Of a stretch of 30,472 nt of DNA, positions 1-30,472 are shown piece after piece; positions within the stretch are counted from its first letter, which is position 1; the number at the start of each line of letters is the position of its first letter. The position numbers and the translations under genes are program-made. The stretch is from a virus, in the IMG/VR virus record IMGVR_UViG_3300024520_000347, positions 1 to 30,472 of that record; one strand, 5' to 3'. The notes under the pieces were generated by a model. The model was not told the origin of the DNA. It ran no database searches and saw only the letters and a program-made list of their open reading frames with translations.

Positions 1-2
1 CC

Positions 3-140
3 GGCGCCGGCTACGGCTCCGGCTCCGGCGACGGCTACGGCGACGGCTACGGCTACGGCGACGGCTACGGCTACGGCGACGGCGACGGCGACGGCTACGG
101 CTACGGCGACGGCTACGGCTACGGCTCCGGCTCCGGCTAC
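3..140 (+). repeat. Low-complexity GGC-NNC hexamer repeat encoding (Gly-Xaa)n
   Basis: 46 codons alternate GGC with TAC, GAC or TCC (one GCC). The units are grouped into small blocks such as GYGYGD, which suggests expansion by slippage or unequal recombination. All changes keep the frame and Gly at every other position, so the repeat is under coding constraint. Confidence 0.9.
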
Positions 141-431
141 TGGCTCGCTGCGTTGAAGGACCACGAGTCAGCTGGCATTCTTGCATTCTGGCGCAGCGAC
201 GCCAACGGGCAGCCGTGCAACGGCGGCAGCGGCGACCCCGTTGCAGTCGGCCTGATCGAGACCGTCCCGGGGCCGTTGCAACTGTGTAGCCGCTCCACAC
301 TTCACGCCACGATGGAGCCGGGCAACTGGGACGGTGAACGGCTATGGGTCGTTGCCCTCCACGGGGAGGTAGCGTGCGACGGTGACAAGATCGGGGCCCT
401 GAAACGCGAATTCATAGCGGAGATCAAGTAG
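3..431 (+). CDS. Gly-Xaa repeat protein, 5'-truncated by window edge
   Basis: The reading frame is open from base 3, so the gene enters from outside the window; a TTG at 153 would be an internal start but the repeat upstream is in the same frame. The visible part begins with 23 Gly-Xaa dipeptides (Xaa mainly Tyr, Asp or Ser), then a globular domain of about 96 residues. Recognisable elements are AFWRSDANGQPCNGGSG, a GPLQLCS segment, LHAT, WDGERLWVVALHGEV and a terminal GALKREFIAE. I recall similar repeat-plus-domain proteins in phages and soil bacteria, without a known biochemical role. It ends one base before the next start codon, so it is part of the early small-gene operon. Function unknown. 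Confidence 0.75.
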   Translation, partial: GAGYGSGSGDGYGDGYGYGDGYGYGDGDGDGYGYGDGYGYGSGSGYWLAALKDHESAGILAFWRSDANGQPCNGGSGDPVAVGLIETVPGPLQLCSRSTLHATMEPGNWDGERLWVVALHGEVACDGDKIGALKREFIAEIK

Positions 432-509
432 ATGGCAAAGCTAACGGAGACTGCGCTGGCGCTCATCATCGTGGGGCTGGTGCTGGTAATGCTGGCGGTG
501 TCCCAGTGA
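432..509 (+). CDS. 25-aa single-span membrane peptide
   Basis: ATG follows immediately after the stop of the preceding gene (TAG then ATG). The peptide is a short polar start (MAKLTET) followed by about 16 hydrophobic residues (ALALIIVGLVLVMLAV) and ends SQ. That is enough for one transmembrane helix and nothing else. The stop overlaps the next gene by 4 nt (GTGA), which supports it being translated as part of the chain. Function unknown. Confidence 0.55.
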   Translation: MAKLTETALALIIVGLVLVMLAVSQ

Positions 510-742
510 GCGGACTCCGCGACGACTACGCCGACACCCTGCGCAGCATCCACAACGTACTACGGGCCGTAGAGGTGTCGGAGCTAGACGCCAGGTCGGA
601 CATGCTCGAGCAGTCCCGAGATATGGCCGTGGCGGCCCGGCGCCTTTGCGATATCGCCGTCGAGCGCCTGGACTGCATAGTGGCCGAGCTCGACTTTCAC
701 ACTGGACGAACTGGAACTGGACCGGAAAAGGACAAGGACTAG
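506..742 (+). CDS. Small helical protein, function unknown
   Basis: GTG start overlaps the previous stop (GTGA). The product has 78 residues, almost entirely predicted helix, with an acidic/leucine-rich pattern (LRDDYADTLRSIHNVLRAVEVSELDAR) that could form a coiled coil, one or two cysteines and a charged tail (GPEKDKD). It sits 3 nt before the SSB-like gene, in the same operon. No family recognised. Confidence 0.7.
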   Translation: MSGLRDDYADTLRSIHNVLRAVEVSELDARSDMLEQSRDMAVAARRLCDIAVERLDCIVAELDFHTGRTGTGPEKDKD

Positions 743-745
743 AAC

Positions 746-1123
746 ATGGCAAAACTAGGTGACGTATTTCGCAGCAACAGCTGGAAGGCCTCGGACCTCG
801 AGACCGCACAGGTGCTGACCATCTCGGCAGTCAAACCGTACGAGTTCGACGACGGCATGAAGCTGATCATCAGCTTTGAGGGGTCGGACAAGGACCTGAT
901 CTGCAACAAGACGAACAGCAACACCATCGGCGACAGCTACGGCGACGAGACCGACAACTGGGTCGGCCAACGCATCCAGCTGTACAAGACCCAGACCGAG
1001 TTCCAGGGCCGCCGCGTGGACTGCATCCGGGTGCAGGGGCCGAAGTCGCAGAGCTCCGCACCGCCGCCGCCCGACTTCGGGGACGACCCGGGCCCCGGCG
1101 ATGGCTCCGACCTCCCCTTTTGA
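746..1123 (+). CDS. SSB-like OB-fold phage protein with acidic C-terminal tail
   Basis: 125 residues. The pattern is that of a widespread small phage protein: start KLGDVFRSNSWKASDL, then a beta-rich core with LIISFEGSDKDL, CNKTNSNTIGD, a W-G-Q-R-I-Q-L-Y strand and a final strand VDCIRVQGP. This is followed by a Pro-rich linker and an acidic tail ending GDGSDLPF. A flexible linker plus an acidic tip ending in Pro-Phe is the hallmark of bacterial SSB C-termini, which recruit replication and repair proteins. I infer a single-stranded DNA-binding or replication-accessory role; the fold itself is inferred from the strand pattern. It is the only replication-like gene in the window. Confidence 0.65.
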   Translation: MAKLGDVFRSNSWKASDLETAQVLTISAVKPYEFDDGMKLIISFEGSDKDLICNKTNSNTIGDSYGDETDNWVGQRIQLYKTQTEFQGRRVDCIRVQGPKSQSSAPPPPDFGDDPGPGDGSDLPF

Positions 1124-1127
1124 TGCA

Positions 1128-1202
1128 ATGCGTCAACAACGTGAGCAGGAAGAGTACCGAGACGGGGCCCGGAACTGGCGCCGTAGTAGGGAGTTGAAGT
1201 GA
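1128..1202 (+). CDS. 24-aa charged peptide, coupled to next gene
   Basis: ATG lies 5 nt after the SSB-like stop and the stop overlaps the next GTG by 4 nt (GTGA), matching the spacing habit of the neighbouring real genes. The product is very polar and basic, with an EEYRDGARNWRRSRELK end, and is probably one helix. An alternative ATG at 1123 opens another frame (24 aa) but without a coupled junction. Function unknown. Confidence 0.45.
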   Translation: MRQQREQEEYRDGARNWRRSRELK

Positions 1203-1414
1203 GGGGCGCGGACTGTTGCTGGCGTGTACCGAAGGGGACCCTGTGCGGCTACAGCACCAATACGGTTACTTACCGCGTGGCGCATGAGGGGGCAAAGGGG
1301 TACCTAGAGATCCCGCTCTGTATGAAACACAGCGGGATGCTCACCAAACGCATGTGGCACGTGGTGCCACTGACTGCTGATGCTCGGCCGCCGTGGCTGC
1401 GAGACGACCAGTGA
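1199..1414 (+). CDS. Small Cys-rich protein, function unknown
   Basis: GTG start in a GTGA overlap with the preceding peptide; 71 residues. Cysteines at the start (DCCWRV), mid N-terminus (LCGYS) and centre (LCMKHSG) plus a nearby histidine suggest a single zinc-binding knuckle. The middle (TNTVTYRVAHEGAKGYLEIPLCMKH) reads as two beta strands, as in small zinc-ribbon proteins. It is the third link in a run of 4-nt-overlapping genes. Confidence 0.65.
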   Translation: MRGADCCWRVPKGTLCGYSTNTVTYRVAHEGAKGYLEIPLCMKHSGMLTKRMWHVVPLTADARPPWLRDDQ

Positions 1415-1629
1415 CACCTGAGCGGCAACGGCGCCGTGAGCTCATCGCGGCCCGGTACACGGAACGTACCAGAGAGCCCAAGGTCCATCTCCGTAGACGG
1501 GGCGGCCGCGGGCCATGGTCACCGGCGTGCAAGTGGAAGCCGTTCTCGTGGTGGCTGACCAGCAACGATGAGGACGAGGTTACGTGTCTGCTGTGCCGGC
1601 GGCGGATGCGGGAAAGGGACGACTCATGA
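1411..1629 (+). CDS. Small basic protein with CxxC, function unknown
   Basis: GTG start overlaps the preceding stop (GTGA); 72 residues. The N-terminus is strongly basic (PERQRRRELIAARYTERTRE), followed by a Trp-rich stretch (ACKWKPFSWWLTS) and a C-terminal CLLCRRRM. The basic character and cysteines fit nucleic-acid binding, but no family is recognised. The stop overlaps the next ATG (ATGA). Confidence 0.6.
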   Translation: MTPERQRRRELIAARYTERTREPKVHLRRRGGRGPWSPACKWKPFSWWLTSNDEDEVTCLLCRRRMRERDDS

Positions 1630-2009
1630 CACGGTGCTCACTCTGCAAGGACGGAACCTGCAGCTTCTGTGTCGCACAGGCCCGGATTCGTGAGCTGGAG
1701 CTGCGCGTGGCGGAGCTGACCGACATTTCCCCGACGCCTGAGCGGCGTGCAGCGATGCCTGAGGGCGACCGCAGCCGCTGGCCAGGCGTACCGCCGGCCG
1801 TGTGGGCGATGCTGGACAGGGCGCGGGAACGGGTTGCGGAGCTGGAGGCGGAGCGGTCCGACTATACTGCAGCGCTACGCATCTGCACCGACGCACTGCT
1901 CGACCTAGGCGCCACCGACGTGCTGAGCAGCCTTGTGCAGTACATCGGCATGCCCGGCGACACGACAGGAGGTAGCGATGAAGAAGACCGACACGCGATG
2001 GAAAAGTAG
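1626..2009 (+). CDS. Zinc-knuckle plus coiled-coil protein
   Basis: ATG in an ATGA overlap with the preceding gene; 127 residues. The first 16 residues carry two close Cys pairs (CSLCKDGTCSFC), which read as a compact zinc knuckle. A heptad-like helix (ARIRELELRVAELTDI) follows, then a second helix rich in Glu/Arg (ARERVAELEAERSDYTAAL). This layout is common in small phage early proteins of unknown role. It overlaps the following gene by 32 nt. Confidence 0.65.
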   Translation: MTRCSLCKDGTCSFCVAQARIRELELRVAELTDISPTPERRAAMPEGDRSRWPGVPPAVWAMLDRARERVAELEAERSDYTAALRICTDALLDLGATDVLSSLVQYIGMPGDTTGGSDEEDRHAMEK

Positions 2010-2298
2010 GGTAGATGAAGCCAGCAAATTGCGGTTGGTGGAATGTGTGGACTGCGGAGCCTCGCCGGGCGACCCATGTCGTTCACCGCATGGCCGGGCG
2101 ACGCACCCACACAGATGGCGCTATCACGCCACTATTCTCGACCAAGCCGACACCATAAACCGGCTGTTGGGCCGGTTGCAGTCCAAGCCGAAGAGGGTGG
2201 TGGCTGACAGGAACAGGAACAGGCACCGGGACGCAGGCAAACCGTTGCCGTCGGACGAACGACTCGACGCCCTAGTAGTACCTGGCGATACCGACTAG
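1978..2298 (+). CDS. Phage DNA-binding zinc-finger-type protein
   Basis: ATG preceded by a strong AGGAGGT site; 106 residues. Residues around 23-48 match the small zinc-finger signature seen in many actinobacterial and other phages: C-x2-C-G-A-x-P-G-x-P-C-R-x(n)-H-x2-R (here CVDCGASPGDPCRSPHG followed by HPHRWR). The rest is basic and ends in an acidic stretch. By family this suggests nucleic-acid binding. The last 27 nt overlap the 3' end of the endolysin-like gene on the opposite strand. Confidence 0.75.
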   Translation: MKKTDTRWKSRVDEASKLRLVECVDCGASPGDPCRSPHGRATHPHRWRYHATILDQADTINRLLGRLQSKPKRVVADRNRNRHRDAGKPLPSDERLDALVVPGDTD

Positions 2299-2811
2299 CT
2301 CGGCCCGGCGCAAGTCAATCGGCCCCACCTCACGCACCTGGCCCTGTGTGCGGCTGTAGCTGCCCACGTTGCCGTCAATGACGGAGACGATGCCGGCCCC
2401 GTGCCGTATAGAACAGCGCTGAGCGTGCCCCTGCCACGGCATCGTACGGGGTAGGCAGATGTAGTCACCGACCTTGATGTCGAGCGGCTCGACGTAGCGG
2501 CCGATCTCGGCAATCTCTCGGAGCAGCCACCGGGCACTATGGACCTTGCGCCGCCACGGGATAGGGTGATGGTAGCCGCCGCGCTCGCACCAGACGACCT
2601 CGGCACGGTGCTGCAACGCGCTGCACCAGGAGCCGACGAAGCCGTGTGTCAGGCCCATTACAAACGAGCCGGAGTTGTTGGCTCCGACCTCGCCGCGACC
2701 TATCCACTCGCGCAGCACCTCGACGGCACCGCGCTGCATCTGCCGGAGCAGGTTCGGCCGCTCGTCGGGGACGCTGGCCACGCCCCAGGGGTATGTCAGG
2801 GTCGGTGTCAT
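2272..2811 (-). CDS. Endolysin: NlpC/P60 or CHAP-like cysteine amidase
   Basis: 179 residues from the ATG at 2811, which overlaps the stop of the tiny upstream gene (ATGA); a longer open frame to 2937 runs through the palindromic repeat and is unlikely. The arrangement is that of the small amidases with a papain-like fold: EWIGRGEVGANNSGSF at about 35-50, catalytic-type Cys in GSWCSAL (Cys63), a KVGDYICLP strand (about 113-121), His in RHGAGIVSVIDGNVG (His137), then a strand followed by a GIARYY end. I infer peptidoglycan cleavage at lysis. Location after holin-type genes agrees. Substrate bond not determinable. Confidence 0.65.
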   Translation of the reverse strand: MTPTLTYPWGVASVPDERPNLLRQMQRGAVEVLREWIGRGEVGANNSGSFVMGLTHGFVGSWCSALQHRAEVVWCERGGYHHPIPWRRKVHSARWLLREIAEIGRYVEPLDIKVGDYICLPRTMPWQGHAQRCSIRHGAGIVSVIDGNVGSYSRTQGQVREVGPIDLRRAELVGIARYY

Positions 2812-2894
2812 TGCTTGAACAGCGCCATCGCCAGGCCGACGAATCCGCACACGACCAGCGCGGCGAGGACGATGATGTCGTCGAGTATTACCAT
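2808..2894 (-). CDS. 28-aa membrane peptide of lysis cassette
   Basis: ATG at 2894 and TGA overlapping the endolysin start by 4 nt. The peptide is nearly all one membrane helix (ILDDIIVLAALVVCGFVGLA) ending in ALFKQ. Coupling to the endolysin supports a lysis role such as a mini-holin or pinholin-like or releasin-like peptide, but no family is recognised. It has no clear Shine-Dalgarno; a strong palindrome ends directly at its start codon, so its translation could be structure-controlled. Confidence 0.5.
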   Translation of the reverse strand: MVILDDIIVLAALVVCGFVGLAMALFKQ

Positions 2895-2895
2895 G

Positions 2896-2938
2896 GGCGA
2901 TACCTATCGCCACAAGGGGCGATAGGTATCGCCACAAG
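2896..2938 (-). promoter_or_regulatory. Tandem pair of perfect palindromes (hairpin or operator)
   Basis: Two 21-nt direct repeats with a 22-nt period (2896-2916 and 2918-2938), each containing the palindrome GGCGATA-NN-TATCGCC with NN = CC in one and GG in the other. Because the centres are complementary, the two copies also pair with each other as one 16-bp stem (2896-2911 with 2918-2933) and a 6-nt loop. No T-run follows on either strand, so a simple intrinsic terminator is not supported. It abuts the start codon of the 28-aa gene. Confidence 0.6.
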
Positions 2939-2958
2939 TGACGGCGTGTATCGACTTA

Positions 2959-3168
2959 TCACCACGTCCCCGCTATCCCGAACAGCGCCTCGTACGTCAG
3001 CCCGGCAGCTCCATCGCTCCAGGCATAGCCAGCTCTACCACTCGCGAAGAGTCCGAGGTTTTCGCGTAGCTTGGCCTCGAGGTCGAGTCCCAGCCCGGCG
3101 ACTCCGCCGGCACTGTTGCCGTCCAGATAGCCGTATCCGTGGACGCTGCCGGTGCCCGGCTTACGCAT
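2959..3168 (-). CDS. Small Gly/aromatic beta protein ending in Trp, unknown
   Basis: 69 residues from ATG at 3168. No membrane helix is seen. The second half alternates polar and apolar residues (LRENLGLFASGRAGYAW, then GLTYEALFGIAGTW), as in two antiparallel strands of an outer-membrane barrel, and the protein ends with an aromatic residue. The first half is Gly-rich (GYGYLDGNSAGGVAGLG). It lies between the holin candidate and the tiny membrane peptide. It could be a lysis accessory protein or a virion protein; I do not recognise a family. Confidence 0.55.
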   Translation of the reverse strand: MRKPGTGSVHGYGYLDGNSAGGVAGLGLDLEAKLRENLGLFASGRAGYAWSDGAAGLTYEALFGIAGTW

Positions 3169-3200
3169 CGATAGTGAAGCGAGGCGCGCATTGATGCGGC

Positions 3201-3443
3201 TTAGGTAGGGTTTACGGGCGGGCCAGGCAACTTCTCGAGAGCAGCAGCTCCAACCTTGGCGGCCTCTTTCCCGTGATCGGCAACACCCTGTGCGATCACG
3301 TAGAAGAAGAGCGGCGACAGCGCAGCTACGAGCTCATCGATATCGAGCTCGAGCCCGAACCGTCCCGCGATGTACGTGAAGACGGTGACGAAAGCTACGA
3401 GCGCCTTCTTGCTCTTGAGCAGTCCTTTGATCGTTTCCCACAT
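3201..3443 (-). CDS. Putative holin
   Basis: 80 residues. After a short basic start (WETIKGLLKSKKA) there are two hydrophobic segments (LVAFVTVFTYIAG at about 16-28, and LVAALSPLFFYVIAQGVAD at about 38-56) separated by an acidic turn (LELDID), then a charged tail. The size, topology and position just before the endolysin are those of a small two-helix holin, which would form the membrane lesion that releases or activates the endolysin. Family assignment is by features only. Confidence 0.6.
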   Translation of the reverse strand: MWETIKGLLKSKKALVAFVTVFTYIAGRFGLELDIDELVAALSPLFFYVIAQGVADHGKEAAKVGAAALEKLPGPPVNPT

Positions 3444-3446
3444 GGT

Positions 3447-3758
3447 CTATCCTCCTATCAGCAGGTTTGCCGCCAACGTTGCGACAGTCGTAACCACGGC
3501 AATCATAGCACCGAGTTTGAGCGCTAGGCCCTCCGTTCGCTTGTCCAGCTTGTTGAGGGTGTCGCGATTCTCGTCGATGTGTAGATCGAGCTTTTCCACT
3601 GTAGTCTCCAACACTTTCAGCCTTCCTGCGGCACCGCTATCGCCTACGGTTTCGATTCGGAACGCATCCAATTTGCGTAATCTGTCGTGATGTATAGCGA
3701 GCTGGCCACGAAGGATGTCCATCACGCTCGTGACCGGGGTCAAGTCGTCGTCACTCAT
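3447..3758 (-). CDS. XhlA-like coiled-coil protein with C-terminal membrane helix
   Basis: 103 residues from ATG at 3758, which overlaps the upstream stop (ATGA) and follows a short AGAG site. Residues about 40-80 form a heptad-type coiled coil (LKVLETTVEKLDLHIDENRD, then LNKLDKRTEGL), and the C-terminus is one membrane helix (LGAMIAVVTTVATLAANLLIGG ends the protein). This is the layout of hemolysin XhlA-type proteins that sit next to holin and endolysin genes. An inner-membrane spanin subunit normally has the helix at the N-terminus, so that is less likely. Confidence 0.6.
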   Translation of the reverse strand: MSDDDLTPVTSVMDILRGQLAIHHDRLRKLDAFRIETVGDSGAAGRLKVLETTVEKLDLHIDENRDTLNKLDKRTEGLALKLGAMIAVVTTVATLAANLLIGG

Positions 3759-4057
3759 GGGATCTCTTGGTAGCCGTACTTGTCCATGAACGCCGTCCAA
3801 GCTTCGTCACGGAATGCAGCGTTGATCCAGCTAAAGTTCAGCGGCGCATCTTCCCTGACATGCTCCCAGATCTCAAGTTCGGAGCCGTCGTCGTGACGCA
3901 CGGTAAAAGAGACTGTGCAGTCTGTACGCCACTCGACCGTGTGACCTGTTACGTGTCCGTCGCCGTCCAGTACCGGAACCCGTACACGGGTACGGACGAA
4001 GTTCGCCCCGATAGCGTCCGAGCCGCTGAATCCTGACTTGATTGGTTTTTGAATCAT
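3755..4057 (-). CDS. Small beta protein, function unknown
   Basis: 100 residues. A beta-rich centre (TRVRVPVLDGDGHVTGHTVEW, then DCTVSFTVRHDDGSELEIWE) is followed by a helical end with aromatic residues (WINAAFRDEAWTAFMDKYGY). The 4-nt overlap with the next gene places it in the same operon between the last fibre gene and the lysis cassette. It could be a small virion or chaperone protein; no family recognised. Confidence 0.6.
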   Translation of the reverse strand: MIQKPIKSGFSGSDAIGANFVRTRVRVPVLDGDGHVTGHTVEWRTDCTVSFTVRHDDGSELEIWEHVREDAPLNFSWINAAFRDEAWTAFMDKYGYQEIP

Positions 4058-4065
4058 CGTGGTAC

Positions 4066-4965
4066 CTATGCGGGGACGATCTGTACCCAGTTGCTAACGC
4101 CGTCGCTGATGAGCCACGTCCAGATGTTTTGCGCCGGAGTTGTAACGTCGCTGGTGTCGCCGCCTGCCGGGGTAATGGTGCGACTCGTGGCGCCCGTAAA
4201 CTTGATTAGGAACTGGAAGCCCCGGCCAGTAGTTGACGCGTCCGGGAGTGTAATTGCCGCAGTGGCCGCGGTTAGGATGACGCAGTAGTCGGCATCGTCA
4301 GCCGCATACGCTGCCGATGCCGTTTCCAAGTAGTCGCAAGCCAGTCCGTTGGTGAACGTGGTTTTCCAGCGCTTGGACGTGATGCCGTTGCTGCTTACCG
4401 CGTTCGTGAATGAGTTGATACGCGACGCGCCCCAGGTCATGGCCGGTGTGCCACCTGTGTAAAGCGTGCCCTCGGACGTGGCTCCACACATCACATAAAC
4501 TTTGCCGTCGTTGAGCATCTGCAGGCTGCCCTCGGACGCCCCATCGCGGTCAAAGTGCGAGAACATCGCCCTGTCGGCCGTCTGTGAATGAATGACCGCG
4601 ATCCCTAATGTGTGGGCGGTGCCTACGTCTGCCGATAGGGCGAGCGTCGCCGCGCCGCTGATTGCTCCGGCATCCGTCTCTACGAGTACCGACTCCTGCA
4701 GACCCCGTACACCGCCATCGCCGCGAACGTGAGTGTTGTCCGCTATGGCAGCAGCGGCAAGGGTTACGGTTGCGGGGGTGACATCTGCGCCGGCCTCAAT
4801 GGCGTCCAACTTGGTAATCTGCGCGGCTGTAGCAACGCCCTTCTGCGCAGCGGTCGCGTCCTGGATGTCGTCGGAGCCGTTGGTGTGCGTAGCCGCGTGG
4901 ACTCCGCCGGCTCCTCCGCTGCCACCATATAGCGGCTCAGGATATACGTCTGGGTTCCTGCCCAT
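4066..4965 (-). CDS. Tail fibre / appendage protein
   Basis: 299 residues. The N-terminal part contains a pattern typical of phage fibres, HAATHTNGSDDIQDATAAQKG followed by ITKLDAIEAGADVT, which in known fibres lies in the trimeric shaft. The centre is Gly/Ser/Thr/Ala-rich with repeated short strands, and the C-terminus is a beta domain (ITLPDASTTGRGFQFLIKF, then WTWLISDGVSNWVQIVPA) of the type found at the ends of spikes and fibres. I infer host-surface recognition. No intramolecular chaperone domain is visible at its end. Confidence 0.7.
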   Translation of the reverse strand: MGRNPDVYPEPLYGGSGGAGGVHAATHTNGSDDIQDATAAQKGVATAAQITKLDAIEAGADVTPATVTLAAAAIADNTHVRGDGGVRGLQESVLVETDAGAISGAATLALSADVGTAHTLGIAVIHSQTADRAMFSHFDRDGASEGSLQMLNDGKVYVMCGATSEGTLYTGGTPAMTWGASRINSFTNAVSSNGITSKRWKTTFTNGLACDYLETASAAYAADDADYCVILTAATAAITLPDASTTGRGFQFLIKFTGATSRTITPAGGDTSDVTTPAQNIWTWLISDGVSNWVQIVPA

Positions 4966-4967
4966 GG

Positions 4968-5393
4968 CTATCTCCCCACCAGGTAAGCATCAACCGCAGT
5001 GTCGGTGCCGCCGATGGCTGTGATCTCGAGGTAGACGCGGTCGTAGTGCTGCAGCCCGTTCACGAGTTCTGTGTGTAGCAACGAATTCGCCGCTACCTCG
5101 CCGATCGCGTTGCCTTGATTGAGAACGCCCTTTGTGGAGTCACCGGAATGTGTACCTAGCGGCATCCACTCAGCTACCGCCACGGCGTAGACCCAGAACT
5201 TGAGCGTCACGGTCATCGTCGCGGAGCCTGCGGTGCTCTTGACGACGATCGCGCACTGACCGTCTACCGGCACGAAGTGAGATACGCCCGCCTGGGGGTT
5301 GTCGATGCCGGCCAGGCCGAATCCAACATCCGTACTGCCCGCAGTGGGCGGGGAGTTGGTGGCCGTGGCCGCGCTTAGGAGTTGGATCTTCAT
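4968..5393 (-). CDS. Virion beta protein, paralog of the 5397-5816 product
   Basis: 141 residues, ATG at 5393. It aligns end to end with its upstream neighbour: both start MKI-L-L, share ATATN, STAGSATMTVT, W-YA-AV, W-P-G-H, GNAI-EVAA, LLxHTEL, GL--Y-R-Y-EITAIGGT and end GR. The composition (Thr/Ala/Val strands, no cysteine cluster) fits a beta-sandwich appendage protein. It probably arose by tandem duplication; a role as alternate or stacked appendage subunit is inference. Confidence 0.65.
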   Translation of the reverse strand: MKIQLLSAATATNSPPTAGSTDVGFGLAGIDNPQAGVSHFVPVDGQCAIVVKSTAGSATMTVTLKFWVYAVAVAEWMPLGTHSGDSTKGVLNQGNAIGEVAANSLLHTELVNGLQHYDRVYLEITAIGGTDTAVDAYLVGR

Positions 5394-5396
5394 GAG

Positions 5397-5816
5397 CTAC
5401 CGCCCGTGTACGTAGAGGTCTACCGCTGTCGCTGTGCCGCCGATGGCCGTGATCTCGGCGTAGATGCGCTCGTAGTTGTCCAGGCCCGTAATGAGCTCGG
5501 TGTGACGTAGCAAGTCCGCTGCCACCTCGTCAATCGCGTTGCCCTCGTTGATGAGTCCCCGGCTGGCTGCTGTAGCGTGGCTGCCAAACGGCACCCAGTT
5601 GCCAACAGCTGCGGCATAGACCCAGATCTTGACCGTGACGGTCATAGTGGCGGATCCGGCCGTGCTCTCGAGGGTAAGCCCGCACACGCCGTCGTTTGGT
5701 ACGTCGTGGCTAAGACCGGTGAACCCAAGTCCTGCGAGCGGGAAGCCCACGGTGGCGTCTCCGTCGGTTGGTACGCCGTTGGTGGCCGTGGCGCCGTCAA
5801 GGAGTTTGATCTTCAT
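5397..5816 (-). CDS. Virion beta protein, paralog of the 4968-5393 product
   Basis: 139 residues from the ATG at 5816, chosen because AAGGA lies 8-12 nt upstream and the paralog starts with the same MKI; a GTG at 5840 would add 8 residues that overlap the previous gene. The shared core with the neighbour includes STAGSATMTVTVKIWVYA and the EITAIGGT end. Placed among fibre-type genes, so a virion appendage role is likely. Confidence 0.65.
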   Translation of the reverse strand: MKIKLLDGATATNGVPTDGDATVGFPLAGLGFTGLSHDVPNDGVCGLTLESTAGSATMTVTVKIWVYAAAVGNWVPFGSHATAASRGLINEGNAIDEVAADLLRHTELITGLDNYERIYAEITAIGGTATAVDLYVHGR

Positions 5817-5826
5817 TGTCCAGTCC

Positions 5827-6660
5827 TTATACGCCAACACGGGCGCAGTTTAGATTCATGCTCGACGGGATAAAGTCTGATGACGTTCCGGCAGCTGCTA
5901 CGCGCACGTCCAGGTCTTGCCCAGCGGCTGCAACGATATACCCCGAGCACGCAGCGCGGCCGGTGTCGGTGCCGGTGCCGATCTTGCGCTCGAGCAGCAC
6001 ATTGTCTTGAGCGGCACCGTTAAGATACACCTTCATCGTGTATGTCTCGTTAGTGGTGCCCGTCCACGACACCGAAAACGTGACCTTGTAGGTTCCGGCA
6101 GTGTCCAGCGTGATCTTGTTGCTAGCCTTCGCGTTGGTGGCCCCGTTGCTGGCGCCGTCTGCGCCCGCCGCTGTGTTGAAGCCTGTTATCAAGTCGAACG
6201 TGTCCGCTGAGGCGTTTGTGACCTGTGTGGTTGATCCACCGGCAACGTAGATCTCGCCATAGACCGGGATCTGAAACGACAGAGCGCCTGAGCCGTCACT
6301 CTCGAGTTGCCCGGCCGCATCAGCTGACGGCCAGGTCAGCGTGTAGTTGGGGCTGATGGCGTTGTTAGCCTTCATCTGGAACCAGCCGCTAGTCTGGCCA
6401 TCCCAGATGATGGTGCCGTCCATGTTCAGATTGTTCCACGGCACCGGGGATGTCCCGAGGCTGCCGGTGCCGATTACGTCTCCGGGGACGTTCAGATCGC
6501 TACCGTCGAATGTAAACCCGGAAGTTGAAGTCATGCCTCCGCCGCCGCTCTTGCCATGCGGAACTCGATCGACTGCAAGATCCGTTGGCGAGTCCGCTAA
6601 CGCGTGCGTACTGGACCCTCGGTATAGCCCCTGCGGCCCTGTTTTTACTCCGTTACCCAC
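5827..6660 (-). CDS. Tail appendage protein with C1q/TNF-like C-terminal domain
   Basis: About 277 residues from a GTG at 6660, 5 nt after an AAGGAGG site (a GTG at 6663 is also possible). The N-terminus has PQGLYR, shared with the 7413-7799 product. The middle includes LNMDGTIIWDG, common in fibre proteins. Residues about 185-277 look like a C1q/TNF jelly roll: ITLDTAGTYKVTFSVSW, TYTMKVYLNG, then GQDLDVRVAAAG and a final NLNCARVGV strand. Such domains trimerise and bind ligands; I infer an adhesin or appendage tip. Confidence 0.65.
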   Translation of the reverse strand: MGNGVKTGPQGLYRGSSTHALADSPTDLAVDRVPHGKSGGGGMTSTSGFTFDGSDLNVPGDVIGTGSLGTSPVPWNNLNMDGTIIWDGQTSGWFQMKANNAISPNYTLTWPSADAAGQLESDGSGALSFQIPVYGEIYVAGGSTTQVTNASADTFDLITGFNTAAGADGASNGATNAKASNKITLDTAGTYKVTFSVSWTGTTNETYTMKVYLNGAAQDNVLLERKIGTGTDTGRAACSGYIVAAAGQDLDVRVAAAGTSSDFIPSSMNLNCARVGV

Positions 6661-6675
6661 CACATCCTCCTTGAT

Positions 6676-7416
6676 CTACGCTCCATCGCTCACAACCGTC
6701 CAAGCATCGCACGTACCGACGAACGGCTCAGACTGTAAACCAAATGTGTACGACAGCAGACCAACGTTGGCTGTTGCTGCGAACGGCTCGGGGCTTTGGA
6801 ACCCCGCATCCGGCATTCCGGCGCCAGAGCCTAGCCAAGTTGTGTCGCCGGGAAGCCTATAAAACGGTGTGATTGTTGAGTCGGCGTTGCCTACTAGCCG
6901 GATATCAGCACGTCCGAGCGGGCAGAGGTCTGCCCCGCCGTCTGCGATATTGTTTGCACCATTGAGCGAGTTCTTGCTCTCGATCGTGTAGTGCGTACCG
7001 CCACGATGTCCAACCGTCCAGAGTCGGTATGACACCGTCGCCATCGTTAGGACATGAACGCAGACGCCGCAAAACTGCCACGGCGATGCATGCGTATCAA
7101 CGCCGGGCACGTTGGCCGTCTGCGTGTCGCCTACCGTACCGATGCCAATATTGGTCGCGATGACCTCGAACGGGAATGTAAGCAGCATCCAGTCCATGCG
7201 TGCCTGGTCGGTCAAGTACCAGAGTTGCTGGTCGCCTGTGTTGTCATCGACGAGCGCGTGGTAGCGGCCGCCCGCTTGCGTGACGGTCATGTTGCTGGTG
7301 TCGTCGTAGAGTGTCCACCGTGCTTTCATGGCGCCTGAGCCGTCGAAGGTGTCATCGAAGCCGTTGTCTGCGACGCTGGCAGCCGGCGCCAGCATCGATG
7401 TGGGCCTGACGATCAC
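6676..7416 (-). CDS. Lectin-like (concanavalin A-type jelly roll) tail protein
   Basis: 246 residues from a GTG at 7416 that overlaps the upstream stop (GTGA); the open frame extends upstream to 7548 but that part is a shadow of the neighbour. The layout is that of secreted and phage lectin-like beta sandwiches: an opening DDTFDGSGAMKARWTLYDD, then AGGRYHALVDD, long alternating strands, and a closing CDAWTVVSDGA. I infer carbohydrate binding at the host surface; no glycosidase residues can be assigned. Confidence 0.6.
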   Translation of the reverse strand: MIVRPTSMLAPAASVADNGFDDTFDGSGAMKARWTLYDDTSNMTVTQAGGRYHALVDDNTGDQQLWYLTDQARMDWMLLTFPFEVIATNIGIGTVGDTQTANVPGVDTHASPWQFCGVCVHVLTMATVSYRLWTVGHRGGTHYTIESKNSLNGANNIADGGADLCPLGRADIRLVGNADSTITPFYRLPGDTTWLGSGAGMPDAGFQSPEPFAATANVGLLSYTFGLQSEPFVGTCDAWTVVSDGA

Positions 7417-7799
7417 GCAGCAGCCCCCCTGAACGACACCAGCAGCTTGCCGGAACTGCTCTTGATTCCGGTAACGACATCCTCCTTGCCTACGGCCGTG
7501 CTGAGTGTTGGTTCCCCTGCTGCGCCGAAGTCGTAAGCGGCGTTCCATGTGAGCTCATACGAACCGCTACCACCCTGAACGATGATGAAACAGAACGTTG
7601 CGCCATTGTCGAGATTGAGCCAGTCCGCCATGGTCCGGGATGCGGCCAGGGTTACGATCACAGACGTTCCGTCTTCGTTGACGTCCGGCGTAATCGTGGC
7701 CTCGTCGGTGAGCACTCCAAGCGTTGAGCCAACGCGAGTGCCATCAACGGAGTCTGTGGCCGATCGGTATAACCCCTGCGGGCTGCGGCTGCTCGTCAC
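7413..7799 (-). CDS. Small fibre/appendage beta protein
   Basis: 128 residues, GTG start in a GTGA overlap with the upstream internal virion gene. It has the N-terminal PQGLYRSATDSVDGTR, shared in part with the 5827-6660 product, then a beta domain (GTSVIVTLAASRTMADWLNL, FCFIIVQGGSGSYELTW, SGKLLVSFRG) that resembles a single repeat from phage spike or fibre proteins. It may be a baseplate-type anchor for the appendages that follow. Confidence 0.6.
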   Translation of the reverse strand: MTSSRSPQGLYRSATDSVDGTRVGSTLGVLTDEATITPDVNEDGTSVIVTLAASRTMADWLNLDNGATFCFIIVQGGSGSYELTWNAAYDFGAAGEPTLSTAVGKEDVVTGIKSSSGKLLVSFRGAAA

Positions 7800-10579
7800 T
7801 GGCTGCCCTCCTGGCTCTCACGCTGCTGTGCCGCCGTTGCCGGTTCTGCCGACTTGGTCACCGCCCCGAACTGTGGAGACGGCTGTGGGGCTTCGGTGCC
7901 GCCTTGTGTGCCCGGGTCGGTGGCGTAGTTGCTCTGTAGTACCCGGATAACGCCCGGGTCCATGGACGGATCGACGGGCGCGTTGAAGAATATACTCATG
8001 CTGAGCCGCTTGGAGTAGGGCAAGGTCTCGCGGAGCTCCGGGATCTTGGCCATGATCTGCGCCCGCTGCTCCTCGTACATCTCCGGGTAGACCTGGCGCA
8101 GTGCGTCGGCATCTTCGGGTGTGATTGTCGCGTCGAGTACCCGCTCGAGTACCGACATCGGGTCCTCAACGGCTGCGGCGGAACGTGCGAAGCTGGCTAT
8201 CTCCATCTCCGACGGCTGCCACCGGTCCGGGCCGAGTTGCGTCGCCATGTTGTCGGGTCGCTTCGGTAGCTTGCTGACGAGGTACTCCACCCGGCGGGCC
8301 GCGGATGTCTCCATCCCGTCCGCTAGTACCGGATCGGCTGCTGCAACGCCGCTCAGCCGCTCAGCGATCTCAGCGCGCGCGGCAGGTTTCATGACGGGCT
8401 GACCGTCTGGTCCCGGCTCAACCATCGCCAGCAACTCAGCAGACCGCTCACGATACGCTGTAAGGGCCTTGCTCTTGGTTGGTACTGCTCGGGCCGCGGC
8501 TGATGCTGCAGGGCCGTAGGAGAGCTGCTGGAGCGTCTTGGTGGTGGTCGGCCGGACTACGCGCGCTATCTTCTTGCCGCTGGCCATAATGGCATCGATT
8601 GCGGTGACTCCGCGGCCGGCGGCTTCAGCCCCTGCTGCAGCGAACCTTGCGCCTACGAGGCCCTTGAGTTTGTCGATGACCTTGGGGGCGATGGCAAGGG
8701 CGAGAGCCCCGGGTGCACCGCCAACCATAGCGCCAACAGCCGCCCTGGTACCGTAGCCCTCAACGGCTTCCCCAACGCCGAGGCCGGCGGATGGTTGCGT
8801 CTTCTGATACGCGTCTTCGATCCGCTGGTAGAGAGCTTCGTTTTTCGCGATCATGTCGGGCATGGCCTCCATCCGCGCTTTCCGAATTGCTGTCATCTCT
8901 CCATCTGTGATGGCCTTTTGAAACCGAGCCGCCTCATCGAATTCGAGGGAGACCCGCCTACCTCTCTTGACTGCCTTCCCGCGCCAGTCGGCCCATAGCC
9001 TAGCCGTTTCCTTGTCGAGTTTTACGCGCCCAGCAACGCGCTCGTAGTAGTCATCGAGCATATCGTCGAATTGCGGCTTCCAGTCCTCGACGAGCGCCCG
9101 CTTCGCCTCCGAACGGCTTCCGCCGGCCTGGTCAAGGTAGTCCTTGAAGTTTTCGCGCTCCCACTTTTTGCGCCATTTCTTGTCAAGCGAACGAATGTGC
9201 TTAGCGACCTCAGCAGACTCCTCGGCTACTTCGCTGTTTATTCGTCGCAACGCTGCCTCTTCGCCTCCCTCACTAACCACGTAGCGGTCCCAGTGCTTAT
9301 TCCTGTACGCATGCCACGTCTCGGCTGTCCTAGGAGGCATCGCGGCAGCCGCTGATTCCGCCTCCTTGATCTGGGACGTAACTGACTGGGACAGTGCCGC
9401 ATCCTGCTCCGCGAGCTCTTTGAGCGCCTTCTGTGGATTCTCCATCGCCTTGCGCATGACCTCGCGGTCAGTTTCCAGCGCATTGCGGATACTGTTAGGG
9501 CGTCGCGCCATGCCCTCGGGGTTATCGAGGCCGCGGGTGATGGCCTTACCCTGATCGGTGACTACTTTCTTCTCGCCGCTCGATGTGACCGAGTACAGTC
9601 CTTCGCGGGAAGTCGCGTAGTCGTCAACGGCAACGCGTAGCTCTGCGGGAGCTATCTGAGTCGCCTCCTTAGGCGCTCGAGCGTCGTCGAGTATCTTGCG
9701 GGTTCGGCCCAACGTCTTGCCGACTGCGCTGCCGAGCAAGGATAGGCCAAACCCGCCGCCGCTGCCGACGAGGCCCCCGAACAGGGCGTGACTCTTGATA
9801 ACCGACGCTGAGCGCTCCATAGTGACCGGTTCGGGGCTTCGGCTGACCTCAGCGATGCCGGTCGCTACGCCGATGCCGAGGCCTTCGACCCCGCCGCCGA
9901 TGCCCATGCCGGCGGACTTTGCCAGGGTGCCTGTCCCGAGCTTTTTCGCTACACCGGCCTCAACTGCCCTGGCAACTCCTCCCAATCGAGCCACTGGGAG
10001 CTTAGAGAGTACCTTCGTCGCCGTGCCTGCTGCCCTTGCTCCGCTCGCTGCACCGCCGCCAGGCACGGCTAGCGCTGGCAGGTACCCGCCTATATTGCCG
10101 ACTGTTGACGCTATCGGTGACCGTTCGCCAACTTCGCGCACAGATTCTTCTTGTCCCACCGCTCGAGCTGCAACGTCAAACGCTCCGAGCGTCGCCGTGC
10201 TTGCTGCCCCCTGGAGAGCCGCGAGTCCTGGCCTATCGCCGTATGCGCTCTCGAGCGTCTCTTCATGCACCTCGCGGGTCTCGCCGCTGGTGTCGAGCAG
10301 GTAGCCGCCCTCGTCAATGGCCGCCTGTGCGTTCTTGCCGGTCAGATTACGTACGTCTCCTGATCGCGTCTTAACGCGTACGCGTGCAGACGGCGCGATT
10401 TTGAGCTGACCGGACTGCACTCGATCGACAATATCCGGCCGTAGCGTCGTGTAGACCCGTTCCCCGGTCTCCTGATCGATAAGCGAGTGCTCGATAGGCG
10501 CAACACGCTGTTCACGCTCGGTGAGCTCACGCGCTTTTATGCCGCGCATGATCTCTATCGGGGTACGCTCGTCCGGCAT
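7796..10579 (-). CDS. Large internal virion (ejection) protein
   Basis: 927 residues, the second of two adjacent giant Ala/Glu-rich proteins; ATG directly follows the upstream TAG. Residues about 1-110 are mixed alpha/beta; about 120-290 is a long Gly/Ala-rich amphipathic or membrane-seeking stretch (for example GNIGGYLPALAVPGGGAASG and HALFGGLVGSGGGFGLSLLG); about 300-560 is charged coiled coil; another Ala/Gly hydrophobic stretch follows. This is the composition of internal virion proteins that are ejected to form the DNA conduit. I see no transglycosylase motif. The C-terminus is Pro/Gln-rich. Confidence 0.65.
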   Translation of the reverse strand: MPDERTPIEIMRGIKARELTEREQRVAPIEHSLIDQETGERVYTTLRPDIVDRVQSGQLKIAPSARVRVKTRSGDVRNLTGKNAQAAIDEGGYLLDTSGETREVHEETLESAYGDRPGLAALQGAASTATLGAFDVAARAVGQEESVREVGERSPIASTVGNIGGYLPALAVPGGGAASGARAAGTATKVLSKLPVARLGGVARAVEAGVAKKLGTGTLAKSAGMGIGGGVEGLGIGVATGIAEVSRSPEPVTMERSASVIKSHALFGGLVGSGGGFGLSLLGSAVGKTLGRTRKILDDARAPKEATQIAPAELRVAVDDYATSREGLYSVTSSGEKKVVTDQGKAITRGLDNPEGMARRPNSIRNALETDREVMRKAMENPQKALKELAEQDAALSQSVTSQIKEAESAAAAMPPRTAETWHAYRNKHWDRYVVSEGGEEAALRRINSEVAEESAEVAKHIRSLDKKWRKKWERENFKDYLDQAGGSRSEAKRALVEDWKPQFDDMLDDYYERVAGRVKLDKETARLWADWRGKAVKRGRRVSLEFDEAARFQKAITDGEMTAIRKARMEAMPDMIAKNEALYQRIEDAYQKTQPSAGLGVGEAVEGYGTRAAVGAMVGGAPGALALAIAPKVIDKLKGLVGARFAAAGAEAAGRGVTAIDAIMASGKKIARVVRPTTTKTLQQLSYGPAASAAARAVPTKSKALTAYRERSAELLAMVEPGPDGQPVMKPAARAEIAERLSGVAAADPVLADGMETSAARRVEYLVSKLPKRPDNMATQLGPDRWQPSEMEIASFARSAAAVEDPMSVLERVLDATITPEDADALRQVYPEMYEEQRAQIMAKIPELRETLPYSKRLSMSIFFNAPVDPSMDPGVIRVLQSNYATDPGTQGGTEAPQPSPQFGAVTKSAEPATAAQQRESQEGSQ

Positions 10580-12700
10580 CTATTCCTTGCCTAGCCTTCC
10601 GCCCTTGAGTAGCAGACTCTTTTTACGACCGCGCGCGCGCGCCTTCTCACGCTTCTCCGTCGGAGACAGCCCAAACTCCATCGCCTGCTCGAACTGCCGG
10701 CTCCCCTCACTTGGGTAGTCCGCGATAGACCCGACCTCGGCCTCGGTGCGGATATGCTCCTCTTCCTGGCTCCACCGCTCAGACTCGGGGACTCCAGCCT
10801 CATCCCATCCCTTCACCTTTTTGGACCAGTTCTCTACGAACTCGTCGGGTGTCTGGCCATAGCGGCTAACGTACTCGTCTTGCTCTTGTTGGTCCGATCG
10901 CTCCTGCTGCTTCTTATCTACGCCTTCGTCTACGCCCGGGTCCCATGCTCCACCGTCGTAGCGCCGCCCGTCCTCGTTGGTCTTGTAGCGCATGGTCGAA
11001 TCGATCCGGCGCTTGATGTTTTCCTTCATGGCCTGAATGCCAGCAGTCGGATCACGCGCACCGGTCAGGCTGACCTCGCCCCACTGCTTTTCAACCAGGG
11101 CCATGTCCTCCTTGGAGATGGCTCCAAGGTTAACGAGCTCCTGAGCGAAGCCGAGGATAATATCGCCCTCGTCCGCCTTTGCGCGTTGGAATGAGTCGCT
11201 GGCGTAAGTGTCACTCCGCCAACCGTCATCAGCGTACGAGTCCTCAAGCCTGTCGAGTGAGTGAATGATGCGAGAACCGGCGGCTAGGGTATTCTCGATC
11301 GAGCGGGCCGTGGTCGAGTCGGGCGCAACGAAAGGAGACCCGTCCGCCATCGCCATACCAGTAATACCCTGCTTGTGCACCTTCTCGGCGCGGGCCTTCT
11401 GCTCCGCCGCGCCCTTGCCTGCCTTGGCGATTTCAAGAGCCGCCGCATCGGCTTCCCTCTTGGCTTCCATCTTGTCTCGGTCAAGTTCCAGCCGCCGCCC
11501 GGCCTGGTACGCCTGGCGCCTCGAGGCCTTGTCACGCTGCTCCGCCCCGATTCGTGCGGCCTCTGCCCGCTGCTCAATCGCGGCCCGGTCCGACTGCATC
11601 TTGGCTGCGTCCTTTTGGCGCTCCCACAGCCCGTCTTCGACTTTCTGTCGTTGCGCCTCGGCAGCCTGCCGCCACTTCATACGCTCGCCTGCGATATATC
11701 GCGCCTTGGTTCCCGCGGGGTCGAGTTGGACTTGCTGCTCCGCGAGCATCGCGTCCATGCCCTCATATTGGACAAGTCGCGCCCCCTCAGCTGCCTTGAA
11801 CGCGTCGCCGGTGCGGGCGTAGATGTCAGCGGCGAGGGTGCGGCGGATGTCTAGCGCGCCCTTCTGATTCCCGATATCGAACATCTGCGCGTCAACGTCT
11901 GCGTCGATCTGCCCCTTCATCAGAGCAACTGTCGTGTTCGCGCCCTTGGGATTGAGCCAACCCCCCATCGCTGCCGCGATGTAGGCTGCCGCCTGCTGGC
12001 CGCCGGTGCGAGAGTTCCACCAGCGATCGCGGTCGATCTTCTGAGACGCAATCTGCTTGGCTTCCTCTGCAATCTCGTAGGACTCGCGAGTGGCTTCCTC
12101 GGCACCGCGCTCGAGTATCTTCGCGTTCTCAATGGCTCGTTGCTGATTCTCGCGTTCGGCATCGGCTCGAGCCGTAACGGCCGCCTGCTGCTGCTCAAAC
12201 GCTTGCGATGCCTGAACCGCCGCAGCGTCCTCGGGCGCCATCGCTTCCATTTCGCCTACCCGAGCCGCAGCCTCGCGGTCCCCGCCCGCCCATTCCGGCG
12301 TCGGTCCCGGCGGCGGGGCCGTAGGCTCAGGGAGCCCGGCCTCCTGCGCGTCAGTCTGCTGCATGGGCGGCACGCCGATCCGGCTTAGCTCAGGGCCCGG
12401 CACAGGAGCAGGAGCGAACCCTGTCGCTACCGGCTGATCGACAGCGTCAAGGATGGCTGCGACCTCGGGGTCTGGCACTGCTGCCGCCGGCTCGTTGCTG
12501 GCGTCCACCGTAGCTCCCACGAGCTGACTGAGTATCTCCTCGTTGGTGGGGCCGGGGTCGATCGGAACGCCTGCCGGGTCCACTTCGGGCACTGGGGGCA
12601 GGTTCATAGCGTCCAGGAACGGGTCACTGACGGGCGCAGGCGCCTCGTCGATCAGCGCCCCTGCCTGATCCCAGTCCTCCGGTACCCAGTCCCACGCCAT
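10580..12700 (-). CDS. Large coiled-coil internal virion protein
   Basis: 706 residues, ATG at 12700, 1 nt after the upstream stop. Residues 1-150 are Pro/Ala/acidic and probably disordered; about 150-450 is a very long Glu/Gln/Ala/Arg coiled coil (for example ARVGEMEAMAPEDAAAVQAS, AKILERGAEEATRESYEIAE); the rest is charged and ends in a basic tail (GRKKSLLLKGGRLGKE). Located between the S74 protein and the 927-residue ejection protein, it is best explained as a second internal virion/ejection protein. Confidence 0.6.
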   Translation of the reverse strand: MAWDWVPEDWDQAGALIDEAPAPVSDPFLDAMNLPPVPEVDPAGVPIDPGPTNEEILSQLVGATVDASNEPAAAVPDPEVAAILDAVDQPVATGFAPAPVPGPELSRIGVPPMQQTDAQEAGLPEPTAPPPGPTPEWAGGDREAAARVGEMEAMAPEDAAAVQASQAFEQQQAAVTARADAERENQQRAIENAKILERGAEEATRESYEIAEEAKQIASQKIDRDRWWNSRTGGQQAAAYIAAAMGGWLNPKGANTTVALMKGQIDADVDAQMFDIGNQKGALDIRRTLAADIYARTGDAFKAAEGARLVQYEGMDAMLAEQQVQLDPAGTKARYIAGERMKWRQAAEAQRQKVEDGLWERQKDAAKMQSDRAAIEQRAEAARIGAEQRDKASRRQAYQAGRRLELDRDKMEAKREADAAALEIAKAGKGAAEQKARAEKVHKQGITGMAMADGSPFVAPDSTTARSIENTLAAGSRIIHSLDRLEDSYADDGWRSDTYASDSFQRAKADEGDIILGFAQELVNLGAISKEDMALVEKQWGEVSLTGARDPTAGIQAMKENIKRRIDSTMRYKTNEDGRRYDGGAWDPGVDEGVDKKQQERSDQQEQDEYVSRYGQTPDEFVENWSKKVKGWDEAGVPESERWSQEEEHIRTEAEVGSIADYPSEGSRQFEQAMEFGLSPTEKREKARARGRKKSLLLKGGRLGKE

Positions 12701-12701
12701 C

Positions 12702-13559
12702 TTAGCCCTCGAGTTTCTTCAGACGTCGGTGCAGCGAGCTCGCAGCCGCAGCCAGCCCGCCGACCAACTTGGCCGCGTCAACAGCCTTGCCATCGGGAGT
12801 GTCGATTACGGCCTGCGGTAGCCCGGCCTTCTCGAGGTCCTGCGCCATGACGCCCAGCTGCCGGCCCTTGCCGTGTTTTTGGTTCTTGTAGTCGTACGTG
12901 TAGGCGCGAAGGCCATCGAGCAGGGCGTCTGCGTCCTTGTCGGCAGTGGATACGTTCGTCTTAACCCGTTCGTCGGACATCAAGTAGCCCTGCAAGATCC
13001 CGCCGCCTGCACCCATGAGCCTGTCCGTCATACTCGGCTGCATTGCATCCGCTTGAGCGCCCGGCAGCGCCATTTGCACCTCCTGCCCTCGCAGTTGCTG
13101 CAACGCTTGCATGAGTTGCTGGTTGGCGAGCGCTCGCTCCTGTAGCCCGGCCAGAGATGACTGACCGGCAAGCCCAGAGCGTAGCCCGCCGATGTTCTGC
13201 GATGCCTGCCGCTGCTGCATTGCCTGGTTGCCGCGGCCAGTAGCCGCGAACGCCTGCTCTGCGGCGATATTGCGGCCTAGCGCCTGTTTGAGCTGTTCCT
13301 GCGCGATCGAGTTCTTGCCGGTGGCCAGGTCCTCAAGGCGGCCAAGACCACCTTCGATCTGGTCCGCGTAGCGCTCGATGCCGCCCCTGCCGCTCTTGTC
13401 CTGCCAGATTTGGCCCATCTTCGCGGCCCAATTTCCAGGAGTGCCAGCGCCGGGCCCGTAAGCGCTGCCCGGCTTACTGCCTCCGGGGCCGCTCAGCTCC
13501 TCGTCGTTCCTGCCGCGGCCCTGCCGCCCCGGATAGCCTGGTTCGTTTTCGTATGGCAT
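12702..13559 (-). CDS. Internal virion protein with C-terminal peptidase S74 domain
   Basis: 285 residues, ATG at 13559 preceded by AAGGAGAGAGGA. The N-terminal 60 residues are Gly-rich; residues about 65-190 are Gln/Ala helix. The last about 91 residues form a peptidase S74 (intramolecular chaperone) domain: LMSDERVKTNV, LRAYTYDYKN, GRQLGVMAQDLEKAGLPQAV, VDAAKLVGG and a terminal helix ending LKKLEG. Ser195 and Lys200 have the spacing of the Ser-Lys pair used for self-cleavage in endosialidase tailspikes, so the domain may be released during assembly. The placement beside ejection proteins rather than on a fibre is unusual. Confidence 0.75.
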   Translation of the reverse strand: MPYENEPGYPGRQGRGRNDEELSGPGGSKPGSAYGPGAGTPGNWAAKMGQIWQDKSGRGGIERYADQIEGGLGRLEDLATGKNSIAQEQLKQALGRNIAAEQAFAATGRGNQAMQQRQASQNIGGLRSGLAGQSSLAGLQERALANQQLMQALQQLRGQEVQMALPGAQADAMQPSMTDRLMGAGGGILQGYLMSDERVKTNVSTADKDADALLDGLRAYTYDYKNQKHGKGRQLGVMAQDLEKAGLPQAVIDTPDGKAVDAAKLVGGLAAAASSLHRRLKKLEG

Positions 13560-13569
13560 TCCTCTCTCC

Positions 13570-16500
13570 TTACGTCGTTTGCCTGGCCGGTAGCCGGTAT
13601 TGGCCCTTTTTCAGACCGATCTCAAATGCTATGGCCGTTAGCCGCATGCCCTCACCCCAGGCCGCGACTGACCGCTTGATATCCTCGACACGTATCCGCA
13701 CCGAGCCTAGCTTGCCGCGAGTGAAGCGTCCGCCTATACGTAGTGGCAACCCGGCCACCTCGTCAGCGCTGTCGATGGTGAATGTGGTGTCATCGATCCA
13801 AGTGTCATCGTACCCGTATGCGATGCGTACGCGAACGTCGAACGACTGCGCCCCGTGCCAGCCGCCCAACAGCTGCCACTTGCGAGCCCGGGTGTAGCCG
13901 GTAATCTGATCGAACGAGATCCAGCCGGTATCCACGATCAGAGAGTAGCCGTCGGCAGTCCCCGGGTCGGTCCATATTGCCGGGGACTCAACGGTAACGA
14001 CATCGGACGGCTCGAGATAGTACGGCAGCGTCTGTGAGACGACTGCGTCTACCACTCCGTCTAGGGCTTGCCAGTCGCTCCATTGCTGCATCTGGTAGTC
14101 GTAGCAGTAGGCGCCGCCAAACCAGGAATCCGACAGCACGACGAACCGGTGCTGGTCCGGGTGCGGTATTACCCCGGTGATGTTACGCGCATCGTAGCTA
14201 GTGGCTGCGTCGCCGATGTATTGCAGCTGGTATGCGCGGTCGATGATAAACCAGCCCTTGTCACCGTGAAAAGCGAACCCTTCAGGGAGTCGGGCGACGG
14301 AGCGGGCATCGGTGCACCCGACGCTAGACGACACAAGCTGAGGACGGCCGTAGTCTCCTGCGCCGAGGTTGTCCGGGCCGGTACCGGCGCAGAGGTAGAC
14401 CGCGCGTTCCTTGAATACCAGCAGGCTGTCCTCCGCCGCGGCAAGCGCTATTACCTTGCCGCCGTCGGGCGGAATCTCTATCGAGAGCGCTTCGTTGAAT
14501 GCCGCAAGCTTCCCGGGCTGCTGTAGCTTGCTGTAGCGAACGACGTTATCGTCTGCTGTGCCAATCCAGAACAGTCGCGATTGACCAGTTGCGATGACGC
14601 GCGCGGGTACGTGCATGGCAACGTTATCGAGTTCGCCGGTGTTCTGGTAGTCGAGTTCGTTCGACAGCGCGGCCGCATCGGTGAAGTTCTCGTCTTGCCA
14701 CGTGATGGTGTCAGCGTTCGGGTCGTTCTCGAGATAGCTCTCTTTGCCAGTGCCGATTGCAGAAGGCCCACTTACGCGATTGAACGGGTCGCCTACTTTA
14801 GGATCGGGCTGGCTGCGGTAGACGGCAAGGACCACGTTGCTCTTGCTTGTGTACGGAAGCGTTGGGACGACTATCGTGAACGTGTCGGGAGCGCCACCGG
14901 TAAACGTCTTCGAGACGGTCCCCGCAAACGTACTCTGCTCGACCTCTCCACGGTCGTTACGCCACTCCCAATACAGGCGGTACGAGTACGACGCTCCGTC
15001 CGTGAGTATGTCCGCCGTCGTGGCGCTTACCGTCTCGGACATCGCCGTATTGTCGATCTCCGGGTAGACGAAAAAGCCGGCCTCGTACACGCGGCGGCCG
15101 TCGTACTGAGCTAGGTAGCCACCGGGGATGTAGAGCGACTTACCCATCTCAACGGAATCGTAGCCCCGGACATCGCCAAACGTGTAGGTGTAGTTCCTGA
15201 TCCCCACCTCAGACCGCATGGTCCCTGCATGTTCGCGCTCCTCAGACACGGACAGCAAGTGCCGTACCTTGGGCGCCCACTTATACGTGTCTGTTGCCGT
15301 CTTCTCGAGTTGGGGCAAATGACCGGTCGTTACCGTCTGATTGTAGGCCTCGCCGGGCAGGATACGGGCGAGAAGGCCGACCTCGTCACCAGCAGCGCGC
15401 ACGCCCAACGCTGGAGCGTTGTCGTTCCCTACGACGTTCTCGGCATCGATCAGGACGTACTGCGTCTGCTGCGTGCCGGTTGCGAGAACAACGTTTACCA
15501 ACGTGCGGGAGTCATCGCCAATCAACGCGCGGCTGGCTAGCTTCGAATGACGCACGAGCACGTTGTTTGTGACAACTGCCCCCACCGAAGCCGCATGCTT
15601 TACGCGCCAATAGCTCGTGCCGCTCAGGCTGTCATAGAGCACGATCCCGGATTCAGACGCACTCTTGGCAACGCACGTGATCTGCAGCGGTGTCACGGTA
15701 TCAATAGCAAAATCGACGTTGTCGCCGTCCGCATGAGTGGACGCCACCAAATAATCAGCGTGAATCGTTGCCGCTGCCGACTGGCGAGCAACCAGAACCT
15801 TGAGCCATGTTGAGTTGATGCTAACCGCAATCACCCCAACGCATGCGCGAGCCACTGAGACATCAGTATCTACCGTGCCGTCCGAATCAACCTGCAGCAT
15901 CCCGTATTCGCCGGCCCCTACATTGTTGCGGTAGGCGATGTGCGATTGATTGGTCGAGTCATTGACGACCACGTCGTAGTGCGAGCTGACGTTAACATCA
16001 GAGGCCAGCGTCCCAGCAGCCGATCCTATCGTGTCGTCTATGTCCGTGGAGTCAACAACAATAACCTTCAGCACGCGGGGGCTTGCCTGTGTGTCTATGT
16101 AGTAAATGTGGAACTTGTCATCGACAACGCGCACCTTCGGCGTTGTTGCAGTCGTGATGGTCTGGTCTGCGTAAACCTCCGTCTGCGTCCGGTCGTTAAG
16201 GACTGCTCCGGTGGCTTGGTCAATCACGCGGTAGTAGCAGGTCCCATCCCCCCACACATAAACCTCGATGCCTCCGGTTTCAGCGCGATCCGTGTACGCC
16301 CCGGAGCCGGTCACGTACTCACGGACCGTCTTCGACTCGACTCTGACTGACTCGTAACGGCCGCGCGGGACGAACCCGAGCGCTGTCTGAGCAGTATCCC
16401 CAGCTGTCCCGGCATTAGGAGCACGCGAATAAACCGCATTGTCCTGAACCGCCAGGAGTTCATCTCTGTATGCCATCAGCCCTTTGACATCAGACAATGG

Positions 16501-16695
16501 CACGGTGGTCGATGAGAACCCTGAGATTATGGTGCTGATCGCTGTGCGACCCGGTGCCTTCTGGATACCGCCGCCCCGATCCCAAACGGCGTTGTCTACC
16601 TGCGCCAACTCCGGGGCCGGAAGGCTGCGCTTGTCCGTGTTCGTCTGCACACCCTTCACGAGGGGGAGTACGAACTGCTGCCACTCGAGCGCCAT
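13570..16695 (-). CDS. Tail nozzle-like protein (tubular protein B type)
   Basis: 1041 residues from ATG at 16695, which overlaps the upstream stop by 1 nt (TAATG). The opening (VLPLVKGVQTNTDKRSLPAP, then NAVWDRGGGIQKAPG) is the signature of phage nozzle/stabilisation proteins, where a list of start strands is followed by several beta-propeller-like repeats. The body is beta-rich throughout with DVxSxxYxxV-type strands and a C-terminal segment reading WQLLGGWHGAQSFDVRVRIA. I infer the distal part of the short tail tube, bound below the adaptor and closing the DNA channel until infection. Confidence 0.7.
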   Translation of the reverse strand: MALEWQQFVLPLVKGVQTNTDKRSLPAPELAQVDNAVWDRGGGIQKAPGRTAISTIISGFSSTTVPLSDVKGLMAYRDELLAVQDNAVYSRAPNAGTAGDTAQTALGFVPRGRYESVRVESKTVREYVTGSGAYTDRAETGGIEVYVWGDGTCYYRVIDQATGAVLNDRTQTEVYADQTITTATTPKVRVVDDKFHIYYIDTQASPRVLKVIVVDSTDIDDTIGSAAGTLASDVNVSSHYDVVVNDSTNQSHIAYRNNVGAGEYGMLQVDSDGTVDTDVSVARACVGVIAVSINSTWLKVLVARQSAAATIHADYLVASTHADGDNVDFAIDTVTPLQITCVAKSASESGIVLYDSLSGTSYWRVKHAASVGAVVTNNVLVRHSKLASRALIGDDSRTLVNVVLATGTQQTQYVLIDAENVVGNDNAPALGVRAAGDEVGLLARILPGEAYNQTVTTGHLPQLEKTATDTYKWAPKVRHLLSVSEEREHAGTMRSEVGIRNYTYTFGDVRGYDSVEMGKSLYIPGGYLAQYDGRRVYEAGFFVYPEIDNTAMSETVSATTADILTDGASYSYRLYWEWRNDRGEVEQSTFAGTVSKTFTGGAPDTFTIVVPTLPYTSKSNVVLAVYRSQPDPKVGDPFNRVSGPSAIGTGKESYLENDPNADTITWQDENFTDAAALSNELDYQNTGELDNVAMHVPARVIATGQSRLFWIGTADDNVVRYSKLQQPGKLAAFNEALSIEIPPDGGKVIALAAAEDSLLVFKERAVYLCAGTGPDNLGAGDYGRPQLVSSSVGCTDARSVARLPEGFAFHGDKGWFIIDRAYQLQYIGDAATSYDARNITGVIPHPDQHRFVVLSDSWFGGAYCYDYQMQQWSDWQALDGVVDAVVSQTLPYYLEPSDVVTVESPAIWTDPGTADGYSLIVDTGWISFDQITGYTRARKWQLLGGWHGAQSFDVRVRIAYGYDDTWIDDTTFTIDSADEVAGLPLRIGGRFTRGKLGSVRIRVEDIKRSVAAWGEGMRLTAIAFEIGLKKGQYRLPARQTT

Positions 16696-17105
16696 TAGAA
16701 GACCATAACCCTGACTGTGATTGTTGAGGCTGCCGAGACCTGCGTAAGCCAGAGGTCCTTGCTGTCGTCTGCGTCGCTTGTCCCGTCCGTGGTGACCCTC
16801 ATGATGTGATGGTTGCTGGACAATGACCCATCGCGGACGTCGATCAGCACCCATCCTCTTAGCTTCGTGCCGAGCCCGTGAGTGAGCTTCGTGGTGACAC
16901 CGTTAGTCAGCACAATGTCGTGCTCCTGCAGCGCGGCGTCCGGGCCCTTAATCAACTCAAACCGGATTACCCCCGCACTGGCAGCCTTGACCGAGGCCTG
17001 TACGCCCTTGGCCTGCCGCTCGAGCTCGTTCAGCCTACGACGCATCGGCTCTACGGCTTGCTGGACCACCTTGTCTGGGGTCATCCTGAAGGGAAGTTCC
17101 GCCAT
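16695..17105 (-). CDS. Small virion protein with coiled coil and beta domain
   Basis: 136 residues from ATG at 17105, sharing 1 nt with the upstream stop (TAATG). An N-terminal helix (VVQQAVEPMRRRLNELERQA) is followed by a beta domain (IVLTNGVTTKLTHGLGTKLR, GWVLIDVRDGS, then KDLWLTQVSAASTITVRVMV). Similar HGLG...RGW patterns occur in small phage virion proteins near the connector or fibres. I infer a structural role, perhaps a trimeric appendage or head fibre. Confidence 0.6.
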   Translation of the reverse strand: MAELPFRMTPDKVVQQAVEPMRRRLNELERQAKGVQASVKAASAGVIRFELIKGPDAALQEHDIVLTNGVTTKLTHGLGTKLRGWVLIDVRDGSLSSNHHIMRVTTDGTSDADDSKDLWLTQVSAASTITVRVMVF

Positions 17106-17800
17106 TACCAGCGATCCACCATTCGCCACTCGCCGGGCTCGTACTCGTCTAGTTCTCCCTCGACCATTACGCGGCGGGGTTGGTTCAGCGCCCGCAAGAC
17201 GGCCCACTCACGGACACGCTCTCGCATCCGCTCACGCTCTGCCATAGCGAGCCCCACATCTGACTCCTCCTTGCCGAGCGCCAGCACCGCCACACCCCAG
17301 AGCAAGAAGGCCTCGCCGTCTGGTGTCACCACATCAACCTGCGTGGAATCCGCGGCAGACGAGAGATCCTTGGGCTGCGGCACGTACACTAGTTCGTATG
17401 TCTGCGCCGCCGGGGGTGTGGGGTACAGGGTGACTGTCTTGTCACCGACGATAGCGAACGCTTGAGCGTCCGACGCAGAAGCGCCGCGGTAGATGTTGCG
17501 CTCCTGCGCCATGAGTTCGCGCAGGTGCCTACGGTGGCCCTGTGTGTCCACCACGTAATCCATTCCGATCACACTCAAAAAGTCAGCTGGCAGATCGAAC
17601 GATGCGGCACCGGTCGTGGTAATGGTCTTCGTTGTTTCGAAGTGGCGTAGGCCGGTAGCAAGGATCTCCGAGTACATCTCTCCGTAGACGGTTGAGAGGT
17701 GCCCTTTGAACTCGGCCGTGCTTAGTAGCGTCTGATTCTCCATGTCTACGCGCTGCTGTGCGCGGGTAACTAGCGTTCCGAGTGTGAAGATTCTTGCCAT
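17105..17800 (-). CDS. Head-tail adaptor-like protein (tubular protein A type)
   Basis: 231 residues, ATG at 17800. The pattern is that of podovirus adaptor or head-completion proteins: N-terminal LVTRAQQRVDMENQTLLSTA, helix with HLSTVYGEMYSEIL, a beta core (TTGAASFDLPADFLSVIGMD, KTVTLYPTPPAAQTYELVYV) and a C-terminal helical, Arg/Glu-rich tail (AMAERERMRERVREWA). In homologous systems twelve copies bind the portal and hold the nozzle, and the next gene but one here is the nozzle-like protein. Confidence 0.7.
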   Translation of the reverse strand: MARIFTLGTLVTRAQQRVDMENQTLLSTAEFKGHLSTVYGEMYSEILATGLRHFETTKTITTTGAASFDLPADFLSVIGMDYVVDTQGHRRHLRELMAQERNIYRGASASDAQAFAIVGDKTVTLYPTPPAAQTYELVYVPQPKDLSSAADSTQVDVVTPDGEAFLLWGVAVLALGKEESDVGLAMAERERMRERVREWAVLRALNQPRRVMVEGELDEYEPGEWRMVDRW

Positions 17801-18916
17801 CTATAGCCCCTGGACCCATTGGGTTAATCGCGCAGCCACTGCCGATCTGGAATAAGCGAACATGCGATCCGCGTTGGCCGCGACATCGGCTGCTGTGTGC
17901 ATGGCGTGACCGCGACCAGCCCTATTCGAGTATGCGCGGCGCATCATGCGGCGCAATTCTCCGCCATCAGGTTCGGACCATAGCTGCCTAGCATTAACGC
18001 CGTGCGGGGCTGTGCGCGCTAGGACCACCTGACCATCAACCACCTTCCGTTCAAGCGCCGGCACCGCGCACACCATAACAACTGGGACCGTGGGGTAGTA
18101 CCCGCGCAGCTCCCTGAAGTAGCCCTGATGACCGCCCCATGCTGGGGCGATTGCAGGCCGACCAAACGCCACTGCGTCTGACAGCGGCAAGTTCCAAGCC
18201 TCGCCGCGTGACGCGGTCACGTAACAATCTCCGGCAGCGTGCAGCGTCCTTACCTCGCGATGCGGCACAGGCCCAACCGTGACCGATATCTCCGGGAGCT
18301 CATCGACCGGCAAGCCAAGCCCGAGGGTCACCCACTTACGCACATCGTCTACGTTGCAGCGATAGTCGGTTAGTACGCGCAGCTCAGTGGATTCGTCTGC
18401 TGTGAATTCGCCAACGTATGCGGCGATAACTCCTTGCAGATTCTTGCGATGCTCCCATGAGCCGATCGAGTAAAAAACGTAACTACCAGACCTGGGTGCC
18501 GGCATCGGCTCCGGTGTAACTACGTGCGGGATTACATCGACCGGGCCGCTAAACGCCGCGGCTGAACACTCGCTCGGTGTTGCGATCTTCACGTAGCGCT
18601 CGCGCAGTGCAGCTTCCAACTTTGCGGGTACCTTGTCGGTTTCCCATGTCGTCATCAGCGCCGTCGGCGCTTTGTCGTCGATGCAGATGCTTAGTGCTAC
18701 GCCGATCGGTGCGTGAACCACGAGCACATCCGCGGTATCTGTACCGCCGCGGATGTGCTCGATCGATTCTGCGTGAAAGTCGGACGGGCCGTCGGTTCCG
18801 ATATTCGCCACGACTACATCGGCCCCTGAGCCGTGCAGCGCCAGTACATAGTCAGCCGCTGCCTGAGAATACCCAGACGGGCTACCAAACGGAGCGATGT
18901 ACCCGATCCTCGTCAT
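17801..18916 (-). CDS. GT4-type (GT-B fold) glycosyltransferase
   Basis: 371 residues; ATG overlaps the upstream stop (ATGA). N-terminal GSPSGYSQAAADYVLALH (about 11-28) is the Gly-rich loop of GT-B enzymes; the second Rossmann half starts at YSIGSWEHRKNLQGVIAAYV (about 149-168), where the Arg-Lys binds the nucleotide-sugar phosphates. Then HAAGDCYVTASRGEAWNLPL (226-245) and SDAVAFGRPAIAPAWGGHQG carry the donor-binding E-x7-E motif as E239-x7-D247. I infer transfer of a sugar from a nucleotide donor. It lies within the structural operon, so virion proteins or a host envelope glycan are candidate acceptors. Confidence 0.8.
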   Translation of the reverse strand: MTRIGYIAPFGSPSGYSQAAADYVLALHGSGADVVVANIGTDGPSDFHAESIEHIRGGTDTADVLVVHAPIGVALSICIDDKAPTALMTTWETDKVPAKLEAALRERYVKIATPSECSAAAFSGPVDVIPHVVTPEPMPAPRSGSYVFYSIGSWEHRKNLQGVIAAYVGEFTADESTELRVLTDYRCNVDDVRKWVTLGLGLPVDELPEISVTVGPVPHREVRTLHAAGDCYVTASRGEAWNLPLSDAVAFGRPAIAPAWGGHQGYFRELRGYYPTVPVVMVCAVPALERKVVDGQVVLARTAPHGVNARQLWSEPDGGELRRMMRRAYSNRAGRGHAMHTAADVAANADRMFAYSRSAVAARLTQWVQGL

Positions 18917-19278
18917 TTCTCTATGAGCCAGTATTCCAACTCAAGAGCTGCCGCGCCGCCGACGATGAATGGGGCCGTTGAGTCATCGTGAATGCGAAAC
19001 AGGCACGGCTCTCCCGGCGACAGTTTGATTAGAGACGTCGTGCCGGTTCCCTGTCGGATTCCGATCCAGTTCGTAGTATCCCGGTTGATCGCGAATAGAT
19101 AGCCACCGGTGCCGGCATCCCCAAGCAGCAATGCTTCCTCGGAGGTGCCAACAATTTGCCGGTTGTGGATGAAGTTAGTACCAGCTACGTCGATGCCCAG
19201 ATCGTTCACCGACGCCGTAAACGACGATGACGATTTCGAGAAAGCAAAGACGCAGGTGGCGGTAATTTCGTCCGCCAT
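18913..19278 (-). CDS. Small virion beta protein
   Basis: 121 residues, beta-rich: FIHNRQIVGTSEEALLLGD, GYLFAINRDTTNWIGIRQG, LIKLSPGEPCLFRIHDDSTA, then ALELEYWLIEK. The pattern of a GT-E-L-L-GD strand, a GY-F--NRD-TN strand, a GEP-LFR strand and a final EY strand recurs in small phage virion proteins near capsid and connector genes. Its stop overlaps the glycosyltransferase start (ATGA), so the two are translated together. Confidence 0.6.
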   Translation of the reverse strand: MADEITATCVFAFSKSSSSFTASVNDLGIDVAGTNFIHNRQIVGTSEEALLLGDAGTGGYLFAINRDTTNWIGIRQGTGTTSLIKLSPGEPCLFRIHDDSTAPFIVGGAAALELEYWLIEK

Positions 19279-19281
19279 CAG

Positions 19282-19671
19282 CTAACCCGTGACGCCAGTC
19301 CTGATGAACTTGAACGTGACCGAGACGAGCTCGGTGGCGACCAAGTCGTGAGCTGCGTCGCTGGCGTTGTAGACGGTCAGGTCGAAGTAGCCGAGCGTCG
19401 AGCCGCTAGGGGCGACCCAGGTATCGAGGACGACCGTGTGACCGGCCACGTTGGCAGGTGTCGCGCCTTGAAACGCGAACGAGTAGCCGACGAAGGTGCC
19501 GGGATGCTCCGCGAACGAAACGCGGTGTACGCCGGCCCCTTGCCGTACCGCTGTGATGCCAGGACCGTACGAAATCGTGAGCTCGTCAGCGCCCGTCCCC
19601 ACTCCGAGGAAGGTGTGCTCAACCAGCTCCGGCGTCGTATTCCTGAGAGGGAATGGACTCTGGATTGACAT
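19282..19671 (-). CDS. Small virion beta protein, possible decoration protein
   Basis: 129 residues, ATG at 19671 with AAGGAG 8 nt upstream. The sequence alternates short strands and loops (TISYGPGITAVRQGAGVHRV, GHTVVLDTWVAPSGSTLGYF) and ends with VATELVSVTFKFIRTGV. It has the look of small head-decoration or beta-sandwich virion proteins. It follows a GC-rich hairpin that may separate it from the paralog pair upstream. Confidence 0.55.
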   Translation of the reverse strand: MSIQSPFPLRNTTPELVEHTFLGVGTGADELTISYGPGITAVRQGAGVHRVSFAEHPGTFVGYSFAFQGATPANVAGHTVVLDTWVAPSGSTLGYFDLTVYNASDAAHDLVATELVSVTFKFIRTGVTG

Positions 19672-19694
19672 GCTTGATTCTCCTTGGCCTGAAA

Positions 19695-19722
19695 GGTGCG
19701 GGCGACCGGTGCCGCCCGCACC
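19695..19722 (-). terminator. GC-rich hairpin between virion genes, weak terminator or processing site
   Basis: A perfect 10-bp stem (19695-19704 with 19713-19722) and 8-nt loop lies in the 64-nt gap after the 246-residue paralog gene. In the - strand RNA it is followed by UUUC only, so as an intrinsic terminator it is weak. It could partly reduce or process the transcript after the capsid genes. Confidence 0.45.
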
Positions 19723-19735
19723 CCGTCAGAAGTTT

Positions 19736-20476
19736 CTACAGTACCCAGTACCCGAGCTGGAACTCCCAGCTGATACCGGCCGTCTGGCTCGTTGCGTTGG
19801 TCTGCCACAGGAACGAATCCCCGGGGCCGATACTGACCGGCGGTACGCCAACGTTCATTACTACCGGCGCCGTTGCGTTGATGATGCCCTGCGCCGATGC
19901 CTCGCCGCGCCCGCCGAAGTTGAAGTTGTAGACATCGCCCACAACCCCGATCACGACACGCAACACCCCGCCGCTGATGAGCCGCTGAGCCGAAGCTGCA
20001 GGGCTAACCAGTGCGCCGAAGTGAATACGCGCACCGGACTCGGACTCCGCGTCTGCGTTGGTGCAGACCGGCGTGATTGCCGATCCGCCCGACGTGTAGC
20101 GGGTAACCGTGTCTGTGTGCATGACGTACGCCAGATCGGTACCATTTGCCCCGGCAGCCGTGACCATGACGGTCAGGAAGTCGAGGTAGATACGCTTGCC
20201 ACTCGCCGCAGAATTGCGGTTGAACACACTGAGCGTGTTCTGCAGGTTGTTGATGCCATCCGCGGCGGCGAAGCCGGCGATTCCGGTTCCCGCAGTCGGG
20301 TTAGTGGCCACGAAATACTGGCCCTGTTCAGCCGCTCCATAGGCCGGCTTCCCGTGTTCTGCAACGTGCAGTTTCCCGCGACGCGACAGACCCACCGGGC
20401 CATTGGTGTCGTTGGCGACGGCTTCCTGTTGGTCCTGATGAGCCTCGCCGTACAGTTTGACGTCGTCGAATCCCAT
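19736..20476 (-). CDS. Capsid-associated protein, tandem paralog 2
   Basis: 246 residues. It aligns along its whole length with the next upstream gene product: both have an EAHQDQ or EVHQDQ start, SRRGKL-VA-HGKP, AEQG-YFVATNPTAGTG, AADGIN, AASGKRIYLDFLT, VTAAG-NGTD, a RYTSGGSAIT strand, a GDVYNFNFGG or GDIYNFNFGG strand and EFQLGYW at the end. The gene follows MCP, so a head decoration or vertex role is likely; no enzymatic motif is seen. Confidence 0.65.
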   Translation of the reverse strand: MGFDDVKLYGEAHQDQQEAVANDTNGPVGLSRRGKLHVAEHGKPAYGAAEQGQYFVATNPTAGTGIAGFAAADGINNLQNTLSVFNRNSAASGKRIYLDFLTVMVTAAGANGTDLAYVMHTDTVTRYTSGGSAITPVCTNADAESESGARIHFGALVSPAASAQRLISGGVLRVVIGVVGDVYNFNFGGRGEASAQGIINATAPVVMNVGVPPVSIGPGDSFLWQTNATSQTAGISWEFQLGYWVL

Positions 20477-20478
20477 GA

Positions 20479-21222
20479 CTAGTACTCCCAGTACCCGAGT
20501 TGGAACTCGAGGCTCTTAGCAACCGACTGCGACGAGCAGTTCAGCTGGAAGATCCAAGAGTCACCCTGACCGAGTATGACCGGCACGCACGGAACGTTCA
20601 TGACTGCGGGGGCGGTGCTGTTCACGATGCCAGCCGCAGACACGTCACCGTGGCCACCGAAGTTGAAGTTGTAGATATCGCCGATCACGGAGATAACCAC
20701 GCGGAGGATTCCGCCGCCGAGCAGCCGGGCCGAGGTGGCCGCGGGTGCGACGATAGCGCCAAAGTAGATCGTGGCGCCGCTGGTGTTGCTGCTGTCTGCG
20801 TTCGGGTTGACCTCGGTGATCGCGCTTCCGCCAGACGTGTAGCGGTCCGCATTATCGACGTGGTGCACGAACGCGACGTCGGTGCCGTTGGTACCGGCAG
20901 CCGTCACAAACAAGGTCAGGAAATCGAGATAGATCCTCTTCCCGCTTGCCGCCGTGTTGTCGTTCGTGAGTACGCAGAGCGCTTCGAGCGGGTTGATCCC
21001 GTCCGCGGCTGCCAGACCCGCCACGCCAGTTCCGGCAGTCGGGTTGGTTGCCACGAAATACTCGCCCTGCTCGGCGACGTTTGTCATGGGCTTGCCGTGA
21101 GACGCGACGTTCAACTTGCCGCGGCGCGACATCGTGAGCTGACCGTTGGTGCTGTTGGCGTGAGTAGATGACTGGTCCTGATGGACCTCGGCCCACATTT
21201 TACGATCTTCTGGTGTTGCCAT
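20479..21222 (-). CDS. Capsid-associated protein, tandem paralog 1
   Basis: 247 residues, ATG at 21222, 17 nt after the capsid stop. It shares the entire fold-level pattern with its downstream neighbour, including FVATNPTAGTGVAGLAAADG and TSGGSAIT. Position directly after MCP and the duplication suggest two related head proteins, for example a decoration pair or proteins occupying non-equivalent sites. This copy has extra Cys residues (LCVLTND, NVPCVPVI and LNCSSQ). Confidence 0.65.
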   Translation of the reverse strand: MATPEDRKMWAEVHQDQSSTHANSTNGQLTMSRRGKLNVASHGKPMTNVAEQGEYFVATNPTAGTGVAGLAAADGINPLEALCVLTNDNTAASGKRIYLDFLTLFVTAAGTNGTDVAFVHHVDNADRYTSGGSAITEVNPNADSSNTSGATIYFGAIVAPAATSARLLGGGILRVVISVIGDIYNFNFGGHGDVSAAGIVNSTAPAVMNVPCVPVILGQGDSWIFQLNCSSQSVAKSLEFQLGYWEY

Positions 21223-21239
21223 TTCTGTTTCCCCCTTTC

Positions 21240-23064
21240 CTAGATGCTGAAGACGCCGTTAGCGCCAGGGGTGGTGCAACAGGGGTTACCCATGCTGCGG
21301 GTGCGGACCTCGATGCTGTCCTCGTTGTAGACACGGAGGGCCGGGCCGCCGCGATCGTCCTGAATGACGTGCACCCAGTTCTTGAGGGTCTTCCAGTACC
21401 AGGTCTTGAGCGACACGACGTAGCCGCGATTCGTCGGGCAGTCCGGGTCAGAGATGCAGCGCATCGTGCCGGCTGGCGTCGCGATGTCGAAGCCCTCGAA
21501 CCCGTAAGTGGCTTTGTTCCCGCCGCCGTCATACGTGATCTTGGCGTTGAGACGTCGGACCACGGCCCAGAAGTTGATCGGGTTCAGGAGTAGAACGCCG
21601 TCCTTGGAGAAGCGCTTGCCGAGTTGCGAGATCTTCACGCAGATCAGGCCGGCGTTCTCTTCGATGGCGGTGCTATCGTCGTCCACGCGGGCGCCGGAAA
21701 GGCGTTTCGCGTCAACGGACCGATCCACTCCACGGAAAGACTCCGAGAGGGTCGGCGCCGCAAGCGGAATGTGAGACTCGAGGCCATCGATGATGGTGCC
21801 AGGGTCGCCGAGACGGAACAGATAATCGCTGTCTGCGAAGCTGGTGATTCCGGTCTCGTCGTCGAGAGTGACCGTTCCGGCGTCTTCATCGACATTTGCG
21901 ACTACCGCGGAGCCGGCCCGAAGCGAGCTGCCGGCTTCGGTGTTGTCGGCGACGACTGTCATGCCGACCTTGAAGTTACGAGCGTCGTCAGCAACGGTCA
22001 TCGTGATCGTGTCAGACGAGATGCTGGAGCGCTGACCGCGGTGTCCGTGGCCGTCACGGTACAGCTCGTAACAAAGCGAGTCCCCGTGCTCTTCGATGAT
22101 GCCGTCGGATTCCTGGGAGCCTAGTTGTTACCGCTGAGCGTTTAAGCTCAACTTCTGCGAGTTTCCCCGCAGAGCAGACTATATCTTCACCCCTAGGGGT
22201 GCTGCGCACTCGTGGGCCTTTACCGTCTCTGTGAGACTCCATGGCCTAGTCGTTGAACCTTCCCCGCCGTCGCCGGGGGGCTTGGCTGCTGATTGCCCAA
22301 TCCGCTCGCTTTTCAAACCGTCACGCCTGCCGTTGCCAGCTACGTTGTGGTGCGAGGGGCTATAAGGGGTTTCCAGCATTTCACGCAGTTTTCTACGCTG
22401 CCGCTAAGCAGCGAGTCGCCGATTGACGAGATCCAGGAATGCGCCGCGATTGTCTTCCGCCGCAACGAGCGCCTCACCGTCGAGGGTGATGATGCCGTAC
22501 TTCTTGCGACGCGTTGCCTGCATCTGGACGCCCTTCGAGGACGCGGCTGCAGACTGCGCGGATGTGAAAGTTCCGGAGACTCCCTGCGGGTTGCCGTAGC
22601 GGATCGCATAGAAGTGACCGGCGGCCGGACCGGACATGCCGCCGACCTTCTTGACCATGGTGCCGAGCGGGTGATCGCGCATCGCGAGATCTCCCACCTG
22701 GCCGTCCTGGTATTTGCGCTTATAGATGTCGGGTGTGTTAGCGCTGCACGTTTAAGCGCAGCTCTTCGAGTTTCCCCGAAGCCCAGACTATATCTTCGTC
22801 CACTTGGGACGTCCCGCACTCGTGGCGCTTTACCGTCTCTGAGAGACTCCATGCGCTAGTCGTTGAACCTTCCACCGCTCGCGCGGAGGCTTGGCTGCTG
22901 ATTGCCCAATCCGACAACTTTTCAACCCGTCGCGCTTGCGATTGCTCGCTTCGCTGTGGAGTGTCGGCTCTAAGGGGTTTCCAGCAATTCACGGGATTAT
23001 CCTCGCTCGGTTACCCGAGCAGGGCTCCATTTGAAGCGACATTGGTTAATGTACTAGCTGCCAC
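21240..23064 (-). CDS. Major capsid protein, three exons split by two group I introns
   Basis: Exon 1 is 23013-23064: GTG start, AGGGAG 8 nt upstream, 17 codons beginning AASTLTNVASNGALLG. Exon 2 is about 22406-22729 and contains YKRKYQDGQVGDLAMRDHPL, NPQGVSGTFTSAQSAAASSK, KKYGIITLDGEALVAAEDN and GAFLDLVNRR. Exon 3 is about 21240-22120 and contains ESDGIIEEHGDSLCYELYRD, RNFKVGMTVVADN, DEDAGTVTLDDETGI, SIEENAGL-type and WYWKTLKNWVHVI segments. Joined they give about 418 residues with the order of parts of a podovirus-type major capsid protein. Each exon runs into a stop at or just after its 5' splice point. It lies directly after the scaffold gene. Splice points are modelled, not proved: exon 2 could start at 22741, and the exon 2/3 join could be 22407/22112; each keeps the frame. 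Confidence 0.8.
22121..22405 (-). ncRNA. ORF-less group I intron 2 in capsid gene
   Basis: Near copy of intron 1. P1 is CGCTGCT of exon 2 paired with GGCAGCG of the intron (six Watson-Crick pairs and a U-G). The block at 22279-22302 is identical to intron 1. P7 strands are GGTTCAACGACTAG (22246-22259) and GAAGATATAGTC (22177-22188), with P8 CACCCCTAGGGGTG just before the latter. P9 is TCTGCG/CGCAGA and the last hairpin GTTGAGC/GCTCAGC again has loop TTAAAC. After P7 the sequence GATATAGTCTGCTCTGC equals that of the T4 td intron as I recall it. Alternative ends 22113 and 22406 keep frame and would place the U-G pair exactly at the 5' splice site. Confidence 0.85.
22730..23012 (-). ncRNA. ORF-less group I intron 1 in capsid gene
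   Basis: Read on the - strand: P1 hairpin with 5' exon GCTCGG pairing to intron CCGAGC; P3/P4 strands TTGCTGGAAACCCC and the block 22888-22911; P7 5' strand GGTTCAACGACTAG (22856-22869); a hairpin GTCTC-TCA-GAGAC; P8-type palindrome GGGACGTCCC; P7 3' strand GAAGATATAGTC (22786-22797); P9 hairpin CTTCGG/TCGAAG; and a last hairpin GCTGCGC/GTGCAGC with loop TTAAAC. The modelled ends follow group I rules (U before, G at the end). Resembles the T4 td intron around P7 and P9. No ORF inside. The 3' end could also be 22742. Confidence 0.85.
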
Positions 23065-23073
23065 TGTTTGTGC

Positions 23074-23090
23074 TCCCTGCCCCGCAGGGA
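23074..23090 (-). promoter_or_regulatory. Hairpin hiding the capsid Shine-Dalgarno
   Basis: On the - strand TCCCTGC-GGG-GCAGGGA forms a perfect 7-bp stem. Its 3' arm contains most of the AGGGAG site (23073-23078) of the capsid GTG start at 23064. It begins 7 nt after the scaffold stop codon, so a ribosome finishing the scaffold gene would open it. This would couple capsid to scaffold synthesis. No U-run follows, so it is not a standard terminator. Confidence 0.6.
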
Positions 23091-23097
23091 ACCACTC

Positions 23098-24177
23098 TTA
23101 TTCCGGGTCGGTCAGCGCCTCCATCTCTTTCAAGATGTCGGCCTGCAACTCGTCGGCGTCGAGCGGTTCAGCACGGGGCGTTGTCGGTGTGCTGAGTTGA
23201 TTGGTCAACGTCGGAGCCTTTTTCGTAGCGGCTTGAACAGGTGGTGCTTGCTTGGTTTGCCCGATCAGCGTCGTATCGATGCCAGCGTCCTCGAGCTCGG
23301 CGCGGTATCGTTTCTCGAATTCGGCGACCAGCGCCGCAGGTTCAGGTACCTCGCCAGTCTCCGAGTAGACGGCTTGCGTCAATGTCGCGAGCCGATCGGT
23401 GAGCTTGGCGGGGTTCTTGGATTGCATGACTGCTGCTAGAGGCGTTTTGTCGCCAATCGCCGCAGTAGCGGACGCGAGAAACTCCCTCGCGTGTGTCGCG
23501 TTCGTGGCGGCGTCGCGTTCGTTGACGCGCTCTTGCCGCAACTCCTTGAGCTCGTCCCTCACGGCCCTGAGTTCTTGGGCAGTGTTGCGTGAGCGCAGCG
23601 TCTCGGCTGCAGTGCCGCGGAGCCGGGGGTCCTCTTTGCCCTTCGGGCTCATCGCGTACAGGTGCCGCGCGGCAGCCTCGAAGTCGCCCTCTTCCAGCCC
23701 CAGTGCGCTGAGTACGCCGGACGGGTCGTCGTAGACGCGGGACGAAAGGCTTTCGAATCGCTCGAGCCGCTTCTCGATATCGGCGCGGCTGCCCTGCAGC
23801 TGTCCGCGCTCGGCCTCGAGCTTCTCGAACTCGGCCGCGATCGACTGCTTGGCCCGCTTCTCTTCCGCCTGGATGGCCTCGAGTCGCTTGTTCAGATCTG
23901 CGTCTGGGTCCTCGTGCGGCACCACATCGTCGGGGTCGTCCTCGGGGGTCGCGATGTCGAGCGGCTTCTCTGGCGGCGTCTCGCCGAGCGCCTCCATCTC
24001 CTTGATCAGATCGGCTTCAGATGGCCCCGAGTCGAACGTGCGGAGGTTCGGGGCGTCGTCTGCCGGCCTTCCCTCTGCAGGTACTTCTGTGGCCTGAGCG
24101 TCCGAGGGTGACTCGGTCGCTTCGGGTGTGGCGGCTTCGGGCGCCGCTGCTGCGTCGATTTGTTGCTCTAGACTCAT
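23098..24177 (-). CDS. Capsid scaffolding protein
   Basis: 359 residues, acidic, between portal and major capsid genes. The N-terminal 110 residues are Ala/Pro/Glu-rich and probably disordered; residues about 110-250 are a charged coiled coil (KRLEAIQAEEKRAKQSIAAE, then ELRAVRDELKELRQERVNER); the C-terminus is a short helix ending KEMEALTDPE. This is the layout of phage scaffolds, which act through helical C-termini on the capsid protein. A near copy of the terminal helix (LIKEMEAL) lies at about residue 57-64. No protease motif is seen. Confidence 0.75.
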   Translation of the reverse strand: MSLEQQIDAAAAPEAATPEATESPSDAQATEVPAEGRPADDAPNLRTFDSGPSEADLIKEMEALGETPPEKPLDIATPEDDPDDVVPHEDPDADLNKRLEAIQAEEKRAKQSIAAEFEKLEAERGQLQGSRADIEKRLERFESLSSRVYDDPSGVLSALGLEEGDFEAAARHLYAMSPKGKEDPRLRGTAAETLRSRNTAQELRAVRDELKELRQERVNERDAATNATHAREFLASATAAIGDKTPLAAVMQSKNPAKLTDRLATLTQAVYSETGEVPEPAALVAEFEKRYRAELEDAGIDTTLIGQTKQAPPVQAATKKAPTLTNQLSTPTTPRAEPLDADELQADILKEMEALTDPE

Positions 24178-24201
24178 GAGCGTTCCAGGTGTTGGGGTGG
24201 C

Positions 24202-26028
24202 TTAGACGCCAGCTAGCGGCGCCTCAGGAGCAAGTGCGGTCGTGGGCGTCCCAGCTTCGGGTGCCGCCATGGCCGGTTCTTGCATAGAAAGGACAAACGC
24301 GGCTTGGACGGTCCATTGCCTGATGTTTTCGAGAATCTCTTCAGGGGCCCCGTCTCCACGAGCGCCGAGATAGGCCATCTGCGTCTGGTAAATGCCGAGG
24401 GCCAGGTCCTGGAACGGCTCCGGGACTACAACCTCACCGTCTAACAGGTCTTCGATCGTCAGCTGCAAGTCGCGCAGCTTGCTCGAATACAGCGACAGGG
24501 GCGACTCGAGGTCCAACGGGTCGAAGGGTCCCATCATGCTACGGGCCTCGTCCTGGCTGATGATGCCAGCCTGGGCCCATTCGAGTACCATCTGCGTCCG
24601 ACCCGCGGGCGTGCGCGCGAGGGTTGATGCCGCCTGCAACTGGATCTTGACCTCGCCGGGGTCCACATTGCTCCAGGACAGTTTTTTCTTGCCCTTGCTC
24701 AGCTTGCGGATGATGACCGGCGGGGACTCCCCCTCAGCCAGGCTCAGATCCTTCGCGCAGTCGATAGCGCGCCAGATGATATCGAGCTCGAATTGCTCGA
24801 AGCCTTCCTCCTGCTGTGCAAACCGCTGCGTTGTGGCGTCGTGGTACTCGCGAATCGCCGCACCGCTGTCGAGGCCGGCCGGCTTCTTTGCCGTGGCCGT
24901 CATCTTCGACACGCCGAACTCCTCGAATGCTTTGTCTGCCACAACGGCCAGGCGTCCGTAGACCTCCGGGCTGACTGCCTGCGGGATGACCGTCTTCGGG
25001 ATCGAGTGCTTGTACGGCGCGATCGTGCCCAGCTTGTTCTGAGTCTTGACCGCGAGGTTGGCGTCCGAGATGTGGACGTATGTCGTAGGCGACGCGACCT
25101 GATCCAGGGCCCTGTCCGTCTGCCAATGCAACTTGTTCACGCGACGCTGATGGCCAGCGATGCGCTCTGCGCCGCCGATGCCGTACCAGCCGTGCGCGCG
25201 AGTGCTCCACATCAGGACCGCGAATGGGAAGAAGGTCTTCTCCCACTCTTCGTCGTCGAACAGGACGGCTTGATCGATGCAGATGCAGTGACGGCCCGCC
25301 TTGTAGCCCTTGCGGCCCTTGCGGCCCACAGGCAGATGCCATGATTCGACGACTACGACTTGGTCGCGTTCGATCGGGCGGTAGTCAGCCCAGTTGCTCC
25401 AGACCGACCCGTCGCCGGCCGCGGTGCTCTGTGCTGCCTGAATCTCTTCCTCGTGCTCCGGGTACGCTGCCTTGAGCTGCTCGCGGTCAACGAACTTGCG
25501 CTGGTGCATCTGTGAGGGTTTGCCTGTACGGCACTCGCCCTCGTCTACGATGATGTCGTCCACGAGTACACGCTCGGCCACGATGTCGCCGGACTGCCAG
25601 TCAATGTAGACCTTGACCAGCCCGGTGCCCTTCATGGCTGCGTCCTTGAACCCGGCTACGGCCAGAGTGTGGACGTTCAGCACCTTGCCGAGGCCCTCCG
25701 CATACCAGCTCAGCCGCGCCGCGGTACGGTGCGCGGTCCAGTCGCCTTCGTCGATCAGGACCCGGGGACGCACCTCTGCCGTGGAGATGATGGCCACAAC
25801 CGTGTCCACGCTCGCAGCGATCACATTCTCGTTGACGCGGCGGTCGTTGGACGACTCGGTGCCGCCGCTGCCCGTCATCAGCGAATAGTACGGGTCGTAC
25901 AGGGCGCCGAGCTTGTAGAATCGCTCGAAGAGTAGCGACTGCGAGCGCTCGACCTCCTGCACGTACGAAAACACCGCCGTCGGTAGCTCAGGGGTTTTCT
26001 GTTTGAACCATCGATTGTACGACGTCAC
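24202..26028 (-). CDS. Portal protein
   Basis: 608 residues; ATG overlaps the upstream stop (ATGA). Typical portal features are the order beside TerL and scaffold; N-terminal YDPYYSLMTG and NENVIAASVDTVVAIISTAE; the wing region with VKVYIDWQSGDIVAERVLVD; WYGIGGAERIAGHQRRVNKL, a common portal stretch; a stem-like part near LDSGAAIREYHDATTQRFAQ; and a helical C-terminal crown. It forms the dodecameric ring for DNA packaging and docks the adaptor. Confidence 0.85.
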   Translation of the reverse strand: MTSYNRWFKQKTPELPTAVFSYVQEVERSQSLLFERFYKLGALYDPYYSLMTGSGGTESSNDRRVNENVIAASVDTVVAIISTAEVRPRVLIDEGDWTAHRTAARLSWYAEGLGKVLNVHTLAVAGFKDAAMKGTGLVKVYIDWQSGDIVAERVLVDDIIVDEGECRTGKPSQMHQRKFVDREQLKAAYPEHEEEIQAAQSTAAGDGSVWSNWADYRPIERDQVVVVESWHLPVGRKGRKGYKAGRHCICIDQAVLFDDEEWEKTFFPFAVLMWSTRAHGWYGIGGAERIAGHQRRVNKLHWQTDRALDQVASPTTYVHISDANLAVKTQNKLGTIAPYKHSIPKTVIPQAVSPEVYGRLAVVADKAFEEFGVSKMTATAKKPAGLDSGAAIREYHDATTQRFAQQEEGFEQFELDIIWRAIDCAKDLSLAEGESPPVIIRKLSKGKKKLSWSNVDPGEVKIQLQAASTLARTPAGRTQMVLEWAQAGIISQDEARSMMGPFDPLDLESPLSLYSSKLRDLQLTIEDLLDGEVVVPEPFQDLALGIYQTQMAYLGARGDGAPEEILENIRQWTVQAAFVLSMQEPAMAAPEAGTPTTALAPEAPLAGV

Positions 26029-26270
26029 TGCTCATCCCTCCGCAGCGTGGGAACGTGGCCACCGAACGTGTCGGGGTCTTGGTCCCATGGGAGATCACCA
26101 CGGAGCCGATCGTTACGTCCCGGCTTGTCGTCTGCCGTCGGCATCTCTGGCAGCAAGTCAATCACGACGCCTTCGATCTCCACTTTGAGCACGCCGGCCC
26201 TGCGCAGCTCTGGCGCGCGCTTTGCGATGACCGCGAGTCGGTCGTCGAGGGTCTTAGTAGTAGTGCTCAT
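26025..26270 (-). CDS. Small protein between terminase and portal, unknown
   Basis: 81 residues. The start lies inside the last codons of the large terminase (17-nt overlap) and the stop overlaps the portal start by 4 nt, so it is tightly coupled to both. N-terminal helix (TTKTLDDRLAVIAKRAPELR), then a strand-rich piece (VLKVEIEGVVIDLLPEMP) and a charged tail (DDKPGRNDRLRGDLPWDQDP). No family recognised; an assembly accessory role would fit. Confidence 0.65.
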   Translation of the reverse strand: MSTTTKTLDDRLAVIAKRAPELRRAGVLKVEIEGVVIDLLPEMPTADDKPGRNDRLRGDLPWDQDPDTFGGHVPTLRRDEQ

Positions 26271-27894
26271 CGTAATTGCCGTCTGCCAACAGGTCCTCGT
26301 CCTCGCTCCGGGTGCGAGATAGCTCTTCCTCGTCTGCGTCTAGCCACGCCTGAGCCGCTTCTGCGCTGCCGGGCTGTGGCTTCTCCGGGGGCGGCTGCTC
26401 GCCTGCAATCAGGTGCATAGCCTTACGCCGTGCGTAGACAAATGCGTCTGTGGCGTCGTTCCTGTCGCCGCGTCGCTCCTTCAGGCCACCGTAGTCGTCT
26501 CGCTCCCACTGCAGGTTTAGTAACTGGTCCTCGAGCGTCGAGTCCTTCAGGATGCTGATGCGGCCGTCGATGAAGTCGCCGTTAGAGAGCTCGATGGAGT
26601 CGAACTTGTGTTTCTTCTCGGCGGGCTCGATCGGAATGCCGTAGACCTCGGAGAGTTCATCAAGGATCGCCCCTCCGAGGCCGGCGACGTCTGCAACCAT
26701 ACCGTAGGGCCAGCCAGTGAGGCCGATTAGCCCTCCTGCGGGCCCCGGGTCCTTGCCGGCCAGGATGTTCTTGACCCAGACCTTGCCCACGAGCAGCTCA
26801 GCGATCGGCTTGGCGTACATCCCAGGCTTGCAGAACTCGAAGACGTGGAGCAGTTCTCGAGATGCCTCCGGGTTGGCCAGTATCTGCAGCGAGAACGGGT
26901 CACTATGGCCCATGTCGAGGCCATAGACAAAGTTGTGCTCGCCCTCGAGCTTAACGAACCCGGTCTCTTTGTCCCGTTCCGGGTCCCACTGGTTCCACTG
27001 CTCGCCCTCATCTGTGTGGGCGCGGTAGCGGTAGATGGATTCCGTGTCGTCGTGGGCCCATATGCCCAGGTACTCACGCCGCCAGATCGGATTGTCATCG
27101 GTCCAGCCCTCTCGAGCCTTCTCGACAAGCGCCGCAGCCCACAGCCGAGCCATGGCCGCAATCGTCTTCGCGCCGTCCTGAATCGTCCAACGGTGCGAGC
27201 TCCAGCCGATCCAGTCCTTGAACTCGGGCTTGTGCCGGTCGTCGTACCACCGAGCCGTCTCGGAGCCGTTACGGGTGCCCTCGTAGAAAATTCCACCTAG
27301 GACGTGAGACGGTGTCCCGTAAATGACCAGGGAGCCGCCGAAGTCTCCGAGTCTGGGGCCGATGATGCGCCGGATCAGGTAGCTTAGAATCTGCGGCTTG
27401 TGAGACGCGCCCTCGTCTACCTGAACTTCATGGAACGGCTGGCCGCGCAGCTTCTCGATTTCGCGCCGATCGTCAGCTCCGACCAACCGCAGCGTTGCCC
27501 CCGTCTGGGGAAACGTCATCCTGAGCTTCGTTTCGCTGAAATGACAGCCCAGGCCCAGCTTCTCGTCGAGGTCCTTCAACGGAGTCCACATGAACTCCTC
27601 GGCTTGGGGCCGGGTAGTCGCAATGTAGAGCATCCGCGCCCTACGGACCGTGAGGCCCTTAAGCAGGTAGCGAGCTCGGCCGCCGGTAGTCTTGCCGCCA
27701 CCGCGGCCGACTAGCGCCATAATGCGCAGGGCCGGGTCGAGCGCAAACGCCCGCTGCTTAGGGTGCAGCGACTCGACGATCTGCTCGATGGCTGTGGCGG
27801 AATCTGCGCCGCCTAGCCACTCACTTACCCGCTCCGGGCTAGCTACGATCCGTTTGAAGCGCGGCCCGCTCTCAAGCGGGGTACCAGCAGACAA
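26254..27894 (-). CDS. terL: Terminase large subunit
   Basis: 546 residues from a TTG at 27894, with weak GGA upstream; no ATG or GTG lies near. ATPase: Walker A GRGGGKT (63-69), Walker B EVQVDEG with acidic pair 160-161, coupling motif GTPS (193-196). Nuclease (RNase H-like): D327 in GLDMGHSDP, D402 in ADVAGLGG and D480/D483 in RNDATDAFVYA. It packages DNA into the prohead through the portal and cuts it to length. It overlaps the genes on both sides. Confidence 0.92.
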   Translation of the reverse strand: MSAGTPLESGPRFKRIVASPERVSEWLGGADSATAIEQIVESLHPKQRAFALDPALRIMALVGRGGGKTTGGRARYLLKGLTVRRARMLYIATTRPQAEEFMWTPLKDLDEKLGLGCHFSETKLRMTFPQTGATLRLVGADDRREIEKLRGQPFHEVQVDEGASHKPQILSYLIRRIIGPRLGDFGGSLVIYGTPSHVLGGIFYEGTRNGSETARWYDDRHKPEFKDWIGWSSHRWTIQDGAKTIAAMARLWAAALVEKAREGWTDDNPIWRREYLGIWAHDDTESIYRYRAHTDEGEQWNQWDPERDKETGFVKLEGEHNFVYGLDMGHSDPFSLQILANPEASRELLHVFEFCKPGMYAKPIAELLVGKVWVKNILAGKDPGPAGGLIGLTGWPYGMVADVAGLGGAILDELSEVYGIPIEPAEKKHKFDSIELSNGDFIDGRISILKDSTLEDQLLNLQWERDDYGGLKERRGDRNDATDAFVYARRKAMHLIAGEQPPPEKPQPGSAEAAQAWLDADEEELSRTRSEDEDLLADGNYDEHYY

Positions 27895-28225
27895 CGCGAT
27901 GTTCCGGGATGTAGGCCACCTCGGTACGGTCCGGGGCCGTGTATGTCACCTTGAACGCTCGGTACCACGGGTGATACTCGATGGTGTGCCTGCTCATGGG
28001 CTTGCCCTCGCGGGCGATAGAGCAGGACGTGGCCATGTGCAGGCCGGGGCCTTCCTGCCCCGGCTGCTCGAATTGTAGGATACGGACAGGAATGGGGGTC
28101 CGACCCGGAGCGGTCAGCGGGACATGCTTCTCGAGCTCGGCTGCGAAGAACTGCGTCTCGGGCCCAACCGTTACGGCATCGAGGTCTGGAATGTCTGATG
28201 TTCTTGTCTTGCGTGGTCTGCCCAT
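27872..28225 (-). CDS. Small conserved-type phage protein, unknown
   Basis: 117 residues, ATG at 28225 with GGAGGA nearby. A basic start (GRPRKTRTSD) is followed by a mixed alpha/beta body with a beta-rich end (MSRHTIEYHPWYRAFKVTYT, TEVAYIPEHRVVCWYPA). The latter half reads as three antiparallel strands. It precedes and overlaps the terminase. No function assigned. Confidence 0.65.
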   Translation of the reverse strand: MGRPRKTRTSDIPDLDAVTVGPETQFFAAELEKHVPLTAPGRTPIPVRILQFEQPGQEGPGLHMATSCSIAREGKPMSRHTIEYHPWYRAFKVTYTAPDRTEVAYIPEHRVVCWYPA

Positions 28226-28248
28226 AGGTCCTCCGGGCCGTCAGGTGG

Positions 28249-28752
28249 TTACTGCTTGGTTGTGCGCGCAATGAGCGGGTCCCACCGTGCGTCTCGCATG
28301 ACACTACTGTCGGCGACCCGGGTGCCCGTTTTTCTGTCTTTTCTGGACAGGGCGCCAGTTTTACAAGTGTAGAGGAATCGAGAATCAACCTCTGCCGCAT
28401 CTAACAGCCCCTTCCCTAACCCCATTCGGCGGTAGGGCTTTTTAACGTACACGTAGTGTACGAGGCTAAAATACGAAGGGGCGTACATTGTCTCATGCCA
28501 GGGGCCGCCCCGTTCTGCGGCAATCCACCCATACAGATCCGACTGCCTGTCAGTCTCTCCGGGGTGGCATGCGACATGGACGGAAACGCCCGGGCGCGCC
28601 AGTACCCGCGTGATAGCCGCCCTCATTACCACGTCCCAGTCCTCGTAGGCGATCATCCCTGCGGCGTGAGCGTCCCGGTAGCCGACGATCCAGCTGTCGA
28701 AGACGAAGCCCAGGTCCGGCTCAGCAGCGAGCCGGTATGCGAGGGCCGTCAC
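28249..28752 (-). CDS. GNAT-family N-acetyltransferase
   Basis: 167 residues; GTG start in a GTGA overlap. A GNAT core is visible: N-terminal YRLAAEPDLGFVFDSWIVGY, central strand WIAAE, beta-4 strand LVHYVYVKKPYRRMGLGKGL with the acetyl-CoA loop R-R-M-G-L-G-K-G, and a following helix LLDAAEVD. It would transfer an acetyl or related acyl group from CoA. Such enzymes occur next to packaging genes in other podovirus-type phages; target unknown. Confidence 0.8.
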   Translation of the reverse strand: MTALAYRLAAEPDLGFVFDSWIVGYRDAHAAGMIAYEDWDVVMRAAITRVLARPGVSVHVACHPGETDRQSDLYGWIAAERGGPWHETMYAPSYFSLVHYVYVKKPYRRMGLGKGLLDAAEVDSRFLYTCKTGALSRKDRKTGTRVADSSVMRDARWDPLIARTTKQ

Positions 28753-29078
28753 ACAAAGACTTTCCGGTCCCTGAGGCCGCTGTCGGCGTCGGCGTTGAAA
28801 TCCTTGTTCTGCCAGTGCCGCTTCCGCTCGGCTTTGAACTCTTCCCGGGACTGCCCATCGCCCATCTTGACCGTTGACATGCTGTCCGGGGGCTTCTCCG
28901 ACGAGCCGCTGGAACTGGTGCTGACCGAAACATGGTCAACGTGGCCGTAAGTGGCCGACAGGACCCGGGGGGCTTCCTGGAAGCAGTGCTCGATTACGTC
29001 CCGTGGCGGACGGGCCTCGAGCGACTCGATTCGGATGCCGCACGCCGGGCACAGGTATTCGACTACGATCCAACTCAT
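28749..29078 (-). CDS. FmdB-like zinc-ribbon protein
   Basis: 109 residues. The start IVVEYLCPACGIRIESLEAR resembles FmdB-type zinc ribbons (strand, CxxCG, strand, basic). The second metal knuckle is incomplete: HCFQEAPRVLSA has one Cys and a His instead of two Cys. The remainder is Ser-rich, then charged, with REEFKAERKRHWQ and GLRDRKVFV ending, reminiscent of C-terminal tails of phage FmdB-like proteins. Metal or nucleic-acid binding is inferred. Confidence 0.6.
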   Translation of the reverse strand: MSWIVVEYLCPACGIRIESLEARPPRDVIEHCFQEAPRVLSATYGHVDHVSVSTSSSGSSEKPPDSMSTVKMGDGQSREEFKAERKRHWQNKDFNADADSGLRDRKVFV

Positions 29079-29092
29079 GGGGATCCTCAGGT

Positions 29093-29257
29093 TCAGTTGC
29101 TGTCGGAGACGCTAGGAGACACCAGCGCGTATTCGGCCAGTATCTCCGTAAGCAGCTGGTCAAGCGCTTCCGTGACCTCCGGCGCAGTGTCGTCGGAGCG
29201 GTCTCGCCAGGACGCCACAACGGCGCCGGCTGCCTCTCGGGCCGTGGGGTATCTCAC
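29093..29257 (-). CDS. Small helical protein, unknown
   Basis: 54 residues from a GTG at 29257 overlapping the upstream stop (GTGA); a longer open frame upstream is a shadow. The product is helical and acidic (TAREAAGAVVASWRDRSDDT, then EVTEALDQLLTEILAEYALV). Coupling to the possible small terminase suggests a related or regulatory role, but nothing is recognised. Confidence 0.5.
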   Translation of the reverse strand: MRYPTAREAAGAVVASWRDRSDDTAPEVTEALDQLLTEILAEYALVSPSVSDSN

Positions 29258-29694
29258 GAGTGTCCGAGTAGCTCGTCGTCGCCGATACGCTCGGCCGCGG
29301 CAGCGTAGATTGCCTCGCGGCGCTTCTTGGTCAGTTCGCTCAGCCAGATGATTGCACAGCCGTCTAGCACCTCGGGGGTGATATCGGCGTCCATGGCTAC
29401 GTCGTGCTTTTCCCGCTGCCGGGATTCTGCCTCGAGCTGGGCCACTGCCCTGGCTACGTTGGCGGATTCGCGGAGGACGGCCGGTGTTGCCCCGCCGCCG
29501 CAGTACTTGCACTTGAGATTCTCGAAGGTAGCCTCGACGGAGGCCTGGAGTAGTTCCAGGTGCCGGGCCGTTCTCTCGATTCGCTCGACTGTGGGGGGCT
29601 CAGCAGAGGAAGAGGAGGCCGTAACGGCCGGCTTCTTCTTGGTCTTGGTCTTGCGGCGCTTTTTTGGCGGCGCTAGTTCTGTGTGTTTGCCCAT
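29254..29694 (-). CDS. Possible small terminase subunit
   Basis: 146 residues. A very basic, Lys-rich start (KKRRKTKTKKK) and a Ser-rich linker are followed by helices (ERIERTARHLELLQASVEAT), a CKYCGGG knuckle, and a long helical end (LRESANVARAVAQLEAESRQ, then ELTKKRREAIYAAAAERIGD). Size, charge, helical character and position at the head of the packaging operon fit a small terminase, but no motif proves it. The first 95 nt overlap the endonuclease gene in another frame. Confidence 0.45.
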   Translation of the reverse strand: MGKHTELAPPKKRRKTKTKKKPAVTASSSSAEPPTVERIERTARHLELLQASVEATFENLKCKYCGGGATPAVLRESANVARAVAQLEAESRQREKHDVAMDADITPEVLDGCAIIWLSELTKKRREAIYAAAAERIGDDELLGHS

Positions 29695-30424
29695 TGGTTA
29701 GGTACGTTACAGCGTTGGCTATTGCCTGTGCGTTGTCCCGGAACTGGCCGAGGCCAGCGTTGCAGTGCGGGCACAATACCCCGCGCAGCTCATTGCTCGC
29801 ATGGCAGTGGTCCAAGCACGCCGTATTCTTCTTCTTCGGTTCCAACGTAAGCTGAACCGCGCAGAGCGCGCAGCCGCCGGCCTGGTCTGCGATCATCTGC
29901 TCAAACTGAGCCTGCGTTATCCCGTACCTGTGCAGGCGCCAGCCGCCGTTGGTACGCCTGGTCGCAGCCCGCTTAGCAGCCTGCTTTTCGATACAAGGTG
30001 GACAACGTTTCTTGGGGTTGCCGGTCTGGTGCCATGTCGAACCACAGGACTCACACGTGGCCGCTTTCGGTTTCGCGCGATGTGCGGACCTCTTCGCGGC
30101 GGCGCGACATATACCACACAACGGAGGGTCTCCGGCGACCCTCTTGAAGCAAGAGGAGCCACAACTGCCGCACTTCGTCCTTGATGTAACCCTTCGTGCC
30201 TCAGTTTTTGCCTGCGCGCGGCAGTGGCCGCATAGCCCGTCGTCCCTTTTCCAACACGCCGCGCCGCACGATTTGCACGGATGCTTCCGTGAAGCCCTAG
30301 AGACAGCGTCGTAGTGTGCCTTCCTGCACCTCGCCGTACACCAACGTTGGTGTGATTTGGCTAAAAGCGGCAGCTGATCGCCGCATTCCTCGCATTTTCT
30401 ATCAGTTTTGAGCTTTCCGCCCAT
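29600..30424 (-). CDS. Endonuclease VII-type nuclease with four zinc modules
   Basis: 274 residues from ATG at 30424 (a TTG at 30436 adds four). Four successive Cys4-type modules fill residues 10-150: CEECGD...CTARC; CKSCGAACWKRDDGLCGHC; CGSCGSSC...LCGIC; CESCGS...CPPC. The C-terminal domain matches recombination endonuclease VII: YGITQAQFEQMIADQAGGCA, LDHCHAS (His-Me finger), RGVLCPHCNAGLGQFRDN with the metal-binding Asn, and a final helix. T4 gp49 of this family resolves branched DNA before packaging. Here it opens the packaging operon. The tail after ITYL-type helix overlaps the next gene. Confidence 0.8.
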   Translation of the reverse strand: MGGKLKTDRKCEECGDQLPLLAKSHQRWCTARCRKAHYDAVSRASRKHPCKSCGAACWKRDDGLCGHCRAQAKTEARRVTSRTKCGSCGSSCFKRVAGDPPLCGICRAAAKRSAHRAKPKAATCESCGSTWHQTGNPKKRCPPCIEKQAAKRAATRRTNGGWRLHRYGITQAQFEQMIADQAGGCALCAVQLTLEPKKKNTACLDHCHASNELRGVLCPHCNAGLGQFRDNAQAIANAVTYLTNGQTHRTSAAKKAPQDQDQEEAGRYGLLFLC

Positions 30425-30472
30425 TGGTATGGCCAAAAGGTCTCAGTTTGGGGGGTGTGGTGCGCTTAAGCT
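30425..30472. other. Right edge, no gene seen
   Basis: The last 48 nt upstream of the nuclease gene contain a G-run (seven G) and no readable promoter or gene; too short to interpret. Confidence 0.5.

Follow-up and report, generated by a model that had tools for sequence, protein, structure and literature searches.

Can a major capsid gene that is interrupted twice by group I introns still be the source of a full-length capsid protein? The question is raised by positions 23064-21240 (minus strand) of the window, by which we mean the whole of an IMG/VR virus record of 30,472 bases, a metagenomic contig judged to be probably incomplete since relatives reach 59 kb. An earlier note had proposed that this region holds a major capsid gene split by two group I introns, a proposal borne out by two RF00028 matches above threshold and by a joined frame of 404 amino acids; the locus is best read as a major capsid gene holding two group I introns, a reading supported by the evidence below. 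We consider it very likely that both introns, which are endonuclease-free, are excised to make the 404-residue protein.

Layout and predicted product of the split capsid gene

On the minus strand of the record, a terminase gene (phrog_2, 4e-26), a portal gene and a scaffold-like gene are followed by the capsid region, in which one major capsid gene runs from a GTG at 23064 to a stop codon ending at 21240. In 5' to 3' order it consists of an exon of 31 nt, a group I intron of 304 nt, an exon of 304 nt, a group I intron of 306 nt and an exon of 880 nt, the exon ends being set by intron-less relatives together with the P1 rule (U.G helices). Exon 1 (23034-23064, minus strand), whose GTG start is preceded by GGGAG and which ends GTCGCTT, was placed by aligning the joined frame with 15 intron-less relatives and by the P1 U.G pair at the junction. 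Exon 2 (22426-22729, minus strand), placed from relatives, begins ACATCTAT and ends GATCTCGT. Exon 3 (21240-22119, minus strand, stop included) begins CTCCCAGG and shows unbroken homology to relatives L003-L005. The junctions accordingly read GTCGCUU| at the end of exon 1, ACAUCUAU...GAUCUCGU| for exon 2 and CUCCCAGG at the start of exon 3. Joining the exons yields an in-frame protein of 404 amino acids, equal in length to its relatives, all of whose codons are open and conserved. It aligns with the 15 relatives without gaps at both junctions, the first ('LTNVA-Y-IYKRKY') falling opposite 'LTATAYIFRIYY' and the second ('GAFLDLV-SQESDGII') opposite 'GAFYDFVTMETDGII' of a relative.

The capsid identity of this product is supported by homology, fold and gene order. 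Residues 4-217 of the spliced protein, a span that includes both junctions, match the phrog_14242 family, annotated 'major head protein', at 1e-8. An AlphaFold model of the intron-less relative L004 (pLDDT 72, pTM 0.71) finds its best solved matches among the capsids of SU10, VP1 and other tailed phages (E 1e-10, probability 1.00), with modest TM-scores of 0.42/0.48 for the top hit. Assignment to the HK97-fold major capsid proteins is thus made by homology for the spliced protein and by fold for the L004 model, and on this modelling the gene belongs to an uncultured tailed phage whose predicted capsid fold is closest to that of phage SU10. The spliced protein has no match to the Pfam family SU10_MCP (PF17236), or to any other Pfam family, at E values up to 1; PF17236 matches the distant relative L037 only, below the cut-off. 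The relatives share this gene order, with a portal and a scaffold-like gene before the capsid gene and the same neighbours after it. A tblastn search of deposited phage genomes found nothing related to the capsid protein, and no relative was confirmed in bacterial or archaeal genomes, so that no host is inferred.

Several other features of the window deserve mention. Directly after the capsid gene lie two adjacent paralogous genes (19736-20476 and 20479-21222, minus strand); since most relatives match both paralogues at the same place, they may represent a local duplication. A glycosyltransferase-like gene with a weak Pfam match (17801-18916, minus strand) sits within the structural gene block, and the contig opens on an open reading frame start encoding a low-complexity Gly-Tyr-Asp repeat (GDGYGYGDGYG; 3-150, plus strand). 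Upstream of the terminase gene, 29600-30436 (minus strand) encodes an HNH protein of the endonuclease VII type, free-standing and bearing several CxxC motifs that resemble zinc ribbons. It is 29-42% identical to endonucleases in intron loci, over about 80 domain residues only, a match that speaks neither for nor against collaborative homing.

Two group I introns and their predicted excision

Intron 1 (22730-23033, minus strand; 304 nt) and intron 2 (22120-22425, minus strand; 306 nt) had their ends set from intron-less relatives. The covariance-model check that the earlier note had called for gave two matches to RF00028, one of 72.8 bits (E 6.9e-17) at 23045-22764 for intron 1 and one of 82.2 bits (E 1.1e-19) at 22449-22155 for intron 2, both of which lie above the gathering cut-off of 50 bits and span model positions 1-253, the full model. 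Beside these two, the 30,472-base record holds no other Rfam match above gathering score. The P7-region strands to which the same note had drawn attention, GTTCAACGACTAG and GAAGATATAGTC, indeed occur in both introns. Sequence and RF00028 alignment place the P7 5' strand GACUA at 22857-22861 and its 3' partner UAGUC at 22790-22786 in intron 1, and the same strands, identical in sequence, at 22247-22251 and 22181-22177 in intron 2 (all minus strand).

The remaining helices point to RNA structure under constraint. In the P1 of intron 1 (23024-23037, minus strand), exon GCUU and intron C(+1) pair with the guide GGAGC, and in that of intron 2 (22416-22429, minus strand), exon UCGU and intron C(+1) pair with the guide GGCGA; exon and guide sequences covary, and at both 5' splice sites the pair is U.G. 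With the helices placed by hand, 22 of the 65 base pairs common to the two introns differ on both sides and two on one side, the two-sided changes falling in P1, P2, P3, the P5 extension, P6, P7.1, P8, P9 and P9.1. Together with the E-values, this lies far outside what chance would give. In both introns P7 and P3' are separated by two hairpins, P7.1 (which covaries) and P7.2, and on the strength of these hairpins the introns are judged IA-like; introns of the IA2 subgroup make up more than half of viral group I introns (PMC11835236). Both introns end in G (...CACCCG| and ...CUAGG|), the positions of these ends having been set from homologues. Inspection by eye revealed no convincing P10 pairing of the guide to the 3' exon at either site, so that the 3' ends were drawn from the homologues and the terminal G. 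At the level of sequence comparison, the structure of the gene, the identity of its introns and the constraint on their RNA structure are all shown.

Neither intron (304 and 306 nt) contains a homing endonuclease reading frame. When unspliced RNA is read from the start codon, an in-frame UAA is reached within intron 1, in its P2 loop (23011-23013, minus strand); exon 2 read on into intron 2 likewise meets an in-frame UAG in the P2 loop of that intron (22404-22406, minus strand). Each is the first in-frame stop, and both fall in the P2 loop despite differing local sequence and codon phases. The stops seen here fit the proposal, discussed in PMC3984707, that stops of this kind prevent ribosomes from entering intron cores.

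By analogy with established group I biology, from which we infer the splicing reaction, its efficiency and the effect on translation, each intron would fold within the late transcript, its internal guide sequence pairing with the 3' end of the preceding exon to leave a U.G at the splice site. Guanosine would then attack after the splice-site U and the exons would be ligated, both excisions being required for the 404-residue protein, while the in-frame stops just within each intron should hold ribosomes off the catalytic core. Since each virion requires hundreds of copies of the capsid protein, two obligatory splicing events in its gene would provide a strong natural test of the efficiency required of a phage ribozyme.

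It could be argued that neither intron is still active and that the gene is a split copy or one in decay, the capsid being assembled from separate fragments or encoded by an intact gene outside the contig. Some endonuclease-bearing phage introns do not splice, as in the nicotinamide phosphoribosyl transferase gene of CB7 and nrdA of Aeh1 (PMC7344957), and the contig is probably incomplete, which leaves room for a capsid gene elsewhere in the genome. Decay is, however, difficult to reconcile with a frame in which every one of the 404 codons is kept, with cores that retain their pairing through 22 compensatory changes and with a first exon that encodes just 10 residues by itself. The earlier note had named, among the findings that would refute its reading, a virion protein made from another intact capsid gene; the 30,472-base record, itself probably partial, contains no second one. 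We regard inactive introns as extremely unlikely and retain a gene expressed through two excisions.

Origin of the pair and capsid genes as hosts of related introns

Capsid genes related to that of the window turned up in 17 distinct viral contigs (20 loci, three of them repeats), each as a single unbroken frame, and none of 67 related contigs (in sets of 3, 14 and 50) contained an RF00028 match, which argues that the introns are a sporadic gain in the lineage. A single intron is found in the more distant relative L037, whose capsid gene (phrog_14242) it interrupts at another position. Introns 1 and 2 share 81% identity over 262 nt and, in a tree of 142 introns (hits of at least 50 bits), group as sisters (FastTree support 0.98, ultrafast bootstrap 100). 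Upon addition of low-scoring introns, an intron of the contig L101 joins their clade (support 0.81), weakening the strict sister relation; it is 84% identical to intron 1 over 193 nt and is the next-closest to it among the matches listed. L101 carries two introns in a phrog_267-type capsid gene (1191-3200, minus strand), one with an HNH-like reading frame and the other being the one that resembles intron 1. We note that this capsid gene comes from an unrelated phage and is itself unrelated to that of the window, despite the likeness of the introns.

How the pair arose and why it persists admit of more than one answer. The identity of the two introns and their sister placement among the 142 are suggestive of one having been copied from the other inside the gene by ectopic transposition, for instance by reverse splicing. 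Against this stand the L101 intron, its place in the clade and its closeness to intron 1, and two arrivals from one capsid-dwelling lineage would fit equally well; we give in-gene copying roughly an even chance, and both it and repeated arrival of such a lineage are possible. As to persistence, the introns might be kept because splicing regulates capsid output according to growth state or GTP level, rather than being neutral passengers. They sit in the most abundant structural gene, and T4 intron splicing is a precedent in that it depends on translation and growth state. The absence of introns from all 67 related contigs nevertheless speaks for sporadic gain and against a conserved regulatory feature, making a regulatory role very improbable.

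Both introns of the window are members of a widespread family of phage introns, one often found in capsid genes. A search of viral contigs for the intron-core pattern returned at least 120 stretches, indicating that the family is common. From these, 98 stop-free stretches downstream of such introns were taken (89 at 90% identity), drawn from among the matches listed and not a random sample. Major head proteins account for at least 47 of the 98 downstream exons and fall into several unrelated families: 25 match phrog_1328, 12 phrog_267 and five phrog_1357, with further cases in phrog_283 (L029 and L114), phrog_371 (L024), phrog_29 (L041) and phrog_14242 (L037). The three commonest of these families showed no overlap in members scanned singly. 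Terminase, on the other hand, lies outside the 25 commonest families among the 98 stretches, such that at most two members match any single terminase family. Recognising viral contigs through hallmark genes may exaggerate the count for capsid, yet it should do so for terminase too. Among contigs of at least 30 kb, at least nine of 32 are capsid cases. In a control using another intron core, phrog_267 was matched by eight and phrog_1328 by four of 64 exons, a smaller share from which it appears that capsid preference varies by intron lineage. The 'ATPase' family phrog_1297 accounts for 14 of the 64 control exons, and tail sheath for five.

Capsid genes with more than one intron recur in this material. 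The contig L059 (IMGVR_UViG_3300020414_002119) has six group I introns within 2.2 kb (3637-5845) of one N4/phrog_1357-type capsid gene, whose seven exons, the first of about 12 nt (M-W-I-D), match phrog_1357 at 2e-13 once joined. Four introns are present in the capsid genes of L033 and L017, at least four in that of L115, and five matches in that of L112; at least two occur in those of L014, L024, L029, L042, L053, L088, L099, L107, L114 and L119. Together these fourteen contigs represent no fewer than five head-protein families that are unrelated to one another. Within a capsid family the same insertion points turn up repeatedly, though each family has several. Outside capsid genes, a psbA (photosystem II D1) region in the viral contig L030 (3707-6668) has four group I intron matches.

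We tentatively suggest, as a possibility that we rate at somewhat less than even, that capsid genes are a preferred habitat of this largely endonuclease-free group I lineage across unrelated phages. The cause might be that its introns land, or persist, in whichever late transcript is most abundant, reverse splicing being one conceivable route, which would produce capsid genes with two to six introns. Were this true, it would run counter to the received view, in which conserved polymerase, reductase and terminase genes are the favoured sites of phage introns, and the apparent bias towards capsid over terminase would offer a handle on the spread of endonuclease-free introns. Many viral capsid genes in metagenomes would then be fragmented, mis-annotated or missed, affecting virus detection and capsid-based taxonomy. 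We found no paper reporting capsid enrichment of introns in the open-access literature, and the wider pattern is new as far as we know.

Comparison with known systems

Novelty at the level of the single locus is limited, as single phage capsid introns and a capsid gene in five pieces have already been published. The latter, in the zeta-group crAss-like phage OLRF01000054, comprises five exons separated by group I introns (Yutin et al. 2021, PMC7886860); together with the many multi-intron cases in IMG/VR, it corrects the earlier note's impression that two introns in one capsid gene are uncommon. As in the window, a major capsid gene is broken into several exons by group I introns, but those of OLRF01000054 were recognised by their endonuclease domains, whereas the window introns are of about 305 nt and endonuclease-free. 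The window gene is moreover unrelated and SU10-like, with splice sites resolved and compensatory changes counted.

The capsid intron of mycobacteriophage LittleE, whose splicing was demonstrated by RT-PCR and protein sequencing (PMC3706429), sets a precedent and likewise interrupts a major capsid gene as a group I-type element, the exon ending in U and the intron in G. It is a single intron of 819 bp with a LAGLIDADG endonuclease, in contrast to the two short, endonuclease-free introns of the window. Lactococcal phage Tuc2009, as cited in PMC3706429, has a group I intron in its capsid gene, which according to that citation is a single one, against two here. In a review of bacterial group I introns the phage targets listed are polymerases, reductases and terminases, while capsid goes unmentioned throughout (PMC3984707).

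Small group I introns (mean about 206 nt) also occur in the Jug (jumbo gut) phages, where the splicing of 37 of 76 is supported by metatranscriptomes (PMC12363816). They resemble the window introns in being small, and are numerous in essential genes; the Jug phages, however, are huge gut phages in which the named targets are terL, nrdD and DNA polymerase, not capsid (PMC12363816). Outside capsid genes, the tape measure gene of ICP1 contains three introns (PMC10448857), and genes of staphylococcal phage Twort two or three group I introns each (Landthaler and Shub, cited in PMC6669764). Twort thus shares with the window the presence of several group I introns in one phage gene. It differs, as far as the cited account goes, in that other genes are concerned and exon skipping was seen; given exon lengths of 31, 304 and 880 nt, skipping of exon 2 in the window gene would shift the frame.
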